Shown one piece after another: positions 1 to 64,000 of a stretch of 64,000 nt of DNA. The stretch's first letter is position 1, and the number at the start of each line of letters is the position of its first letter. The stretch covers positions 124,001-188,000 of the forward strand of contig CANMSA010000010.1 of assembly GCA_947500385.1 (NCBI GenBank), given 5' to 3'. The translations under genes and the position numbers were made by a program. Under the pieces are notes generated by a model, which saw nothing but the letters and a program-made list of their open reading frames with translations, searched no databases and had not been told where the DNA came from. Source of the stretch: an uncultured Flavobacteriaceae bacterium. Its GTDB lineage: Bacteria > Bacteroidota > Bacteroidia > Flavobacteriales > Flavobacteriaceae.

Positions 1-492
1 GATAGAGACATCTGCCTTTTCTGCTATTTTCCTGTAAGAATCTTGAAGATGTTCAGGCTTAGACAAAAGATGAAAGAGAATCTTTAAACCAGCCTCTTGA
101 AAAGCACGAGATTGATTTGTTTTTTCTCTTTTTGGTTTTTTCTGGCCTTCAATATATATTACTAAATCATCGTGTTTAATGAAGGCGTTGCCAGCTACAT
201 CAATATAATTGATAAGACGCTCCTTCAATTCCTTTGCGGCCATTTTAGAAATATATTCAGCAATTAAAATAATAGGCCTACTGTTACTATTTTTCATCTC
301 CTGTAGCTGAGATAGCACAAGACCTTGATTTGAAGTTCTAACAGCAGATTTTGCCTCAATGAGAAATTGCTCGTTTTTGATTCGCAGTAGAGCGTCATAA
401 TTTTGACGACTACTATCTATCTCTATGGGAATGTTTACAAGCTGCTCAAGCTTAGAAGTAGCTTCATATATAAAGTCATTATTACGATACAT
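1..492 (-). CDS. AbiEi-like type IV antitoxin, N-terminal part (cut by window edge)
   Basis: The reading frame starts at ATG 492 and stays open to position 1, giving 164 residues without a stop, so the C-terminus lies outside the window. The N-terminal half looks like a nuclease-fold domain: residues about 20-40 read DSSRQNYDALLRI and then FLIEAKSAVR, followed by RPIILIAEYISK and a basic KKPKREK stretch leading into a possible winged helix (LFHLLSKPEH). This layout resembles Bacteroidota proteins annotated as AbiEi-family antitoxins of type IV toxin-antitoxin systems, which repress their own operon and counter a nucleotidyltransferase toxin. A toxin gene would be expected just left of the window. 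The family assignment is from memory of similar proteins, not from a search. Confidence 0.55.
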   Translation of the reverse strand, partial: MYRNNDFIYEATSKLEQLVNIPIEIDSSRQNYDALLRIKNEQFLIEAKSAVRTSNQGLVLSQLQEMKNSNSRPIILIAEYISKMAAKELKERLINYIDVAGNAFIKHDDLVIYIEGQKKPKREKTNQSRAFQEAGLKILFHLLSKPEHLQDSYRKIAEKADVSI

Positions 493-503
493 AGCTGTTT
501 TTT

Positions 504-554
504 GTTCATTATTTTTATTTGTTCAGCGTCAATGAACACTTAAATTTAGTGAAC
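504..554. promoter_or_regulatory. Cluster of GTTCA/TGAAC half-sites upstream of the AbiEi-like gene
   Basis: GTTCA occurs at 504-508 and 521-525 and its complement TGAAC at 533-537 and 550-554. The last two flank an imperfect palindrome, CACTTAAATTTAGTG (537-551). The cluster lies 12-62 bases upstream of the start codon at 492. AbiEi-type antitoxins are known to bind inverted repeats in their own promoter, so an autoregulatory operator is a reasonable inference; the binding itself is not shown. Confidence 0.35.
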
Positions 555-746
555 ATCATGTTAATTACAAAATATTCTTGTATAATATTAATGATGTATC
601 GGACATTAAGCTTTCTTGTCTTCAAACACTTTCAATACAATAAAGGTTTGAGGTGAATAGTTTAAGCTGATTCAAATTAAAAGGAAATGCTGATAATTTT
701 AGAATTCCATAAGTTTTGAAGAAAACCGATTAGGTATACTGAAGTG

Positions 747-1647
747 ATTTAGACTTTTTTTTAGATCGAAAGATAGGGCTACGGACATTTGTGTCGCTGA
801 ACATAAATACCGTAGCCCATGTACAAAGTACTTGACAAAGATACTATAGAAATGGAGATAGTCCCATACATACCGCTTCCCAAGCGGGGCTTTGCTCCAA
901 GGGTACCTTTATCGGAAATCGTCAACGCGGTGCTCTACAAGATGAAGACCGGTGTCCAGTGGGAGTACTTGCCAGTCGCTGCGCTGCTCTCCGGGGACCC
1001 GCTGGGTTGGCAGGGCGTCTATTACCATTTCAGGAAATGGAGCCTGTCGGGGACCTTTTTCGAATGCTGGACGGGCATACTGGAAGAGTACCGGGACAGG
1101 CTCGACCTCTCCAGTGTCGACCTTGACGGGAGCCATACCCCTTGCAAACGGGGTGGCGAGGCCGTGGAATACCAAGGGCGCGAGAGGGCGAAGACCACCA
1201 AAGCACTCTACCTGACCGACCGCCAGGGGCTGCCCTTGGCCATGTCGCAACCCGTTGCGGGCAACCACAACAATCTCTACGACATCGAGGTGCAGTTCGA
1301 GGTGGTCACCGCCACGCTCGACCAAGCGGACATTGTGACGGACGGCCTGTTCCTGAACGCGGATGCAGGGTTCGATTCCAAGGATTTCAGGGCGGCATGT
1401 TCGGCAAAGAAGATCAATGCCAACATCTGTTTCAACAAGCGAAACGGGAGCGCGGACGATAGGGACGAATATTTCGACCAAGACCTTTACGATGAGAGAT
1501 ATGCCGTTGAAAGGACAAATGCGTGGATGGACAGCTTCCGGTCACTGCTCAATAGATTCGATACGACCATCGCAAGCTGAAAAGGTTTCAACTATCTGTC
1601 ATTCATAGTCTTGGCCTTGAGAAAATTCAAAATGAAAAAGTCTAAAT
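747..1647 (+). mobile_element. IS5-family insertion sequence
   Basis: A 13-base terminal inverted repeat, ATTTAGACTTTTT, stands at 747-759 and as its exact complement at 1635-1647, enclosing a single DDE transposase frame. The right repeat overlaps the end of the transposase reading frame. No convincing target duplication is visible: the left flank reads GAAGTG and the right flank GAGTTC. The element has a higher GC content than its AT-rich left neighbour. It sits between the AbiEi-like promoter region and the conjugative element, so it may have split or displaced sequence at that boundary. Confidence 0.8.
776..818 (+). promoter_or_regulatory. Hairpin covering the transposase start region
   Basis: GGGCTACGG (776-784) pairs perfectly with CCGTAGCCC (810-818) across a 25-base loop, and the right arm touches the ATG at 819. 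In many insertion sequences such a structure hides the translation start when transcription enters from outside the element. That role is inferred here from position only. Confidence 0.5.
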
Positions 1648-1649
1648 GA
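819..1649 (+). pseudogene. IS5-type DDE transposase with an in-frame stop
   Basis: ATG 819 opens a frame of 253 residues that stops at TGA 1578-1580. The same frame then continues for 22 codons (KGFNYLSFIVLALRKF, then KMKKSK) to TGA 1647-1649. IS5 relatives commonly read IASWKGFN at this place, so the TGA most simply replaces TGG for tryptophan. The catalytic triad appears intact: Asp in SSVDLDGSH, Asp in NADAGFDS and Glu in YAVERTNAW. The break therefore removes only the last 23 residues. Whether the truncated enzyme still works is unknown; I list it as a pseudogene because the lost segment is normally conserved. Confidence 0.75.
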
Positions 1650-1904
1650 GTTCTGTATCAATTTGTGCTACGTTTGCATTAGTGAACAGCAAATCACATC
1701 CAGCAAGGGTACGGGCAAGGCTATAGGGGCTTGCCCGTACTTTTGCCTTCCGTTTCGAGGGGGTTGTGCGAAAGCGAACCGTTCGGCCCCGACATCCCTG
1801 CGGGATTTCGGAAGGCCGATAAGGTGTGGCTTTTACACAACTTCCGCAGAAACCATGGGGAGGGAGAGAAAGAAATCGGACAATAGTGATGAAAGTTCTT
1901 ATGG
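1650..1904. other. Non-coding, inverted-repeat-rich stretch at the end of the element
   Basis: Open frames exist on both strands here, but they look like chance: the proteins are low in hydrophobic periodicity, rich in Arg, Cys and Pro, and resemble nothing I know. Instead the stretch holds several inverted repeats: GTACGGGCAAG with CTTGCCCGTAC (1709-1740), CGAACCGTTCG, ATCCC with GGGAT (1794-1806), and a distant GTTGTG/CACAAC pair. Possible roles are an origin of transfer, a small structured RNA, or an element end. None can be chosen from sequence alone. Confidence 0.4.
1709..1744 (+). terminator. Strong hairpin followed by a short T run
   Basis: An 11-base-pair perfect stem (1709-1719 with 1730-1740), a 10-base loop, then TTTT. 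It fits a Rho-independent terminator on the + strand, although no + strand gene other than the insertion-sequence transposase precedes it. It could equally be part of a larger structured element. Confidence 0.45.
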
Positions 1905-2144
1905 TCACAAATACGATCTCGGCCATTGATTGGCGATATGATATCCCCACACGGATATTTCCAACGCCCCGAAGAGCCAAACCAATTCCTTGATGAAGGG
2001 AATGCCGACCAAAATGAAAAGAAAGAGCAACAACGGGATTCTCAAGAAACGCTTGAACCTGAGCAATCCTTTTAAAATGATGACCGTGAAAAGGATAAAA
2101 CCCAGAAAGGGCAACTTTTGATAAAGAATTTCAAGAGATAACAT
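1905..2144 (-). CDS. Small membrane protein at the end of the PRTRC operon
   Basis: A 79-residue protein with two strongly hydrophobic stretches, around residues 12-27 (LGFILFTVIILKGLL) and 35-57 (IPLLLFLFILVGIPFIKELVWLF), separated by a short basic loop, RFKRFLR. Two membrane segments are likely. It lies 32 bases downstream of the ThiF-like gene on the same strand and so is probably co-transcribed as the last gene of the leftward string. I do not recognise a family. It is supported as real by the clear membrane pattern and tight spacing. Confidence 0.55.
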   Translation of the reverse strand: MLSLEILYQKLPFLGFILFTVIILKGLLRFKRFLRIPLLLFLFILVGIPFIKELVWLFGALEISVWGYHIANQWPRSYL

Positions 2145-2176
2145 ATGCTTGGTTTTATTGTGGCTTAATATATAAA

Positions 2177-2956
2177 TTAGACCCCGATCGAGTTTACCTT
2201 GCCCGATTCCAAATTCACAAATGCCCCGTGCTTCTGGATTTGCTTATGGTACAACAACCGAAACAGACAATCGGAGGCATGGGCCACCAAGACATCGTTG
2301 ATAAACAGGGACTGTTCTTGCAACTTGTCGGAGTAAGCGCATCCCGCCCCCTGTAAGGTCGGGGTATCCTGCGCTTCCAAGTCGGGAAAAAAGTCGATAA
2401 TGTTCCTCAGGTCATCCACCATTTCAAAATCCTCCCGTTCCATTTTTCGCTCCGTATCGAACAATGTCCCTAAAACAAACTGTCCCGTGTTCCTAGCGTT
2501 CCCCAAATCCAGCCAGTAGTATCGCTTCTTGTCATCGGAACGGGTATAATGTTGTCGTACCGATTGTGCCAGTTGGATGCGAAAACGGGCATCGTCAACG
2601 CAAGTAATAATGATGTTTGCAAGCAGATCTGCTCCTTCTGGCAAGGCGTCCATCGGAATCCCACGCCATTGTAGCCCAAAGGCCATATTGACCTTACCTA
2701 CGGCATTGACCACTTTGTATTCCCCGATATCCGATACCGTATACAATTGCCGTCCTATGTTGTTCGGCTCGACGGTATCGGAATCATAGGCCGTGACGTG
2801 CAAGCCCGGATGTCCCGTTTGCCGTAGGGCATAATCCATCCTTGCCAATCTTGCGAGCATCAAGGAGCCTGTTCCACCGACCCCTATCAACACCACCGTA
2901 ATGGGATGGGTCGGGTTATAGAAATAGTTGTGGGCAAAATGTATACTTGGTTTCAT
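2177..2956 (-). CDS. PRTRC system ThiF-family (E1-like) protein
   Basis: A 259-residue Rossmann-fold adenylating-enzyme relative. The nucleotide-binding glycine motif GVGGTG is at residues 25-30, followed by LARMDYALR and the acidic strand VTAYDSDTVEPNNIGRQ, where Asp, Asn and Arg match the ATP site of ThiF, MoeB and E1 enzymes. A second acidic strand reads ITCVDDARFR. There is no pair of CxxC zinc motifs. A cysteine in QGAGCAYSD (about residue 207) is the only obvious candidate for a thioester residue, which is inference. It is the ThiF-related member after which PRTRC cassettes (ParB-related, ThiF-related cassette) are named. It lies between the B protein gene and the small membrane protein gene. 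Confidence 0.85.
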   Translation of the reverse strand: MKPSIHFAHNYFYNPTHPITVVLIGVGGTGSLMLARLARMDYALRQTGHPGLHVTAYDSDTVEPNNIGRQLYTVSDIGEYKVVNAVGKVNMAFGLQWRGIPMDALPEGADLLANIIITCVDDARFRIQLAQSVRQHYTRSDDKKRYYWLDLGNARNTGQFVLGTLFDTERKMEREDFEMVDDLRNIIDFFPDLEAQDTPTLQGAGCAYSDKLQEQSLFINDVLVAHASDCLFRLLYHKQIQKHGAFVNLESGKVNSIGV

Positions 2957-3026
2957 CTATGGTTTTTTATTGTTTTCATAGGTCAGATGTAATTCGCCAT
3001 TTCATGAAACGGACAAATCCAAACAT

Positions 3027-3743
3027 CTATCTATGGCTCATTTCATACAATTGGTTTAAGGTCAATTTATTGGGGATCAATAGGTCATCGTCAAATGACA
3101 GCTTCTCAAAATTTTGCTCCATTACCTTTACGATATTCCCATCTACCAATCGGTTATGGTGCGTTTCGGTGAAAATAGAGCGAAAAAACTGTTGTTCCAC
3201 AAACCCCATAACATCCTCGTAGTATTCAAAACCCTCATAATCCATTGCGGCATTTCCCATACACACATTCCCCTGCCTGCCGATATTCAGCAAGGGGGCA
3301 TGGTACAAGGGGGTGTCGTCCGTTAGCACATCCTTTCGGTTCAGGGCGAATACCTTTAAGGCATTGCCGTTCAATTTAAAAAGCAACTTGGGAAGCGGAT
3401 ATTTCCCCGATGGGAATCCCGTTTTGTCGTCGAAATAGAGCATCCGTTGTTCGGGATGTAGGTACCATATCAGTTGGAGATTACCCTTAAAATCGAAATG
3501 TATCAGGTTCTTCGGGAGCATTCCCTTAAAGCGGAACTTAAGTAGATTCCCCTCTAGGCAGCTAAAGATGTTTCGGGCAGTGTCCTTGGTCAAGGGCATC
3601 CCTGCGGTCAATTTTGTACCTGCTACCTCGTGGTACAAAAAGTAATGGTCGTTGCGATAGTTCTCGTCTTCCCGTTCATATCCGATGATCGCGAATTTTG
3701 GCAGAAAATGATCTTGGGCGTTCAATACGGCTATTCGTTCCAT
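3027..3743 (-). CDS. PRTRC system protein B (E2-like)
   Basis: A 238-residue protein matching what I know of PRTRC protein B. That family has been grouped with predicted prokaryotic E2-like (ubiquitin-conjugating-type) proteins. The segment HAPLLNIGRQGNVCMGNA (about residues 148-165) resembles the E2 active-site region, with the His before the strand and Cys161 in the NVCMGN motif. The Cys as a catalytic residue is inference. The start at 3743 is 3 bases from the stop of the F-protein gene, so the two are translated from one message. A gap of 70 bases separates its end from the ThiF-like gene. Confidence 0.8.
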   Translation of the reverse strand: MERIAVLNAQDHFLPKFAIIGYEREDENYRNDHYFLYHEVAGTKLTAGMPLTKDTARNIFSCLEGNLLKFRFKGMLPKNLIHFDFKGNLQLIWYLHPEQRMLYFDDKTGFPSGKYPLPKLLFKLNGNALKVFALNRKDVLTDDTPLYHAPLLNIGRQGNVCMGNAAMDYEGFEYYEDVMGFVEQQFFRSIFTETHHNRLVDGNIVKVMEQNFEKLSFDDDLLIPNKLTLNQLYEMSHR

Positions 3744-3746
3744 GTA

Positions 3747-4787
3747 CTAGAGTTTATTTAAGAGTTCGCTCAGGTCTGTGATAAATGCCTCCAATCGGTG
3801 CAATCGGCGGGGTATGCCATCATAGAACGGTCGAATGTTTCCCTTTTCGGCAATGGTATGTTGATAGGCGGAAACTAGGTCATCATCGTTGGCGCAGTCG
3901 TTCAGCATTTGGATGTATCCGTTGGCGAATACACTATCGGTACTATCGACTACCTGAAACAACTCTGAATGTTCGAACATACAGTCGTACCCGTCCTTTA
4001 CGCTCAGCAAGAACGGCACCTGAAAATCGATGGTTTCCGCCTTTAGCAACAATTCCTTGATGCGTTTGTAAATCGGCTTTTTGGGGCGGTATTTGTCCAA
4101 CAGGGTTTTCCAGTCCCTCATTTCATAGGTTTCCAAAAAGTTCTTGTTCTGAGTATAGAAGGTGGCCGAATGGTCCCGGACGATCTCTTTGTCGTCCTTC
4201 TGACATTCCAAATCCTCGAAGAGCCATTCCCATAGCCAATCGATCCTTGATTCACCGTTTGGGAACAGTCCACCGTAGGGCAGACTTTTGACGAAGGACA
4301 GCAGAATGTGAAAGAGGGGTCGGTTTCGATGCCTTAGTCCCATAATCGGACGGACGGGAATAAAGTACACCGTACTTCGGTTGCCGATGAACTTTTTCAA
4401 TAGCAACCTTAAGTTTCCATCGTCTCTAAGAACTTCGATATGGTCGATATTGCCCATAGTCCTCAACCTATGGGTACACCGCAGCACTACATCGTCCAAA
4501 CTATCGGTTGGCGTACATTCCCAATGGTCGATGCTGCCCGTAAACGTTCGGGTAACGGCTACCATCAATTGGGTAAGTTCCCCCATATCGACTTCGTATT
4601 CCTCGCTTACCAAGGGTTGAAAAAGAACGGGCAACAGGTTTATGTCAGAAATGGAAAAACCTTGGGTTGCAGCACCTTCGGTCTTTGCGTTCCACGTTGG
4701 TAATGTTTCTGCTCTACCGCCCGAAACAGTCGGTCGTGGAACGTTGTTAAATCTCTTGGGGGTGTCAATCTGTATGTCGGCTTGCAT
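3747..4787 (-). CDS. PRTRC system protein F-like
   Basis: A 346-residue protein in the place of PRTRC protein F, between C and B. The N-terminal 45 residues are polar and probably disordered; after that the protein is mixed alpha/beta with no membrane segment and no catalytic motif I recognise. Features include RDDGNLRLLLKKFIGN, YFIPVRPIMGLRHRN and a C-terminal helix ending in LSELLNKL. Assignment rests mainly on gene order plus general resemblance to F proteins, so it is less certain than for B, C and the ThiF-like protein. Its function is unknown. Confidence 0.6.
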   Translation of the reverse strand: MQADIQIDTPKRFNNVPRPTVSGGRAETLPTWNAKTEGAATQGFSISDINLLPVLFQPLVSEEYEVDMGELTQLMVAVTRTFTGSIDHWECTPTDSLDDVVLRCTHRLRTMGNIDHIEVLRDDGNLRLLLKKFIGNRSTVYFIPVRPIMGLRHRNRPLFHILLSFVKSLPYGGLFPNGESRIDWLWEWLFEDLECQKDDKEIVRDHSATFYTQNKNFLETYEMRDWKTLLDKYRPKKPIYKRIKELLLKAETIDFQVPFLLSVKDGYDCMFEHSELFQVVDSTDSVFANGYIQMLNDCANDDDLVSAYQHTIAEKGNIRPFYDGIPRRLHRLEAFITDLSELLNKL

Positions 4788-4823
4788 TGGTCTTGTTTTA
4801 AAAATTCGTCTACGTCCATGGTG

Positions 4824-5039
4824 CTATCCCTTTGTTCCCGCTACGGTCTTGAAATGGATTTCATGATGACCGTTTACGATGCCCTTGTCCATAATGTGGG
4901 CATTGGTCAGTTCCGCATATAGCTGTGCATAGTGTTCCATGACCTGCTCATGGGTCAGGTTGTGATCGATGTCGTCCAACTCAATGGAGGTGTTGCCGTT
5001 TTGGTACACGTAGATTCGGGTTATGGCAGCTACTTCCAT
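4824..5039 (-). CDS. PRTRC system protein C (ubiquitin-like)
   Basis: A 71-residue protein of the PRTRC C type, a family grouped with prokaryotic ubiquitin-like beta-grasp proteins. Strands ITRIYVYQ, TSIELDDI and HEIHFKTV fit the small beta-grasp outline with one central helix (THEQVMEHYAQLYAEL). The C-terminus ends AGTKG, with a terminal glycine as expected for a protein activated by an E1-like partner. Only one final Gly is present, not Gly-Gly. The start codon overlaps the end of the E gene at 5039. The ThiF-like and B proteins encoded downstream are its natural partners, which is inference from the cassette. Confidence 0.8.
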   Translation of the reverse strand: MEVAAITRIYVYQNGNTSIELDDIDHNLTHEQVMEHYAQLYAELTNAHIMDKGIVNGHHEIHFKTVAGTKG

Positions 5040-5527
5040 CAGTTGAATAGTTGGGGGTTATCGTATGCTTTCATTTCCTTGATGACCTTCTGCGCCTCCT
5101 TATGGTCAGGGTCGCTCTTTAAGATCTCGTTGGCGATGTCCGTTGCTTTTTTATGGTCTTGCATGGGGTTAAAGCCCTTCTCCTTTAAAAGTTTCCTTAA
5201 CGCGCTCACTTTTTTGGAAGCGGTCTCTTTTTGCTTTTTGGCCAGTTGGGTCTTTTCTTCGGTTTCCCGTAACGACTTTTCAAAGGCGACCGTGTTCTTG
5301 AAAAGGGTATTGGTCCGTTCCAATGGTCTTTGAAGGATTTGGAAGAATTGTTCGTCCACTTCCGTAATGGTTCCCCTTAGGGTCAACGGTTTCAGGGTTT
5401 GGAGCGCCTTGTCCTTGGCCCTTGTTTTGGGAAGTACGGATACGCTGACCGTATCATCATCGAACAGGATACTGATGCCGTACCCTTCAATGCCCATCTG
5501 TTTCAAGTTCGAAAAAAAACTGCTCAT
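5039..5527 (-). CDS. PRTRC system protein E
   Basis: The open frame reaches back to 5656, but I choose ATG 5527, giving MSSFFSNLKQMGIEGYG, which is how E proteins usually begin; the longer form would add an unlikely cysteine- and tryptophan-bearing leader. The protein then has 162 residues. The N-terminal half (about 1-75) is beta-rich with SILFDDDTVSVSVLPK and LTLRGTITEVDEQFF. The second half is a long charged helix, KSLRETEEKTQLAKKQ, and a basic region ending in a tetratricopeptide-like SDPDHKEAQKVIKEM. It is the first PRTRC gene of the string and overlaps the C gene by one base. Function unknown. Confidence 0.75.
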   Translation of the reverse strand: MSSFFSNLKQMGIEGYGISILFDDDTVSVSVLPKTRAKDKALQTLKPLTLRGTITEVDEQFFQILQRPLERTNTLFKNTVAFEKSLRETEEKTQLAKKQKETASKKVSALRKLLKEKGFNPMQDHKKATDIANEILKSDPDHKEAQKVIKEMKAYDNPQLFN

Positions 5528-5655
5528 CTTGAAGAGGTATTTGCTTGTTATACAATCACTTAACTTACCTTCAAGATACGCCCAAACCTTCGAAAATCCC
5601 CATAAAACAACGGATAACACCACCCCTGACTTCTTCTTTCCCTCTCCACAAAACA

Positions 5656-5670
5656 CGCCCCGAAGGGGCG
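5656..5670 (-). terminator. Short GC hairpin downstream of the methylase/helicase gene
   Basis: CGCCCC and GGGGCG pair around a GAA loop. Read on the - strand the hairpin is followed by TGTTTTG, a weak T run. It lies in the 279-base gap between the stop of the large methylase/helicase gene and the chosen start of the PRTRC E gene. It may reduce read-through between them, so the PRTRC genes could have a promoter of their own in this gap. I see no clear TAnnTTTG box there. Confidence 0.35.
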
Positions 5671-5806
5671 CTGGAACAGCTGTTCGTAGTACAAAGGCGC
5701 GGTGTTTTTAAGTATGGAGAAGCTGCGGGAACCTTGTTAAGACCAGTTGTGGAGTATGCCCAATAGCAAAAGTTCGAGCCGGCAAGGGCATTGTGTTCGA
5801 ATCATT

Positions 5807-8800
5807 TTAAATCGCCCGTTTCCGTTTGAGCGTTTTGATTTCATTTTTGAGCAGCTGCATCTTTGCCATTTTCTCCTCAGGGAAGCCCAAGGCCGTTTTC
5901 TTGCGATGGGTTTCCAATGTGCGTAGGTTATAATCCAAATCGAATTTTTTTGATTTGATTTCATGCGCAACCTTTTGACATAACTTGATAAGTTGCAGGG
6001 CCACTTTCTCTGGGTCGAAACGCTGCTGTTTTCTACCGGAAACGTGTATGTTTTTAAATTCCAACCGAAAGGCGTAAAGGTAATTCTCGTTGGAAGGCAC
6101 ATAGTCCGCCTGAAAGGCCAGGTTGGCATTAAGTGAGGGAATATGCAGGACCCGCTTGTGTTTTTGAACGTTGAGATTTAGTTTTGAACGTTCTGCGATG
6201 GCCAGCCCCAGATGCTTGATAAATTCTTTGGGTGTCTTGGTCATGAGTACTTTGGATTCCAAAAGGGAATTCGAGATCAGCTGTGCCAATCCTTCTTTTA
6301 GTGTTGATAGGTCCTCAAATGCACTTTCCTCCATCGGCAAGTGGAACCCTTTGATCGTCTTCTGTGCACTTTCCAGTTCTACCAGTTGGGAAACAATCTG
6401 TTTGTTCTCCTTTTCGATGCGTTCAACGGCCTTAAAGGAATTGGCCTTGTTTAGTTCGTGCAATCGTTTCTGGGACTGTAAAAACTTGAGATCGTCGGAA
6501 AGCTTTACCAATTGAAACTGGTCCATGTCCCCGATGAGGGCCGCCTGCATCTGCTCGTAGGAAAGGCTCTTGTCATCGGGGACCAGGTCATCATAAATGC
6601 GTTTGTTCGGGTCGGCCTCCCGAATCTGCTCCCGAAACTTTTGCTTATGGGTATTGAGCGAATAGGAAAAGATATCCGTCGAATCCTTTATCCCATAGAA
6701 GCGTTCCACCACGGTATTGCCATACAGTTGCGCCACTTCGTTGCCCTTTCGCAGACCGCGTCCGGCCCGTTGGTCAAAAGCATCGGGGGAATAGGGAATA
6801 TCCATATGGAAGATGCCGACCACCCTTTTTTGAATGTTGGTACCTGTACCCAAAACCTGGGTGCTTCCCAACGCCACACGAATTGTACCGTTGCGAATTT
6901 TTTCCTGCATTTGGTCCGTTCGGTTCTTTACTTTTTCAGCTTGGGCCAAAGCAATTTCATCTGCCGGGATGCCATGGTCCTCCTGAAGTATTTCGCGTAC
7001 GGTATCATAGGAATTGTATTGGCTTGGTTTCCAAACGTTCAGGTCGGAGAACACCAAGCACACCCCTTTGTGTTCCGATGTTTTATTGTAAAGTTCGGCG
7101 ACATCGCGACACAACCGTTGCAATTTGAACTGGTCGGTTTCCGAAAAATCAATGGCCATGTTGTCCTTGGCCAACGGATCGATCAAAAGCGAACGATTGA
7201 TGTTTAATGCGGTGATATGTGCGGACTTCATTTGCTCGTTATCGTAAACGGGCAACTTGAAAAGTACGTTTTGGTTGCGGTTTTTGGTAAACTCCAAAGA
7301 AGCCTGCTTGAGTGCTTCGAAGGCCGGGGTGGACTCCAAAATGACAAACTCCCGGTCGACCTTAAGGTCGTGGGTCTTGAAGTGCTTGTCGCGGCAGATG
7401 TGGGTAAAGGAATTATACATCTTGCTGAGTTCAGGAAGGTTGGTATAGTACCGAAAACGGGCATGCATCCTGGGATCACCGAAAATATTGGGCTCTATGC
7501 TGACACTTTGCTTTAAGAATATGGAGGCCCAGGCATCGAAATTAAAGATGTTCTTACGTTTCAGTGCCGTTGGTGTCAAATACCGTTGATAGGCATAGAG
7601 TTCGGTAACCGAGTTCTTCAAGGGCGTGCCGCTGTAAAAAAAGACATTGGTATCCGTTCCCATCCGCGCATGGACGGATTTGATACTGATTTCGAGATCG
7701 AGGTTCCGTTGGCTGTCCGAATGGTTGTTGAGCCCTGAAACATGCTGATGCCGCGTTGTAAAACCGATATTCTTGAAGTAATGCGCCTCGTCGATCATCA
7801 GGGCCTCGATACGCAGATCGCTCAAAGTGGTCTCGGATTCCGTTGCACGTTCTTTCAACTTTTTTAGGGTGCCCTGCAGTTTGTCCTCCAAGTGTTCTTT
7901 TCTCTTGATAAGCCCTTTTATCAGTTTTTTGGATTCCTTAATCGTCCCGTATTCCCTGGCCGTTTGCAGATCTTGTTCGATCATATGGATTTTTTCTTCC
8001 AAGATCTCCAGTACGACCTTGCGCTGTTTCGGTAGTTGCTTTAAATGTCCATGTTCTGCGATGATCAGGTCAATGGCAGTATTGTTTTGTATCATTTGTA
8101 AGGTCTTGGACCGCTTGCTTTTGGCCATATTCTTGGAGCTCAATCGAAGAATGTTCAACTCCGGAAAATTTGCCCTGATTTCCGCTTCGATCTGTGGGGC
8201 CACACTTTTTAGCGTGAGCAACAGCGTACGCCTACTTTTCCCATGTTGTTTCAACTTATGGGCCAACATCGCCATGGAAAGGGTCTTCCCCTTCCCTACT
8301 TGATGGTCGTTCAAGGCACTCCCGTTGGTGAGGCCGAACAAGGTGGAATCGATTTGATGCGGATAGGGCGGGTACACCAAGGTCTCCGGAAAGGTGAGCC
8401 ACCCCTGGGGCACGCTGGTATTGACGTCGACCAAAAAAGCTTGGTAGTAGTTTTCCTCAATGGTAGCTTTCAATTCTTGATGCCCCTCGATAAAGGATTT
8501 AAAATGGAGCTGTAGTTCCTCGTACAGATTCTGAGCCATCAAGGTGGCATCCTTATCCAGCTTTCTGATGGTCTTTCCGGAGCGGTCCTTATACGAGGTG
8601 AAGATGACAGGATACCGGTTTTCCGCAAAATGCTGCAATATCCGTTTGTAACCCGCCTTGACCTCCTGATGCAAGACCACGCTGAATCGTTCGTGGGCCT
8701 CCGGGTTATAGTCCCTTGGAAATAGCAATGTTAAGGTCGAATTGAACTGGCCTACATTGATTTGCACTTTTTCGTTGATGAGTTCAGCTAAAAAAGATTC

Positions 8801-10813
8801 TTTCGCGACGATCGGGATAAAATGGCTTTCGAAATTGAATTCGATATCGTGCAGGTCCAATTTCACGGGCAGCAGTTCTGATAAGGCCTGGAGCATTTTC
8901 TCCGATGCGATTCCGTAGGGCAGCGGATGCCGCTTCACGTATGCGATCTTATCTTGGATATGGCCACTGGAAAATTGAAAATAGGGAACCGTTCTATAAC
9001 CGGTCTCGGATTTGGAATCGGGTTCCAGAAAAAAGGAACGGGTTTCGAGCCCGGTCAACAACAGTTCTTTTTCAGTGGTCTTGAAGGTCTCCGCGATTTC
9101 CCCGATATCGATTCGTCCTTTCCGGTCGAACTGGTAGCGTACCATTTCCTCGGGATGTCCGAATTCTTGTGTATCTGCCGGAGTAGGTAGTGGCGTCTGG
9201 GTTTCCGGGGTTGGTTCGGGTACCGCGTCTACAGCTTGTCGTAGTAAAAATCGTTGCAGGGTAAACTCGGGGTTTTTACCATACCCCTGGCCTTCCTGTT
9301 TTTGTTCCAACTGTTGACGGACCTGCTCAAAGTAATGATCCTCTTTCAGAAATATCAGATGCCCCTTCAAGGGTCCCCATTTGAAATGGAACGTATCCAA
9401 TTGGTAATCGATATCCGCAAAACGTTGGGCGATATTCTTTTCCGAAATTCGGCCTTTTTGGATATTCAGGTCCAAAAGCACCAAATCGTTTCGCATTCGG
9501 ACATAATCCTGTATAAGCTCCCTGATCTTGTTCGGCACCTTTCTAACACTATGAGGATCTGTATAAAAAAGCACAGCTCCCTTTTTGTCGAAGTTATAGC
9601 TGCCAAAAAACAAGCGGGTAAATTGTTTGGTATCCGCATCGTGCAATGCTATAGGTACGGAACCAACTTCCAATTCAGAGAGCGGTGCTGCAGCGGTTTT
9701 CTCCTTTTCGGGTGCTGAAGCTTCGGGAACGGTTTCTCGAACTTTTTCAATAGTTCCGGGTGCAGCAATTTGTTCAAAATCACAGCTATTGGCCTGCCGT
9801 TCCAAAAACTCGTTCAGAGGTGTGCCGTCAGGTTCAATAACCATACTCGGCCGGTTATGAAAAAAACCCAGTTTTGGTACACCGTTAACCTGTTCGCCAT
9901 TCGTTTTAAAGAACCGGTTCGTAAGAAATTCTTGGCCGTCCAATGCAATGGTATCGGTTTCGACAAATTGTATTTCACTTTCGGAAAGAACGCTTTTGTT
10001 CGATGTCTTTCGATACAACAATAGGTCCGAAACAACTTTGGTTCCTTCTTTGGAGAACAAATCGGTATTGAAACGATTGGCCAAAAGCAAATCGTTTTCG
10101 AATAAAATCCTTTGTCTGAAATCAGCGTAGGCACTTCGTTCAGAAAAGGCCGAAGAGGTGATTAAAGCTGTAATACCGCCTTGTCCGACCATTTTAGGGG
10201 CGAAAACATTGAAATAGTTACCGACGTTCTTAAGCGGACCTTCCGTTAGATAATCGTGTTGATAGGCCTTGGTAATCGGAATATCCCCGAATGGAATATT
10301 GGTCATGACCAAATCGAATTGTCCCTGCTTGTCATAGTTTAAATAGTAGTCTTCGAATGGGATGTTGAGAACGGTTACGTTATCACTACTTACATTGTTG
10401 GCCTTCAGTATTTCAAAGGATAGGATATCCGGTTCCAAAGCGGTAATCTGAGCATTGGGGAAAGCTTTTTTCAGTTGCTGAACGTAAGCCCCGTTTCCTG
10501 CTGAAGGTTCCAAAATGGTCTTTGGTTCAAAACCATTTTTTTTCAGCAGATTGATCTTATACTCGATGATAGCCTTTGGAGTATAATAGCTGGTAAGATG
10601 ATACCGTTTAAGGGAACTGAACATTTCCTTTGAAGTTTCCGGAAAAGCTTCTTCGATAGTTTGTAACAATTGTTCTCCTTCGCTCTTTTTTCCTTTTGGG
10701 GGATAGAACAACAGTTGTCCTAATTTGGACAGCCCTTGATTGTTGATGTAAAAATTTTCGGGGTTCGCCTCCTTGATTACTTTAATAATCCGGTTCAGAT
10801 GTTCTTCTTTCAT
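5807..10813 (-). CDS. N6-adenine DNA methylase fused to an SF2 helicase
   Basis: A 1668-residue protein. Residues 99-135 form an S-adenosylmethionine site (ILEPSAGNGAY at 100-110, then TALEPD), and TNIPFGD at 171-177 stands for the NPPY-type catalytic motif, here NIPF. A proline-rich linker with QTPLPTPAD separates this from the helicase half. The helicase has a Walker A, VGKGKT, near 837-842, DEAH in ALMIDEAHYFKN near 1005, SGTPLKN, and QRAGRGLRKG near 1347. A coiled, lysine-rich C-terminus follows. Such giant methylase/helicases travel with conjugative elements and phages; the P1 DarB protein is a known relative in architecture and acts against host restriction. A protective role during transfer is inference. 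It is 6 bases from the preceding gene. Confidence 0.85.
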   Translation of the reverse strand: MKEEHLNRIIKVIKEANPENFYINNQGLSKLGQLLFYPPKGKKSEGEQLLQTIEEAFPETSKEMFSSLKRYHLTSYYTPKAIIEYKINLLKKNGFEPKTILEPSAGNGAYVQQLKKAFPNAQITALEPDILSFEILKANNVSSDNVTVLNIPFEDYYLNYDKQGQFDLVMTNIPFGDIPITKAYQHDYLTEGPLKNVGNYFNVFAPKMVGQGGITALITSSAFSERSAYADFRQRILFENDLLLANRFNTDLFSKEGTKVVSDLLLYRKTSNKSVLSESEIQFVETDTIALDGQEFLTNRFFKTNGEQVNGVPKLGFFHNRPSMVIEPDGTPLNEFLERQANSCDFEQIAAPGTIEKVRETVPEASAPEKEKTAAAPLSELEVGSVPIALHDADTKQFTRLFFGSYNFDKKGAVLFYTDPHSVRKVPNKIRELIQDYVRMRNDLVLLDLNIQKGRISEKNIAQRFADIDYQLDTFHFKWGPLKGHLIFLKEDHYFEQVRQQLEQKQEGQGYGKNPEFTLQRFLLRQAVDAVPEPTPETQTPLPTPADTQEFGHPEEMVRYQFDRKGRIDIGEIAETFKTTEKELLLTGLETRSFFLEPDSKSETGYRTVPYFQFSSGHIQDKIAYVKRHPLPYGIASEKMLQALSELLPVKLDLHDIEFNFESHFIPIVAKESFLAELINEKVQINVGQFNSTLTLLFPRDYNPEAHERFSVVLHQEVKAGYKRILQHFAENRYPVIFTSYKDRSGKTIRKLDKDATLMAQNLYEELQLHFKSFIEGHQELKATIEENYYQAFLVDVNTSVPQGWLTFPETLVYPPYPHQIDSTLFGLTNGSALNDHQVGKGKTLSMAMLAHKLKQHGKSRRTLLLTLKSVAPQIEAEIRANFPELNILRLSSKNMAKSKRSKTLQMIQNNTAIDLIIAEHGHLKQLPKQRKVVLEILEEKIHMIEQDLQTAREYGTIKESKKLIKGLIKRKEHLEDKLQGTLKKLKERATESETTLSDLRIEALMIDEAHYFKNIGFTTRHQHVSGLNNHSDSQRNLDLEISIKSVHARMGTDTNVFFYSGTPLKNSVTELYAYQRYLTPTALKRKNIFNFDAWASIFLKQSVSIEPNIFGDPRMHARFRYYTNLPELSKMYNSFTHICRDKHFKTHDLKVDREFVILESTPAFEALKQASLEFTKNRNQNVLFKLPVYDNEQMKSAHITALNINRSLLIDPLAKDNMAIDFSETDQFKLQRLCRDVAELYNKTSEHKGVCLVFSDLNVWKPSQYNSYDTVREILQEDHGIPADEIALAQAEKVKNRTDQMQEKIRNGTIRVALGSTQVLGTGTNIQKRVVGIFHMDIPYSPDAFDQRAGRGLRKGNEVAQLYGNTVVERFYGIKDSTDIFSYSLNTHKQKFREQIREADPNKRIYDDLVPDDKSLSYEQMQAALIGDMDQFQLVKLSDDLKFLQSQKRLHELNKANSFKAVERIEKENKQIVSQLVELESAQKTIKGFHLPMEESAFEDLSTLKEGLAQLISNSLLESKVLMTKTPKEFIKHLGLAIAERSKLNLNVQKHKRVLHIPSLNANLAFQADYVPSNENYLYAFRLEFKNIHVSGRKQQRFDPEKVALQLIKLCQKVAHEIKSKKFDLDYNLRTLETHRKKTALGFPEEKMAKMQLLKNEIKTLKRKRAI

Positions 10814-10819
10814 CCTGAA

Positions 10820-11185
10820 CTATTGAAGGGATTTTAAAATGGCCGCCCGTCCTACGGGCTCTTTTTCATTGAGCGCGCCATAGATTTTTAGCAGTTCGTT
10901 GTTGGCGTGTTCAAGGGCCATCGGCCCGGTATGTCCATCATCGAGAAACTGTTCCTGAAATCGGGCGTGAACAATATGTGCGTTGATGGCGAAATCCGGT
11001 CGATATTCGGCAACATCCAAACGCGCTATCAGATTCGGATAGTCCTCCAAGGCGTGATAGCAAAAATGCAGGTCAGGGGTACACTCGTCCTTGGCGAGCT
11101 GACGCTCCCAGTCCTTGATGGTTTCGGGATGTTCCGCCCTAAAAGCGATAACGCTGTCGGTACGTAAAAGTTCTTCTTGTTCCAT
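10820..11185 (-). CDS. Unknown 121-residue protein of the leftward operon
   Basis: A soluble, acidic protein without signal peptide or membrane segment. It begins MEQEELLRTDSVIAFRAEHPE and has a central PDLHFCYHALEDYPNLIARL segment and a C-terminal helix, MALEHANNELLKIYGAL. The last pattern is faintly like the helical DUF1896 proteins of Bacteroides conjugative transposons, but the match is too weak to claim. It is separated by 6 bases from the methylase/helicase gene and by 10 from the preceding gene, so it belongs to the same transcription unit. Its short length and position suggest an accessory protein. Confidence 0.6.
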   Translation of the reverse strand: MEQEELLRTDSVIAFRAEHPETIKDWERQLAKDECTPDLHFCYHALEDYPNLIARLDVAEYRPDFAINAHIVHARFQEQFLDDGHTGPMALEHANNELLKIYGALNEKEPVGRAAILKSLQ

Positions 11186-11195
11186 GGGATAGCTA

Positions 11196-11513
11196 TTATT
11201 GTGATTCTTTTGATTTATAAACCAACTCCAGATCGGTTTCTTGGTCGGCCGGAGGACCGTTAAGGGCGATCAAACGGTCGTAAAGGGTGTTCTTGAAAAC
11301 CATTACCGTATCCAGATCAACAGGGCCGCAATCGATATGCGACGCTTCTTCGGATGTGATGTTTAAGGTAAACACCTGTTCACCCGAGTCTTTGCGTTCA
11401 TAATCCAGTATCTCGGTGGCGATGTCCGTCACATCCGTGATACTGTCCATCACAAATAGATCGTTCAATAAAATGGTTTCCTTGGGTCCGGTAATCTTGA
11501 TTTCAAATAGCAT
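11196..11513 (-). CDS. Unknown 105-residue protein of the leftward operon
   Basis: The frame is open back to 11588, but that would overlap the preceding gene by 64 bases. ATG 11513 gives MLFEIKITGPKETILL and a 12-base gap, which is the better start. The protein is acidic and predicted to alternate beta strands and one helix: ILLNDLFVMDSITDV, QVFTLNITSEEA and VMVFKNTLYDRLIAL. It has no cysteine pair, membrane segment or known motif apart from these. I do not recognise the family. Its tight spacing with both neighbours places it in the operon of the methylase/helicase. Confidence 0.55.
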   Translation of the reverse strand: MLFEIKITGPKETILLNDLFVMDSITDVTDIATEILDYERKDSGEQVFTLNITSEEASHIDCGPVDLDTVMVFKNTLYDRLIALNGPPADQETDLELVYKSKESQ

Positions 11514-11524
11514 CGGGTTTACAT

Positions 11525-12778
11525 TTAAAGGTGAAACGTTTTTTGTTTGGGCGACCTTGCCGTTTTTAAGGGAACGGCCCGTTCGCAAGATGCCTTGTAT
11601 AGTGCATCATATTGTGGGTAATGGTCCTTGAGCGATGTGATCGGCCGATACGCCTCCGGTTTGGGGCTTTGCTCATTTTTGTTCAAGGCGTAGAAGGTCT
11701 TGCCGGAACCGTAATGGGTATACAATTCCAGTACGATTTGGGCGCCGGGAACGGGCAAGTCGTCGGTTTTGACGAAAAAGTCCTTCTTCTTGATCACATC
11801 CTGTACCACCATATATTTCAAACGCTTTGAAACGTTTTTGGCTTCCAAAAAATCGTCCAACGCGGTCCAATATTCGAGGGTAGCGCCAAAGCGTTCCGAG
11901 GCAGTGGCCTTTAAGAACAATCGGTCATCAAAAGTCCCTAGGGAAAGGCCCATTTTGGTCTCGGCAAAAGGGACGATGGATTTTTCGCCGAGCAGGGAGC
12001 GGAACGCTTCCGCCGATAAATACACCCGGTTTTGGTCATTGCCCACGGCCAGATAGGGCACCAAGGTGACATAGTCCTTTTGAATGGCGATCGGTACATA
12101 TAGGCCTTTGGGACCGTCTGCCATCTGAATGGGTAATCCAAGGGACAGTTGCTTGATACCATCGATCGGAGGCGTGATTTCCTGAACCCCGTTTTGAAAG
12201 CATTTATTCCCCAAATACAGGGTTTGTAAAGCGGTATTGAAAAATGCCAAGGTCTTTTGTTGGATGTCCTGGTCCAAATAGGATACGTCTTGGTGAAAAT
12301 AGCGGTGTTCGATACGTAGGGTATCGGATGTTGAGGGATAGATACCAGCTACGAGCTTCAAGTACCGTGTACCGTCGTTGGGGTGCCAGACCGGACAGTT
12401 GTGCACTTTGTTTTGGGATAGGTAGTTTTTGTCCTCGACCTTGCAATACCCCAATAAAATGGTCCGTAAAGCCGTATCGCCCTCCAAAATGACCATACGC
12501 CCTATCGGGACGATCGTTCGGTCTTTTTGGAACAAAAGGTCTTGCTGCCTTAAACGCTTCAATTGTTCCTTCAAGGCAGTATTGATGAAACCGGATTCGG
12601 CCAATTCGAGATTTCGGACATACCGGAGTTTTTTCAGGTCGTTCAGGGCATCGGTCGGACTTACTTTGTATTCGAACTTCCGGAACGTACGGAATTCGGG
12701 GTCCCGAAAACGGGACACCCAATTCCTGACTTTGTAAAAAAGCTTTATCGGGTTGCGAGTATCGAAAGTTCTGTTCAT
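11525..12778 (-). CDS. Unknown 417-residue protein
   Basis: A soluble protein with a basic N-terminus (MNRTFDTRNPIKLFYKVRNW) and a basic C-terminus (KTARSPKQKTFHL), and a mixed alpha/beta core. Visible segments are LKKLRYVRNLELAES, HNCPVWHPNDGTRYLK and GLYVPIAIQKDYVTLVPYLAV. The core is not obviously repeated. There is no signal peptide, no membrane span and no catalytic signature that I recognise. It lies 13 bases downstream of the M23 peptidase gene and 11 bases before the next gene, so it is co-transcribed with the peptidase and methylase/helicase. The charged termini would suit a nucleic-acid or protein-complex partner, which is only a guess. Confidence 0.6.
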   Translation of the reverse strand: MNRTFDTRNPIKLFYKVRNWVSRFRDPEFRTFRKFEYKVSPTDALNDLKKLRYVRNLELAESGFINTALKEQLKRLRQQDLLFQKDRTIVPIGRMVILEGDTALRTILLGYCKVEDKNYLSQNKVHNCPVWHPNDGTRYLKLVAGIYPSTSDTLRIEHRYFHQDVSYLDQDIQQKTLAFFNTALQTLYLGNKCFQNGVQEITPPIDGIKQLSLGLPIQMADGPKGLYVPIAIQKDYVTLVPYLAVGNDQNRVYLSAEAFRSLLGEKSIVPFAETKMGLSLGTFDDRLFLKATASERFGATLEYWTALDDFLEAKNVSKRLKYMVVQDVIKKKDFFVKTDDLPVPGAQIVLELYTHYGSGKTFYALNKNEQSPKPEAYRPITSLKDHYPQYDALYKASCERAVPLKTARSPKQKTFHL

Positions 12779-12791
12779 GGCTTTTGATCGG

Positions 12792-13586
12792 TTACTGGGT
12801 GTTCAATTTTAGGTACAGCTCATATTTCAGATCGAAAGAGGCCGTCGGGTCGATACGCCGGCCGTTTTTAATGATCTCGTAATGCAGATGGGGACCGGTC
12901 GATATTCCGGTACTGCCCACGGTGCCGATAAAATCATGGGGGCCGATGGCCTCGCCTTCCGATACGGCGACCGATTCCATATGGCCGTACAGGGTCTCGA
13001 AACCATGGGCATGGGCGATCACCACATGGAGCCCATGGCCGTGCCGGGCATTTTCGATACGGGTAATCCGCCCGGCGGCAGTGGCGTATATCGGGGTGCC
13101 CTTCGACGCGGCCAGATCGACACCAAAATGCTTTTTGGTCACCCGGTGTACGGGATGGTAGCGCTGGCCATAGGGACTTGACAGCACATAATGCTCACGA
13201 AACAAAGGAACCGACGATGGCACACTGTCCAAGACTTCGGGAACCAACGCAAGGAAGGGGCGTAGGTGTTCCAATTGCTGGAAGTGCTCCATTTGGAAAA
13301 GCAGTTCGCTCAGTTTCCGATATAGGATTTCCGTTTCCCCTGCCCCGTTTTCAGAAATTCCAGGATCCTGCGCCAGGGCACCAAGGTTTTCCCGATCTTG
13401 CACGTTCCCGTAAAAAAAACGGTTGGCCGCAAAACTGAGAAAGAAGAATCCGACGAAAATCCAGTAGGCGGCATTCTGGGGCGTAAAATGGGCGACATCT
13501 TTGGAATTGGTCACACCGACCACTTTTGAGACATGCCTCCGTATGCCTTCGACCGTTCTTTTGGTTATATTTTTCCAGCTGCCCAT
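12792..13586 (-). CDS. Membrane-anchored M23 (LytM-type) peptidase
   Basis: ATG 13586 gives 264 residues beginning MGSWKNITKR. The frame runs further upstream, but that part crosses the divergent promoter and encodes an unlikely Cys/Arg-rich leader. A membrane segment lies at about 40-57 (AAYWIFVGFFFLSFAANR). A helical stalk covers 85-125. The C-terminal domain has the complete zinc set of M23 endopeptidases: His153 and Asp157 in HFGVD, His202 in YGHM, and HLH at 233-235. It should cut peptide bridges in peptidoglycan from the outer face of the inner membrane. In this setting, local wall opening for the conjugation channel is the likely job. It is the first gene of the leftward operon. Confidence 0.85.
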   Translation of the reverse strand: MGSWKNITKRTVEGIRRHVSKVVGVTNSKDVAHFTPQNAAYWIFVGFFFLSFAANRFFYGNVQDRENLGALAQDPGISENGAGETEILYRKLSELLFQMEHFQQLEHLRPFLALVPEVLDSVPSSVPLFREHYVLSSPYGQRYHPVHRVTKKHFGVDLAASKGTPIYATAAGRITRIENARHGHGLHVVIAHAHGFETLYGHMESVAVSEGEAIGPHDFIGTVGSTGISTGPHLHYEIIKNGRRIDPTASFDLKYELYLKLNTQ

Positions 13587-13602
13587 TGTTTTCTGTTCTA
13601 AA

Positions 13603-13660
13603 AGTTTTGCCGTTTCAACAAATTTATTATATTTGCTGTAATTATTACAAATATATGTAA
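13603..13660. promoter_or_regulatory. Divergent promoter between the two operons of the element
   Basis: Bacteroidota promoters have a -33 TTTG and a -7 TAnnTTTG. On the + strand TTTG (13606-13609) is followed after 18 bases by TATATTTG (13628-13635), an almost ideal pair for the gene at 13672. On the - strand TAAATTTG (complement of 13619-13626) and TATATTTG (complement of 13648-13655) are both present ahead of the M23 gene. The boxes of the two directions interlock within 50 bases, so one factor could switch both operons. Confidence 0.65.
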
Positions 13661-13671
13661 TTTTTACACAC

Positions 13672-14883
13672 ATGAAGAATAAATGGCGAAAACTTGACGA
13701 AACCCTTGACCTTGTTTCCCTAATGGAACATTTCGGAATGGTCCAACATCGGAAAACGGGCAAGTATATGAGTTATGGAACCCATAGCAACCGCTACATA
13801 CTCATTAGCACGGATGTGGGGTATCGGTACTATAGTCCAAATGCACCTGAAAAAAAAGGCACTGCCTTTGACTTTATATTGGAGTGTATTTCACGCAGCG
13901 GGACCAATACGAAACTAGGGCTATGGTCAAGAATAGATGACTTTTATACCAGCCTGGAAAAAAATCCGAAGTTTTTGGGGAACGATACCTCCGAGAACCC
14001 CTTGGAGACCGTTGCACTCGATTACAACCATTTCGATGATTTCGGTTCGGAGTTTTCATTGACCGTACATTCCGCCCCGTCGGCGTCCCTGCAGGTCTTC
14101 GAGGGCCGGATTTTCGAAAATGCAAAGGGCCAGCTGTATTTTCCGTATCGAAATCTCGCCAACACCCTTACGGGCTATGTCACGGAAAAGGAGGGCAAGC
14201 TCTCCTTGCTCGCCGAAAGCGCCATATCCGAATCCGTTTGGTTCAGTCAGGTACCCCAGACCATCAAAAATCTGGTCGTGTTGCGAAACCCCATGGAGGC
14301 CTTGGCCTTTCAACGTAGGTTCGAACTGGAAAACGTGATTTTCCTCGCCTTGTCCGATATCAATTATGGGAATTCCAAAATACTGCTGCAGATCCTAAAA
14401 CGTACCAAGCTGAAAAGGATGGTATTGAGTTTTACGGGTTCCTCGAAAATCGAGGGCTATATACAAGATTTGATGTTGATATCCTTTATCAATGATTCCC
14501 GGTTTTTGGTCAGGGTCGACAAAGACCATTTGACCGTCAAATTCCACCCCGAGGGGCAGAAACCCTTGGCGAAGTTGCACAATGAGATCCTGAAATACAA
14601 TGGTGGTCTGCTGAAGGAATATCTGAAGTTCAATAAAATTACCGACCAGTCCCTACTCGATAGAAAAAGCATCGTTCTAAACCAAGAAAAGGAATGGGTA
14701 GCCTGCCGAATTCCCTATGAGGTAAATGCGTTGCGCTATTTTCTTTGGAGCTATTACCGCAACTATATGCATAAGATTATAGAAATAGTAAAACCAAAAA
14801 ACACGAATTGGACCTTAGAGTATGAAGAAAATGGCACCTATAAAGGAGTCGATAAATTAAAGGCCTTTAAAATGGCCGTATAA
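13672..14883 (+). CDS. Toprim/primase-like protein with degenerate catalytic site
   Basis: A 403-residue protein whose segments match, in order, the 446-residue Toprim protein encoded at 15949: an N-terminal zinc-finger-like fold ending in KKGTAFDFIL, a middle EGRIFENAKGQLYFPYRN segment, then LVVLRNPMEALAFQ and FLALSDINYG. In the relative these last two are CVESGFDALAYHEL and AFDHDVEG, which carry the Toprim Glu and Asp-x-Asp. Here the Glu is lost and only one Asp remains. It is therefore probably a non-catalytic paralogue, perhaps a DNA-binding or assembly partner. It starts the rightward operon 37 bases after the -7 box and is followed by a strong terminator. Confidence 0.6.
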   Translation: MKNKWRKLDETLDLVSLMEHFGMVQHRKTGKYMSYGTHSNRYILISTDVGYRYYSPNAPEKKGTAFDFILECISRSGTNTKLGLWSRIDDFYTSLEKNPKFLGNDTSENPLETVALDYNHFDDFGSEFSLTVHSAPSASLQVFEGRIFENAKGQLYFPYRNLANTLTGYVTEKEGKLSLLAESAISESVWFSQVPQTIKNLVVLRNPMEALAFQRRFELENVIFLALSDINYGNSKILLQILKRTKLKRMVLSFTGSSKIEGYIQDLMLISFINDSRFLVRVDKDHLTVKFHPEGQKPLAKLHNEILKYNGGLLKEYLKFNKITDQSLLDRKSIVLNQEKEWVACRIPYEVNALRYFLWSYYRNYMHKIIEIVKPKNTNWTLEYEENGTYKGVDKLKAFKMAV

Positions 14884-14911
14884 AAAAAGGGGGCGCTCCC
14901 GCCCCCTTTTA
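14882..14911. terminator. Rho-independent terminator after the Toprim-like gene
   Basis: GGGGGCG (14889-14895) and CGCCCCC (14900-14906) pair around a four-base loop, with seven A before and TTTTA after, so it can stop transcription in both directions. It begins inside the stop codon of the preceding gene. Confidence 0.85.
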
Positions 14912-15010
14912 TCCTTAATTCAAAACATGAAAAATGGAAATCTCATGTTAAGAATAACAAAGTTAACAATTGTTTATTAATCCTTAATTTAAAACTTGAA
15001 AAATGGAAAA
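14911..15010 (+). repeat. Duplicated leader segment around the start of the DUF3945-like gene
   Basis: The 31 bases at 14911-14941 and at 14980-15010 agree at 28 positions. Both read ATCCTTAATT, then AAAAC or CAAAAC, then TGAAAAATGGAAA. The second copy contains the gene's start codon at 15003. The first copy contains an in-register ATG at 14934, which opens only a five-residue frame (MEISC). The offset is exactly 69 bases. It looks like a tandem duplication of the ribosome-binding and start region. Confidence 0.7.
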
Positions 15011-15815
15011 TCAAGCAGAAAAGGTTTACGTAAAAGTGAACCAAAGGTGGCAACGGGCCACGGTAACCGGAGAACAAAACGGCAAGGTCTCCGTTATGAC
15101 CAATGACGGGCAGTCGTTCAACCTGCCCAAAAACAGCAAGTATTTTGAACCTATCGTCTCCAAAGAGCAAAAATTCGCTTATGGCGATGTAAAGGAACAG
15201 TTGGAGGGGCAATATATCAGCTACACAAAGCTTCCTGATAGCGTACGCGACAATTTGGTAGAGGGGAAGGAGTATTTCCACGAGTCCACCTATGTTTCGG
15301 AGGGCGAACTCAAAGAGGGCGCGAAAATGGTTCAGATGGTCTACGACCGCAATCTTGGCTCGCGTCTAGATGTGCAGTATCGAAGAAACGAGGTAGTTAC
15401 TTTGGACAAAGCCAAAGCCTACAACCATAGTTTCAGTGCGGATGAATTTGAGCGCATGGTGGACAAAAAGGAATTCGTTCTCTTTCAAGGAAGTACCAAC
15501 GAAGGGGAGGTTTTTCAAAAACTAGCCTATTATGAGCCGCGGGTACAAGACATCCGGACCAAATCCGCACTCTCTAACAATACCTATTTCTACGGGGAAA
15601 AGCTGACGGCAAAACAGGCCGATGCGCTCAACAAGGGACAGGAACTGGAAATGGTCATCAAGAGCAAAAAGCACGGAACAAAACCCTATTTGGTATCCTA
15701 TTCCCCACGAAGGGAATCCTACATCACCAAAACTATCCAACCGGCCAAAGCCATGGCTATGGAGGTACATCAGAACGAAAAAAAAAAGCGTCGCAATCGG
15801 GGCATTAAGGTCTGA
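15003..15815 (+). CDS. DUF3945-like protein
   Basis: A 270-residue soluble protein, strongly charged, ending in a basic tail, EKKKRRNRGIKV. The segment GEKLTAKQADALNKGQELEM (about residues 198-217), followed by KSKKHGTKPYLVSYS, resembles the repeated unit of DUF3945 proteins found in Bacteroidota mobile elements. An earlier KLPDSVRDNLVEGKEYF segment could be a diverged copy of the same unit. DUF3945 proteins often lie near topoisomerase or Toprim genes in conjugative elements, as here. Their biochemical role is not known to me; DNA binding would suit the basic tail. It stands alone between two terminators. Confidence 0.6.
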   Translation: MENQAEKVYVKVNQRWQRATVTGEQNGKVSVMTNDGQSFNLPKNSKYFEPIVSKEQKFAYGDVKEQLEGQYISYTKLPDSVRDNLVEGKEYFHESTYVSEGELKEGAKMVQMVYDRNLGSRLDVQYRRNEVVTLDKAKAYNHSFSADEFERMVDKKEFVLFQGSTNEGEVFQKLAYYEPRVQDIRTKSALSNNTYFYGEKLTAKQADALNKGQELEMVIKSKKHGTKPYLVSYSPRRESYITKTIQPAKAMAMEVHQNEKKKRRNRGIKV

Positions 15816-15839
15816 TGGACCGCTGATCAGGTAGTATGC

Positions 15840-15866
15840 CGGCCGTTCCTACTGGACGGCCGTTTT
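15840..15866 (+). terminator. Rho-independent terminator after the DUF3945-like gene
   Basis: CGGCCGT (15840-15846) pairs with ACGGCCG (15856-15862) across a nine-base loop and is followed by TTTT. It separates the DUF3945-like gene from the operon starting at 15949. Confidence 0.8.
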
Positions 15867-15948
15867 CGTACATCTCACCCGAAGGTGCGTTGTGATGCAC
15901 TACCCCGAAACTACAACAGGGTGAAATCCCCCGCTCAACCCATTTCCT

Positions 15949-17289
15949 ATGAAAAGTTACGCTGAAAATCCATTTCATTATAAGCAGCTGATTACCCGTA
16001 TCAATGAGGAGGCCGATTTTTCCGGCTATCTAAACGCCCAAGGGTACCAACTGCTAAAGAAAAGTAACGGGTCCCAAGAATTCAAAAAAGAGGACCAGCG
16101 TATCGTACTGCAGGTCAAAAGACATCCCATTACCTATTTTAACCGCAATGACAGCTTGGACAAGGGACGATTTTTTAGCTTCGTGCACAGGCGCTCAGGA
16201 AATTTCTATGAGGCCATAAAATCGGGATTGGCAGCTATTAAGCAGTCTTATCCGATGGCCGGCGAAACGGTTCAGAAGAGCAGAAAGACCTTTAGAACTC
16301 TGGAGGAACGATATAACATCGATCTTTTGACCAAACCCGGTTATTTGACCGAAGGACGCCATCTCAATATGGCAACGCTGCGGTCCGAGGCGTTCAAGGG
16401 CCGAATCTTCAATGCCTATCATATCAATGACGACCAAGGCCGCATTGCGAATGTTGCCCTTCCGAAATATGGAACGGACGGCCATATCAAAAATTACACC
16501 CTGTACAATCGACCCTATCGGGACAGAAAAGATGGCACAATCAAGAAATTCCGATTGTTCCTGAACGAGCGGTACGAATACCTTTTCGTATCAAATCCAG
16601 AGGTCAAGGCGGATAAAGTGGTTTGTGTAGAAAGTGGTTTTGACGCTTTGGCGTATCATGAACTACATGGTTTTCCAAAAGCCTTTTACATTTCCATGTC
16701 CGGCCATATCGATGATCGCAAGTTGGAGCAGTTTTTCCAATGGAACACCTTGGTCGGTGGAGCCGCTGCCCTCCCGATCCATCTGGCCTTTGACCATGAT
16801 GTCGAAGGAATGCGCTACGACCTTATGGTCTTGAAGGGTTGCATCAATCAACGATCAGAGAGGGTTGGTATGGAACTCCACTGGAAGCGACCGAAGATGC
16901 AGCTGACCCTGAACCATCATTCGGGTTCCCTGGCCGAAATGGAGCGGGATGCCGACATTATCAATACGCGAATCGCCAACGGCCCGGAAGGGATGGATCG
17001 GGTCATTGACAAGGCGATCTGTTTTAGGGACAAGGTGGTCTGGAATCTCGATCTTGACAGAATACTGCAGTTCCCAGGGGCATCCCGGGACTATTGGAAA
17101 ACAGCGATCGGTACCCTCTCCGAATGTTTTACGAAAGGTACGATCAAAATGGACAAGTCCCCGACTAGGAAAGACTGGAACGATCAGTTGATCTCGAAAA
17201 AAAAAGTCTGCCTGTCCGCTAGCGCATCGGTACTGCACAAAACCGAAGAACAAGGAAAGAAACGCAAACGAAACCGATATGCAAGATAA
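15949..17289 (+). CDS. Toprim-domain protein, DNA primase-like
   Basis: A 446-residue protein. The N-terminal part contains ITYFNRNDSLDKGRFFSFV, the segment that in primase-like proteins precedes the catalytic part. A Toprim domain follows: the conserved Glu is Glu228 in VVCVESGFDALAY, and the Asp-x-Asp pair is Asp282 and Asp284 in LAFDHDVEG. A typical C-terminal KDWNDQL motif is present near residue 410, then a basic tail, GKKRKRNRYAR. Such proteins in Bacteroidota mobile elements are usually labelled DUF3991/Toprim and are thought to prime or process transferred DNA. The last 11 bases overlap the coupling protein gene, so the two products are translationally linked. Confidence 0.8.
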   Translation: MKSYAENPFHYKQLITRINEEADFSGYLNAQGYQLLKKSNGSQEFKKEDQRIVLQVKRHPITYFNRNDSLDKGRFFSFVHRRSGNFYEAIKSGLAAIKQSYPMAGETVQKSRKTFRTLEERYNIDLLTKPGYLTEGRHLNMATLRSEAFKGRIFNAYHINDDQGRIANVALPKYGTDGHIKNYTLYNRPYRDRKDGTIKKFRLFLNERYEYLFVSNPEVKADKVVCVESGFDALAYHELHGFPKAFYISMSGHIDDRKLEQFFQWNTLVGGAAALPIHLAFDHDVEGMRYDLMVLKGCINQRSERVGMELHWKRPKMQLTLNHHSGSLAEMERDADIINTRIANGPEGMDRVIDKAICFRDKVVWNLDLDRILQFPGASRDYWKTAIGTLSECFTKGTIKMDKSPTRKDWNDQLISKKKVCLSASASVLHKTEEQGKKRKRNRYAR

Positions 17290-19744
17290 GAACAAGGGAT
17301 ACATGGGCATGTACCTGTCCGCTTTTTACTTCGCCATTGTCACCTTTCGGGAATATTATGCGCTCTATGTCTATCATTATGGGCAACAAGCTATATTAAA
17401 CAAGACCTATTTGTATTTCGTGAAATCCGGATTGCCTACCAAGGGGATGATGGCACGTATGCTGTTATTGGGTCTTTTAATGGGCGGTATCATGATATAC
17501 CGGCCCATAAAGAAGGAACACATCGATCGCACAAAGAGTGTGGTGGGCTTTACCGTTTCCCTCGGGATTCTTTTGCTATCGGGACTCCCGTATGGAACCT
17601 CATTGGGCGGTATGTACGGTAGCTTGACGTTTCTATCCTTTGGGTATCTGGGCCTGATGACCTATGGTATGCGTTTGTTCCAGTTTCTCGATTTTAGGAA
17701 CTTGGCCGACGAAGACCCTTTCAACGATGCGAACGAGACCTTTAAGCAGACCGAAGAACGGATCGAGACGTCCTACTCCGTAAATATTCCCTACACCTAT
17801 ACTCATAAAGGGAAACAACGAAAAGGGTGGATCAATTTTGTCAATCTATTTCGGTCCTTGCTCGTTATCGGAACCCCGGGCAGTGGAAAGTCGTTTTCCG
17901 TCATCGAGGAGATCATGGCGCAGTTCATCCATAAAAAATTTGCGATGGTCATTTACGATTTCAAGTTCGATACCTTGACCCGAAAGGCATATGGTTATCT
18001 GCAAGAAGCGAAAAAAAAGCACGGAGATACGTCGGAGACGCCCTTTCCTAAACTATACCGTATCTGCTTCGACGATTTGAGAATGACCCATCGCAACAAT
18101 CCCATGGATCCGTACGGGTTGACAAACCAGTCGGATGCTATCGATACGGCCGCAACGCTTATGAAAAATCTGAATCCTGAGTGGATCAAGCGACAGGACT
18201 ATTTTTCACGAAGCGCCATCAGCTATACCGGGGGCTGCATCTGGTACCTCAAGAAAAAATCAGAGGAGACCGGAAACTATCTGTGTACTCCAGGGCATCT
18301 GGCCATATTGACCACGGTAAAGATCGATATCCTGATGGAGATAATGACCAAGGATGTCGAGGTGCGCCAGATTCTGGTGCCGTTTCGGGATGCCCTTGAA
18401 AAAGAAGCTATGGAGCAATTATCGGGTCAGACCAGTACAGTTCAAATAAGCCTTTCCAGTATGGCGACCAAGGAAATTTTCTATGTAATGTCGGGCAATG
18501 ATTTCAGTCTTGATGTCAACGACCCCAGCTACCCGAAAATCGTATCACTTCAAAACAATCCCGAGCGAAAGGAGGTCTACTCTGCACCATTGGGCCTATA
18601 TATGAACACCCTTCTCAAACGGGTCAACAAACCGGGAAAACGCCCGATGGCCCTATTGATCGACGAGGTACCGACCTTGTTCATCATGCTCTTACGGACC
18701 ATTATCGACACCGGTCGCGAGAATAAAATTGCCACCATCCTGGGGCTACAGAGCGTTGGTCAGCTGATTTTGGACTACGGCAGGGAGCTGGCCGATGTGA
18801 TATACGCGAACTGTGCCAACGTTATCTGTGGTGCGGCCAAAGGGGAGACCGCAAGGCGTTTGAGCGAGCTTTTTGGTAAAATACATCAAGAACGGATATC
18901 AAAGAACACCAACAGTTCCGACACCAGCACCAATTGGAGCACGCAAATGATGGAACTGTTGCCCAAGAGCAAGATCGCCTCGATGTCCACGGGCCATTTT
19001 GCGGGATTGTTGGCGGATACTTTCGAGCACCAGATACCTGAGAAAAAATGTTATGGTCAACTACTCCCTGATATTGAAGGGAAAGAACGGGCCATGAAAC
19101 ATGAGCTCCCCATCGTCAAGGATTTCAGACCTGCGGATTACGCCGAACGTTTCGATGCGGAAATGAAACGCGTACGGGAACTGGAATTGGCAAAAAAGAC
19201 CGGTATGCTTTTCTCAAAAGAAATCGGCTACATCGCGTTTTACGGTAAGCATCTTGACCAGGTGGCCAAAACCTGCTTTTCCAATGGCACCCAGCGTAGA
19301 ATCTTTAAAAACATGGTCAAGGAACTGCGGCTTTTCGAGTACAAAGCTGCCATGGTAAAACTTTTTAAAGGCGGTGCCGTAAGTACGGAATGGGAACAGG
19401 TTTTCGAGCACATTGTCGAAACGTTTCTGGTGCGGAACGAAATGGACAGGGTGGCCCAGGCGGAGTTCGATAAGATCATCGGGGAAGTGGACGAATTGGT
19501 CAAGGAAGAGTATCGGCGCTATACGGGAAAGGAACTGAAGAGTGCCATATTTGACGAAAAGAAAATAAATGGTGAAATTGCAAAGTCTCTAAACAATTCG
19601 GAGACGGAAGTTGCGGCGTTTATGGATACCTTTGAAAAAGAGCTGAAAGACCCTGAAATGAACATTTTGGCCGATTTACAAGAAGCATCGGAAAACATTT
19701 TTGAGGAGAAATTTTCCTCCCATCCCATAGAAAATTTTGAATAA
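17279..19744 (+). CDS. Type IV coupling protein, VirD4/MobC type
   Basis: An 821-residue protein. The N-terminal 130 residues contain about four hydrophobic spans, including MLLLGLLMGGIMIY and VGFTVSLGILLLSGLPYG. The Walker A motif GTPGSGKS is near residues 198-205 and the Walker B ALLIDEVPTLF near 458-468. A conserved ILGLQSVGQL stretch follows, as in the TraG/VirD4 family. In Bacteroides elements this protein is called MobC. It feeds the relaxase-bound strand into the secretion channel and is a hexameric inner-membrane ATPase. The C-terminal 250 residues are helical and charged, perhaps a substrate-recognition part. It overlaps both neighbours by a few bases, fixing it in this operon. Confidence 0.85.
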   Translation: MQDKNKGYMGMYLSAFYFAIVTFREYYALYVYHYGQQAILNKTYLYFVKSGLPTKGMMARMLLLGLLMGGIMIYRPIKKEHIDRTKSVVGFTVSLGILLLSGLPYGTSLGGMYGSLTFLSFGYLGLMTYGMRLFQFLDFRNLADEDPFNDANETFKQTEERIETSYSVNIPYTYTHKGKQRKGWINFVNLFRSLLVIGTPGSGKSFSVIEEIMAQFIHKKFAMVIYDFKFDTLTRKAYGYLQEAKKKHGDTSETPFPKLYRICFDDLRMTHRNNPMDPYGLTNQSDAIDTAATLMKNLNPEWIKRQDYFSRSAISYTGGCIWYLKKKSEETGNYLCTPGHLAILTTVKIDILMEIMTKDVEVRQILVPFRDALEKEAMEQLSGQTSTVQISLSSMATKEIFYVMSGNDFSLDVNDPSYPKIVSLQNNPERKEVYSAPLGLYMNTLLKRVNKPGKRPMALLIDEVPTLFIMLLRTIIDTGRENKIATILGLQSVGQLILDYGRELADVIYANCANVICGAAKGETARRLSELFGKIHQERISKNTNSSDTSTNWSTQMMELLPKSKIASMSTGHFAGLLADTFEHQIPEKKCYGQLLPDIEGKERAMKHELPIVKDFRPADYAERFDAEMKRVRELELAKKTGMLFSKEIGYIAFYGKHLDQVAKTCFSNGTQRRIFKNMVKELRLFEYKAAMVKLFKGGAVSTEWEQVFEHIVETFLVRNEMDRVAQAEFDKIIGEVDELVKEEYRRYTGKELKSAIFDEKKINGEIAKSLNNSETEVAAFMDTFEKELKDPEMNILADLQEASENIFEEKFSSHPIENFE

Positions 19745-20142
19745 TGGATATTGAATCGATCATTGCACTGGACTCCAAGGACCTCGGGTATATCGGGGAA
19801 CGTTTAAGGGAAATACGGTTGGAACTCGTCGAACTCGACGATATCGAAGACAAACGATTTAGTGCGTTCTCCTTGACCAATCTGAGCGAGCGGCTTCAAA
19901 TGGACCGCGCCACCTTGGCCAATGTCGAGCGCGGGTCCTCCATGGTCAATTCGATAAAGATCATTCTCTATTTCTATAGCCTTGGTTACAATCCCATATG
20001 GATCCTGTTGCCCGACAATGAATTTATCCAAAAGCGCAAGCTCGGGGAGAACATGGTCTATCAGGAAGGGCTTCAAGAAAAATTCCTTGAAATGGAAGAA
20101 CGTGTGTCGGAGGCCATCAAGGACTTTAAGTCCGAGTTGTAA
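19744..20142 (+). CDS. XRE-type helix-turn-helix protein
   Basis: A 132-residue protein whose start overlaps the stop of the coupling protein gene. The DNA-binding part is at about residues 17-80: IGERLREIRLELV, then SLTNLSERLQMDRATLANVERG, which has the two XRE helices and the typical acidic-Arg-Gly turn. A loop of about 15 residues (ELDDIEDKRFSAF) separates helix 1 from helix 2, longer than usual. The C-terminal part is a helix. Lying immediately before the TATAGC repeats and the ParA-like gene, it is a good candidate to bind those repeats or to control the tra operon; that is inference. Confidence 0.75.
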   Translation: MDIESIIALDSKDLGYIGERLREIRLELVELDDIEDKRFSAFSLTNLSERLQMDRATLANVERGSSMVNSIKIILYFYSLGYNPIWILLPDNEFIQKRKLGENMVYQEGLQEKFLEMEERVSEAIKDFKSEL

Positions 20143-20229
20143 CAATTCTTCGGCACGTCGGTTCGACTTATTTTTAGCTGCTTAACAACATACCCCCTAC
20201 CCTAAATACCTACTAGCGCCATGTGCATT

Positions 20230-20341
20230 GCTATATAGCGTTATAGCGTCAATGTAGTATAGCATCATAGCAATATCGCAACAATGGAATATAGCGGTAT
20301 AGCACCACAGCCGTATTGCTTCAATGCAGTATAGCATCATA
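20230..20341. repeat. TATAGC repeat array upstream of traA
   Basis: TATAGC followed by A or G occurs at 20234, 20242, 20258, 20290, 20298 and 20330, with a CATAGCA at 20266. A longer unit of 21 bases at 20249-20269 recurs at 20321-20341 with one difference; it reads TCAATG, T or C, AGTATAGCATCATA. The array fills the gap between the XRE gene and the ParA-like gene. Array and position fit a partition site, an iteron-like replication site, an origin of transfer or an operator. I cannot separate these from sequence alone. Confidence 0.75.
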
Positions 20342-20342
20342 T

Positions 20343-20354
20343 GGTCATATGACC
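20343..20354. promoter_or_regulatory. Perfect 12-base palindrome before traA
   Basis: GGTCATATGACC is perfectly self-complementary and sits directly after the TATAGC array, 38 bases before the traA start codon. It is a likely binding site for a dimeric regulator, possibly the XRE protein encoded just upstream. Confidence 0.45.
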
Positions 20355-20392
20355 CTATAATCATTTGATGAATTCATTTTAAAAACAACATC

Positions 20393-21067
20393 ATGGAAAC
20401 AAAAATCATCTCCTGTACGGGCGAAAAGGGCGGTTGTGGCAAAACGACCCTGAACATTATCCTGGCCACTAACCTGTTCCATCTGTACGGTAAAAAGGTC
20501 GTCTTGATCGATATGGACAACCCGCAGTATTCGGTCTATAAAAAGCGGAAACGGGATTTGGAACATATCGGTGCGGACCCGTCTACCGTCTTTCCGGTGG
20601 AACGCGCGACCATCCATACCTTGGAACCCTTGATCAAGAACTACTATGGCGCCGTGGACTTTATCATCATCGATTTTCCGGGAAACCTGAACGAGGAGAT
20701 GGTGAGGGGGCTCCTCTATGTGGAACATATCTTTATCCCTTTTTTCCTGGACGAACTGGAAATCGATAGCACCACTGCATTCTACAGCACCCTGCGGAAG
20801 AACTTTCTGCGCAATGACGACCGGGTACTGCGCTCCGTCAATCTTTTTTTTAACCGCTATGAACTGGTCAAGACCAACAAGTTCGATGCGGTACGCAATA
20901 CCTTGGCGGGCGCCGGCATGCCCATGATGCGACAAGTGGTCATGGAACGCACGGTGTACAGGGAGAAATATCGGAATACGCTCGTACCCATTCCCGTTTC
21001 GAAAGAAAACGGCGAACGGGAACTGAAGCGCTTTATGGAAGAAGTACTTGAAATAGCAAAAAACTGA
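20393..21067 (+). CDS. traA: ParA-like ATPase, TraA equivalent
   Basis: A 224-residue ParA/MinD-type ATPase with the deviant Walker A GEKGGCGKTT at residues 10-19 and the Walker A' segment VVLIDMDNPQ. VDFIIIDFPGNL is the Walker B region. In CTnDOT-type elements the first tra gene encodes such a protein, which fits its position at the head of the tra operon, right after the TATAGC array. It may position the transfer complex or partition the excised circle. Usual ParA length is about 220-260, so it is complete. No ParB follows; the 146-residue downstream gene may take that part. Confidence 0.8.
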   Translation: METKIISCTGEKGGCGKTTLNIILATNLFHLYGKKVVLIDMDNPQYSVYKKRKRDLEHIGADPSTVFPVERATIHTLEPLIKNYYGAVDFIIIDFPGNLNEEMVRGLLYVEHIFIPFFLDELEIDSTTAFYSTLRKNFLRNDDRVLRSVNLFFNRYELVKTNKFDAVRNTLAGAGMPMMRQVVMERTVYREKYRNTLVPIPVSKENGERELKRFMEEVLEIAKN

Positions 21068-21069
21068 AG

Positions 21070-21510
21070 ATGAAAAATAAGCTAAACGTCAAAGATTTGC
21101 TCGATTCGGCGATCTTGGACAATATGGACACACGAAAAGAAGTTAAAGGTCTTAGGGACCAACGGGATTTGAAGAACGTGGAAGACCGTTCCGACCGCAA
21201 GGACCGAGAAAACAATGGATCAAGGGAATCGGACGTCGACCCTTTTCCAGTGGCCAACCTGACCTTGGACGAGCGAAAGGAAGTACTGGAGCTGAAACGG
21301 TTCCTAGAGGAAGATCGGTATACCGATAAGAAGGAACAGTTCATCTTTAGATTGAGCAAGACCTGTTTCGAAGATTATGAAAAACTGGCAAGTGCCTACA
21401 ATTATAAGTTGAACAAGAAGGTGTCCCGAAACGACATCATGCGGAAGGCACTGGAATGCTACCATGAAAAAAGCGTTATGCGATTAAAGGCTATGATAGA
21501 TAAGATTTGA
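21070..21510 (+). CDS. TraB-position protein, ribbon-helix-helix-like C-terminus
   Basis: A 146-residue protein, very charged, whose first 80 residues are probably disordered (many Asp, Glu, Arg and Lys). The C-terminal half, FIFRLSKTCFEDYEKLASAYN followed by VSRNDIMRKALECYHEK, resembles a ribbon-helix-helix DNA-binding domain. It lies 2 bases after traA and overlaps the next gene. In CTnDOT the gene at this place, traB, encodes a DUF3408 protein with a similar layout. I name it by position and layout only. Partnership with the ParA-like ATPase as a ParB-type adaptor is inference. Confidence 0.55.
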   Translation: MKNKLNVKDLLDSAILDNMDTRKEVKGLRDQRDLKNVEDRSDRKDRENNGSRESDVDPFPVANLTLDERKEVLELKRFLEEDRYTDKKEQFIFRLSKTCFEDYEKLASAYNYKLNKKVSRNDIMRKALECYHEKSVMRLKAMIDKI

Positions 21511-21863
21511 ATTGGCAGTGGGAACATATCGTCTATGCGGTCATCTGTACTTTGGGCTTACTTTGGTACCTGATCGTCTTTGTCATACTCAAAAGGGATA
21601 AAAAAGAAAAGAAAGTTCGGAAAAATGATTCATTTGTGCAAAAATCTACTATATTTGTAAAAAATACATCTTTAGAAGAAAAAGATATGGACCAGTTACT
21701 CAACCGTGTCGATGAAAACGAAACTAGCTCCCAGCTGTTGGATATTTTCAATGCTTCCGATAAGGATGTTCAGAATGAATCCTTAATTCCAGAACATGAA
21801 AAATTTAAGATTATCAAAAATTCCGAACCGCCGCCAGAAACGGAGGTGGACGATTCCGTGTAG
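21507..21863 (+). CDS. Small membrane protein of the tra operon
   Basis: A 118-residue protein with one N-terminal membrane span at about 8-28 (IVYAVICTLGLLWYLIVFVIL) followed by a basic stretch and a long polar, acidic tail ending PPPETEVDDSV. It overlaps the preceding gene by 4 bases and the TraE-like gene by about 68, depending on the start of the latter. It occupies the place of TraC/TraD in CTnDOT. I do not recognise the family. The reading frame is AT-richer in its middle than its neighbours. Confidence 0.55.
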   Translation: MNWQWEHIVYAVICTLGLLWYLIVFVILKRDKKEKKVRKNDSFVQKSTIFVKNTSLEEKDMDQLLNRVDENETSSQLLDIFNASDKDVQNESLIPEHEKFKIIKNSEPPPETEVDDSV

Positions 21864-22152
21864 TTATTTCTTGACCTTCCTCATTACGCTTGCCTTCCAT
21901 CAGCTTGGCCACGCCCAAATCGACGAATTGGTCGATCAGGTGAACCAAGCGGAACAGGGCACGGTACAGATCGGCAACAGCATTTTTCGAATCATTAAGG
22001 TCGCTGCCAGCGTTCTATTGGGGATCGCGGCGATAGCCTTCTTGATCATCAGGGAACAAAATCAGGACATGGCACGTAAAGTGGGCAATGTTATTCTGGG
22101 GCTGGTCATTTTTTACGGCCTTATCGAGATTGGGGAAAACTTGGCCGGATAG
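21796..22152 (+). CDS. traE: TraE-like small inner-membrane protein (DUF4134 type)
   Basis: The only ATG start, 21796, gives 118 residues, but the first 23 lie inside the preceding gene. A TTG near 21871 could be the true start. The product has a signal sequence (FLTFLITLAFHQLGHAQ) and two further hydrophobic segments, IIKVAASVLLGIAAIAFLII and VGNVILGLVIFYGLIEIG. This outline is that of TraE (DUF4134), the VirB2-like candidate of Bacteroidota transfer systems, and it lies just before TraF and TraG as in CTnDOT. Sequence identity to Bacteroides TraE appears low, so naming rests on outline and order. Confidence 0.6.
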   Translation: MKNLRLSKIPNRRQKRRWTIPCSYFLTFLITLAFHQLGHAQIDELVDQVNQAEQGTVQIGNSIFRIIKVAASVLLGIAAIAFLIIREQNQDMARKVGNVILGLVIFYGLIEIGENLAG

Positions 22153-22154
22153 CA

Positions 22155-22478
22155 ATGGAAAACAGGCTGGTGAGAATCCCAAAGGCCCTTCAGAAGGATG
22201 TCTTCTTCTTCGGGCTACGCGCTAAATATGTGGACCAAGCCTTCAAAGGGACCTTCCTCTCCTTGATGTTGGGGCTGTTTTTGAGCACGGTCATACCCAC
22301 TTTTCTCAGTTTGATACTTTCCTTTTGTACCGCGGCATTGTACATCGGGCTGATGCTCTTCTATTCCAAAGCGTACGGTGAAAACGGTTTTATAAAATCC
22401 CGAGCGGACAAGAAAGGCCCCGATGCCATCAAAGGTCATGTGAACAAAAAACACCTCGTGCTATGGAAAAAACAGTAA
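22155..22478 (+). CDS. traF: TraF-like protein (VirB3 equivalent)
   Basis: A 107-residue protein with a basic N-terminus, two adjacent membrane spans (FLSLMLGLFLSTVIPTFLS and LILSFCTAALYIGLMLFY), and a polar C-terminus. It overlaps the start of traG by 16 bases. VirB3-like proteins are small, have two spans and are encoded directly ahead of the VirB4 ATPase, which is the arrangement here. In Bacteroidota this is TraF (DUF4133). Confidence 0.7.
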   Translation: MENRLVRIPKALQKDVFFFGLRAKYVDQAFKGTFLSLMLGLFLSTVIPTFLSLILSFCTAALYIGLMLFYSKAYGENGFIKSRADKKGPDAIKGHVNKKHLVLWKKQ

Positions 22479-25084
22479 ATCTATTGGACGCTTTTCCCAT
22501 CTACGGGTACGAGGCCCCTATTCTGGTGTCGAAAGAAAAAGGCTGTATCAGTATTCCCTTGGAATTGGAGCTTCCGGAAATCTATACCATGGACGGGAAG
22601 GATTATTTGAACCTGAACCGATTGGTCTCCGGTATTCTGGAGATCATGGGGGAAAACTGCCTGTTGCACAAACAGGATATGTTCTTCGGGGAAACCTATG
22701 CAGTCGACCCCGTACGGATGAAACGTGATTTTTTCGAGACCCAGGACGAACTCCACTTCAAGCACAGGCCATTTTTACGGCACCGTTCTTTTTTGGCGAT
22801 CCATAAGGTACCCAAGAGCTATATCAACCGAACACCGCTGGGGGTCAATTCTTTTTTAAAAAAGCGGCGCGATTTCTATGGGAAAAATCCCCTGCCAGCG
22901 GAATATTTGGACCCCGAGCTCATGGCCGATTTTGAGGCACGGGTCGGTGCCGTGAACGAGCTCATCAACGACTCCGGTCTGATGGGTTCAAAAATACTGG
23001 ACTATGAGGACTTGTTTGCCCCGGCAGGCTACTATGACAACTATCTGGAAGCAAGCTACCGAACGGGCACTGGCAAGGATGTTGATTTTTCGGGGAACAG
23101 CTTGCACATCGGGGACAAGCAAGGACAGTATTTTACCTTGGAGAACCTCGATCAGTTCTCCAAAGAGGACATGGCCTTTCACGAGTATTTCGGCAAGTAC
23201 TCCACCGGTGAGAACCACTTCCCTATCGGGAACTTGTTCTCTTTGGGGTTTCGCATCCCCCATGAACACATCATCAACCAATACATCTATATCCCGGAGA
23301 AGGAAAAGGCCATGGGCAGGCTGCGCGCCAAGGCGAAACGCCTGAACAAATATGCCACCAATCGCAAAGGGGACAAAAACAGTACCTACCGTGATCAGAT
23401 ACACGAGTTCCAACAGACCATCTTGAACGACCATAAGGAACTGGTCTATTACCACCTGAACGTACTGGGGCTGGCGGGTTCCAAAAAATCGTTTCGGTCG
23501 ATGTGCAACTCCGTGAAGGCCGCATTCGGAAAATTGGGCATCCATGTCAAGGAAAACACCGTGGATCGCAAAAATCTATTTTTCGGGGGCATACTGGGCA
23601 ACGGTATCGGTACGAGTATGGAACTCTACAGTCCGTTCTCCTCCGAAATGGCCGCCAGTCTATGGTATTTCGAGGGAGGGTATAAAAATAGGCTCCATGG
23701 CCCGCACGGGTTGCGTATGGTCGATAGGGCCACGGGACAGCCCTTGTTGGTCAGTCTCTATCGCGAGCCGGAACAAAAAGACTGGATTTTCAATCGGGGG
23801 ATGCTCATCGCCTCGGGATCGGGCGGGGGAAAGACCTTTTTCACCAACGCCTATCTCTACTCGGAGTATCGCGAGGGCGCGGAAATATTGATCCTTGAAA
23901 ACGGAAACTCCTATGACAAGCTATTGGACCACCTGAGCGGGGTCACAATAGCGAACGACGACCAAAAGCCGTTTACCTTCAATCCCTTTATACTTGACCC
24001 TATCGATGTGGTTGTCAAGGACGGCAAGAAATCGCTTACCGAACATAAACTGACCCAGTTGATCGCTTTGGTCTACCTGCTGTACGGGCGCAAGGATAAT
24101 GACACCGGGGATACCCATGATAGCGCGGTAGTCCGGACCATCATCGAACTTCTGGTCCAAGGGTACTACGGACATCGTTTTGCGATGGGCGGTTCCGATG
24201 ATTCCTTCAATACCTTCTACGACTATACGCAGCAAAACTTAAAAGCCCTCATGCAAACCAAGGGCATTCGGCATGAAGTGTTCGATCCCAATTTGTTTTT
24301 ATTATTGCTCGGCAAATACGCCCACAACGGACCTAGGGCGTACCTCTTGAACAGTAGGGATAAACGAATAGCGCAACTGAGCCGGGAAAGGTTGGTCTAT
24401 TTCAAACTGGAGAACCTGGTCAACAATGCCGAACTCTTCCCCATCGTGGCCTTTTTGATGATCGATGTATTCGACAAAAAGTTGAAGGACCCCAAGAAAC
24501 TTTCCCTCAACAAAATATTGGCCGTGGACGAGGCGTGGAACCTGTTCGACAGCCCCATTATGGCCCACTATTTCGACGCTAAATCTAGAATGGCAAGAAA
24601 ATATGGGGGACAGCCCATATTCATATCACAGAAGGTGGACGATTTCATCAAATCGAAATTTATCGGCAAGACCATCGTGGTGAACAGTCATATCAAGGTG
24701 TTGCTCGACCTCGGTGAGTTCGCCAACTCCTTTGATGAGATCCAGAAAATATTGGGCCTGAACGCCAAACAAAAGCAACTGAACCTTTCTGTCAACAAAG
24801 ACCTGCCTGCAGGCCGTAAACTCCGGGAAATGGCCATTTGTTGGAAGGAACGGGTCAAGGTTTTCGGCCTGGAGACCTCCTTGCCAACCAAATGCCTGTT
24901 CGAAACGAATCCGAACGAAAAAGCCAAGATCAATAGGCTGCACGGACAATACGATCGGGATTGGGAACGGACCGCTATCGCCTATAAACACATGGAGATG
25001 GAACAAACCGATAGGGACTTGAACACCCCGATCGGAACCAATACGAACGCTAAAAATGAAAAAAATGAAAAACAAAAAATTTAA
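22463..25084 (+). CDS. traG: TraG, VirB4-type conjugation ATPase
   Basis: An 873-residue cytoplasmic ATPase. The Walker A GSGGGKT is at about residues 452-458 and the Walker B KILAVDEAWNLF near 686. The N-terminal 430 residues form the typical VirB4 domain with KDYLNLNRLVSGI and FRSMCNSVKAAF. IFISQKVDDFIKS resembles the conserved motif downstream of Walker B. It powers assembly and substrate movement in the transfer channel. It overlaps traF at the start and traI at the end by about 28 bases, so expression is tightly coupled. Length matches Bacteroidota TraG (about 830-880). Confidence 0.9.
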   Translation: MEKTVNLLDAFPIYGYEAPILVSKEKGCISIPLELELPEIYTMDGKDYLNLNRLVSGILEIMGENCLLHKQDMFFGETYAVDPVRMKRDFFETQDELHFKHRPFLRHRSFLAIHKVPKSYINRTPLGVNSFLKKRRDFYGKNPLPAEYLDPELMADFEARVGAVNELINDSGLMGSKILDYEDLFAPAGYYDNYLEASYRTGTGKDVDFSGNSLHIGDKQGQYFTLENLDQFSKEDMAFHEYFGKYSTGENHFPIGNLFSLGFRIPHEHIINQYIYIPEKEKAMGRLRAKAKRLNKYATNRKGDKNSTYRDQIHEFQQTILNDHKELVYYHLNVLGLAGSKKSFRSMCNSVKAAFGKLGIHVKENTVDRKNLFFGGILGNGIGTSMELYSPFSSEMAASLWYFEGGYKNRLHGPHGLRMVDRATGQPLLVSLYREPEQKDWIFNRGMLIASGSGGGKTFFTNAYLYSEYREGAEILILENGNSYDKLLDHLSGVTIANDDQKPFTFNPFILDPIDVVVKDGKKSLTEHKLTQLIALVYLLYGRKDNDTGDTHDSAVVRTIIELLVQGYYGHRFAMGGSDDSFNTFYDYTQQNLKALMQTKGIRHEVFDPNLFLLLLGKYAHNGPRAYLLNSRDKRIAQLSRERLVYFKLENLVNNAELFPIVAFLMIDVFDKKLKDPKKLSLNKILAVDEAWNLFDSPIMAHYFDAKSRMARKYGGQPIFISQKVDDFIKSKFIGKTIVVNSHIKVLLDLGEFANSFDEIQKILGLNAKQKQLNLSVNKDLPAGRKLREMAICWKERVKVFGLETSLPTKCLFETNPNEKAKINRLHGQYDRDWERTAIAYKHMEMEQTDRDLNTPIGTNTNAKNEKNEKQKI

Positions 25085-25694
25085 AAAGACTATTGCTCTA
25101 TGCCTTATAGGGATATTGCCTAATTTGACCATTGCCCAGATTCCTACAACGGACGTGGCGGCAAACGCCCAATTGGTGCTGCTCAACTCCAATGTGGCCA
25201 CCCTTAATTCCCAAATGGCGACCTTGAACGCGACCATGGGCAAGCTGTTGGCCCAGATGGAACGCAACGTCACCGCCAATTCCAGTGCCTCGAAAATTTT
25301 GAGCCAAGACCTGACCGCAAAAAGGACGCCGGCCAGCTACGTCATGGGAAGTCCGGAAATGAACGAGCTCTATGAGTTGAAGGACAAGATCATAGCCGCC
25401 TACAAGGGCACGCGGAAAAACCTTCGGAGCTTTACCAATTTGGAAAAAGTGGAGAAGCAAAGGGCTAGCGGTATACTGGCCGATGCCCTCTTACAGGTGT
25501 CCGCCCTTGTTTCCCAAGGCTCTCAGATCGCCTCCACCGGGGAGATCATCGAATCGGCGGACAGGCTATCGGCACTTAGATCGATCCTGGAAAAGATGGA
25601 CGGGCTATTGGAGGCCGTCATCGAGGTCAACACCTCCCTTTTACAAAAAAACGAACACCGTAAAGCGGTCCATTCATTGATAAAAACGAACTAA
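25056..25694 (+). CDS. traI: TraI-like periplasmic protein
   Basis: A 212-residue protein with a signal peptide (basic start, then TIALCLIGILPNLTIAQ) followed by a largely helical mature part: repeated LNSNVATLNSQMATLNATM heptads and later KLLAQMERNV. TraI of CTnDOT-type systems (DUF4141) has this helical, VirB5-like outline and the same position between TraG and TraJ. It would act in the periplasm or on the surface as part of the transfer apparatus. Two ATGs, 25056 and 25065, are possible starts; both lie inside the end of traG. The stop overlaps traJ by one base. Confidence 0.7.
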   Translation: MKKMKNKKFKKTIALCLIGILPNLTIAQIPTTDVAANAQLVLLNSNVATLNSQMATLNATMGKLLAQMERNVTANSSASKILSQDLTAKRTPASYVMGSPEMNELYELKDKIIAAYKGTRKNLRSFTNLEKVEKQRASGILADALLQVSALVSQGSQIASTGEIIESADRLSALRSILEKMDGLLEAVIEVNTSLLQKNEHRKAVHSLIKTN

Positions 25695-26608
25695 TGTACG
25701 CTTTACAATCCAGTTCGGGCTTTCGGGTAACGGTCAACACCATTTTTGACCAGTACGTCACAGATGCTTTTGCCAATTTGGGGCCTACCTTGAGCATCGG
25801 ATTCGCCATGGCCAAAATCGGCCTGGGCATTTTTGCGATCACACATTTTGCAAGCAATGACCGAGCGGATGTGTTCAAAGCTATAAAATGGTTTCCCTTG
25901 ATGTTCATCCTGTTCAACTACTCGGAATTCGCACATGCTATTTTTGAATTTTACAATAATCTGGGATCATCGTTTGTCAGTACCCAAAAAAGCTGGGATA
26001 CCATCGGGCAAAAAATAGCCCTGGCACAGATCGATGTGGCAGCGAACAACCTTGTGGAATGGAATTTTTTCAGCATGGACATTGACGGGCTGCAGTCCCT
26101 TGCCCTAACCGGACTGGCCGGCTCCATTACGGCATTTGCACATATTATCTCCACCTTGATATTCGTCGGCATCAAGGCATTGGCCACCATTTATCTGTTC
26201 ATCCTTATCATTTTCGGGCCGATCAATATCGGACTTTCGTTCATTCCCGCTATTTCGGGGCTCTGGAAGGCATGGTTGCAAAAGTTCATGAGTATCTGCC
26301 TTTGGATGCCCATGCTCTACGTGGTGGATATGTTCATGGTCAATCTGGTGGACCGGTTGGTCGATCATTTACTTCGATATGGTTCCTATGACCTCGGACT
26401 GATCTTAAGTTCCTCTATGCTGATCCTGATGACCTCATTTTTTTACATCAAGGCCCCGACCTTGGCAAATTTTGTAGTCCAGGGCCTTAACATTTCAGGG
26501 GGCGGTATCGTCTCCAAACCCAAACATTATGGTAAAAAAGCGATTCAAACGGCCATGGACGTGAAAAGCGGCGGGGCCACCAAAGCGGTCCGAACACTGA
26601 CACAATAA
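25694..26608 (+). CDS. traJ: TraJ, VirB6-type inner-membrane protein
   Basis: A 304-residue protein with about six hydrophobic spans, among them IGFAMAKIGLGIFAITHFA, FPLMFILFNYSEFAHAIF and LATIYLFILIIFGPINIGLSF, then a KAWLQKFMSICLWMPMLYV stretch that is characteristic of TraJ. It is the channel-forming polytopic component of the transfer system. It follows traI by a one-base overlap and precedes traK by 7 bases. Confidence 0.85.
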   Translation: MYALQSSSGFRVTVNTIFDQYVTDAFANLGPTLSIGFAMAKIGLGIFAITHFASNDRADVFKAIKWFPLMFILFNYSEFAHAIFEFYNNLGSSFVSTQKSWDTIGQKIALAQIDVAANNLVEWNFFSMDIDGLQSLALTGLAGSITAFAHIISTLIFVGIKALATIYLFILIIFGPINIGLSFIPAISGLWKAWLQKFMSICLWMPMLYVVDMFMVNLVDRLVDHLLRYGSYDLGLILSSSMLILMTSFFYIKAPTLANFVVQGLNISGGGIVSKPKHYGKKAIQTAMDVKSGGATKAVRTLTQ

Positions 26609-26615
26609 TCATCTT

Positions 26616-27242
26616 ATGGAAGGAAAATACGGAATCATCAACGACATCGCACAGAGCAGAAGGCACAACAATAGATTGGTATACTGCTGTTTGGCAACGG
26701 TCATTGTCGTTTTTGCGATGGCAATATACTACGTAATGAAGGCGGATGAGCGTGCCAAGAACAATGCCTATGTGCTTCATGGCGGGCAACGATTGGCCAT
26801 GGCCCCTATTAGGAATGCCAAGGAAAATCTCGATATCCTCTGCGAGGGCCATGTGTACCACTTTCATGAGCTGTTCTTTGCCCTGGAACCTGATTTGAAG
26901 CTGATCAAAAGGAACATCGAAGGAAAGGCATTGTACATGGTCGACTGGTCAGGCAACCGTTTATACGCTCGTTTGGTCGAAAAAAAGTATTTCCATGATG
27001 TGGCAATGCGCGACTATCGCTACTTTGTGGAACTTGATTCGATCCATATCGATTATGGGACCTACCCGTTTCCGTTTACATTTTACGGCAAACAGGCCAT
27101 AGAAAAGGGCACATCGACGACCTATAGAAACCTGATTACCAAAGGGCAATTAAAAAAATCAGGAGTCACCCCAAACAATTTGAACGGTATAAAGATCATT
27201 GACTTTCAGGTCGTGGACAATTCCGACCTGGAGCGGCGATAA
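26616..27242 (+). CDS. traK: TraK, VirB8-type protein
   Basis: A 208-residue bitopic protein. A short cytoplasmic start is followed by a single membrane span at about 22-44 (LVYCCLATVIVVFAMAIYYV) and a periplasmic domain containing ENLDILCEGHVYHFHELFF and PFPFTFYGKQAIEKGTSTTYRN, which matches the conserved TraK core. VirB8 proteins nucleate the channel in the inner membrane. Position between traJ and traM agrees. Confidence 0.85.
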   Translation: MEGKYGIINDIAQSRRHNNRLVYCCLATVIVVFAMAIYYVMKADERAKNNAYVLHGGQRLAMAPIRNAKENLDILCEGHVYHFHELFFALEPDLKLIKRNIEGKALYMVDWSGNRLYARLVEKKYFHDVAMRDYRYFVELDSIHIDYGTYPFPFTFYGKQAIEKGTSTTYRNLITKGQLKKSGVTPNNLNGIKIIDFQVVDNSDLERR

Positions 27243-27243
27243 C

Positions 27244-28269
27244 ATGAAGATAAAGGAGCACATACACGTTTTTAAAAAATGGGTGGCCGGAAACCGAAAA
27301 ACGGCCATGGCCCTGCCGGTCATTTTGCTCTTGACCTGCTTTTTCGTCCTCGAAAATCTAAAGGATTTTAAAATGGGCGATAGTGGCGCGGCAAGCCTGA
27401 ACGGGTTCAATTCCGAACTACCGGGCGAGACACCGACCTTGGATTCGGATACCGCGGGCCGACAATGGAAGGGCAAGGATTCCTTGGTAAAAAATGAAGA
27501 GGATAATTCCGATGCTGGAATCGATATGAAGAATTTAGAACCTTCCGAAAACGACTCGCTTCAGCGAATTCTGGAACAATTGGAAGGACTGTCCATGAAA
27601 CCGAAAACCCGGGAAACCGTTAGGGCCGAAATTCCGGAAATTGCAACATCGGTCGTTGAAAAGCGGCCCGAAATGACCGAAGATGAAAAAAAACAACGCT
27701 TCGTGGAGAACCGCTTGGCCTATCGGGAAAAGCTTTTGGAAGGAAAGGAGAAAATGATGGGCGATTCCCAAAATAGCCAAGGCTACTCGTCCCAAGAGCC
27801 GATCGCTCATACCAAAAAACCAATTTCGGTCAGGGCTACCGTGTACGGCGACCAATTTATATTGCCCGATGAAAATGTCCGATTGCTGCTCATGGAAGAT
27901 ATGGTCCTGGAGAACAAAAGGTTCAAGAAGAATACGTTTATCTACGCCATGGCCTCCATAAAGGGGAACCGGGTGTTTCTGGACATCGACAATATCGAAC
28001 ACCGGCCCGTAAAATTATTGGTCAAAGACTTTAACGATGGACGGGAAGGCATTTATAGCACCAGGGCCGGGGAACTATGGCGGGAATATAAGGCCAATGC
28101 GGGCAACGATCTTCTTACCGGCGCTACCGAGGGGTTGACCAAGGGTTCCCCCGATTTGGTAACGGATGTCGTACGGGGATTGGGATCTTTCTTTCGCAAG
28201 AAAAAACTACGGGAAAAAGAAAAAATTCTTTTGATGGATGATTACGAACTTTTATTGGTATCGCAATGA
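27244..28269 (+). CDS. traM: TraM, VirB10-type protein
   Basis: ATG 27244 gives 341 residues starting MKIKEHIHVFKKW; an upstream in-frame ATG at 27199 lies inside traK and is less likely. A membrane span is at about 23-40 (MALPVILLLTCFFVLENL). A polar, probably disordered linker crosses the periplasm. The C-terminal domain holds the conserved ISVRATVYGDQFILPDENVR and IKGNRVFLDIDNI segments of TraM. VirB10-like proteins bridge inner and outer membrane. The stop overlaps traN by 4 bases (ATGA). Confidence 0.85.
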   Translation: MKIKEHIHVFKKWVAGNRKTAMALPVILLLTCFFVLENLKDFKMGDSGAASLNGFNSELPGETPTLDSDTAGRQWKGKDSLVKNEEDNSDAGIDMKNLEPSENDSLQRILEQLEGLSMKPKTRETVRAEIPEIATSVVEKRPEMTEDEKKQRFVENRLAYREKLLEGKEKMMGDSQNSQGYSSQEPIAHTKKPISVRATVYGDQFILPDENVRLLLMEDMVLENKRFKKNTFIYAMASIKGNRVFLDIDNIEHRPVKLLVKDFNDGREGIYSTRAGELWREYKANAGNDLLTGATEGLTKGSPDLVTDVVRGLGSFFRKKKLREKEKILLMDDYELLLVSQ

Positions 28270-29246
28270 AAATTCAAATTTTTTTACTATTTGTCTTTGC
28301 GCAAGGACTGTGTTCCCTAAGCGCGCAAACGGATACCATCCCGGTGTCCAAGAACTATAAGTCCATACTGGTCCTGCCGGAGATTTTTGATTTCTCCATC
28401 AACGGAAAGGAACTTAATTTTATCGAATCCTTCCCCGCCAAAAATGCGTCCGACAATGCGAAGCGTATCGTACTGCTCAGCTACAATGACGTGGCACCCG
28501 ACAGCGAAGATCATACCAATTATACGGTATATACCAAGGATGGACTGGCCTATGATTTTATCCTGAGACTGGTAGAAGTTCCCGAAAAGAAAAGGTGGTC
28601 GATCGACCGATCTATGGCCGAAAACCCGGAAGATTACCGAGCCCAGGATGAACCTTCTACTATCGACACTTCGGCAACCGGGCCGAAACCGTCCATGCAG
28701 CGTTCCAAGGTAGTCTCCACGACGGATGAAGATTTGGGAGTTACCTCGAAGGAACGGACCACTGATAAACCCTTGCCGCTGACCCGGGAACTTTATGTAC
28801 TCGACCGCATGGAATACGTTCGTCGGCGGTGTTATTATAACCAGTTCAACAAAGGTAGGATCATACGCTATTTCACCAAATACGGTGATGTGTTCCTATG
28901 GCTTGAAAATGTCTTTTATGAAAACGAGGAGCTATACCTACAGTTTCGTTTGGAGAACAAAGCGCATATGCCCTACGATGTGAATTTTCTCAAATTCAGG
29001 ATCGCCTCCAATTATGCGAACAGTCGGAACAACATCGACAAAAAACACGAGCCGCTGTTCCGGTACAAAGTGCCCAAAAGGGTCGAAGGGAATTCCGAGA
29101 ACTATTTCATGGTGGTCTTCGACAAGTTTACCTTGGACCGAAGGAAAGTACTAAGGGTCAACTTGGACGAGGACAAGGGCAACAGAAACCTTTCCTTGGA
29201 TATCGACCATAGTATTATCAATAACCCCTTTGCGTTTAAATTATGA
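28266..29246 (+). CDS. traN: TraN, VirB9-type protein
   Basis: A 326-residue secreted protein with a signal peptide (IQIFLLFVFAQGLCSLSAQ) and the DUF4138 outline: an N-terminal beta-rich domain with YKSILVLPEIFDFSINGKE, a polar linker at about 120-170, and a conserved C-terminal domain with VFLWLENVFYENEELYLQF and ENYFMVVFDKFTLD. It is the outer-membrane-associated VirB9 counterpart. It overlaps both traM and traO by 4 bases. Confidence 0.85.
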   Translation: MKIQIFLLFVFAQGLCSLSAQTDTIPVSKNYKSILVLPEIFDFSINGKELNFIESFPAKNASDNAKRIVLLSYNDVAPDSEDHTNYTVYTKDGLAYDFILRLVEVPEKKRWSIDRSMAENPEDYRAQDEPSTIDTSATGPKPSMQRSKVVSTTDEDLGVTSKERTTDKPLPLTRELYVLDRMEYVRRRCYYNQFNKGRIIRYFTKYGDVFLWLENVFYENEELYLQFRLENKAHMPYDVNFLKFRIASNYANSRNNIDKKHEPLFRYKVPKRVEGNSENYFMVVFDKFTLDRRKVLRVNLDEDKGNRNLSLDIDHSIINNPFAFKL

Positions 29247-29794
29247 GGAAAATCAATTTTCATTTAACGGTCTTGCTGCTGTTATCGGCATATTTTGGCT
29301 TTGGCCAACTGCGGGGCAACTTGGCCTCCTCGGTCGGTCTGAGCGGTGGCTATGTAGAAGATGGTTACGGTATCATGGGCACCTTCAATTTTCATCCCGA
29401 CCGGTACCGGTATTTTCAGATCAGCGTATTGGCCGCCATTGCGGAGGATAAAGGAAGTCAGGATATTCCCTACAATATCTTTACCATTCAACCGGGCATC
29501 TATTACCGGGTATTCGTTGCACCGCGCAAACGGAATTTCAGCCTGTTCCTGGGCGGGGGCGGACTCTTCGGATACGAGGTGATCAACAACGGCAACAATG
29601 AACTTCCCAACGGGGCCCTGATCAATGCCAAAAGCCAATTCGTCTATGGCCTTTATGTGGGGGCGGAAGCGGAAGTCGGCATCAGCAATGACTTTTCCTT
29701 GCTGATCAAAGCGAACGAATACTACCATATCAATTCCGATGTGGGGAATTTCTATCCATATGCCGGGATAGGCCTGCGCTATTTTTTGTTCTAA
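29243..29794 (+). CDS. traO: TraO, outer-membrane protein
   Basis: A 183-residue protein with a signal peptide (LTVLLLLSAYFGFGQ) and alternating beta strands ending in YAGIGLRYFLF, an aromatic C-terminus typical of outer-membrane barrels. The LFLGGGGLFGYEVINNG segment is characteristic of TraO from CTnDOT-type elements. It overlaps traN by 4 bases and is the last standard tra gene before the giant TraQ-like lipoprotein. Confidence 0.85.
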   Translation: MRKINFHLTVLLLLSAYFGFGQLRGNLASSVGLSGGYVEDGYGIMGTFNFHPDRYRYFQISVLAAIAEDKGSQDIPYNIFTIQPGIYYRVFVAPRKRNFSLFLGGGGLFGYEVINNGNNELPNGALINAKSQFVYGLYVGAEAEVGISNDFSLLIKANEYYHINSDVGNFYPYAGIGLRYFLF

Positions 29795-29804
29795 AAACGA
29801 TTGT

Positions 29805-32800
29805 ATGAAACGAAATGCCACACAACGTATATTCGCGCTGACAACGCTAGGTTTAGCGCTGATATTGGCCTGCAGTAAGGATTTTGAGGATATCGTCGAA
29901 GATTCCTTCGACTTTAGCTTTGAAGCCTCCAACGAGGAGGACGGATTTGTGTTCGAAGGATCAAAAACGGATTTTGTCCTGGAACCGGAACGCAGGGTCT
30001 CCCATGTTTCCTATTTCATGAAATACCTGCATCTTGACGGAAAGGGATATTTCATTGGAGCCGAAAACGATACGGTCCGCGCCAACGATACGGTGCCGAT
30101 GCGGAACTTCAATCCATCATACCGATATATGCCCATCGATACGGGAATGCACAGGCTAAAGGTCTTGGCTTGGGATTCCAACAAAATCGAGAAAGAGCTG
30201 GAATTGTCCTACAACGTTAAGTATGCCAGCTTTAGCTTTCTTTTGGGCAAGGGTACCGATAACTTCATTATCAACGGCCGGAACCCAGTTATTGTAACCC
30301 TATTGCGGGATAAGAATACCGCAAGTCCGGAAGGGGAACCGTCCGGGGATTTCGAGATTACCTACCGCTTGGAAGATGGTTCGGGCAAACTCTTTTTGGG
30401 CGATACTTCCTACGAGGCCGGAATCCCTTTCCAATTGCCCAAAGGCGTTACGGAGTTGGGCTACCGACCGGAAACCTTGGGCGAGCATAAATTGACCATG
30501 ACGGCGAAGGCCCCCGATGGGGCCACCATTGCCAATGACCTCGTTCTCCAAGTCGGAAATGTCAATTTTACCTTTCGAACGACCGCCGCATCGTCACAGG
30601 TGGAACTCAACACCAATCTAGCGATAAACATCGACTTACAGACACAGGACGACCAAAGCGGGGTCACCTATGAAATAAGCCATGCCTTTGCACCGCGCAG
30701 TCAAGGGGACGGTACGGTCAGGGACCAGAATGGCGGGGTCATGGAACCGGGGACCAATAGGGGCATTGTACCCGGAAACTATAACTTCACTTTTCAGGAC
30801 AATGCACTGGGCCAACGCAAAATTTATTTCGACCTAAGGGATTCGAACGGTCAGATCAAGCGGGACAGCGTGGAGATCGAAGTCGCCAACATCCCGTTTA
30901 CCTTTTCGGGCAATTCCGAGAGCAACCAATTGTTCGTAAACCAACGGACACAGCTTAATTTCAATATTAAATCGAATGGTAACACCTCCAATATCGATTA
31001 CTTGCTAACCTATGACCTGGATCAGGGAAACGGCACCGTAACGGGGGTCAATGGCAACACGATCCGGAACAATACGGACTATCCCGTGGAACTGGGCAAT
31101 TTTCAATTGTTCTATACCCCGGAAACCTTAGGGGTCCATCAAATACGCTTTTTCGTAACGGACAATTTTGGGCAGGTGGTCGGGCCCGTTGAAATCGATT
31201 TGGAGGCAAAACAGCTGGAGCTCGAATTCAATGCCTCGGCCAATTCTAACGAGGTGCTGGTGGGGCAACGGGGCACTATAGCTTTGAGCCTTATCGAACG
31301 GGGGGATTATGATGGGGTATCCTATGAACTGAGCTATTTCATTTCCGGTGGGGATGCCGCGTTGCACAACGGGAATTCCCCGATCGTTCCCAGTCAATAT
31401 TTTTCGGTCGGTCCCGGAAGTTTTGCGTATGACTTTATCGCACAAGAGCCGGGAACCTATGAGATCACTTTTTTGTTACGTGACAGCAATGGGCAGATTT
31501 TGGAGGAAAACGTTACGGTGGCGGTCGGTAACAACGACTTTACCGTTGACATGACCCCTGCGAAAGCAACGGAGTTTTCCAATGTGCCCGTGAACATCAT
31601 CGTCGCTATCGACGAAGTGCCCGAGGGAGCGAACGATACGTATACGGCCTTCTTCTCATCGAGCCAAAACGGTTCGTTGTCGGTCAATGGTATCGACTAC
31701 GGTCCGGGCGAAGAATTTCCGTTGGGTGCCGGGGCCAACAATCTTACCTATACGGGATTGGAACCGGGCCAGCACAACCTCGTCCTCAGCGTTGAATCGG
31801 GTTCCGATGTGACCCGGACCGCGAATGCGAACATTTCTTTCGATCAGGTCGATTTTAGCTTTACGGGCGGCACCCAAAAATCGGGGATAACGGTCGGCGA
31901 GACCACTTCCCTGAATTTCAATATTTCAGAAAGTGTGGGGTCCTCCGACTATACCATGCGCTTCACAATGAACGGGAACGCCACCCTTACCGATGGCAAT
32001 GGTAATGCGGTAAGCCCGGGAAACAGCTATGAGGTAAATACCGGCAACTTTAATTGGACCTTGGAAGGTACCGACGAGGGTACCGTAAAAATGGTCTTTT
32101 TCGTTCTAAACGAAACGGGCCTTGAGAAAGCCGTGGACATTTCGATAAACGTTGCCGCCAAAGATTACACCTTCAATGCGTCCGCTACGTTGCAAAGGGC
32201 GTACACCGATGAACCGGTCGATATGAACTTCAACATCTCTGAAATTGGGATCGGTGGGGATACCTATGAGATGTATTTTTCGTCCAGTGGGAACAACGGT
32301 AGTTTTGAATATGGAGGGGCGACCTATTCGCCGGGCGAAAGCTTTTCCGTTCCGGTCGGTGCTTTTTCCGGAAAGTATCGGGGGCTGACGGAAGGAAACC
32401 ACAATGTGGTATTTACCGTACGTTCTTCTTCGGGGGTGGAAAAGACGGGGCAAGTGAACATTGTTTTTGAAACGTATACGGAAGATTTTGACCTGATCGT
32501 AAGCCAAGCCCCTGGACAGCGTTTACAGGGTGAGGAATTCAACATCGCCATTATATTGAACGCCTTGGAAACGCACGACCCTTCGGTCACCTATCAAATG
32601 ACCTTTGGGTTCAGCGGGAACCGGGCCGGGTACTTCTTCTACAACGGTACTCGCTATGATGAGGGGCAGACCGTGCCCTTGGATTATGCCAGCACCAATT
32701 TGACCTTTTATCCGGAATCGGAAGAGCCCTTTACCATCGATTTTTCCGTCGAAAACTCGACCGGAGAGACCAACAACGGTAGCACTTTTGTGGACACGGT

Positions 32801-33161
32801 CCGAAAACCGGTGGCACAGGCCAAAGGGGAAAAACACAATGTGAACTGTGGCGGATTGAACGGCTGTGATTATCAGGTACGGATCTACACTTGTTTTGAT
32901 ATCGCCTGTTCGGAGGCCTATAGCGGTGCTACCTTGAACCAGGTGGAAATCCGTATTTTCAACCGTAAGGACAACCGATGGGATACGCGCCTGTTCAACT
33001 ATAATGAGGCAAGGGGCAATGGTGCCGACCGGTACTTCTTGATGGAAGAGGAGGCCAAGGAGCGGGATTTACGCTACCTGGACCAGGATTTTGAGATAAG
33101 GGTACGGGATTCCAATAATCAGTGGAGTGAACCGTTTACTGGTAAGATAGTAAGGGTATAA
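29805..33161 (+). CDS. Giant lipoprotein with about eight TraQ-like repeats
   Basis: A 1118-residue protein. A lipoprotein signal ends in LGLALILAC, giving Cys23, and is followed by SKDFEDI, an acidic tract of the kind that directs Bacteroidota lipoproteins to the cell surface. From about residue 143 the protein consists of repeats of about 105 residues, starting near 143, 253, 364, 471, 577, 682, 786 and 893. Each opens with a pattern such as DFTF or DFSF, has YELSY-like and PGxYNFTF-like strands, and ends in a FxLRDSNGQ-like strand. The unit resembles DUF3872, the single domain of the much shorter CTnDOT TraQ. A different C-terminal domain has paired cysteines (NCGGLNGCDYQ). A role in mating-pair contact is inferred. 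Confidence 0.75.
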   Translation: MKRNATQRIFALTTLGLALILACSKDFEDIVEDSFDFSFEASNEEDGFVFEGSKTDFVLEPERRVSHVSYFMKYLHLDGKGYFIGAENDTVRANDTVPMRNFNPSYRYMPIDTGMHRLKVLAWDSNKIEKELELSYNVKYASFSFLLGKGTDNFIINGRNPVIVTLLRDKNTASPEGEPSGDFEITYRLEDGSGKLFLGDTSYEAGIPFQLPKGVTELGYRPETLGEHKLTMTAKAPDGATIANDLVLQVGNVNFTFRTTAASSQVELNTNLAINIDLQTQDDQSGVTYEISHAFAPRSQGDGTVRDQNGGVMEPGTNRGIVPGNYNFTFQDNALGQRKIYFDLRDSNGQIKRDSVEIEVANIPFTFSGNSESNQLFVNQRTQLNFNIKSNGNTSNIDYLLTYDLDQGNGTVTGVNGNTIRNNTDYPVELGNFQLFYTPETLGVHQIRFFVTDNFGQVVGPVEIDLEAKQLELEFNASANSNEVLVGQRGTIALSLIERGDYDGVSYELSYFISGGDAALHNGNSPIVPSQYFSVGPGSFAYDFIAQEPGTYEITFLLRDSNGQILEENVTVAVGNNDFTVDMTPAKATEFSNVPVNIIVAIDEVPEGANDTYTAFFSSSQNGSLSVNGIDYGPGEEFPLGAGANNLTYTGLEPGQHNLVLSVESGSDVTRTANANISFDQVDFSFTGGTQKSGITVGETTSLNFNISESVGSSDYTMRFTMNGNATLTDGNGNAVSPGNSYEVNTGNFNWTLEGTDEGTVKMVFFVLNETGLEKAVDISINVAAKDYTFNASATLQRAYTDEPVDMNFNISEIGIGGDTYEMYFSSSGNNGSFEYGGATYSPGESFSVPVGAFSGKYRGLTEGNHNVVFTVRSSSGVEKTGQVNIVFETYTEDFDLIVSQAPGQRLQGEEFNIAIILNALETHDPSVTYQMTFGFSGNRAGYFFYNGTRYDEGQTVPLDYASTNLTFYPESEEPFTIDFSVENSTGETNNGSTFVDTVRKPVAQAKGEKHNVNCGGLNGCDYQVRIYTCFDIACSEAYSGATLNQVEIRIFNRKDNRWDTRLFNYNEARGNGADRYFLMEEEAKERDLRYLDQDFEIRVRDSNNQWSEPFTGKIVRV

Positions 33162-33187
33162 ATGTATCTGGGAACTTTCCAGTTTGG

Positions 33188-33709
33188 TTAGCTTCGTTTG
33201 AAGGAGTAGGTGATGACCACATTTTGATCGTCCAGAAAATCGTCTTGTTCTAAGACCAAACGGTTTTTGGAGAATTCTACGATACGCATGTCCGTACGGT
33301 CATCAAAGCGCAAAATGGTATTGTCGATCAACTCATATTGGTCATCTTCGACATTGGCAAAGGGATCCACTTCACCGCAGCTTAACCCATTTTCGTTTAC
33401 CGTAAAAGAATTTTTGCCTTCATCGGCTGGGCCATCAGTAAAAAAAGTAAGATTGTCTTTTAAGCATTGCCGTATCTCATTGGTATTGAACAGGTCAATA
33501 TTTACCGTACCGTCCCCATTGATGTCCACTGCGGTATCCGACATGATGGCCGTATATTCCCATTGTCCGAACAACGCCTGGTTTCTATCCCCAAGCGAGA
33601 CATCGTCATCATTGTTGCAGGCAGTGCTGCCCAACACAAGGATACAACCAAGACCTGTATAGCATCCTTTTGTAATTCTCTTTAAAGCACTGCATATCAT
33701 CTGCTGCAT
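33188..33709 (-). CDS. Lipocalin-like lipoprotein
   Basis: A 173-residue protein with a lipoprotein signal, LVLGSTAC (Cys31), followed by NNDDD, an acidic surface-export signal. The mature part begins FGQWEYTAI and ends NVVITYSFKRS, with alternating strands in between (TILRFDDRTDMRIVEFSKNR). This is the outline of lipocalin-like lipoproteins common in Flavobacteriaceae; the exact family is uncertain. DINGDGTVNIDLFN resembles a calcium-binding or dockerin-like loop. ATG 33709 or 33700 could both start the protein. It faces the giant lipoprotein gene tail to tail, so it lies outside the tra operon. Confidence 0.65.
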   Translation of the reverse strand: MQQMICSALKRITKGCYTGLGCILVLGSTACNNDDDVSLGDRNQALFGQWEYTAIMSDTAVDINGDGTVNIDLFNTNEIRQCLKDNLTFFTDGPADEGKNSFTVNENGLSCGEVDPFANVEDDQYELIDNTILRFDDRTDMRIVEFSKNRLVLEQDDFLDDQNVVITYSFKRS

Positions 33710-33727
33710 ATTTTAGAGGTTCTCCTA

Positions 33728-33735
33728 CAAATATA
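33728..33735 (-). promoter_or_regulatory. -7 promoter box for the lipocalin-like lipoprotein
   Basis: CAAATATA on the + strand reads TATATTTG on the - strand, a full match to the Bacteroidota -7 box, placed 19 bases upstream of ATG 33709. No clear -33 TTTG is visible at the expected distance. Confidence 0.5.
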
Positions 33736-33804
33736 GGAAGTCTAAAATGAATCTGTTAAATGGTGATAATAACGATTATAAATGAATTATACCTGCTCCT
33801 CTCG

Positions 33805-34059
33805 TTAGCGTTTAAGATAACGGGTATGGATTTCGAATCCCAATCGTTCGGCGATTTCCCTAATACGGTTTTCGCTTAGTCCCCGATCGGCGGTATCTTC
33901 TGGATTTAACGCTATCCGTTTGATATAGTAGTATTGTCGTTCTGAGAGGCCGAACTCGGGAGTGTTCAGATCGCTTATCGGACGGCCTTCTTCTTTGAGC
34001 AGGGCATCAAATGAATCGACGAACATTGCATACAGTTCGGAACGTGTCAGGTATTCCAT
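33805..34059 (-). CDS. Small helical protein, possibly DNA-binding
   Basis: An 84-residue, all-helical protein: YLTRSELYAMFVDSFDALLK, then SDLNTPEFGLSERQYYYIKRI, then a helix-turn-helix-like GLSENRIREIAERLGFEIHT. The last segment could be a recognition unit, but the pattern is not strong enough to name a family. It has no signal peptide or membrane segment. It stands alone, 95 bases upstream of the lipocalin-like gene on the same strand. I do not recognise the family. Confidence 0.5.
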   Translation of the reverse strand: MEYLTRSELYAMFVDSFDALLKEEGRPISDLNTPEFGLSERQYYYIKRIALNPEDTADRGLSENRIREIAERLGFEIHTRYLKR

Positions 34060-34778
34060 AGTGAACAGTTCTCTCTAATCATAAACCGCGAAAATGAAAG
34101 ATTAGTATAATGGATGGTATTTGTTACCCATTTTTGCAGAAAAAACTACGTTTTATGGATAATCGGTATTTTTCCTCCTTAAGCATCGTTCCTTATTGAA
34201 TGAAGAAGAAAATAACGGATATGGATTTGGTATGCCAAGGTAGGGCCCAACTTCGATGCATAGGTAATTTTGACCGTCAGACGCTCATTTTATTACGCAT
34301 CGAATTGGTAAGGAGGGAAATAGCTCAAAATGGGCAACAACCGCTCAGACTGAAAAAGTAAACAAAGACTGTTCTCCCATTAACCTATTTATTCAACCAT
34401 ATGCTACTGATAGTGAAAATATGACTCCAGAAATATCAACTAAGTGCAAAGACCGTAAAGTTTTATCTTGTAGATACACTTTAAGACACACCATTAATAG
34501 CTAAAAGAGCTATTTTGTCCCATTTATTTTTCCTATCAGGACAAGAACGTCTGCCGTATATGCCGTCCCCAAAGATTTGGCCGGCCGATATCAAGGTAGT
34601 TCAACCTGATAAAATAGCTGTTTGTCGAATACTTGGGATTTTGATGGAAAACCCTAATTCTTCTATAGTTTTTATGTAATCAATAAAATGATTTTACCTC
34701 TATATTGTGGGCGTCAAAGTATTAAGAACTTTTTGATAATCATTTTCGTACGTGTAATTGGTATGACACGGTATGGCT
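34060..34778. other. Gene-poor AT-rich stretch
   Basis: I see no convincing gene on either strand over about 720 bases; frames are short and broken. It holds one possible weak terminator, AATAGCT (34496-34502) with AGCTATT (34508-34514) followed by TT, and an AATCA/TGATT dyad near 34680. It may be the scar of decayed genes. Confidence 0.5.
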
Positions 34779-34810
34779 ATATTAAGGGTTATATCTATAA
34801 CCCTTAATAT
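34779..34810 (+). promoter_or_regulatory. 32-base palindrome just before a small lipoprotein gene
   Basis: ATATTAAGGGTTATA (34779-34793) is perfectly complementary to TATAACCCTTAATAT (34796-34810), with only TC between. The right arm ends 6 bases before the start codon at 34817. It could be an operator for a dimeric regulator, a terminator for transcription entering from the left (TTT follows), or an RNA hairpin that hides the ribosome site. Confidence 0.7.
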
Positions 34811-34816
34811 TTTAAA

Positions 34817-34963
34817 ATGAAAAAGTTTTTAATGTTCGTATTTTTTGCAGTAATGACATTCGGTTTTGCTTCGTGCGAAACGGATAAATCAGAAGACGCT
34901 TATGAAATTGATGCCATTGATAAAGAAGATGTCAGAAGTCCCGATGATCGGGATCGAGGCTAA
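34817..34963 (+). CDS. Tiny acidic lipoprotein, 48 residues
   Basis: ATG 34817 to TAA 34961-34963. The signal MKKFLMFVFFAVMTFGFASC gives a lipobox with Cys20. The mature part is 29 residues, strongly acidic, starting CETDKSEDAY and ending RSPDDRDRG. The typical signal, lipobox and acidic export tract support it as a real gene although it is very short. It overlaps the next gene by 35 bases in another frame, so the downstream protein is probably translated by coupling. I do not know its function. Confidence 0.65.
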   Translation: MKKFLMFVFFAVMTFGFASCETDKSEDAYEIDAIDKEDVRSPDDRDRG

Positions 34964-35552
34964 GTCCGTTATCATTGTATTGGGGGCCTTACTGTCCGGG
35001 ACGGCCCCTTTTGTACATATGCTTGCGCCAAGAGATTCTCCTGAAATAGTACAATTGGAAGCAAAACTCGATAGTGGGGATATTACCGAAGCTGAATATA
35101 ATAGTGCACTTCCGGTATTGAAAAAGGAGCAGAAGTACTTGGGGTATTTTAATTTCAGGTCGTTCCTTTATGCAATTGGAACACCGATTGCGATGTTTTA
35201 CTTTTCCTTGTTAATGTTGATTGCGGTGAATAACATCCAAGAAAAACTGTTGCGCAAGAGCATGAGGTTTGCCTTTTTGATTTCGATTTACATTTCGAGT
35301 TATTTGATTTGTTGGGTTATTTTTCCCAGATCCGATTTTCCAGATGGAATGTACCATTTCTCACTAGGGGTGATGGCCTTGGCTACATTGGCTTTCTCTT
35401 GGTTTTTAATCGCATACAAGAACGACGTTCGAGAAAAAATCGTGAAACTAATACATTTTATCTCAATTGACACCTATACCAAATATATACGCCAAGAGGA
35501 CAAACGGGAGTTCATGAACGATTCCTATAAGGTGTACGATGATATTACGTAA
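34929..35552 (+). CDS. Multi-span membrane protein overlapping the tiny lipoprotein gene
   Basis: The frame opens at 34866, but ATG 34929 (MSEVPMIGIEAK) or 34944 is the likely start; 207 residues from 34929. Four hydrophobic spans are visible: SVIIVLGALLSGTAPFVHML, FLYAIGTPIAMFYFSLLMLIAV, FAFLISIYISSYLICWVIF and FSLGVMALATLAFSWFLIAY. A charged loop, EIVQLEAKLDSGDITEAEYN, lies between the first two and resembles the short SHOCT-like helical pair. The C-terminal 45 residues are soluble. I do not recognise the family. It overlaps the lipoprotein gene upstream and is 11 bases from the next gene, so the three form an operon. Confidence 0.6.
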   Translation: MSEVPMIGIEAKSVIIVLGALLSGTAPFVHMLAPRDSPEIVQLEAKLDSGDITEAEYNSALPVLKKEQKYLGYFNFRSFLYAIGTPIAMFYFSLLMLIAVNNIQEKLLRKSMRFAFLISIYISSYLICWVIFPRSDFPDGMYHFSLGVMALATLAFSWFLIAYKNDVREKIVKLIHFISIDTYTKYIRQEDKREFMNDSYKVYDDIT

Positions 35553-35563
35553 TAAGGTGTAGG

Positions 35564-35806
35564 ATGGATTCAGAAGGTTTAAAATCAATATTTGAGAAAT
35601 TACGCAGGTTGAACTATGTAGAGGGTTCGGAAGATTTAGAACACCATACTCAAGCCATTTTAGAAATTCAAAAGGAAGAACTTAATGAGCTGAAAAAGAA
35701 GCTCGCGGAGTTTAAAAGAGACAATTTTAAAAGTCATGATGCATATGTTGTTTTTGCAAACAAAGTTTTGCTCAGTCCTCCTTTTTCGCGTTTTTTTGGT
35801 TCATAG
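35564..35806 (+). CDS. Small helical hypothetical protein
   Basis: An 80-residue charged protein with a predicted coiled helix, LEIQKEELNELKKKLAEFKR, in the middle. No known motif. It starts 11 bases after the membrane protein gene and its 3' end overlaps the convergent XRE gene by 35 bases. The tight upstream spacing supports it as the third gene of this small operon; the overlap with the regulator is unusual. Confidence 0.5.
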   Translation: MDSEGLKSIFEKLRRLNYVEGSEDLEHHTQAILEIQKEELNELKKKLAEFKRDNFKSHDAYVVFANKVLLSPPFSRFFGS

Positions 35807-36206
35807 TATCAATTACGATTCTATAGGCAAGCTTTTCTATAAAACTTTTGAACAACGCATTTTCCATCATATCTGTTTCGTTCTTGATAATGAACGTAGC
35901 GATTTGGTTTAGTTTCTTTTCCTTCTCCCCAGAGGCCATTTTTTGTAATTGTTCCATTGCCGGTAGTGTTGGTAACTGTTCAATTCCTTGGCCGGTGGTT
36001 AACCATACCTTATTGATTCCGTAGTGGGTTTCCAGATATTCGGAAAGGATGTTTATAGTATTGTCATTAGGGTTTTTGACCTCCCCTCGTTTGATTCTAT
36101 TGATGGCCACCTCGCTAAGTTTAGTGTTTTTGGCAATCTCGTACGCAGTGATGTTTTTGGTTTCCAGCGATTCTTGGATGCGTTTAACTATTTGATTTTT
36201 ACTCAT
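35772..36206 (-). CDS. XRE-family transcriptional regulator
   Basis: A 144-residue protein. Residues 1-70 form a typical XRE/Cro helix-turn-helix: IVKRIQESLETKNITAYEIA, then LSEVAINRIKRGEVKNPN and ILSEYLETHYGINKVWLTTG. The region after it is a helical dimerisation or sensor part with EKEKKLNQIATFIIKN. This resembles phage-repressor-like regulators in Flavobacteriaceae. A 290-base gap separates it from the divergent gene at 36497. Its 3' end overlaps the convergent 80-residue protein gene. It could control either the small lipoprotein operon or the divergent genes; the sequence does not decide. Confidence 0.8.
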   Translation of the reverse strand: MSKNQIVKRIQESLETKNITAYEIAKNTKLSEVAINRIKRGEVKNPNDNTINILSEYLETHYGINKVWLTTGQGIEQLPTLPAMEQLQKMASGEKEKKLNQIATFIIKNETDMMENALFKSFIEKLAYRIVIDTMNQKNAKKED

Positions 36207-36496
36207 TGAAATTAGTTAGTTCCGAAAAAATGATGCATATAATTTTGTATTACAAACTTTTTTACATACTTTCGAAAAGCGTTAGATATTACATACAGTC
36301 AAATGGAGTAATGTTCCCTGATTTGAAGGTTATTTCTTTCGCATTCATTATTGGGGAGTGGCTTTTACGATTTCGCTCCCCTTTATAATTAGGATTTAAA
36401 TATACCAATTGTTTTGGATAATATAAGAATCTTATTTAAACAAGTACTAGCAGTGAAAAGGGAAAGGGATTCCTGCTACAAATAATAACTATTATA

Positions 36497-36778
36497 ATGG
36501 TCAGAAGTAAACCAAAAGTGATTGGTCCCGGTTTTTTTAAGATTCGCAATTTAGATATTTCTGAATCCAATTTTTATCTCGATAAAAAAGGCAGGGTTTT
36601 TTGGAGCGAGTCTGAATTACCGCCAAGGCCGTTAAGTCAGCTGCCGAAAAGATTACAGATGCAGTTCCTGATCATATTTATTCAAAACCATGACTTATCG
36701 GAACGTTTAAAAGGTATTGAGCAACCTTTGACGTGTATAGAGTTATACCTAAAGGCAAAGTTTATTGTTAATCATTGA
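36497..36778 (+). CDS. Hypothetical protein, 93 residues
   Basis: A small soluble protein with basic start MVRSKPKVIGPGFFKIRN, a FYLDKKGRVFWSESELPP segment, and a helical end, LERLKGIEQPLTCIELYLKAKF by outline. No known motif. It starts 290 bases from the divergent XRE gene and is followed after 25 bases by another small gene. It looks coding by composition and pattern, but I cannot name it. Confidence 0.45.
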   Translation: MVRSKPKVIGPGFFKIRNLDISESNFYLDKKGRVFWSESELPPRPLSQLPKRLQMQFLIIFIQNHDLSERLKGIEQPLTCIELYLKAKFIVNH

Positions 36779-36803
36779 GCACACACTTCTAGATAACAGA
36801 AAA

Positions 36804-36989
36804 ATGGAAGATTCTAATAAATTAGAAAAAGACATTGTTGCAATTTTCCAGGAAAAGGGGGATGCAGCCTTATCGGACGTAAGGGAATATCTAAAGATGG
36901 TAAAGTCCTATGACAAAAGAAAGCAAATAAAATCCATCATTTCAAGATTGAATCACGATAAGGACGGGAACTACTATGTTCGGCCCTAA
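36804..36989 (+). CDS. Hypothetical protein, 61 residues
   Basis: I choose ATG 36804 over 36765, which lies inside the preceding gene. The protein is two helices followed by a short strand: KLEKDIVAIFQEKG, LSDVREYLKMVKSYDKRKQI and SRLNHDKDGNYYVRP. The C-terminal DKDGNYYV might be a wing of a small winged-helix domain. Function unknown. Confidence 0.45.
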   Translation: MEDSNKLEKDIVAIFQEKGDAALSDVREYLKMVKSYDKRKQIKSIISRLNHDKDGNYYVRP

Positions 36990-37068
36990 AAGGTATAAAC
37001 GAAAACTTAAAGTTTGTTCTGTCTTAATTATATAAACAACTAATATTAACCCTTTAAAACAATTGAAA

Positions 37069-37305
37069 ATGAAAAAAGTATTATTAGTAGGGGCCTTCCT
37101 TTTTACGTCCTTCGCGATGACGGCGAAAACAGGAGAAATCTCCAAAATGAATTTGGCGGCGGATTTTTATGGAATAAGTTGTACGGATGTGGCTGCCGAT
37201 TATGCAGAACGCATATACGAGGAAAGTGGTGGGGATGAGGATCTGGCTGGTAGAGCCTATACAGCTGCTCTAAGGCTTTGCAATAGGGTGAACGGCATCA
37301 ATTAA
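37069..37305 (+). CDS. Small secreted protein, 78 residues
   Basis: ATG 37069 gives a signal peptide, MKKVLLVGAFLFTSFAMTA, and a 59-residue mature part with two cysteines (GISCTDVAADYAER and ALRLCNRVNGIN) that may form a disulfide. The mature part is acidic and helical. I do not recognise the family. It ends just before a strong terminator and is followed by the GLPGLI gene. It probably forms its own transcription unit. Confidence 0.6.
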   Translation: MKKVLLVGAFLFTSFAMTAKTGEISKMNLAADFYGISCTDVAADYAERIYEESGGDEDLAGRAYTAALRLCNRVNGIN

Positions 37306-37326
37306 AAAATATTGCTTATTTTAAGG

Positions 37327-37357
37327 AAGGGAAGGGCACTGTCCTTCCCTTATTTTT
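37327..37357 (+). terminator. Rho-independent terminator after the small secreted protein
   Basis: AAGGGAAGG (37327-37335) would pair with CCTTCCCTT (37343-37351) across a seven-base loop; then ATTTTT follows. A clear + strand terminator between the small secreted protein and the GLPGLI gene. Confidence 0.85.
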
Positions 37358-37369
37358 AAAAACATTTTT

Positions 37370-38080
37370 ATGAAAAAAACAATTGTCTTGATTTTTGTTC
37401 TATTGATGAGCTTGTGTGGTTTTGGACAGACCTCCGGAAAGATTATCTATCAGGTAAATATGGATCGTTTTAGGGAATCATCTGAAAAGAATAATTCGGG
37501 GAATCCTTCCGATGAATTAATGAGTCGTACCGCGGAGTTAGCAGAAAATTCAACCCTAGAAATGCTATATCAAGGCCCAATATCATTGTTCAAACATCAA
37601 AAATCTCTTGAAATGGACGGTGACGAGTTTACTGCCTTTGCAAAAGTGCTCGTATGTAAAGGGGATTATTACACCGACCTTAAAGACCATAAAAGGCTTT
37701 TTGTAACGGAGTTTGGCGGGGAAACCATGAATGTTGTAGGAAAGGTTCAAACGAACGATTGGAAATTGACAAAAGAAACCAAGGAAATCGGGGATTTTAC
37801 ATGCTACAAGGCCATCTTAAAAAAAGGAGTCCCGGGAAAGGAAAAAGAGGTAGTCGCTTGGTATACTACGGATATTCCTTTGTCACACGGTCCGTTGGAA
37901 TACGGAGGGTCACTTCCGGGCATAATCCTGGAACTGGATGATATGGTTGCGAGTTATATGGCCAGTGAGGTTATTTTCAAAAAAAACCAAAAAGTTACAT
38001 GGCCTAAAAACATCAACACCATTACGCAGAAAGAATACGACCAGAAAACCAAATCGGCTTGGCGAAGCATCAAAGAGTAG
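37370..38080 (+). CDS. GLPGLI-family secreted protein
   Basis: A 236-residue protein with a signal peptide (IVLIFVLLMSLCGFGQ) and the hallmark motif near residue 181, GGSLPGIILELDD, a variant of GLPGLILE. Before it stand FTCYKAILKKG and WYTTDIPLSHGP, both usual in the family. GLPGLI proteins are periplasmic or surface proteins of unknown function, typically encoded just before a TonB-receptor-like protein, as here. Its stop overlaps the start of the downstream gene by 22 bases. In this copy the second residue of the motif is Ser-Leu rather than Gly-Leu. Confidence 0.85.
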   Translation: MKKTIVLIFVLLMSLCGFGQTSGKIIYQVNMDRFRESSEKNNSGNPSDELMSRTAELAENSTLEMLYQGPISLFKHQKSLEMDGDEFTAFAKVLVCKGDYYTDLKDHKRLFVTEFGGETMNVVGKVQTNDWKLTKETKEIGDFTCYKAILKKGVPGKEKEVVAWYTTDIPLSHGPLEYGGSLPGIILELDDMVASYMASEVIFKKNQKVTWPKNINTITQKEYDQKTKSAWRSIKE

Positions 38081-40797
38081 CCATAGGAAAAAAAATACCG
38101 GGAAGTTCTGGTACATATTTGAACCAATTTTATGATTTTTTCATAAGATTGGTATTTTTCGTGATCCTAGCAAATTACATTAGTGCACAAGATGTTTTCC
38201 TTAAAGGAAGTATCATTGATAGTTTACAGGTACCATTGGCACATACGAATGTACTTGCATTCCCGGAGAATTCATCCAACGTGTCCTTCGCAATTAGTGA
38301 TATGAACGGAACCTACAGCCTTTCTTTGAGCAAAGGTGTTCCCTATAACATCGAGGTAAGCCATATTGGCTATCGAAAAAAAACGTTTCAAATAACATTG
38401 GATTCAAACGGGGAACGTACCATTGTAATGTATCCAGAGGTCGATCAACTGGATGAAGTGGTGGTACGATATAAGATTCCCATTGAGGTCAAGGAGGATA
38501 CGATCATCTACGATACCGATGCCTTTGTAAGCGGCAAGGAACGTAAGCTGCGGGAGGTATTGAAAAAGCTTCCCGGCTTGGAGGTGGACCGGCTCGGCAA
38601 CGTAACGGTCAAGGGGAAAAAGGTCACGACCGTATTGGTCGAGGACAAGACATTTTTCACCGGTAATAGCAAACTGGCCGTAAACAATATTCCCGCGAAC
38701 GTGGTGGATCAAGTAGAAATTCTGGAGAACTACAACCGCATCGGAATGCTCAAGGGCTTGGAGGATAGCAACGAGGTGGCCATGAACATCCATCTGAAAA
38801 AAGATCGGAACAAATTCACTTTTGGGGATATCGAGGCCGGGGGAGGGGTGGAAGATCGTTACCTGGTCCATCCGAATGTATTCTACTATAGCCCCAAGAC
38901 CAATGTAAACTTTATCGGTGATGCTAACAATACGGGAGAGAAGTCTTTTACCTTGAACGATTATATAGAGTTCGAGGGCGGTTTTGGACAAATGATCAAC
39001 AACCCTAATAAATATGTGGACCTGCTTAACGGGGATTTTGCAAGGTTCCTCGCGAATGATAATTTTAGGGAGAATAGAAATGCGTTCGGGGCTTTGAACA
39101 TCAGTCGTTCATTGGGGGAAAAAATCGATCTGAACGGATATGCGATCATCAATGATGGAAAAGCCGAAAATCAAACGGCCGTATTGAACCGTTATAGCCG
39201 TAACGATGGGGAACTACTGGAAGACCGCAGCACTTTAGGACAGTTGGAAAATACCTTTGTAATCGGAAAATTGACCCTTGAATATAAGCCATCTCGAAAT
39301 ACCCGTATGGACTATAATAGTCTGGTGAAGTGGAACAAAAACAATGCGGCGGAAAGACTGACCTCCACAACGGTCGATGATTCGAATTTTTTCAATAATT
39401 CCAGTAGCATTAGGGGGACGGACATTAAGCAAAATATGGAGTATACCAAAAAGTTGTCCATGTCCCAAACGATCAACGGTATGGCAAACGTGGCCCTTCG
39501 CACCGGCAAGGGTAGAAATGACTGGATTTCGGATGAAAGCTATCTTACGGATTTCTTGCCCGTGGTCTCCGAATCCCCCCAGAACATTTTCCAAGATACG
39601 GATACCGAGAGTTTATCGATTGATTTCCTTATCAAGGATTATTGGATCATCAACAATCTAAACCATATATACACCTCTATTGGCGGCGATTTCACCTTTG
39701 AGGATTATAGAGCGGTACCCGGGCAAGTGGTCGGGGGAAACCGGGAAGTGTTTGACAATCCGGCGGATGCGCTGTTATCCTATCGATATAACGACCTATA
39801 TCTTGGGGTACAGCATAAGTTTTTGACCGGCATCTTTACGATCAAATCCGGGCTTTTCTATCACTTCTATCGATTCGGCAGCAAACAGGCGAACAATGTG
39901 ATCGATCAAAGCGCTCAATTACTTCTTCCGGCCGTTGATGTATCAGTCGATTTTAGCAAATCCAAGGAACTGAATTTGAACTATGAGCTACAAACGGGTT
40001 TTGCCAGTGCGCAGCAACTGTTGGTACGGCCTATTGTTTCAAGTTTTAACCAGGTTTTCCAAGGCGACCGTACTCTTACCAATGAGCGTTATCATTCCTA
40101 TTCATTGACCTATAGTCAATTTAACCTGTTCGGGGGGTTAAATATCAACGCAGCGCTGTTCTATAACAAGAAGAGCCAAGGCTTTAAGCAACGTGCCCGA
40201 CTGGTGGGTATCGACCAATTCTTGACCATGACGATGTTCGACAGGCCCGAAAACAATATCAGGGCAACGGTCAACATCGGTAAAAAATTCGGGCGGTTTA
40301 AATATGGTCTGAATGCAAATACGCGCTACAGCGAGTTCTATCAGCTAATAGATGCGGCCGTGGACAAAAATATCTCCCGGACCATTAATTTGACGGGCAA
40401 GGTCGAAACGGACTTTGAGACCTTACCCAATGTTGAATTACGGTATAAACATTCCCCTTCCAGATATGCTGCGGTATTCGGTACTTCAAGGTTTCGAACA
40501 AATACCTTATTGGTTGGTCTGCACGATGCGTTTTTAAAGAACTTTCAGTTCGATGCGGACTACTCTAGGGAGATTTTCAGAAACCTTGGCACCGGTTCAA
40601 AGAATGCTTATGAAATATGTAATGCGAGCCTGTTCTACCAGGTGGAAGATAGCCCTTGGGGCTTTGAATTGGGAGCCTCCAACATCTTTAATACGCAAAG
40701 AAAACAGCGAAGTTCATTTTTGGATTTTTTAATCAGTGACAGAAGTACTTTTATTTTACCCCGAATGCTTCTATTTAAAGTCGCTTATAAGCTTTAG
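38059..40797 (+). CDS. TonB-dependent-receptor-like outer-membrane protein
   Basis: A 912-residue protein. ATG 38059 puts 28 residues before the hydrophobic signal LVFFVILANYISAQ, so a later TTG could be the true start. Residues about 45-130 are a carboxypeptidase-regulatory-like domain (LKGSIIDSLQVPLAHTNV and ISDMNGTYSLSLSKG). A plug-like part follows with DEVVVRY, KLPGLEVDRLGNVTVKGK and VDQVEILENYN. The rest is a beta barrel ending in LLFKVAYKL. It belongs to the receptor-like group paired with GLPGLI proteins. No TonB box is evident. The substrate is unknown. Confidence 0.8.
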   Translation: MAKHQRVAIGKKIPGSSGTYLNQFYDFFIRLVFFVILANYISAQDVFLKGSIIDSLQVPLAHTNVLAFPENSSNVSFAISDMNGTYSLSLSKGVPYNIEVSHIGYRKKTFQITLDSNGERTIVMYPEVDQLDEVVVRYKIPIEVKEDTIIYDTDAFVSGKERKLREVLKKLPGLEVDRLGNVTVKGKKVTTVLVEDKTFFTGNSKLAVNNIPANVVDQVEILENYNRIGMLKGLEDSNEVAMNIHLKKDRNKFTFGDIEAGGGVEDRYLVHPNVFYYSPKTNVNFIGDANNTGEKSFTLNDYIEFEGGFGQMINNPNKYVDLLNGDFARFLANDNFRENRNAFGALNISRSLGEKIDLNGYAIINDGKAENQTAVLNRYSRNDGELLEDRSTLGQLENTFVIGKLTLEYKPSRNTRMDYNSLVKWNKNNAAERLTSTTVDDSNFFNNSSSIRGTDIKQNMEYTKKLSMSQTINGMANVALRTGKGRNDWISDESYLTDFLPVVSESPQNIFQDTDTESLSIDFLIKDYWIINNLNHIYTSIGGDFTFEDYRAVPGQVVGGNREVFDNPADALLSYRYNDLYLGVQHKFLTGIFTIKSGLFYHFYRFGSKQANNVIDQSAQLLLPAVDVSVDFSKSKELNLNYELQTGFASAQQLLVRPIVSSFNQVFQGDRTLTNERYHSYSLTYSQFNLFGGLNINAALFYNKKSQGFKQRARLVGIDQFLTMTMFDRPENNIRATVNIGKKFGRFKYGLNANTRYSEFYQLIDAAVDKNISRTINLTGKVETDFETLPNVELRYKHSPSRYAAVFGTSRFRTNTLLVGLHDAFLKNFQFDADYSREIFRNLGTGSKNAYEICNASLFYQVEDSPWGFELGASNIFNTQRKQRSSFLDFLISDRSTFILPRMLLFKVAYKL

Positions 40798-40864
40798 TTT
40801 CCTTGAATGGATTATATTTTATATTAGTGACTGATGTTACGCACTAAAATAGTAAATTTCGAGT

Positions 40865-41040
40865 ATGACTGTTAATAACCTTTTGGATTTATATACAGAT
40901 AACCTTTTGGTAAGCCCTACTTATTGTACCGCTACTGATTTATCTGCTGTTACGGACAATAAAGTGAGCCATGACAAGGTAACCGGATTGCTTTCGGGTA
41001 AATTGGACTCAAGTACACTCTGGAAAGAGGTAAAACCAAT
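40865..41040 (+). pseudogene. Transposase N-terminal fragment (IS4/IS701-like)
   Basis: The first 58 residues of the frame at 40865 (NNLLDLYTDNLLVSPTYCTA, then DNKVSHDKVTGLLSG and STLWKEVKP) resemble the N-terminus of Bacteroidota IS4/IS701-type transposases. After about 41040 the similarity ends abruptly and no DDE region follows, so it is a remnant. Just upstream, GATGTTACGCACT (around 40832) may be the left end of the element. The rest of the 459-base gap holds one strong hairpin and nothing else I can name. Confidence 0.5.
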
Positions 41041-41178
41041 AGCAAACTGCTCAGATGGATGTTTACGAAACAGTTCATCTATTAATTTTCTGGTTTCAAC
41101 GATATTCGGATTGCCGAACGGAGAAAAGGATAGAATTTCATGCCCCACTTCCCCATCCGATTTTTTTTGGAAAAAATA

Positions 41179-41207
41179 CCTTCCCTGCAAAAAATTTGCA
41201 GGGAAGG
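41179..41207 (-). terminator. Perfect 13-base-pair hairpin before the first RHS gene
   Basis: CCTTCCCTGCAAA (41179-41191) pairs with TTTGCAGGGAAGG (41195-41207) over three A. On the - strand it is followed by TATTTTTT, so it is a strong - strand terminator. On the + strand no T run follows. It lies 49 bases before the first RHS gene, where it could also act on the RHS leader transcript. Confidence 0.65.
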
Positions 41208-41256
41208 AGGTTAATTTAGTGATTACATATAGATTCAATATAAACCATCACCACAT

Positions 41257-44200
41257 ATGATATCAAAAAAGTTATCCTTATTGATATGCCTTTTGGGCGT
41301 TATCGCCTTTGGACAAGAAGCCGACCTTTACCAACAAGAACTGGATAAACGGGTTCGGATACCGAATTCCCCTGAGGCAGCGGCCTTCGTAAAATATGGG
41401 GATTATAATGTAAGCCTGTATTCGGGTGTCCCCAACATTGCGGTTCCCATCCATACCTTCCAAGGGCGCGAGACCGACCTTTCCCTCTCCCTCACCTATG
41501 ATGCTACCGGCATCAAGGTGGAACAATTGGCCACCTGGGCCGGTCTGGGCTGGAACCTGAATGCCGGGGGACGCATCACCAGAAGGGCCAATGGGCTGCC
41601 CGATGATTACATCGAAGGGAACTATGTGACTACCAATGACGGACGCATCAACCAACGGAACAACCTATTGGACGATATCGATTCATATCTGGACAATACG
41701 GCTCGGGTTTTCCCCAATGAACAGGCAGTACGTGATTATTTCCTGTTCCTGGACGATATCAACAAAAGTTTTATCGATGCCCAACCGGATGTATTTACGG
41801 TAACCGCTCCTGGACTCAGCACCACCCTTGTTTTCGATACCGGGGACAACAACCTTCCCAAATCGTTGGACAACCCCCGTGTCAAAATAGAAGCGGTCTA
41901 TCGTGGTATACGCGGCAATAAGGAAATAACTGGATGGAAGATCATCAACGAGAACGGGGCGATCTACTACTTCGGGCGCACCCCGGATTTTCCTGTAGAT
42001 GCTTATGAAACGACCAAACGAAACGGAAGCGACGAAACGGATAATGGGGTCATACGAAGCGAGTATGTATCCTCCTGGATGCTTACCGCGATGGTGTCGC
42101 CAAATGCCAAAGACCGCTTCGAATTCGATTACTATGATAGTGGTTATTGGCCCCAGGACCTGAACGCGTCCGCCGCGGTCAATGCCACGGTTACCTTACG
42201 ACCATTCGAGACATTTTATTCTACCAACGAGGTCGCCGAACAATTCGGCGGCGGTGCCGGGTATTTCATCAGCCAACAGTTCCTGAGCAGTATCTCCCAT
42301 AACGGTCGTACCTTGGCCCAAGTTTCAAGGGGTAACAGGACCGATATCCATGCAGGGGGCACTAGCACGCGTTTGGCCTCCATCGATATTTTTGGCCATA
42401 CCGGGGGGCTCCTACGGGAGGTTACCTTTTTGAACAATGCCTATTTCAATAGCAATGCAAGCAATGCCACGGACAAACGGCTCAAACTGAACGGAATGCT
42501 CATCAAGGATGGGGACCGTACTACGGTACAGCGGTATACCTTTGAGTACGACCGCCCCAATTCCCTTCCCAGAAGAAGTTCCAAGGCACAAGATTTTGCC
42601 GGGTACTACAACGGGGCCAATGGCAATCAGCACCTCTTCGAACGGTACGAGGCCAATGGCGGCGATATCGTGTTCGCCGGGGCCAACCGGGACCCGAACA
42701 GCCAGTATGCCCGTATCGGAATGCTCGAAAAAATCACCTACCCTACGGGAGGTTCCACAGTTTTTGAATATGAGGGCATGACGGCCGCCCAAACGATCGT
42801 TGATCAGGTGAAGGTCAACGACCTTGCAATGAGCCTGCATTCAAGTGATGCGGACAACAATGCTTTTTTCCTAAACGCGGATGGAAGCATTCCGGACGAC
42901 AAATATACCATGGACGGGGTACTGCCCAAGATCAAGTTAAGATCTTTCGCCATTAAGGAGTCCGCTACCCCGCGGAATTATAAGTTCGACCTTTATGGAA
43001 GTGCACCCAATAGCGTGATAGACGCCTATATCTTTAGGACCGGTGACGCCCCCATTGGAGATATTTTCCCTACTTTCGATGGCGAACATTTTTCCGATTA
43101 CCTGGCCCTAGGTATCGAAAAAGTGGTACGAAATAAGACCAACGGTGAGAGTATTTCCCTGGATCCCGGAATCTACGCTGCCATCCTATTGATGGACGAA
43201 CTGCCCGGAACGGCCAATTCCGTAGAAGGGCCACAATATGGGGACATCGTCTTTACCGTCCATCATCAAGAAACGATAGAGAACCAGGTAGAACTAGACC
43301 AGGGGGGGCTGCGCATCGCCTCGATCAAAAACTATACGGAGGGTACAAACTTTGCCAACGGCAAACGCTACGACTATTTGGAACAAAACCCAAGGAACGT
43401 GCGTCCGGTACTCTCCCGTACCAAAACTTTGGGCAATCAGACCGTTCTCATACGCAGTGCGTTCCAGACATTGCCCGACGACCGCATCAGCTACCGCAGG
43501 GTGCGGGAACACCGTATCAAGGAAAATGGGGACAGCGAAGGGTTTACCGAATCGTTCTTCTTTACCGATCCCAGGGGGCTGGTACCGGGACTGGCATACC
43601 CTTACGAGAGTAATTATTTTGCAAGTCTAAAGGGCGGTACGCCTCGAACAACAGAAGTACGGAACGATGCCAACGAAGAGGTCTCCAGAGCGGAATACGA
43701 TTACTACGAGACGGCCCAACGTCCAATAAAGGTTCGGGGACTAACCGTAATCAATGACGACAAATATCTGGGGGACTATATCTATATCAGAAAAAATCCC
43801 GACAACACCTATTCCTATGACCATGTTACCGCGATCCAATGCCCCGAGGGCGGCACCCAGTCGGACGACCGTGGCTTCACTTATGGAGGAGGAACCTTTT
43901 GCGTTCCCTTGCCCTGTCTAAGCTTTGACGACTGTGGTCAATATGAGGGGCTGATGGACAAAAAATATGGAGGGCTCAACTTTAAGGAGAGTTTTGTTTA
44001 CGGGGCCTTCGGCGGCCCGTCCCTTCAAAGGGAAACCGTCTTCCTCAGGGACGGTAGCGACGACCTTTTGGAGCGTACCACCGAGACCACCACTTCCTAT
44101 GAGATGGATACCGGGTACTACCTGCCCGTGCGAAGCGAGTCCGTTGACAGCAAGGGGGACGCCTACAGGGAATCGATGACCTACCCTTCCACCGGCGGTA

Positions 44201-44799
44201 ACGCATACAATGCGCTGCTTTCAAAAAACAATCTCGTGGAGGTGGTCGCTTCCAAAAGGGAAAAACTGGACAACGGCGGGAACGTGGAACAACTCCTTTC
44301 TTTAAACGAGAACGCATATTTTTCATCCGGACAGGTGGTACTGCCTTCGACGATTCTGCTGGGGAAGGAATCCACCGACGATCTGGAGGAACGGGTGCGC
44401 TTCACCTACTATCCCAATGGGAACCTCAAGGAGGCCGAACAGGCCAACGGTACCATTACCACCTATTTGTGGGGATACGACGGTATGATGCCCGTGGCCA
44501 AGATAGACAATGCCACCTATGACCAACTGAACGCCCTGAGTTTCAACCGTTCCATATTGAACGGCCTGGGGTCGACCGATGGTCAAAGAAGAACAGAACT
44601 CAACAAAATCAGGAACGCGCTTCCCGAGGCCATGGTGACCACTTACACCTATCGTCCTTCTGTCGGTATTACCAGTATGACCGACCCAAAGGGCTATACC
44701 ATCTATTATGAATACGACCGCTTTAATCGGCTGGAACAGGTCAAGGACGGGAACGGAAAATTGGTCGAACAATACGAATACGGTTACAAGGGACAATAA
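41257..44799 (+). CDS. RHS/YD-repeat secreted protein without toxin tip
   Basis: A 1180-residue protein with a signal peptide (LSLLICLLGVIAFGQ). The N-terminal domain, with VPIHTFQGRETDLSLSLTYDATG and LGWNLNAGGRITR, is that of flavobacterial RHS proteins. The C-terminal 400 residues are YD-type repeats (YEYDRFNRLEQVKDGNGK), but the frame stops at YEYGYKGQ, with no DPxG core and no tip. It may supply part of the sugar-rich-looking beta shell for the second RHS protein encoded 530 bases on. The two-gene layout suggests they work together. No frameshift is visible at the stop. Confidence 0.75.
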   Translation: MISKKLSLLICLLGVIAFGQEADLYQQELDKRVRIPNSPEAAAFVKYGDYNVSLYSGVPNIAVPIHTFQGRETDLSLSLTYDATGIKVEQLATWAGLGWNLNAGGRITRRANGLPDDYIEGNYVTTNDGRINQRNNLLDDIDSYLDNTARVFPNEQAVRDYFLFLDDINKSFIDAQPDVFTVTAPGLSTTLVFDTGDNNLPKSLDNPRVKIEAVYRGIRGNKEITGWKIINENGAIYYFGRTPDFPVDAYETTKRNGSDETDNGVIRSEYVSSWMLTAMVSPNAKDRFEFDYYDSGYWPQDLNASAAVNATVTLRPFETFYSTNEVAEQFGGGAGYFISQQFLSSISHNGRTLAQVSRGNRTDIHAGGTSTRLASIDIFGHTGGLLREVTFLNNAYFNSNASNATDKRLKLNGMLIKDGDRTTVQRYTFEYDRPNSLPRRSSKAQDFAGYYNGANGNQHLFERYEANGGDIVFAGANRDPNSQYARIGMLEKITYPTGGSTVFEYEGMTAAQTIVDQVKVNDLAMSLHSSDADNNAFFLNADGSIPDDKYTMDGVLPKIKLRSFAIKESATPRNYKFDLYGSAPNSVIDAYIFRTGDAPIGDIFPTFDGEHFSDYLALGIEKVVRNKTNGESISLDPGIYAAILLMDELPGTANSVEGPQYGDIVFTVHHQETIENQVELDQGGLRIASIKNYTEGTNFANGKRYDYLEQNPRNVRPVLSRTKTLGNQTVLIRSAFQTLPDDRISYRRVREHRIKENGDSEGFTESFFFTDPRGLVPGLAYPYESNYFASLKGGTPRTTEVRNDANEEVSRAEYDYYETAQRPIKVRGLTVINDDKYLGDYIYIRKNPDNTYSYDHVTAIQCPEGGTQSDDRGFTYGGGTFCVPLPCLSFDDCGQYEGLMDKKYGGLNFKESFVYGAFGGPSLQRETVFLRDGSDDLLERTTETTTSYEMDTGYYLPVRSESVDSKGDAYRESMTYPSTGGNAYNALLSKNNLVEVVASKREKLDNGGNVEQLLSLNENAYFSSGQVVLPSTILLGKESTDDLEERVRFTYYPNGNLKEAEQANGTITTYLWGYDGMMPVAKIDNATYDQLNALSFNRSILNGLGSTDGQRRTELNKIRNALPEAMVTTYTYRPSVGITSMTDPKGYTIYYEYDRFNRLEQVKDGNGKLVEQYEYGYKGQ

Positions 44800-44856
44800 A
44801 AAAACGGAACAATCGGATAACAGGTCCTACTTGGACTAGGCCAAACAATACTATCT

Positions 44857-45303
44857 ATGAAAACAAAACAGATCAAAAAAACAATCCTTACCGGACTCCT
44901 TTGCATGCTTTGCACATACCTTGGATCGGCCCAGGACAACACTACCGATATCATTGGGACCTGGATGTTCCAAGAAGGCCCCTCCTTTGAAAAAATGGCA
45001 CCGGACATCCAGGCTCATTTGGATTCCCTGCCCGTAATCCGTGACCAGATCTTGGGCAAGTACAGTGGACGCAGCCTGTTGTTCCAAGTGGATGGTTTTT
45101 TTCAACAGACCATTGCCGACGGTTCGACTTTGACGGGCAGTTGGGCCATCGGTCCCGGTGGGGTATTGACCATAACCGCTGCCAATGGGGCGGTATGGCA
45201 ACAAAATTTCTATTTGGAACCGCAACGGTTGGTATTGATTCAAGGAAGCGCTGGCCAAGCAAGGCCCATGTTGGGGGAACTCCATTTTTCCAAAATCCAA
45301 TAA
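44857..45303 (+). CDS. Small secreted lipocalin-like protein between two RHS genes
   Basis: A 148-residue protein with a signal peptide (TILTGLLCMLCTYLGSAQ) and a mature part starting IIGTWMFQEGPSF. Strands SLLFQVDGFFQQTIAD, LTGSWAIGPGGVLTITAA and QRLVLIQG give a lipocalin-like outline (GxW near the start). It is encoded between two RHS genes in the same direction with small gaps, so it is probably part of their operon. Its role is unknown; a chaperone or shell component is possible. Confidence 0.6.
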   Translation: MKTKQIKKTILTGLLCMLCTYLGSAQDNTTDIIGTWMFQEGPSFEKMAPDIQAHLDSLPVIRDQILGKYSGRSLLFQVDGFFQQTIADGSTLTGSWAIGPGGVLTITAANGAVWQQNFYLEPQRLVLIQGSAGQARPMLGELHFSKIQ

Positions 45304-45335
45304 ACAAGCTATCATAAAATTAAAAAGCAGTGCAA

Positions 45336-48300
45336 ATGAACGTTTTTAAGATAAGGTATCTCATCTTGTTCGCCTGGGCGGGTGTCTCCTACGGGCAATA
45401 TACCGTCTCGGGGCCCTCCAACCCCAATTCAGGGGAGGTCTACGAATATACCCTGACCGGGCCGAATATCGCCACTACTACCTGGAACGTCTTTCAGCTA
45501 GGGAACAGCGGCCATTTAATAGTCAGTTCTACCAGTACCAAGGCACAGGTGTATTTCGATACGCAGAACACTCCTTCGGTCCTGGCCAATATCACGGATA
45601 GTTTTTCCAATTCCTTCTTCGCCTCCCAAACGGTATCGGTCACCAGTGGACCTCCCCAGGCGCCTCCGGCCCCTACCGTGGAAAGCAGCAACTGTGGCGA
45701 GGCCGTGCTTCGGCGCAGCGGCGCCCCTTCAACCGGTTCGGACATCGTATGGTACTGGCAGGGCAAGACCTCCAACGGATCCAGTACCTCCAAAGGGTCC
45801 GGTGCGACCTATAACGCCACCTTGGGATCGGGTACCTATTACATCCGGGCAAAAAACACGAAAACGAATATATGGAGTACGGCCTCGGCCTCGGTAAATG
45901 TCACGGTCACCGAATTGGACGGGGGTTCCATCTCGGGGGGCCAGACTATTTGTTATAGTGAAAATCCGACCGTACTTCCCAATACCTCGGGCCCTTCCGG
46001 CGGCAGTGGGGGCTATTCCTATCAGTGGCAACGCTCTATCGGAACTGGGGGAAGTTCCTTTGTCGATATACCGGGCGCCACCTCCAACAGTTATGACCCA
46101 CCTGCCAACATGACGGCTACCGCCAGTTACAGAAGGAAGGTCACTTCCTGTGGTAATACCGCTTTTTCCAACACGGTACTGATTACGGTCAACGGGTTCG
46201 TCGGGGTCCCGCCCGCTCCCCAGGTAACCGAGAATTGTGGTACTACCATACTTACAAGGGAAGAACCGCCTGCCGGTATCACTTGGTACTGGCAATCCTT
46301 GGCAACAGGGACCGATACCTCCAAATCGGGGACCACCCTTTCCCGCAATACGGGCAACCTACACTATCTTAGGGGCCGTCGCAATGGCACCAACTGCTGG
46401 GGCGATGCCGTGGCGGTGGTCTACAACATTTTGCCGGCACCCACTTGGTATGCCGACACGGATGGGGATGGACTGGGAGATCCGAACGATTCGGTGACCG
46501 ACTGTGAACGACCCAATGGCTATGTAGACAACGCAGAGGATGCCTGCCCGAATGATAACGGCCAGGGAAGCGCGGACGGCTGTCCCGCCCCGGAAGGGGA
46601 ACTCTTCGTATCGGATGCCAACTATGTATTGGTGCGCAGCCCACAGCTCCCTATGGACGCCATCGGGGAGGATAGCCAGACCATCGACGGCATCACCTAT
46701 TACGACGGATTGGGAAGGCCCATGCAGGGCATAGCGGTGCGGGGCACCCCTAACAAGACCGACCTGGTGACCCATATGGAATACGACGGCTTTGGGCGTA
46801 TGGTGAAGGAATACCTACCGTATCCTTCCGATATGCCAGCGGCAAGCCTGCGAACGGGCAACATTGTAAACGAGACCAAACAGTTTTACAAAGACCGGTA
46901 TCCCAAGGATTTTCCCGGGTCATGGGACTTGGCGAATCCCTATAGCGAGACCGAGTACGAAAGGTCACCGCTCAACAGGACCCTCAAAATGGCGGCTCCC
47001 GGGAACGATTGGCGCATGGGTGCGGGACATGAAATCGAATACGAATACCATACCAACGGCCAAAACGAGGTGCGCCGTTTCTCGGTGCGGCTTACAGAGG
47101 CGAACGGGCTGTTCACCCCTAGCTTGGTCAACGGCGGACACTACTTAAAAGGGGAACTATTAAAGAACATTATCAAGGACGAGAACCACGAATCGGGGAC
47201 CGACCATACGGTAGAAGAGTTCACCGACAAGCAAGGCCGTACCGTGCTGAAGCGCTCCCATAACAATGGGGACCATGACACTTATTACGTATATGACGAC
47301 CATGGCAATCTTAGTTATGTGCTGCCACCTGCCATTGTATTGTCCAACGGTGTGAACGGAACCGAACTCAACGAGCTCGCCTACCAGTATAAATATGACG
47401 ACCGAAACCGTTTGGTAGAGAAAAAACTCCCAGGAAAGGGCTGGGAATATATTGTCTATGACAAACTCGATAGGCCCATGCTTACCCAGGAGACACGCTT
47501 CCGCAATTCAAGAAAATGGCTCTTTACCAAGTATGATGCCTTCGGGCGGGTGGCCTATACCGGTATCTACAAACATGGGACCAAGCTCACCGGCCGCCAG
47601 ATGCAACAACTGGCGGACGACACCAATACCGGGACACAGTTCGAACGAAAATTGGGCACGGTCTCCGGGAACAACTATTATAGCAAGGACCTTTTTCCGA
47701 ACGGTGATACCGGGGCGTTCCCCGGAAGCCAGCTCATACCATTGGTCTACAACTATTATGACAACTATACCTTCCAAAGACCGGGCATCTCGGCACCCGC
47801 TACGGTGTATGGGGTATCACGGTCGTCCAAAGTACGTGGTCTACAGACGGGAACTAGGGTACGTATGGTTCACACTGGAAAATGGATCATCACCACGATG
47901 TATTATAACGACCGGGGGGAAATGATCTGGACGGGGACCAACAACGCCTTTTTGGGCACCAGGGACAAGACCTCCATGAAATTGGACTTCAATGGCAGGC
48001 TCTTGGAGAGTACCACGGTGCATACAAAAGGGGGCGCGTCCCTCAGCATCAAGGACTTTTACACCTATGATCACCAAGGCAGGGCGCTGTCCCATTCCCA
48101 ACAGATCGATGGTGGGGACACCGAACTGATTTCCCATAATGTCTACGATGCCATTGGGAATATGGTATCCAAAAAAGTGGGCGGTACACTGGGTTCGCAA
48201 GACCCTGCCCAGGTCTCGGGACTGCAAGAGCTCAATTATTCCTACAATGTTCGGGGATGGCTCAAAGGAATCAATAACCAGGAGGAGGACAATACCACTG

Positions 48301-50087
48301 TGGCCCTGGGGAGCGAGGACCTTTTCGGGATGCAGATCAACTATAATGACCCTACCGACGCCCAACGGGCCCTTTTCAATGGGAACATCGGCCAAATATT
48401 ATGGCGCAGCGACAATACCGACAAGGGCTTAAAATCGTATCTTTACCAGTACGATGCCCTGAACAGGATTATAGCGGCCACCAGTGGAAACGGGCGCCAC
48501 AACCTGAGCGGGGTCACTTATGACAAGAACGGGAACATCAAGACCTTGAATCGAAAGGGAAAATTGGACGGCAGCGGTTACGGGCTTATAGACGAGCTTA
48601 CCTACACCTACCAGAATGTGGGGAACAAACTCTTGAAGGTAGGCGATACCAGAAGTGCGACTCAAGGATTCATAAATGGGACCAATACGGATAACGACTA
48701 TACCTATGACAAGGAAGGCAACATGACCCGGGACCGTAACAAGAACATTATACAGCCTATCCGGTACAATCATTTGAACCTGCCCACTTTGGTGAAATTC
48801 GGAAGCGGTAGCGCCAATCGAATCAACTATTACTACGATGCGTTGGGTACTAAACAACGTAAACAAGTACGTGAGGGCAACGTGAATACCGTGAAGACGG
48901 AGTATTCAGGAAACTATATTTATGAGAACAATGTTTTACAATTTTTCAGCACTCCGGAAGGGTATGTAAACGCGGAAGGGAACGGATATGCCTATGTATA
49001 CCAGTATAAGGACCATTTGGGTAACGTGCGGTTATCATACACGGATGCCGATGGCAACGGGGAAATAGATGTCACGAATGATCCGATGACTACTGAAATT
49101 GTAAAGGAATCCAACTATTATCCTTTTGGATTAACCCATAAAGGTTATAATGACATTGTAAGTTCTTTGGGCAACTCCGTTGCGAAAAACTATATGTTCG
49201 GTGGCAAGGAATATCAGGAGAAACTGGAATTAGGTTGGTATGATATTAGCGCAAGGAACTATGACCCGGCACTAGGTAGATGGATGAACTTGGACCCGTT
49301 GGCCGAGCAAATGCGCAGACATTCCCCTTATAATTATGCGTTTGACAATCCGGTATATTTCTTAGATGCAGATGGTATGTCGCCAAGTGCGAGTACAGGA
49401 GATTGCCCTGATTGTAAAACGCAAGAAGATTGGGATAATTATGATGCCCAAATAAACAATTTAGCAGGAGCACTGGGATACGGTTCGGTTGAAGACATGG
49501 CAGCGAACTTCGACCACATGAAAATGACGATGGACGAGAGTGGTCACCGTATACTTATGGTTAATGGAGAGGCTACAAATCTCTCTGATCATGAAAATAG
49601 AATTTCTGCATTCGGAGATTTCTTTATGCCTCTTTTAGAGGGTATGCCAAAAGCAATTGCCAACCTATTTAATGGGAAATCTTCGACACAAGTTGTAAAA
49701 GCTGCTGATGAAGTTGTAGATTTGGGCGAAAGAGCTAAAGAAATTCATAGTGCGTTATCAGAGGTGACACAGACTAAAACCACAACGGCTGTTGCTGAAG
49801 TTGTTAATGAGGGGGGTGATGTATCTTTCCTTGTAGCATCAAGTGAAAAAAGGCTTAGACCCGCACAAAGGGCAGCTTTAAACTCAAATGAAACTGCAGT
49901 GACAGGAACAGGACACGCCGAAGTAACGGCGATGAATGCAGCAAAAGCAAATGGATTAAAAGTGCTAAGAGTTGGCGCAAGTCGACCAATTTGTAATGGT
50001 TGTGAAAGAGCAATCATAGCAAACGATGCTATACCAGCCAGCCCATTAAAACGCTTGATTCGGAAAAATCCTTTAATTAAAAAATAG
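45336..50087 (+). CDS. RHS polymorphic toxin with C-terminal deaminase-fold domain
   Basis: ATG 45336 gives 1583 residues; a GTG six bases earlier is an alternative. Order: signal peptide (1-21), Ig-like/PKD-like domains to about 360, a thrombospondin-3-like calcium segment near 371 (DTDGDGLGDPNDS), a DUF6443-type region from about 427 (YYDGLGRPMQG), RHS repeats, then the conserved RHS core near 1307-1348 (DPALGRWMNLDPLAEQ and YNYAFDNPVYFLDADGM). The tip of about 235 residues ends in a deaminase signature: His1527-Ala-Glu1529, then Cys1553 and Cys1556 in PICNGCERA, the zinc ligands and catalytic Glu of the cytidine-deaminase fold. The exact toxin-deaminase subfamily is not clear. Base composition becomes clearly AT-richer from about 49370. 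Confidence 0.85.
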   Translation: MNVFKIRYLILFAWAGVSYGQYTVSGPSNPNSGEVYEYTLTGPNIATTTWNVFQLGNSGHLIVSSTSTKAQVYFDTQNTPSVLANITDSFSNSFFASQTVSVTSGPPQAPPAPTVESSNCGEAVLRRSGAPSTGSDIVWYWQGKTSNGSSTSKGSGATYNATLGSGTYYIRAKNTKTNIWSTASASVNVTVTELDGGSISGGQTICYSENPTVLPNTSGPSGGSGGYSYQWQRSIGTGGSSFVDIPGATSNSYDPPANMTATASYRRKVTSCGNTAFSNTVLITVNGFVGVPPAPQVTENCGTTILTREEPPAGITWYWQSLATGTDTSKSGTTLSRNTGNLHYLRGRRNGTNCWGDAVAVVYNILPAPTWYADTDGDGLGDPNDSVTDCERPNGYVDNAEDACPNDNGQGSADGCPAPEGELFVSDANYVLVRSPQLPMDAIGEDSQTIDGITYYDGLGRPMQGIAVRGTPNKTDLVTHMEYDGFGRMVKEYLPYPSDMPAASLRTGNIVNETKQFYKDRYPKDFPGSWDLANPYSETEYERSPLNRTLKMAAPGNDWRMGAGHEIEYEYHTNGQNEVRRFSVRLTEANGLFTPSLVNGGHYLKGELLKNIIKDENHESGTDHTVEEFTDKQGRTVLKRSHNNGDHDTYYVYDDHGNLSYVLPPAIVLSNGVNGTELNELAYQYKYDDRNRLVEKKLPGKGWEYIVYDKLDRPMLTQETRFRNSRKWLFTKYDAFGRVAYTGIYKHGTKLTGRQMQQLADDTNTGTQFERKLGTVSGNNYYSKDLFPNGDTGAFPGSQLIPLVYNYYDNYTFQRPGISAPATVYGVSRSSKVRGLQTGTRVRMVHTGKWIITTMYYNDRGEMIWTGTNNAFLGTRDKTSMKLDFNGRLLESTTVHTKGGASLSIKDFYTYDHQGRALSHSQQIDGGDTELISHNVYDAIGNMVSKKVGGTLGSQDPAQVSGLQELNYSYNVRGWLKGINNQEEDNTTVALGSEDLFGMQINYNDPTDAQRALFNGNIGQILWRSDNTDKGLKSYLYQYDALNRIIAATSGNGRHNLSGVTYDKNGNIKTLNRKGKLDGSGYGLIDELTYTYQNVGNKLLKVGDTRSATQGFINGTNTDNDYTYDKEGNMTRDRNKNIIQPIRYNHLNLPTLVKFGSGSANRINYYYDALGTKQRKQVREGNVNTVKTEYSGNYIYENNVLQFFSTPEGYVNAEGNGYAYVYQYKDHLGNVRLSYTDADGNGEIDVTNDPMTTEIVKESNYYPFGLTHKGYNDIVSSLGNSVAKNYMFGGKEYQEKLELGWYDISARNYDPALGRWMNLDPLAEQMRRHSPYNYAFDNPVYFLDADGMSPSASTGDCPDCKTQEDWDNYDAQINNLAGALGYGSVEDMAANFDHMKMTMDESGHRILMVNGEATNLSDHENRISAFGDFFMPLLEGMPKAIANLFNGKSSTQVVKAADEVVDLGERAKEIHSALSEVTQTKTTTAVAEVVNEGGDVSFLVASSEKRLRPAQRAALNSNETAVTGTGHAEVTAMNAAKANGLKVLRVGASRPICNGCERAIIANDAIPASPLKRLIRKNPLIKK

Positions 50088-50088
50088 C

Positions 50089-50673
50089 ATGGATGACTAT
50101 TCATTAAGATTATCAAATAATTTGAAAAAGTTGACAGACAGGAATCGACTCCAGTTTGCTTTTTGGATTACAAAACGGCTTTTCCATAACTATGTTTTTT
50201 TTAATGAAAAAACAACTTTTGGAAATATTGATGTGATGCTTGATGCACTAAATCTTGTTGAGGCATTTATATCGGAAGGAATTAGAAACGAATCTGAAAT
50301 TAGCGAAGTCATAGAAAAAGTGGAAGAAAATACACCAGATACAAATGACTTTTCAACAATTACAGTTTCGTTTGCACTTGACTCTTGCAATGCTGTAAAC
50401 GAATGTTTAAAGTTCATACTTGACAAGGATATAAAACATATAATAAATACCGGTGTATTTTTTAGAGACACAATCGATATGTTTATCCAAGAAAAGGAAG
50501 ACCTAGATTATTCCGATTTGGATTTTGAAAATAAGATTCGAAGTAATGAAATTATGATAAAAGAGATGGAGGCTAAGAGGGCATTTTTATCTAAGCTGAA
50601 AAAAAATCCAAATGAAAGTCTAAGAAAGGATATCGTTTATGATAAAGTGATAAATCCTGAATTAGTATGGTAA
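50089..50673 (+). CDS. DUF416 (YjaG)-like predicted immunity protein
   Basis: A 194-residue protein starting one base after the toxin stop. RLQFAFWITKRLFHNYVFFN at about 20-40 and ITVSFALDSCNAVNECLKF at about 85-105 match the DUF416/YjaG outline, a family that appears among predicted immunity proteins of polymorphic toxins. It is all-helical, cytoplasmic, and AT-rich like the toxin tip. The one-base spacing and shared composition support an immunity role against the deaminase tip; this is inference from context. Family assignment is by pattern, not search. Confidence 0.7.
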   Translation: MDDYSLRLSNNLKKLTDRNRLQFAFWITKRLFHNYVFFNEKTTFGNIDVMLDALNLVEAFISEGIRNESEISEVIEKVEENTPDTNDFSTITVSFALDSCNAVNECLKFILDKDIKHIINTGVFFRDTIDMFIQEKEDLDYSDLDFENKIRSNEIMIKEMEAKRAFLSKLKKNPNESLRKDIVYDKVINPELVW

Positions 50674-50825
50674 AATGTAATAATTAAGACTTAATCTGAC
50701 AATTTTAACAAATTAGTTTAACCCTTAAATTAGATTTGTTAGTTCGAACTCACTTTACTTACCTAATCAAAAGCTCCTGAATCCTTTGTCCTATTACTTT
50801 TTAATACTACCTTAGCCTTACAATC

Positions 50826-50851
50826 GTATACGGAACCGTATACAGTTTTTT
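50826..50851 (+). terminator. Terminator-like palindrome after the immunity gene
   Basis: GTATACGG (50826-50833) pairs with CCGTATAC (50836-50843) around AA and is followed by AGTTTTTT. It could stop transcription of the toxin-immunity operon before the tRNA gene. The two-base loop is tight, so a protein-binding palindrome is the alternative. Confidence 0.6.
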
Positions 50852-50906
50852 CAATTGCTGAAAATTTAAAATTTTTAAAAACTTGTTAATCAATTGGTTA
50901 TAAAAT

Positions 50907-50979
<73 letters not shown>

Positions 50980-50983
50980 CTAG

Positions 50984-51029
50984 AATGCCGGAATCCACTA
51001 TAAACATTAAGGTTCCGGCATTTTCTTTT
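50984..51029 (+). terminator. Terminator after the tRNA gene
   Basis: AATGCCGGAA (50984-50993) and TTCCGGCATT (51013-51022) form a perfect 10-base-pair stem with a 19-base loop, followed by TTCTTTTA. It ends the tRNA transcript and separates it from the integrase gene. Confidence 0.8.
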
Positions 51030-51030
51030 A

Positions 51031-51052
51031 AAAAGCGTGTTAAAAGCGTGTT
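51031..51052. repeat. Two tandem copies of AAAAGCGTGTT before the integrase gene
   Basis: AAAAGCGTGTT occurs at 51031-51041 and again directly at 51042-51052. It lies between the tRNA terminator and the integrase start, about 70 bases from the tRNA 3' end. Arm-type binding sites of tyrosine integrases are short direct repeats placed like this, so that is the leading explanation. Confidence 0.55.
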
Positions 51053-51099
51053 ATCGGATGAACTTTTTACTTTGGGTATCTACCCGACGTAAAAAAAAA

Positions 51100-52257
51100 A
51101 TGTCCACACCTCAGAAACCAAAAAAGGTTACCCCATTTGTAGATTACATTCCAGCAGAACTCCGAGAAAACAAGACTTGGGAAATAGTGTATTACGCGTT
51201 AGACCCTCATACAAATACCCTTAAAATCAAAAGAAACCGCGTTAGGCCGTTAAAGAGCGTTTCAGAACGAAGAAAGCTCGGGAAACGTATGGTTTTAGAA
51301 GTGAACAAACGTTTGGGTCGAGGTTGGAATCCCTTTATTAACGAAGATGAGTTCAGAGGCTATACTAGGTTCTCACAAGTGTGCAAGATCTTTCTTGATC
51401 GAACTGAGAAAGAAGTTCGAAATAATGACAAAAGGCCAGATACACTTAGATCCTACGCATCGTTTTTAAAAAATTTTCAATTCTTTCTATCAGAGATTGG
51501 GGAATCCGACATGTTCGCTCTTAAGTTCGAGCATTCTCTCCTTCGGGATTTCATTGACCATATCTATTATGATAGGGAAAACTCGGCCCGTACTAGAAAC
51601 AACTATTTACATTTCTTCAATACTTTTAGTGAATGGATGATCAGAAGGCAATACATAAGTAAAAATCCAACATTACGAATAGAACCGCTCCCAGTAAGTA
51701 GAAAAACTAGAATTGTTATTCCGGATGAAGTGTTAAAGCATATCTTCGAGTATCTAAAAAAGGTTTCTCCCCAATATCACATACTTTGCTTAATGTGCTA
51801 TTACTGTTTAATTCGACGAACAGAAATGACTAAAATTAGAGTTCGAGATATAATTTTGAAAAACAGCGTAATATACATTACCAGTGAAACAGCTAAAAAC
51901 AAAAAGAACCTGCCAGTTACAATCCCGGATATTCTATTGCCAGAATTAGCCAATCATTTAAAAAAAGCCAACAACCAAGATTTTGTGTTCGGCACCAACT
52001 TCCTTCCTGGACCTGCTTCGATACATCCAAAAAAAATAAGCGACCAATGGGATAAGTTGAGGAGTAAGTTAAATCTGCCTCAAGAGTATCAATGGTATTC
52101 ATTGAAGGATACCGGAATTACCAATCTCTTAAAAGCTGGTGTACCATTAATTTCGGTACGGGACCAAGCTAGACATCATAGCAGCAACCAAACAGATGCC
52201 TACACTCCCAAAGAAATTCTAGCGGCTAATACGGATATAAGGGAGGCCAAGATTTAA
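51100..52257 (+). CDS. int: Tyrosine-type site-specific integrase
   Basis: ATG 51100 after a run of A gives 385 residues; the open frame begins at 51037 but that part covers the direct repeats. A SAM-like core-binding domain (about 90-190) holds TLRSYASFLKNFQFFLSEIG and TRNNYLHFFNTFSEWMIR. The catalytic domain has Arg in YYCLIRRTEMTKIRVRDI, a Lys region ETAKNKKNLPVTIP, a box YSLKDTGITNLLKAGVPL in place of the usual HxLRHT, and a tail ARHHSSNQTDAYTP with the tyrosine nucleophile. The Lys in place of the second Arg is common in Bacteroidota phage integrases. Position beside a tRNA gene shows the integration site. The stop overlaps the convergent tail gene. Confidence 0.9.
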   Translation: MSTPQKPKKVTPFVDYIPAELRENKTWEIVYYALDPHTNTLKIKRNRVRPLKSVSERRKLGKRMVLEVNKRLGRGWNPFINEDEFRGYTRFSQVCKIFLDRTEKEVRNNDKRPDTLRSYASFLKNFQFFLSEIGESDMFALKFEHSLLRDFIDHIYYDRENSARTRNNYLHFFNTFSEWMIRRQYISKNPTLRIEPLPVSRKTRIVIPDEVLKHIFEYLKKVSPQYHILCLMCYYCLIRRTEMTKIRVRDIILKNSVIYITSETAKNKKNLPVTIPDILLPELANHLKKANNQDFVFGTNFLPGPASIHPKKISDQWDKLRSKLNLPQEYQWYSLKDTGITNLLKAGVPLISVRDQARHHSSNQTDAYTPKEILAANTDIREAKI

Positions 52258-54032
52258 AAAGTTTCACTCTCCTGGTCAATTTTCCAAAACCCCTCACTTA
52301 CCCGTCTACGCCGTATCTTTTTTATGAGGTGCTTTTTGTTGTATTTGAAAATACCATTGCGAAGGTTGAACTTCATTGCAAAATGTGAATAGAACGAGTC
52401 TTTATATTCCTCGGAGTTGGCTCTGAAAAGTAGGAAGACTTTATGGAATACCTTGTACATATAACTCAACGAAAAATCAGCTCCTTCCCAGTTACTGTTT
52501 AACAAGGGCCGATTGTTAGTAGGGGAATTATAAATACCAACTAGAAGGTCGTTTGGTTCTTCATCGGGGTACACACCCGTTATCCTACTCTTGTTTTCCC
52601 CAATTTTAATAGGGCGAATTTCGAAATCTATATCTTCGGTTTCACTTTCATTAAACTCATCATCGCTATAAACAATACCAGTGCCAGCGACCATCAACTT
52701 CTGCCCGGTACTATATTTGATCTTAAAAAGGTTGTTTTTGCTCAATGAACGTTTTTTATCTGGATCCTGTAAAGAAGAATGATCTTCAAAGTTGCGGTTT
52801 AACATACTATTGTTCAAGAAATTCAAATACACCGCGTTCTCCAAAAATTCTACGTCGAGCCCCAACCACTTTTTTACCCTATTGAAGAAAGTCCGGAATT
52901 TCATATCAGGCACAAAATCGGATAAATCATATTGGTTTGGATAAACGTTTACTTCGCCTCCATCTCGATAGAATGCAAATCTATTGATTCCTTGAATCGT
53001 GTTTTGTTGTTCCGACAATCGTAATAACACTTTTAAATCGGCAAAACTTTCAGAGTCCTTTACCTCAAAATTAACGGTTTCATCAATTTCAACAGCTTGA
53101 GATTCTATTGTAGCCCGATACAGTTCCTCATCTCCATAGGATACCTGCAAATCAAAAATTGTCGCCAGCCCTGCCGGAAGGTTGATTGTCATATCTAGAT
53201 GGTAGTATCCAGCGGAACCGGGAACAATCACCTTTGTATATACGTTTACCGTACTGTTATTTATTGTTTCTTGGGAAGTCGGGTAATTAAACTGAAAAAA
53301 AACGCGGCTAGCTGTATTTGAATAATTCTCCAGATACTTTTTAGGAACGACTACCAATCTCCGCAATGCAGGATGATTGATCATATCACCCCGAATTTCT
53401 TTACCCTCGGTAGCGAATCCCATTCTCAAAATCTCCAAAAGATAAGGCATGGGCGAAACCACATTGATGTTGTAAACGGTAGTCTCTTCTTCTATTGCAA
53501 CATCGTAATTTTCAAACAAACCGTTTGATCCGTGATTATTTACAAAGCCTTCAAACTTCTCATAATTTTGCACTTGGGTTATTTGAGGGCGATAGACCAT
53601 TGGAAAATTATGTGATACTTCGGGATAGGCCTTATTAATTTGAGAAGCCACATGTGCCTTAAAATCATTATCAACATCAATGATGGGCCAGGGTAAAGAA
53701 GATAGCTTTTTATCAAAAACCGCTAAAACCTCTGAGCCATAAAAAAATTGCAATTCTGCCTTGAGTCCCTGAATTTCGTTGATCAATAAATAGGCATCGA
53801 AAAACTGATCATCAACATATAAATAACCACGAACCTTAATCCTATATCTCGTAATGTTCTCGATTACAACCAGTCCCAAATTGGCCGTGGTTTCTTCATC
53901 GAATTCCACATTAAGGGGAAAGCTGTAGTTTTTCTTCGACTCGTTGAAAAAAATATCCGATTCTTCGTTAAAAGTAAGGCCATAGCCAGTAAGGTCCCAC
54001 TTCCATTCATTGAGCGCTTGAAAGTATATCAT
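52254..54032 (-). CDS. Phage tail hub-like structural protein
   Basis: A 592-residue protein at the far end of the leftward phage gene set. It is beta-rich with LLINEIQGLKAELQFFYGSE, a FRTFFNRVKKWLGLDVEFLE segment, and a basic end, KKIRRRRVSEGF. The segment YLYVDDQFFDAYLLIN and the general layout resemble Bacteroidota phage proteins following the tape measure gene that act as tail hub or tip. The stop codon overlaps the integrase stop. The start overlaps the end of the BACON protein gene by 4 bases. Assignment is by context and outline; no catalytic motif is visible. Confidence 0.6.
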   Translation of the reverse strand: MIYFQALNEWKWDLTGYGLTFNEESDIFFNESKKNYSFPLNVEFDEETTANLGLVVIENITRYRIKVRGYLYVDDQFFDAYLLINEIQGLKAELQFFYGSEVLAVFDKKLSSLPWPIIDVDNDFKAHVASQINKAYPEVSHNFPMVYRPQITQVQNYEKFEGFVNNHGSNGLFENYDVAIEEETTVYNINVVSPMPYLLEILRMGFATEGKEIRGDMINHPALRRLVVVPKKYLENYSNTASRVFFQFNYPTSQETINNSTVNVYTKVIVPGSAGYYHLDMTINLPAGLATIFDLQVSYGDEELYRATIESQAVEIDETVNFEVKDSESFADLKVLLRLSEQQNTIQGINRFAFYRDGGEVNVYPNQYDLSDFVPDMKFRTFFNRVKKWLGLDVEFLENAVYLNFLNNSMLNRNFEDHSSLQDPDKKRSLSKNNLFKIKYSTGQKLMVAGTGIVYSDDEFNESETEDIDFEIRPIKIGENKSRITGVYPDEEPNDLLVGIYNSPTNNRPLLNSNWEGADFSLSYMYKVFHKVFLLFRANSEEYKDSFYSHFAMKFNLRNGIFKYNKKHLIKKIRRRRVSEGFWKIDQESETF

Positions 54033-55927
54033 TTGACTGCTCTTTTGAATTTTATGCTAAAGGAATCAAGGTGATTTCTAGTCTCGTACACTTTTAATTT
54101 TCTGGTGGTAAGAACAATTTCCATAGGTTCACCATCAAGATAAATGAATACCCTTTTTGATTCAAGTATCCTTGCAAACCATTCTACTTCCTGTTTGGTT
54201 TGTATATAACCAGTGTTTAATTCGAATTCGGCATCTTGAGGAGCCTCGATAATTCGAATATGATCTAACCCATTTTTTGATTTAGCAGTAGTTTTGGGAG
54301 CTACCGTCCTGGTTTCCTTGAAAAAACCCTTAGTTTCGAAAAGTTCGTATTCGCCCCACTCATTCTCAAATGCAAGGGTATGTAGTTCGGTGTAATCATT
54401 GTTGATAGTGATATATACAAACTGCCCGCCAAGACCCAATCTAAAGTTATCGCCATGCACCAGATCATATTGTGATAAGTCTACCAATACGCTATAAACA
54501 TAGCGTCCGTTCGCTAGGCCGCCGTTGATGGTGACATTTACAGGATCGGTAAGAGATGCGATATTAGGAGCCACATCAGAAACTATTGTTAGCTGAAGTT
54601 TTGCTTTTGAACTGACGTATACTTGTTCTGGAACGTAGGATAACCTACCTGATGTATCCGGTGTTTTCCCTTTTAAAAAAAGCAAATTTGAATAACTTCC
54701 AAAATTTGCAGTAAGACCATTGACCATTTGCTCTTCAAACGCCTGTATATTCATAACCAACGGCTTAAACCGACTATAAATTCCAGCAACCAGTTCAGGT
54801 GGTTTTATCGAGGGCAATAGATACTCGGTTTCCAAACCGATCAATGCTTTTGCAACTCCTTTAAAATAGGGTTGAGAAAGTGTATGGTTATAGGTTTCCG
54901 ATTCAGTTGAAATTTCAGTTTGGAGAAGCAAAAAAGAGTTATCGTTAATATTCTCAACAATTAACTCATTACGATCCCCAGCGAAATAGAGCAGATTGTT
55001 TTGCAATCCAGAAATCGAGAATTGAACCACTCGCAGGGTTATATAGGCTTTTTTTATTATTCCATTTGCATTGACCGTAACATTCCCTTGATAAATTCCC
55101 TTGTCCAATAAGGCGCTGGCAACGGTGATTTCAACCTCGGTTATCCCTGGAGTTCCATTCAATTGATTTAAAACCAACCAATCATCGCTTGCAGTAGCAT
55201 CCCAGTTGCTTCCTGCATCTACGATCAATATTTTTTGATTCAAATTTTGTTGCCCTTGCTCTGCAAGAAACTCCAGATTTGAAGGGTTTAGATAAAGGTA
55301 TTCCTCTTCTGTCTGAGGTTCGGTGACCAATAAGGATACCGAAATTGTACGAATAAACACCCCATCATTAACGGTAATGGTGGCCTGGTATGTTCCTGAT
55401 GACAAGTTCGCAGGATCTACTCCTATCTGCACCGTGGCATTATTGGACCCGTTTTCTGTTGATAAAACCAACCATGATTCCGGGGTGCCAATGTTCCAAT
55501 TATTTTCAGAGACTATTTGTAGCGCCTTGTTGGCCGGTAAAGCGTCACCAACAGTGTATTGGAATGACATCACCGTAGGGGAAAGCTGTAATACCTTGGT
55601 ATCAATTATATCTATTACCACAATGTAATTCCCAAGTGGGGTAACCGTGTTCCCACTTGAACCATAACTTACCGCCTGAAAGGATATTATGGAAGTGTGT
55701 ATTCCTGGAGAAGTTACATCCGCGCCATTTGCCGAAACCTCTAAATAAAAGCGACCTTGGGTACCATTCTGAATACTGGGGTTCACTACCTTCAACCAAG
55801 ATGCAGCACCTTGGCTAGAAATAAAAGAAGTGCCGGCAGGTACTGGCACTGTGATTAGTTGCGGTGCAGGAATAGCAGTGTACTTTTTATAGACTAGATT
55901 TAACGGCGAAGCCGGAGAAAAAGACAT
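54029..55927 (-). CDS. Phage tail protein with BACON-like domains
   Basis: A 632-residue protein. Three consecutive domains of about 95-100 residues cover 1-305. The second and third are typical BACON modules: SPTVMSFQYTVGDALPANKA, then NWNIGTPESWLVLS and GTYQATITV; and NPSNLEFLAEQGQQNLNQK, then NWDATASDDWLVLNQ and GIYQGNVTV. The first is more diverged (AASWLKVVNPSIQNGTQG). The C-terminal half is beta-rich and unassigned, with LDGEPMEIVLTTRKLKVYE near the end. BACON modules are thought to bind glycans or mucin. In a tail protein they could help attach the virion to the host surface; crAss-like phages also carry BACON tail proteins. It sits between tape measure and hub genes. Confidence 0.75.
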   Translation of the reverse strand: MSFSPASPLNLVYKKYTAIPAPQLITVPVPAGTSFISSQGAASWLKVVNPSIQNGTQGRFYLEVSANGADVTSPGIHTSIISFQAVSYGSSGNTVTPLGNYIVVIDIIDTKVLQLSPTVMSFQYTVGDALPANKALQIVSENNWNIGTPESWLVLSTENGSNNATVQIGVDPANLSSGTYQATITVNDGVFIRTISVSLLVTEPQTEEEYLYLNPSNLEFLAEQGQQNLNQKILIVDAGSNWDATASDDWLVLNQLNGTPGITEVEITVASALLDKGIYQGNVTVNANGIIKKAYITLRVVQFSISGLQNNLLYFAGDRNELIVENINDNSFLLLQTEISTESETYNHTLSQPYFKGVAKALIGLETEYLLPSIKPPELVAGIYSRFKPLVMNIQAFEEQMVNGLTANFGSYSNLLFLKGKTPDTSGRLSYVPEQVYVSSKAKLQLTIVSDVAPNIASLTDPVNVTINGGLANGRYVYSVLVDLSQYDLVHGDNFRLGLGGQFVYITINNDYTELHTLAFENEWGEYELFETKGFFKETRTVAPKTTAKSKNGLDHIRIIEAPQDAEFELNTGYIQTKQEVEWFARILESKRVFIYLDGEPMEIVLTTRKLKVYETRNHLDSFSIKFKRAVK

Positions 55928-55928
55928 A

Positions 55929-58900
55929 TTAGTTTCCTTTAGATTCGTTTATGGTGTTAGTAAGCTTTTGTTCCAATTCTTGAAGACTGATTAAATCATT
56001 GAGGGTAAAATTGATTTTAAGAGGGGCATTCAATCGGTCAAGTAGCTTTTGAATGAGTTGAACCAATAAAGTATCACCGGTCGCGGGCAAACCCTCATCT
56101 ATTGGAGAACTGGTATCCCCTCCTTCTGCAAACGAATCAGTTTTTCCAGTTCTTCTCGCTTCCAGGTATTCTACAATTCTGGGAACACCTGGCATATTTC
56201 TAACGAACTTTGGAACAACATACTCATCTTCTTCAACGACACCACGGATATACCCTCCGCTGTTTCTTCCCAGACCCAGATTACCGGTACCGGTATCACC
56301 CCCACGCGAGAACGACTTGACCCTTTTGTATTCTTTTCTGGCATTGTTTATCTGTAACGCACCAACGGTGCCGACCAACGCAGCCGCAACGGTGCCCGCA
56401 ATAGGACCAAGATCAGAATAGGCTCGAATAATTGCCAAAGCAGTGTTCGCAGCGGTCTTACCAATTGTAATCAGTAATTCGGCAAGGGCGTATTTTTTAT
56501 TAATCGCTTTCTTTTTCTCCTCGGCTTCCTCCTTTCGCTTTACAAATTCTTCCTCACTTTCCCCTTTTCGTTTGGTAACTTCCTCAATGGAGGCCAGTTC
56601 TCCATTTTTCGCAGCTTCTACAATATTCCCTACAACCGCAAAAGCTTGTTTTGCTTTTTGGACCTGCTCCAGAAGCCTTCGATTGCGAAGCTGAGCAACC
56701 TTGGCCTCATAATCCTCTTGTTGAATTAGCTTGGCATCCAATAACTCCTTTAGGCGCTCCAATTCCAGCGAAAACCGTTCGCGATCGGTTAGGTCGTCGC
56801 GTTCCAATTGCTTTTGAAACTCTTCCTCCCTTTTCGCTTCCAATTCTTCTTTGCGAAGCGTTTCCTCTTCCAATTTTTGAAGCCGGTAGGCATCCTCAAT
56901 ACCTTTCTTTGCCAGTTGGTATTGTTCTTCTGAAAGTAGTTTTCTATCGTAAAGCTCTTTTAAGGAATTGAGTTCTTCCGCCTTTTTCTCTTCACTACTG
57001 AGGAGGTCGTATTGTTTGCGAACCTTTTCCTTCTCTTTCTGAAACCGTTCCTCTTGCTCTAATTTCTTGGCATCGATTTCCTGTTGCTGCAGCAGTAATA
57101 ACTTCGCCTCCTCCTTACTACCGGCTTCTGCTAGCTTCAGTAATTTGGCAAACTTGTTTTTAATCTCCTGGATCTCGCGTTCATCCAAGTCCAGTTTTAC
57201 CAAATATGCCTCCTCTTCCAGCTTCGCTATTTCAAGCATTAACTTCTCATGCTCCTTAAGTCTTTGTGCCGCGGCTTTTGCAGCCTGTTTTGCAGCCAAT
57301 TCATCGGCCTTTTTTTGCGCTTCCGTCCTTGTATCTCCGGTATTAGAAATCTCGGGCTCGGTCTTTAAGGACTTTTGGTAATTCAAAAACGCCTGGCTCT
57401 CTTCCCGTGCAATGGCCTGTAGCTCCTTTAAATAAGCCTGCTGTTCCGCTAATTGTTTTTCAAGGATTTTTTTATTACCCCGTTGTCGTTTATAAAAAGG
57501 CAGATCCTCAATTTCTTTGGAAATCCGGGCGATGTTCTTTTTTGCCGCCTCTACCTGTATAGCTGCTTCTTCCGCCGCTGTAGTACCAAACTCCTTGATA
57601 TTCTCGGACACGCGCTTTATGGCATTAGCCTGCCCGTCGATGCCGGCCTGTTTTTTAAGCTGTTCAATGGTGGTGAACATGCTCTTTAAACCGACTAGTA
57701 CATTGGTGTAAATTTCAAGTCCTATCGCTTTAAGGTTGCTGAGCATTTCGGGAAAACCACTCTGTGAAGCATCGAACAAATCGGCAAGTGCCTTCTCATT
57801 TTCAGTGGTTGCATCGACAAGCCTTAGTTCAGCTTGTTCTACCTCACTAAGGATCTTGTTCTGTTCGTTGAAAGCCTCATTCAATTGAAGTATGATTTCC
57901 CCAAAGCCACCCGCATCTTCGCCGGCGCCTTTGAAAACATCTGCAATGAGCTGTTCTTTTTGCTGAAAATTAAGCCCAAGGCGATCGGCCTCCGATATTA
58001 TATCATCAATGGCTTGTTTTGTAGAAACTTTACCAGTGGCGACACCGGTTTTTATTTTTTGTGCGAATTCAGGACCAAAGGCATTAATCAATGCATCTTC
58101 CGTTGATTTGGTAAACTCCTTTAGGGCGAGATCCGCCTCTTTAATGGTATCCAACAGTTTATCGTCATAAACTCCCCCCTTTACCTCCTGAGTGGCTATG
58201 TCGATGAAATCTTGCGCCGAAAAGCCGGCGTTTTTGAATTGAACCGGGTACTCTTGTAATTTATTCAGAAAATCGCCCGAAGAATCCGCCCCCCGAACGA
58301 AGCCTTCATTGATCAGTTCCAGCGCTTCTTGCTGGCTGATCTTCATTTGCTTGCTTAAGGCATTTGCCGATCGAAGCACTTCGTTAAACTCCTTGTCATA
58401 GACTTCAGCTGTAGCTTGCACAGAGGCTCGAAAATCCTGTAATTCCTGACCGTTGAAACCCGTTAGCTGCTGGGTAAGTTTTACAGCTTTGGCAATGCCC
58501 TTGTTGTAGTTTATAAACTCTTTAGCCGCGGCACCTATACCCACTACAAAAGCAATTATTGCACCGGTAGGGGTCGATACGAATTTTAGTAATGCATCGG
58601 TTGCCCCACCGATATTCTTTTTTACCGCTTTCCACCCGGCCATGACTTCAAAAACATCACCATTTTTATAACCACTTATCAAGGTAGAAAGGCCACCAGT
58701 AAATTTGGCCAGTGCATTGGATGACGAATCAATACCTTCTTCGGATAGCTTAACAGATTCCTTAAATTCCTTTTGCGCGGAGGTGGCACGAGCCAGTTCT
58801 AGCTCTAGCTGTGCAACGATATTGTTGTATTTCTCCCATTTGTCGGAACCTTCTACCGCCCTGTTCGCCTGGGTTCTAAACTTGGCCAGATTTTTTCGAA

Positions 58901-58976
58901 GGTTGGTAATCGTGGCATCGACTTCTTCCCCGTTGATATAGATTTTAAGATTTCGCCGTATTGCCTTGTTTGCCAT
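55929..58976 (-). CDS. Phage tail tape measure protein
   Basis: ATG 58976 (MANKAIRRNLKIYING) gives 1016 residues; the longer frame to 59048 adds an unlikely leader. The N-terminal part has a minor-tail fold with helices, and two hydrophobic regions lie at about 145-165 (LLKFVSTPTGAIIAFVVGIG) and near 860-905 (TANTALAIIRAY and GPIAGTVAAALVGTVGALQ). The middle, about 560-850, is a very long Glu/Lys/Arg coiled coil. These are tape-measure features; the length would set the tail at roughly 150 nm if 1.5 angstrom per residue holds. It lies between a small gene and the BACON protein gene, as expected for a long-tailed phage. Confidence 0.85.
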   Translation of the reverse strand: MANKAIRRNLKIYINGEEVDATITNLRKNLAKFRTQANRAVEGSDKWEKYNNIVAQLELELARATSAQKEFKESVKLSEEGIDSSSNALAKFTGGLSTLISGYKNGDVFEVMAGWKAVKKNIGGATDALLKFVSTPTGAIIAFVVGIGAAAKEFINYNKGIAKAVKLTQQLTGFNGQELQDFRASVQATAEVYDKEFNEVLRSANALSKQMKISQQEALELINEGFVRGADSSGDFLNKLQEYPVQFKNAGFSAQDFIDIATQEVKGGVYDDKLLDTIKEADLALKEFTKSTEDALINAFGPEFAQKIKTGVATGKVSTKQAIDDIISEADRLGLNFQQKEQLIADVFKGAGEDAGGFGEIILQLNEAFNEQNKILSEVEQAELRLVDATTENEKALADLFDASQSGFPEMLSNLKAIGLEIYTNVLVGLKSMFTTIEQLKKQAGIDGQANAIKRVSENIKEFGTTAAEEAAIQVEAAKKNIARISKEIEDLPFYKRQRGNKKILEKQLAEQQAYLKELQAIAREESQAFLNYQKSLKTEPEISNTGDTRTEAQKKADELAAKQAAKAAAQRLKEHEKLMLEIAKLEEEAYLVKLDLDEREIQEIKNKFAKLLKLAEAGSKEEAKLLLLQQQEIDAKKLEQEERFQKEKEKVRKQYDLLSSEEKKAEELNSLKELYDRKLLSEEQYQLAKKGIEDAYRLQKLEEETLRKEELEAKREEEFQKQLERDDLTDRERFSLELERLKELLDAKLIQQEDYEAKVAQLRNRRLLEQVQKAKQAFAVVGNIVEAAKNGELASIEEVTKRKGESEEEFVKRKEEAEEKKKAINKKYALAELLITIGKTAANTALAIIRAYSDLGPIAGTVAAALVGTVGALQINNARKEYKRVKSFSRGGDTGTGNLGLGRNSGGYIRGVVEEDEYVVPKFVRNMPGVPRIVEYLEARRTGKTDSFAEGGDTSSPIDEGLPATGDTLLVQLIQKLLDRLNAPLKINFTLNDLISLQELEQKLTNTINESKGN

Positions 58977-59087
58977 TAGATGGGAATATGCGGCAAAATG
59001 CGAGAATGATCGCCTAAAAAAAAGGACAAAGAAAAAGCCCCAACTCATGCAGGGGCTGTTCTTTTTAAATAATGAAACGAAATTACG

Positions 59088-59324
59088 CTAGGCTTCTATT
59101 GAGGAATTTTTGGGTATAGATAGCTGTAGTAAAAAATCCCTTAAATTCTCATAGGTGCCATTGACGGTTACTCGGGTCCGTTGGCAATCAGCAAAATGGG
59201 ACTGAATAAAAGCCGAATGCATTAACGATAACTCCTTGCAATACTCGCTCAAATCTTGGCGTGATAACAACTCTTTAACTGCGGCCGAAACGGCCTGTTC
59301 TTTGGATACTAGATTTTTTGACAT
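59088..59324 (-). CDS. Small phage protein upstream of the tape measure gene
   Basis: A 78-residue helical protein: SKEQAVSAAVKELLSRQDL, LMHSAFIQSHFADCQRTRV and NLRDFLLQLSIPK. No known motif. It lies immediately before the tape measure gene, where phages usually encode a tail assembly chaperone. Its size is compatible with that role but no frameshift signal is visible. The 163-base gap further upstream shows no other gene I can support. Confidence 0.5.
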   Translation of the reverse strand: MSKNLVSKEQAVSAAVKELLSRQDLSEYCKELSLMHSAFIQSHFADCQRTRVTVNGTYENLRDFLLQLSIPKNSSIEA

Positions 59325-59487
59325 AAAAAATTATTAATGCAGGAAGGCGCTGTCCGGTAAATCTAGCACCAAGGTGAAGAAAACCGTCGGGCGTTACCGC
59401 TACCGAGCACCTTCCATATTATTAATAAGCTTTTCTGATACATACTGGCACTAGATTATTTCGACAAGCCAAAGATAGATAAAAAAT

Positions 59488-59865
59488 TTAAAAGCGGATG
59501 TTCTGCATAATGGCTTCGGCCCTAATATCGGTGATTTTGTCTATGAGCTTATCCAACACCTTGGTTGTCGAGAAAAGGCCATCTACGTGCCGGCGGGCTT
59601 TTAGGTTCATACGAATACCGTTCTTCTTGATTCCCTCAAAACCATAATGCTGAATAAAGGTCGCCTGCGATGCGCGTACCTCGATATGATCCAGGACCCC
59701 GAATTTCATTTTGGCACTGGCCCCCACAGATTTCAGCATAATACCGGTACGTTTTACAGTAGTAGTCGCCAAGATCAACTTAAGCCTACGCCTTAATTGC
59801 CGGGCAGCATCTTGCCCCGCTTTCTTTTCCAATGCCGTAATATCTGGAGTATACTGGAGACTCAT
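59488..59865 (-). CDS. Tail completion-type protein (HK97 gp10-like)
   Basis: A 125-residue protein with basic helices, KKAGQDAARQLRRRLKLIL, a TFIQHYGFEGIKKNG segment, and a C-terminal helix, KVLDKLIDKITDIRAEAI. It resembles the HK97 gp10-like family of phage tail completion or minor structural proteins in size, charge and the short hydrophobic strand pattern. Its start codon overlaps the stop of the 57-residue gene upstream (ATGA), so the two are translated together. Confidence 0.5.
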   Translation of the reverse strand: MSLQYTPDITALEKKAGQDAARQLRRRLKLILATTTVKRTGIMLKSVGASAKMKFGVLDHIEVRASQATFIQHYGFEGIKKNGIRMNLKARRHVDGLFSTTKVLDKLIDKITDIRAEAIMQNIRF

Positions 59866-60035
59866 GCAACCAAATAGTTTAGGTTAGAAATACGTGCATT
59901 TATGACCAATACTTCTTTTGGGCAAGTTGTATTGAATCTCATTTCTTGAAGTTCAGGGACAGATTGCGAACTTTTTACCGCTTCAATGAACGAATCCGGG
60001 AGTTCTTCGATAATGGAGTGTATGGACTGGTTCAC
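59862..60035 (-). CDS. Hidden 57-residue phage gene with coupled start and stop
   Basis: GTG 60035 overlaps the stop of the spanin-like gene in GTGA, and its TGA (59864-59862) overlaps the ATG of the next gene in ATGA. The product is 57 residues: NQSIHSIIEELPDSFIEAV, then SQSVPELQEMRF and CPKEVLVINARISNLNYL. It has two predicted helices and one strand, and no signal or membrane span. Two four-base overlaps with both neighbours in the same direction support it strongly, although the protein is too short to name. Confidence 0.65.
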   Translation of the reverse strand: MNQSIHSIIEELPDSFIEAVKSSQSVPELQEMRFNTTCPKEVLVINARISNLNYLVA

Positions 60036-60646
60036 TTTCTTTTAACATTGATAATCTTTGTGGTAGTTTGCCCACAGCTATTGAGCACGGTAACGGTGAC
60101 TTTTTTCTTCCGGAACCATTTCCAAAAGCGAAGCCCTACTTTTTCCACATAGGCAACGATGTCGCTTTGGTTTTGGAATTGCCGGTCGGTAATATTTAGC
60201 TCAATATCCTTTCCGTTGAAATACACATAACCCTTAATTACGTGGCACCCAGTGGAATCAGCATCCACAAAGGATTGCTTTTCCGGCCGCATCTCTTTTA
60301 TGGCCTGCATAATTTTGGACAATTCATAGGTATGGTCGACAGAATTGCTATAAACGGTCTTGGTCGTTACTAGAGATTGAATTTGCTTTAGGTCGATTTT
60401 TAAGCTGTCCAATCGTTTTACGAGGTCCTGCCGATTGTAGGTAAGTTCTTCGATTGTTTCTTTTTGTGTCAATATACGCTTTGAAAAGCCAATAGAATCA
60501 GCCTTTCGCTCCTGAGTCGCGTTTTCGACAATTCTGGCATTTTCTTTTTTTAGGAATCGATATTCTTCTACAGCCGCAACCAGACCACAGGCCAAGGCAA
60601 CTACCAGAATGATTTTTCCGTACTTCCAAAGGGCGCCAGGGCTCAT
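60032..60646 (-). CDS. Spanin-like membrane-anchored coiled-coil protein
   Basis: A 204-residue protein with an N-terminal membrane anchor at about 10-27 (KIILVVALACGLVAAVEEY) and a long polar helix with repeated heptads, ETIEELTYNRQDLVKRLDSL. The C-terminal 80 residues are beta-rich and end in INVKRK. This is the outline of Rz-type inner-membrane spanins, and DUF6549 proteins in Bacteroidota prophages have a similar form. It lies next to the DUF5675 and holin-like genes, so a part in lysis is likely but inferred. The start overlaps the DUF5675 gene stop by 4 bases. Confidence 0.55.
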   Translation of the reverse strand: MSPGALWKYGKIILVVALACGLVAAVEEYRFLKKENARIVENATQERKADSIGFSKRILTQKETIEELTYNRQDLVKRLDSLKIDLKQIQSLVTTKTVYSNSVDHTYELSKIMQAIKEMRPEKQSFVDADSTGCHVIKGYVYFNGKDIELNITDRQFQNQSDIVAYVEKVGLRFWKWFRKKKVTVTVLNSCGQTTTKIINVKRK

Positions 60647-61086
60647 AAGTTTGAAATGTTTCTGATATGAAGAACTGCCTTAGTGGCTCCTTCCATTGCT
60701 TTGTGAAAAAGACTCATTGTGTATCGTGAGTTCGTAACATCCGGAATGGAATCTCGATCTATATGCCTTCGGTTTTGACCCAATGCGATGCAACCATTCA
60801 ATTGCATCCAATAGTTGGCAGCATGAAATTTACATTCTGTGCGAGGTTCTGCCCCCTTGATTTCCCAAAGCAATTTTTTGAATTTATGGCTGTATTCAAG
60901 TTCCAGATCAAAGACACCTTCAGGAAGACAACTAATCCCAATTTGATTATCGACCCAAGCTCGTTCCAAAGATTCCGATTTAAAAATGCATCTGTTATTA
61001 TTGAGCACATAGCAAGTGCCCAAGGTGGCTTTGTTCGTCACCTTGGTATCCCGGATTAAAAAAACTTCCTTTAGACTGCTACTCAT
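60643..61086 (-). CDS. DUF5675-family phage protein, possible lysin
   Basis: A 147-residue protein. DTKVTNKATLGTCYVLNN, then LPEGVFDLELEYSHKFKKLLWEI and AANYWMQLNGCIALGQNR, resemble DUF5675 proteins, in which a strand pair, a PxGxY-like turn and a GCIxxG motif recur. Here the turn is LPEGVFDLE and the motif NGCIALG. The family is common in Bacteroidota phages and lies in the lysis region; whether it cuts peptidoglycan has not been settled to my knowledge. It overlaps the 57-residue membrane protein gene upstream by 8 bases and the spanin-like gene downstream. Confidence 0.6.
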   Translation of the reverse strand: MSSSLKEVFLIRDTKVTNKATLGTCYVLNNNRCIFKSESLERAWVDNQIGISCLPEGVFDLELEYSHKFKKLLWEIKGAEPRTECKFHAANYWMQLNGCIALGQNRRHIDRDSIPDVTNSRYTMSLFHKAMEGATKAVLHIRNISNL

Positions 61087-61252
61087 CCCTATAATCTTTA
61101 ACCCATTTCCAAATGGTGTAAGCGGTTGGTATTACCACTGCAGCATACTTCAGAACACCATACACCGGATCCTCGCCCAAATCAAAAAGAATACTCATGA
61201 AAAAACCTGATATGCCCATTGCCATCAGTTTTATTTCGATAGGGAACTGCAT
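61079..61252 (-). CDS. Hidden 57-residue holin-like membrane protein
   Basis: ATG 61252 to TAG 61081-61079. The product has two hydrophobic stretches: IKLMAMGISGFFMSILFDLG at about 7-26 and VYGVLKYAAVVIPTAYTIWK at about 30-49, then a basic/acidic tail, WVKDYRDE. The stop overlaps the DUF5675 gene start by 8 bases. Small two-span proteins next to a lysis enzyme are the usual form of holins. A second such protein is encoded directly upstream at 61261, so either may be the holin and the other an antiholin. Confidence 0.6.
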   Translation of the reverse strand: MQFPIEIKLMAMGISGFFMSILFDLGEDPVYGVLKYAAVVIPTAYTIWKWVKDYRDE

Positions 61253-61260
61253 AGTTTTTG

Positions 61261-61536
61261 TTATTTTGTGAACTTATTCGCGAAATTTTTCAGGCCGGTA
61301 CTGACCGCATCAAGCATGTTGTTTAAAAATACCCCCCCAACTACGAAAGCAACCCCGATAATCAGAAACCACTTGTGTTTTTCGGTCCACTCAGGAGCCT
61401 TGGTTTCCGTAAACTGAAACATTTCTAGGAGATCGGCATATACTGCTCCCAACAACATCACCATCCCAAGAAATAGCAGAAAGAACTTACCTATCCAATT
61501 CCGTATACCCGTTAACTTGTCAACTAATTTTGTCAT
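61261..61536 (-). CDS. Holin-like small membrane protein
   Basis: A 91-residue protein with two membrane spans: IGKFFLLFLGMVMLLGAVYA at about 15-34 and KWFLIIGVAFVVGGVFLNNM at about 55-74, with polar ends and a basic C-terminus (LKNFANKFTK). It lies 8 bases upstream of the 57-residue two-span protein and 25 bases downstream of the secreted enzyme-like gene. Holin or antiholin is the likely role by size, topology and neighbours. Confidence 0.55.
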   Translation of the reverse strand: MTKLVDKLTGIRNWIGKFFLLFLGMVMLLGAVYADLLEMFQFTETKAPEWTEKHKWFLIIGVAFVVGGVFLNNMLDAVSTGLKNFANKFTK

Positions 61537-61561
61537 GTGAATACCTTTTATTTCTGAATGA

Positions 61562-63103
61562 TTATTGCCCTATCCTTAAAAGCATTCTATGTTGTATTTG
61601 GCGTTTTTTACTTGCGAGATTTACATTTCCAACACCACCAAATACTTTTCCTTCCATTTGAATAAAACTGTAAGGGCCATTAATCGAAGAGAAAACCCCA
61701 CGCAACTGGCCGTATCCAAAACCTGCATCACTCATACCTCCGGAAGGCAACCCTGCTGCATCACTCATAATTGAGTGATCATACATTTCTTGATTATTAT
61801 AGTAGGTATTGATAGCTCCAAAAACACTAGGGAACTTCTTATCGGCACCAGTAATCGCACTTCCAAAAGAATAGTATGGTGTAGGCCAACCTCCATTCGC
61901 AGCAGACTTATAAAAGTTATTGATCGCAAGCCCAAAAGAAAGTATACTCTTTTCTGTTGTTCCGTCTGTTGTGCTGCCACCAGCAAAGACACGCCCAAAA
62001 TATGTTTGACCGGATAAGAGGCCATCAGTTGTACTATAATCAAATAGCTGCTCACGCACTAGTCCATTGGAAGTAATCACTCCATTTTCCCAAGCCGTTT
62101 CTTCTTGCCATGCAATCCAGAACATACCATTAAGCACCTCCATGAGATAACTTAGACCAAGGTTTTGATTCGGGGCGGGCAAAGTACGGTTGATTTCCAT
62201 GCCAATACTGTTCGGGAAAGTGCTATACTTTAATGAAAACTTCACCGTATTGACAGCCGCTCTTCGATAGGTTTCATTCCCCGTGGCCAGACCATGTGCA
62301 TGAAACAATCCGCGGCCACTCCAAATGCGATTATTACTAATCGCATCAGCACCGTCGGAAGTGGCGAACTCGGTATGATCGTTACCGTTAACATCCTCCA
62401 ATACCGTCGCTTTCGAATTGCCCCAGCCCACGGACAGACTAAAATTCTCATTCTCCCAGTCGGGACCCATTAGCAAAGTCATGTTGGTATCATTCAACGC
62501 ATAGGCCCATGCCGCAGCATCTGAAAACCATGTTTCGATTTCAGAAACTTCACCAGCCGTTCCTATGGTTTGCAATTGCTTTATGTAATCATACCAAGAC
62601 CATTCCCATTTGTGCACATAACCAGCAATCAATACATATGGGAATCTATCCGCATATCTATTCCTTGGCCACTTTGATTGATTTCCAAAATCGAGATTCG
62701 TTTCCCGAGCATGCCACAACAATTCCGTAAACAAGAGATTTGCAATTGAAACATCGCCCATAGCCCAACCCCAATCACTAGCAGAAAACGGATATAGAAT
62801 ACCGGCCACATTATCCGGGGTTGGCGCATGATCAAACTCTGCTTGCTGGTTTGGAAGCTCATCACCATAACGGTAAGGAATGTTATTGTCGGTGTTTGTG
62901 AACCTGGTCGATGCCGGATTTGCTACAAAGGCATCCTTTTCAACAACCATTCTTGTAATGGTGTTGATGAAATCCCCATCGGGGTCGGTCCAACCATTGG
63001 CAATACGATATTGTAGTTCAAGTCGCTGGGATTCTGTCCGAAACACTTGCGAATGAGCCCAAAAACCTATAAAAACGATTAAAAGAGTTAGCTTTTTTAT
63101 CAT
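61562..63103 (-). CDS. Secreted putative polysaccharide-degrading protein in the prophage
   Basis: A 513-residue protein with a host-type signal peptide (KKLTLLIVFIGFWAHSQ). The mature part has helical and loop segments suggestive of an alpha/alpha-toroid fold as in several polysaccharide lyases: NRIWSGRGLFHAHGLATGNE, SIGMEINRTLPAPNQNLGLS and EEVAW-like aromatic-rich stretches, with many Trp, Tyr and His. Asn, His and Tyr in GLFHAHG and MYDHSIMSD could be catalytic, but I cannot assign a family. It overlaps the tail-fibre-like gene by 4 bases. A signal peptide on a phage-borne enzyme is unusual. It may degrade host or environmental polysaccharide, which is inference. Confidence 0.55.
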   Translation of the reverse strand: MIKKLTLLIVFIGFWAHSQVFRTESQRLELQYRIANGWTDPDGDFINTITRMVVEKDAFVANPASTRFTNTDNNIPYRYGDELPNQQAEFDHAPTPDNVAGILYPFSASDWGWAMGDVSIANLLFTELLWHARETNLDFGNQSKWPRNRYADRFPYVLIAGYVHKWEWSWYDYIKQLQTIGTAGEVSEIETWFSDAAAWAYALNDTNMTLLMGPDWENENFSLSVGWGNSKATVLEDVNGNDHTEFATSDGADAISNNRIWSGRGLFHAHGLATGNETYRRAAVNTVKFSLKYSTFPNSIGMEINRTLPAPNQNLGLSYLMEVLNGMFWIAWQEETAWENGVITSNGLVREQLFDYSTTDGLLSGQTYFGRVFAGGSTTDGTTEKSILSFGLAINNFYKSAANGGWPTPYYSFGSAITGADKKFPSVFGAINTYYNNQEMYDHSIMSDAAGLPSGGMSDAGFGYGQLRGVFSSINGPYSFIQMEGKVFGGVGNVNLASKKRQIQHRMLLRIGQ

Positions 63104-64000
63104 GGTGTTTCGCTATATCCTGTTGTAAAAACATCCCAGCCAGCGGCCCATCTAAACAACACAATTGAATCGCCTGGTTCCAGTATGATGTTCTCCCCAG
63201 CTGTTACCGGCTCATAATCGAAGTTTATATCTCTTCCTTGCCCACCAAAAACCCCTGTTAAGGTAACGTTTGCGGTTCCACCATTAACAAAAAGACCTTT
63301 TACAGTGGCTGTTATAGAAGCAGGAAAAGCGATGGTTGTTGGAGCCGAATAATCGAATATGTTCTTTAGATTATTTGCCGTATCGCTCTCAAAGTTGGCA
63401 TTGGTAATCACTGGATTGACTTGGTCAATTATTATCACCTCATTATTTTTAGAAAGATCCACATAGTCTTTTGTTGCTATAGATTGACCGCTGGAAGCTT
63501 TTATTTCAGAAATTGACACCGAGGCAACTATAGAGTCATTTGTCACTCTTAGCGAATTAAAATTACCTGAAGTTCCCCCTAACATTTCGGAATAATTATC
63601 ACTATTGGCCAGAAGCAAACCAGTTAATGCGTTTCCATCGGTTTGCAAGTACCAATCATTAAAAGTTGATTGAAAACCATTGTTCCCCATCTTGCTTAAA
63701 GACAACTCATCTAAAGCCTCTTTAACATTGGCAGTAGTTAGATCACTATCCGAATTGTTATAGTTAGTAGAAACGGCGTCAGAGTTTAATACACTAACAT
63801 CATTAAAAGTTACATCGCCGTTACCTACTTTTAACTCGGAGCCGTCAGACCCTCTCAAAGTAACACTTTCATCAGTTCCCAACGCTCGAAGATTAAGCCC
63901 GCCAGGTATCCATGAACTATTTTCAATAAACCTACCACTATTAACGATTAAATTTCCACCAGCAACATAAAGAGCGGCATTTAGATCAATACCAGCATTT
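63100..64000 (-). CDS. Tail-fibre-like protein, N-terminus beyond the window
   Basis: The frame is open through position 63999, so the apparent start at TTG 63882 is not the real one. At least 300 residues are visible. The upstream part reads LNAALYVAGGNLIVNSGRF, which is the repetitive beta pattern of trimeric fibres. A middle segment, DLTTANVKEALDELSLSKM, is a typical phage-fibre helical hinge, and IATKDYVDLSKN is a common fibre motif. The C-terminus, ILEPGDSIVLFRWAAGWDV, may be a head or receptor tip. The stop overlaps the secreted enzyme gene by 4 bases. The gene is probably the host-recognition protein. Confidence 0.65.
   Translation of the reverse strand, partial: NAGIDLNAALYVAGGNLIVNSGRFIENSSWIPGGLNLRALGTDESVTLRGSDGSELKVGNGDVTFNDVSVLNSDAVSTNYNNSDSDLTTANVKEALDELSLSKMGNNGFQSTFNDWYLQTDGNALTGLLLANSDNYSEMLGGTSGNFNSLRVTNDSIVASVSISEIKASSGQSIATKDYVDLSKNNEVIIIDQVNPVITNANFESDTANNLKNIFDYSAPTTIAFPASITATVKGLFVNGGTANVTLTGVFGGQGRDINFDYEPVTAGENIILEPGDSIVLFRWAAGWDVFTTGYSETP

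Follow-up and report, generated by a model that had tools for sequence, protein, structure and literature searches.

What a compact set of ubiquitin-like conjugation genes does for the mobile element that carries it is the question raised by this locus, which lies in a 64,000-nucleotide stretch of DNA from an uncultured, probably marine, Flavobacteriaceae bacterium (the whole stretch is hereafter called the window). Five core genes run in the order E-C-F-B-ThiF-like on the minus strand, from 5527 down to 2177, flanked by an accessory gene and a large upstream gene:

5807..10813, minus strand: helicase/methyltransferase-like protein, 1668 aa, upstream; Helicase_C over cut-off, methyltransferase matches under cut-off
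5039..5527, minus strand: E (PRTRC_E family), 162 aa; PF19556, TIGR03741
4824..5039, minus strand: C, ubiquitin-like, 71 aa; PF14454
3747..4787, minus strand: F-position protein, 346 aa, without a family or fold match
3027..3743, minus strand: B, E2-like (Prok-E2_D); PF14460
2177..2956, minus strand: ThiF/E1-like protein, 259 aa; TIGR03736
1905..2144, minus strand: small hydrophobic membrane protein, 79 aa, accessory; found in 4 of 34 loci

All six ORFs from E to the small membrane protein, which an earlier note had read as a ubiquitin-like cassette inside a conjugative element, are present on the minus strand at these coordinates. The conjugative setting is borne out by genes for a T4CP, a TraG P-loop protein (VirB4), TrbL, DUF4138, TraQ and an integrase at 17–52 kb of the same window, and the trio at the center of that reading, a ubiquitin-like C ending in glycine encoded together with a ThiF/E1-like protein and an E2-like B, was recovered through family matches far above chance. 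The remaining proposed members fared unevenly: E belongs to the PRTRC_E family, "F" holds by position only, and conservation does not extend to the small membrane protein, which was rejected as a sixth core member, being found in only four of the 34 loci examined (a short hydrophobic protein can escape detection, and some loci end close by). The 1668-aa helicase/methyltransferase-like gene adjoins E in the window and in L035, L036, and L041, and lies within 10 kb upstream in L037–L040; it is a companion of the window's cassette subtype. Promoter and terminator scans gave sites no more numerous than in shuffled sequence, and the Bacteroidota-type promoter pattern had no match by the cassette. 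In the window copy, an insertion of 77 nt, missing from its close relatives, also lies between B and ThiF, and MADS-like defense genes lie on the element to the left of the cassette.

The ThiF/E1-like protein, a member of the ThiS/MoaD-activating superfamily, scored 201.5 bits against TIGR03736 (PRTRC_ThiF; cut-off 144.75). Its family profile matched 44 PDB sequences at E ≤ 1e-5, including UBA6, UBA1, NAE, UBA5, SAE2, ThiF, and Cap2. It carries the Gly-rich ATP loop G25xGGxG together with D58, N66, R69, Q70, K81, D121, and Cys206; the ATP-site residues are invariant in the alignment, and Cys206 is present in 33 of 37 rows, the other four being gaps.

The C protein scored 51.4 bits against PF14454 (cut-off 25) and 37.5 bits against TIGR03738, under the NCBI PRTRC cut-off of 45.95; its sequence profile found no relative in the PDB, with one irrelevant match (E 0.12). 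At its start it shares one base with the stop of E (gap −1), and it ends in AGTKG followed directly by the stop, Gly71 being the last residue. The same KG-stop ending occurs in all 32 C proteins found. Because the C gene ends at Gly71, C-terminal processing would be unneeded, and the idea that C requires trimming by a JAB peptidase was rejected, given glycine directly before the stop in 32 of 32 proteins, including that of the JAB-bearing EbN1. Apart from K70 in the tail, no lysine column is general among C proteins, which leads us to lean slightly, from the alignment, toward C being used as a single tag rather than in chains. That C is unable to form chains is nevertheless untenable as a firm claim: one other column is lysine in 16 of 29 members (histidine in the window), and each of the 29 compared has at least one lysine.

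B scored 90.5 bits against PF14460 (Prok-E2_D; cut-off 25) and 87.1 bits against TIGR03737 over most of the model length, under the cut-off of 131.45; in the other Bacteroidota subtype, the same model gave 136.6 bits for L046 (over the cut-off) and 92.1 for L004 (under it). Its active-site motif reads AP-LL-N153-I-xxx-G-x-V-C161-M-G. The cysteine that had been singled out for its E2-type context (NVCMGN) is indeed there, and Cys161 is found in 35 of 36 rows, the remaining row being a gap. An asparagine stands eight residues before the cysteine in 29 of 31 B proteins; in the most distant member, from Virgibacillus (L006), for which no C was identified, histidine replaces it. A downstream column that is histidine in 20 of 31 proteins is glutamate or alanine in all eight window-type B proteins (E193 in the window), and a histidine pair two and three residues further on (His195-His196 in the window) is present in all eight; to judge from this alignment, the pair may replace the downstream histidine of other B proteins. 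In an hhalign alignment of the B profile to a human E2, the cysteines and the asparagines of the two coincide, and the score of 21.2 exceeds that of each of 200 shuffles (maximum 19.3), though in a control two of 200 further ORFs from these loci reached the score of the E2. The predicted structure (pLDDT 72.3, pTM 0.68) had no significant PDB match, the best E2-fold match being Ube2S at rank 9 (E 1.1), with a UEV domain at rank 42; in a search of the PDB by sequence profile, the whole protein gave two irrelevant matches at E ≤ 1 and the core none at E ≤ 10. Its Pfam family and active-site motif, with the weak match of its profile to a known E2, suggest that B is E2-like.

E, scanned as a 205-aa ORF (5039–5656) that begins at an upstream GTG, scored 80.7 bits against PF19556 (cut-off 26) and 49.7 bits against TIGR03741 (cut-off 37.95). 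Its start is the ATG at 5527, giving 162 aa, and this methionine (M44 in the 205-aa numbering) is kept in all 27 E proteins; in the same numbering, two lysines are conserved, K149 in 25 of 27 and K140 in 23 of 27. No family of Pfam, NCBIfam, or PHROGs was matched by the F-position protein within the limits applied. None of 25 members of its family matched NCBI PRTRC_F (TIGR03742) at E ≤ 1, and profile-profile comparison by hhalign returned probabilities of 0.2% and 4.4%. Of five proteobacterial F-position proteins scanned as a control for this model, three scored over the cut-off, one under it, and one not at all; L003 and L004 gave no match. Identity with PRTRC_F is thus unsupported, and the name is positional only. 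Neither the AlphaFold model (pLDDT 65.9, without a significant match to a solved fold) nor the sequence profile (no relative in the PDB, one irrelevant match at E 0.51) added a relative.

The absence of a JAB-type peptidase and of a ParB-related member, remarked on in the earlier note, extends to all 18 cassette-bearing Bacteroidota genomes searched. PRTRC_A (TIGR03735, JAB) was found in none of them (as a positive control, one of five records, NC_006823, matched, at 267.3 bits), and PRTRC_parB (TIGR03734) exceeded its cut-off in none; sub-cut-off matches to the latter lay more than 56 kb away whenever they shared a contig with a cassette, and the one in the window's own genome is on another contig (C12). 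Since PRTRC_A is absent in 18 of 18 genomes, the lack of JAB and ParB is usual in Bacteroidota and not special to the window. Supply of a JAB from elsewhere was also considered and rejected. Prok-JAB (PF14464) occurs in five of the 18 genomes, at six places, of which the closest (32 bits, in G095) lies at a distance of 22 kb from a cassette and the others are further away or on different contigs, three of them coinciding with RadC places; RadC itself is present in all 18 genomes (32 places), none of these, going by their coordinates, being closer than 60 kb to a cassette of its own contig. It is possible that RadC or a JAB protein acts in trans.

The same five genes form an operon-like unit, in the order E-C-F-B-ThiF and on the same strand, in 25 of 25 Bacteroidota cassettes compared, so the layout is not peculiar to the window. 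This comparison set aside L035 (at the end of a contig), L040 (treated as a near-duplicate of L039), L054 (broken), and the plasmid loci, and the residue-conservation alignment additionally L038 and L006. The five genes diverged nearly in parallel (distance correlations 0.94–0.97; for each pair, none of 500 permutations as high), and the B cysteine, the ThiF cysteine, and the C-terminal glycine of C are invariant wherever rows cover them. dN/dS was 0.06–0.31 in all computable pairs, well below 1 in all five genes, as under purifying selection, and highest in the F-position protein (0.18–0.31); these are rough values, pairs with saturated synonymous sites not being computable and many of the rest having dS > 1. 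One cassette, L054, is broken into pieces.

With respect to setting, 15 of 21 cassettes have a conjugation gene within 35 kb, and SSB accompanies 15 and DUF932 13 of the 21; the stretch read held no conjugation gene for the other six, one of them broken. In eight of 13 plasmid regions read, ParB is annotated just before the cassette; in the plasmid of Pseudomonas nitroreducens, Shedu and Abi genes lie next to it. The B query matched 39 of 72,556 plasmid records vs. one of 50,697 phage records, and the ThiF query matched 388 plasmid records and two of the 50,697 phage records; on these counts a phage origin of the cassette was rejected.

The reading we favor, with confidence somewhat above even, is that the cassette encodes a small conjugation pathway of the ubiquitin-like type (E1-E2-Ubl), part of the backbone of conjugative elements and serving plasmid or ICE upkeep; gene neighborhood alone provides the link to upkeep. 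We infer its catalytic steps, target, and purpose as follows. ThiF would bind ATP and adenylate the free C-terminal Gly71 of C, which would then be handed to ThiF Cys206 and on to B Cys161. The asparagine eight residues before this cysteine would be placed where the catalytic asparagine of E2 enzymes sits, and B would join C to a lysine on a protein that handles the DNA of the element. E, which has conserved lysines, comes first among the candidates for an acceptor or adaptor, with the F-position protein as a candidate specificity subunit. Because the cassette encodes no JAB peptidase, the C tag is likely long-lived. A more specific version, which we put forward speculatively and hold to be doubtful in full, is that of a JAB-free minimal Ubl pathway of Bacteroidota conjugative elements that would place a stable, SUMO-like tag on a handler of incoming or replicating DNA (E, SSB, or DUF932), for upkeep and not immunity.

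The same chemistry could instead serve conflict, with C tagging proteins of phages or rival plasmids (defense) or host defense proteins at entry (counter-defense), a purpose that we consider rather unlikely. The bacterial E1/E2/Ubl systems of known role that we encountered are described as acting in phage defense (CBASS Cap2; the ISG15-like Bil system, PMC10952713, with its enzymes in PMC11354881), ThiF has weak matches to PADLOC E1-E2 models (best 19.9 bits), and the MADS-like genes of the element and the Shedu and Abi genes of the P. nitroreducens plasmid fit this purpose as well. However, B, C, E, and F are without a PADLOC match at E ≤ 0.1, and across phyla the cassette adjoins partition, SSB, or DUF932 genes, so that it looks like backbone.

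Less probable still, C might be a sulfur carrier of the ThiS/MoaD kind, ThiF making a C thiocarboxylate for a sulfur-using enzyme and B being an acyl-transfer partner rather than a ligase. The superfamily of ThiF is consistent with such a role, as is a gene of the PAPS-reductase family near the cassette in two of 13 plasmid regions read (L005 and L072). The tail of ThiS and MoaD is GG, however, whereas C ends in KG in all 32 cases; a B with its cysteine accompanies C in 25 of 25 cassettes, and the gene clusters common to at least 13 loci (the five cassette genes, SSB, and DUF932) include no sulfur enzyme. That the cassette is a decaying or non-catalytic remnant, its genes hitch-hiking or its proteins forming only a non-covalent complex, is very improbable: the fragmented L054 and the 77-nt insertion would fit, but dN/dS is well below 1 in all five genes and the catalytic residues are invariant over deep divergence.

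The PRTRC-type cassette is a known, routinely annotated kind with relatives on hundreds of bacterial plasmids. Literature searches on the system returned no study of its function; in two Rhizobium tropici papers, the matching passages refer to plasmid pRtrCIAT899c and its sisters, not to the cassette system, and the relevant passages of PMC10434189, PMC7466150, and PMC12420198 only list or map PRTRC genes. The PRTRC cassette of Aromatoleum aromaticum EbN1 plasmid 1 (NC_006823) has the order E-C-F-B-ThiF, homologous C, B, ThiF, and E, a C ending in GTKG, and the same cysteines in B and ThiF. Unlike the window, it has a PRTRC ParB before E and has B separated from ThiF by a PRTRC A (DUF2016 plus Prok-JAB); its F scores 339 bits against PRTRC_F and is not recognizably related to the window's F-position protein. 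The E1 domain of CBASS type II (Cap2/Cap3) is related to ThiF, and Cap2 chains match the ThiF profile, but the target described for that system is a nucleotide cyclase, and no cyclase caught the eye around the window's cassette. In CBASS type II, E1 and E2 are fused, whereas the E1-like and E2-like proteins of the window are separate genes.

Also related is operon type 6d of Iyer et al. (2006; PMC1779556), described there as a small ubiquitin-like protein with a conserved C-terminal glycine, an E1-like, an E2-like, and an alpha-helical protein, with Bacteroides thetaiotaomicron in its host table. The cassettes compared here likewise have a ubiquitin-like C with terminal glycine (32 of 32) and an E2-like B with its cysteine (35 of 36). 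In the description of type 6d, however, a JAB gene directly adjoins the others or is fused to them, and the downstream histidine is absolutely conserved, whereas the Bacteroidota cassettes here are without an adjacent JAB and the window has E193 at the column that is histidine in 20 of 31. A Parabacteroides distasonis plasmid (NZ_OY725769) shares the window's gene order, with E, C, an unnamed F-position protein, a family-D E2, and ThiF, and its listed genes include neither A nor ParB; its B is 26% identical to the window's and has SxFSH where the window type has the shifted histidine pair. In B. thetaiotaomicron, BT2645–BT2649 are listed as E, a hypothetical protein, an E2 of family D, and ThiF (PMC10434189). 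The Bil operon (BilABCD), as described in PMC11354881, also encodes Ubl, E2, and E1 as separate genes, but its JAB peptidase trims the two-domain Ubl BilA, whereas the window's C has one domain, already ends in glycine, and has no JAB. While the bacterial Ubl conjugation systems of known role that we encountered work in phage defense, the PRTRC type sits on plasmids and conjugative elements, and its Bacteroidota form, being simple (five genes, an exposed glycine, and no peptidase), is therefore a good test bed for the use of a minimal E1-E2-Ubl pathway to a mobile element.

The cassette lies in the window (bases 124001–188000 of contig C10, from a 6.03-Mb genome) on the minus strand, where the genes for E, C, F, B, ThiF, and then a small hydrophobic protein follow one another downward from position 5527. 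On its downstream side lies the following gene:

819–1580: transposase gene, directly downstream of the cassette, presumably IS5-like

The stretch separating E from the helicase gene contains a GC-rich hairpin followed by a brief T tract (5655–5671), but hairpins of this type were no more frequent near the cassette than in shuffled sequence. The nearest relatives of the cassette occur in Euzebyella, Maribacter, Muricauda/Allomuricauda, and Pricia (B identity 73–87%, seven loci), names that point to a marine flavobacterium as the probable host. Element genes around the cassette encode a type IV coupling protein, a TraG P-loop protein (VirB4), TrbL, DUF4138, TraQ, and a tyrosine integrase, which bears out the conjugative setting described in the earlier note. 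To the left of the window (C10:104001–124000), a MADS-like set of defense genes matching mad2, mad5, mad6, mad7, and mad8 lies ∼3–18 kb past the cassette and is probably cargo of the element.

Surroundings were compared for 21 Bacteroidota cassettes, i.e., that of the window and 20 genome stretches (one with a broken cassette), covering up to ∼30 kb per side as contigs permitted. A conjugation gene (TraG/VirB4, T4CP, TraM, TraN, TraJ, or relaxase) was found within 35 kb in 15 of the 21. Genes for SSB (15/21) and DUF932 (13/21) were located a few kb upstream. In a second subtype, to which the window belongs, their place is taken by a gene for a 1668-aa helicase/methyltransferase-like protein; the upstream region of the window and of three other loci (L035, L036, and L041) also encodes an M23 peptidase, besides unnamed genes.

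ThiF and E exceeded the cut-offs of the NCBI PRTRC_ThiF and PRTRC_E models. B and C matched Pfam Prok-E2_D and Prok_Ub, respectively, but scored below the NCBI PRTRC_B and PRTRC_C cut-offs. The 346-aa protein in the F position matched no family in any library scanned, and none of the 25 members of its family matched PRTRC_F. Among five proteobacterial F-position proteins used as a control for that model, three scored over the cut-off, one scored under it and one gave no signal, as did both Bacteroidota plasmid F-position proteins. Profile alignment (hhalign) of the window's F family gave probabilities of 0.2% against four canonical F proteins and 4.4% against nine F-position proteins. This protein is treated here as F by position alone. 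The E1-like, E2-like, and glycine-terminated ubiquitin-like members recognized in the earlier note are upheld at the family level, as is its E; its F holds by position.

Members were called with iterated profiles over 34 loci (the first 20 kb of the window, six plasmid regions, seven named genome loci, and 20 Bacteroidota genome stretches), and 25 Bacteroidota cassettes were compared further, omitting L035, L040, the broken L054, and the plasmid loci. All 25 had the complete E-C-F-B-ThiF series, in this order and on one strand; neighboring genes overlapped or stood <80 bases apart, save for a single spacing of 183. Distance matrices of the five proteins were correlated at 0.94–0.97, and for no pair was the observed value reached in 500 permutations, and this parallel divergence is owed in part to the common ancestry of whole elements. 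Values of dN/dS between the window copy and close relatives were low in all five genes (E, 0.11–0.18; C, 0.06–0.18; F, 0.18–0.31; B, 0.08–0.12, two pairs; ThiF, 0.07–0.15, four pairs; synonymous change was saturated in the other pairs, and dS was often >1); the genes are maintained. Between B and ThiF, the window carries a 77-nt insertion (2955–3036) flanked by 8-bp direct repeats; its seven close relatives lack the insertion, and in these the last 11 bases of B are shared with the start of ThiF. Pieces of the insertion are also present at other sites in the genome (contigs C4 and C2), and it could thus be a small mobile repeat.

The ThiF Gly-rich loop, D58, N66, R69, Q70, K81, D121, R126, D150, and Cys206 were kept in all 29 members compared, and Cys206 in 33 of 37 rows of a wider alignment (the other four being gaps). 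An eight-member ThiF profile matched 44 PDB sequences at E ≤ 1e-5, including eukaryotic E1s, bacterial ThiF, UBA5, SAE2, and Cap2. All 32 C proteins found end in KG followed directly by the stop, and the Gly is therefore exposed without processing; iterated profiles identified no C in the distant B/ThiF cassette of a Virgibacillus plasmid (L006), which is directly preceded by dnaN (sliding clamp; 3714–4838). In B, Cys161 was present in 35 of 36 rows (the remaining one a gap), surrounded in most of 31 aligned members by AP..N[IV]...G.[VI]C, with Asn precisely 8 residues before Cys in 29/31 (the exceptions being the Bacteroidota plasmid locus L004, one residue shorter, and L006, with His). Aligned by hhalign to human UBE2D2 (an approximate query), Cys161 fell on the UBE2D2 Cys, the active site, and N153 on the Asn of the HPN motif, which has a catalytic role. 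The score of 21.2 exceeded all 200 shuffles, yet of 200 further ORFs taken from these loci, two scored as high against the B profile; the predicted B–E2 link is thus clear in the motif but weak over the whole sequence. Those scoring higher were ThiF of L004 (3679–4470; 30.6) and E of L052 (7243–8013; 21.6). The column of the downstream His noted by Iyer et al. holds His in 20/31 B proteins and Glu or Ala in all eight of the window type, which share His at both the second and the third residue beyond it. AlphaFold models of B (pLDDT 72.3, pTM 0.68, 24 sequences) and F (65.9, 0.66, 25 sequences) had no Foldseek match in the PDB at E ≤ 0.001; for B, Ube2S ranked 9th (E 1.1) and TSG101 UEV 42nd and 46th.

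A predicted conjugation chemistry follows from the family membership of these genes: ThiF would adenylate Gly71 of C, which would form a thioester on ThiF Cys206, move to Cys161 of B, and finally be joined to a lysine. E would be the first candidate acceptor, since its lysines are conserved in 25/27 and 23/27 members, and we lean slightly toward single tagging by C. The setting, with partition genes on proteobacterial plasmids and SSB/DUF932 or a helicase in Bacteroidota, points to a role in the element's own DNA business. We consider ubiquitin-like conjugation as such quite probable; upkeep of the element as its purpose is held rather less firmly, and the two jointly are only slightly favored.

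Prok-E2_D was found in 15 of 395 sampled Bacteroidota genomes and 5 of 99 relatives (the window's genome being in both counts). Among 50,697 phage records, ThiF matched two and B one, whereas 39 of 72,556 plasmid records matched the same B query. A Burkholderia gladioli phage record (OK665841.1, 33 kb) is a rare phage case, whose B- and ThiF-like genes (28159–30438) are arranged much as in the cassette, with one gene between. Two proteobacterial plasmids carry PAPS-reductase-family genes close to the cassette (L005, 10670–12469; L072, 12970–14327).

PRTRC_A matched in none of 18 cassette-bearing Bacteroidota genomes (control, 267 bits in plasmid 1 of Aromatoleum aromaticum EbN1; 0/4 other records). 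PRTRC_parB gave matches below cut-off in all 18; judged by their coordinates, none fell within 56 kb of a cassette sharing its contig, and they resemble ordinary ParB proteins. The earlier note likewise saw no JAB-type peptidase and no ParB-related member. In 13 plasmid regions chosen by hand from a spread listing of the 39 records, a ParB label directly preceded the cassette in eight and A was present in five, with neither in the two Bacteroidota regions. Because the EbN1 ThiF query matched 388 plasmid records and the A query 119, cassettes without A appear, within the limits of BLAST, to be common on plasmids.

NCBI and Pfam already hold models for this kind of system, which Iyer et al. (2006; PMC1779556) predicted; no functional study was found in the openly licensed papers searched. 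The five-gene layout of Parabacteroides is identical to that of the window, and that of B. thetaiotaomicron, as partially described, is similar. The EbN1 order is ParB-E-C-F-B-A-ThiF, in which A (DUF2016 + Prok-JAB) agrees with the JAB of type 6d, described as carrying an N-terminal domain (Iyer et al., 2006). Because ParB and A are absent and F corresponds by position only, we class the window set not as a full PRTRC system but as a five-gene relative lacking ParB and JAB, in which B, C, E, and ThiF are each homologous to their PRTRC counterparts.
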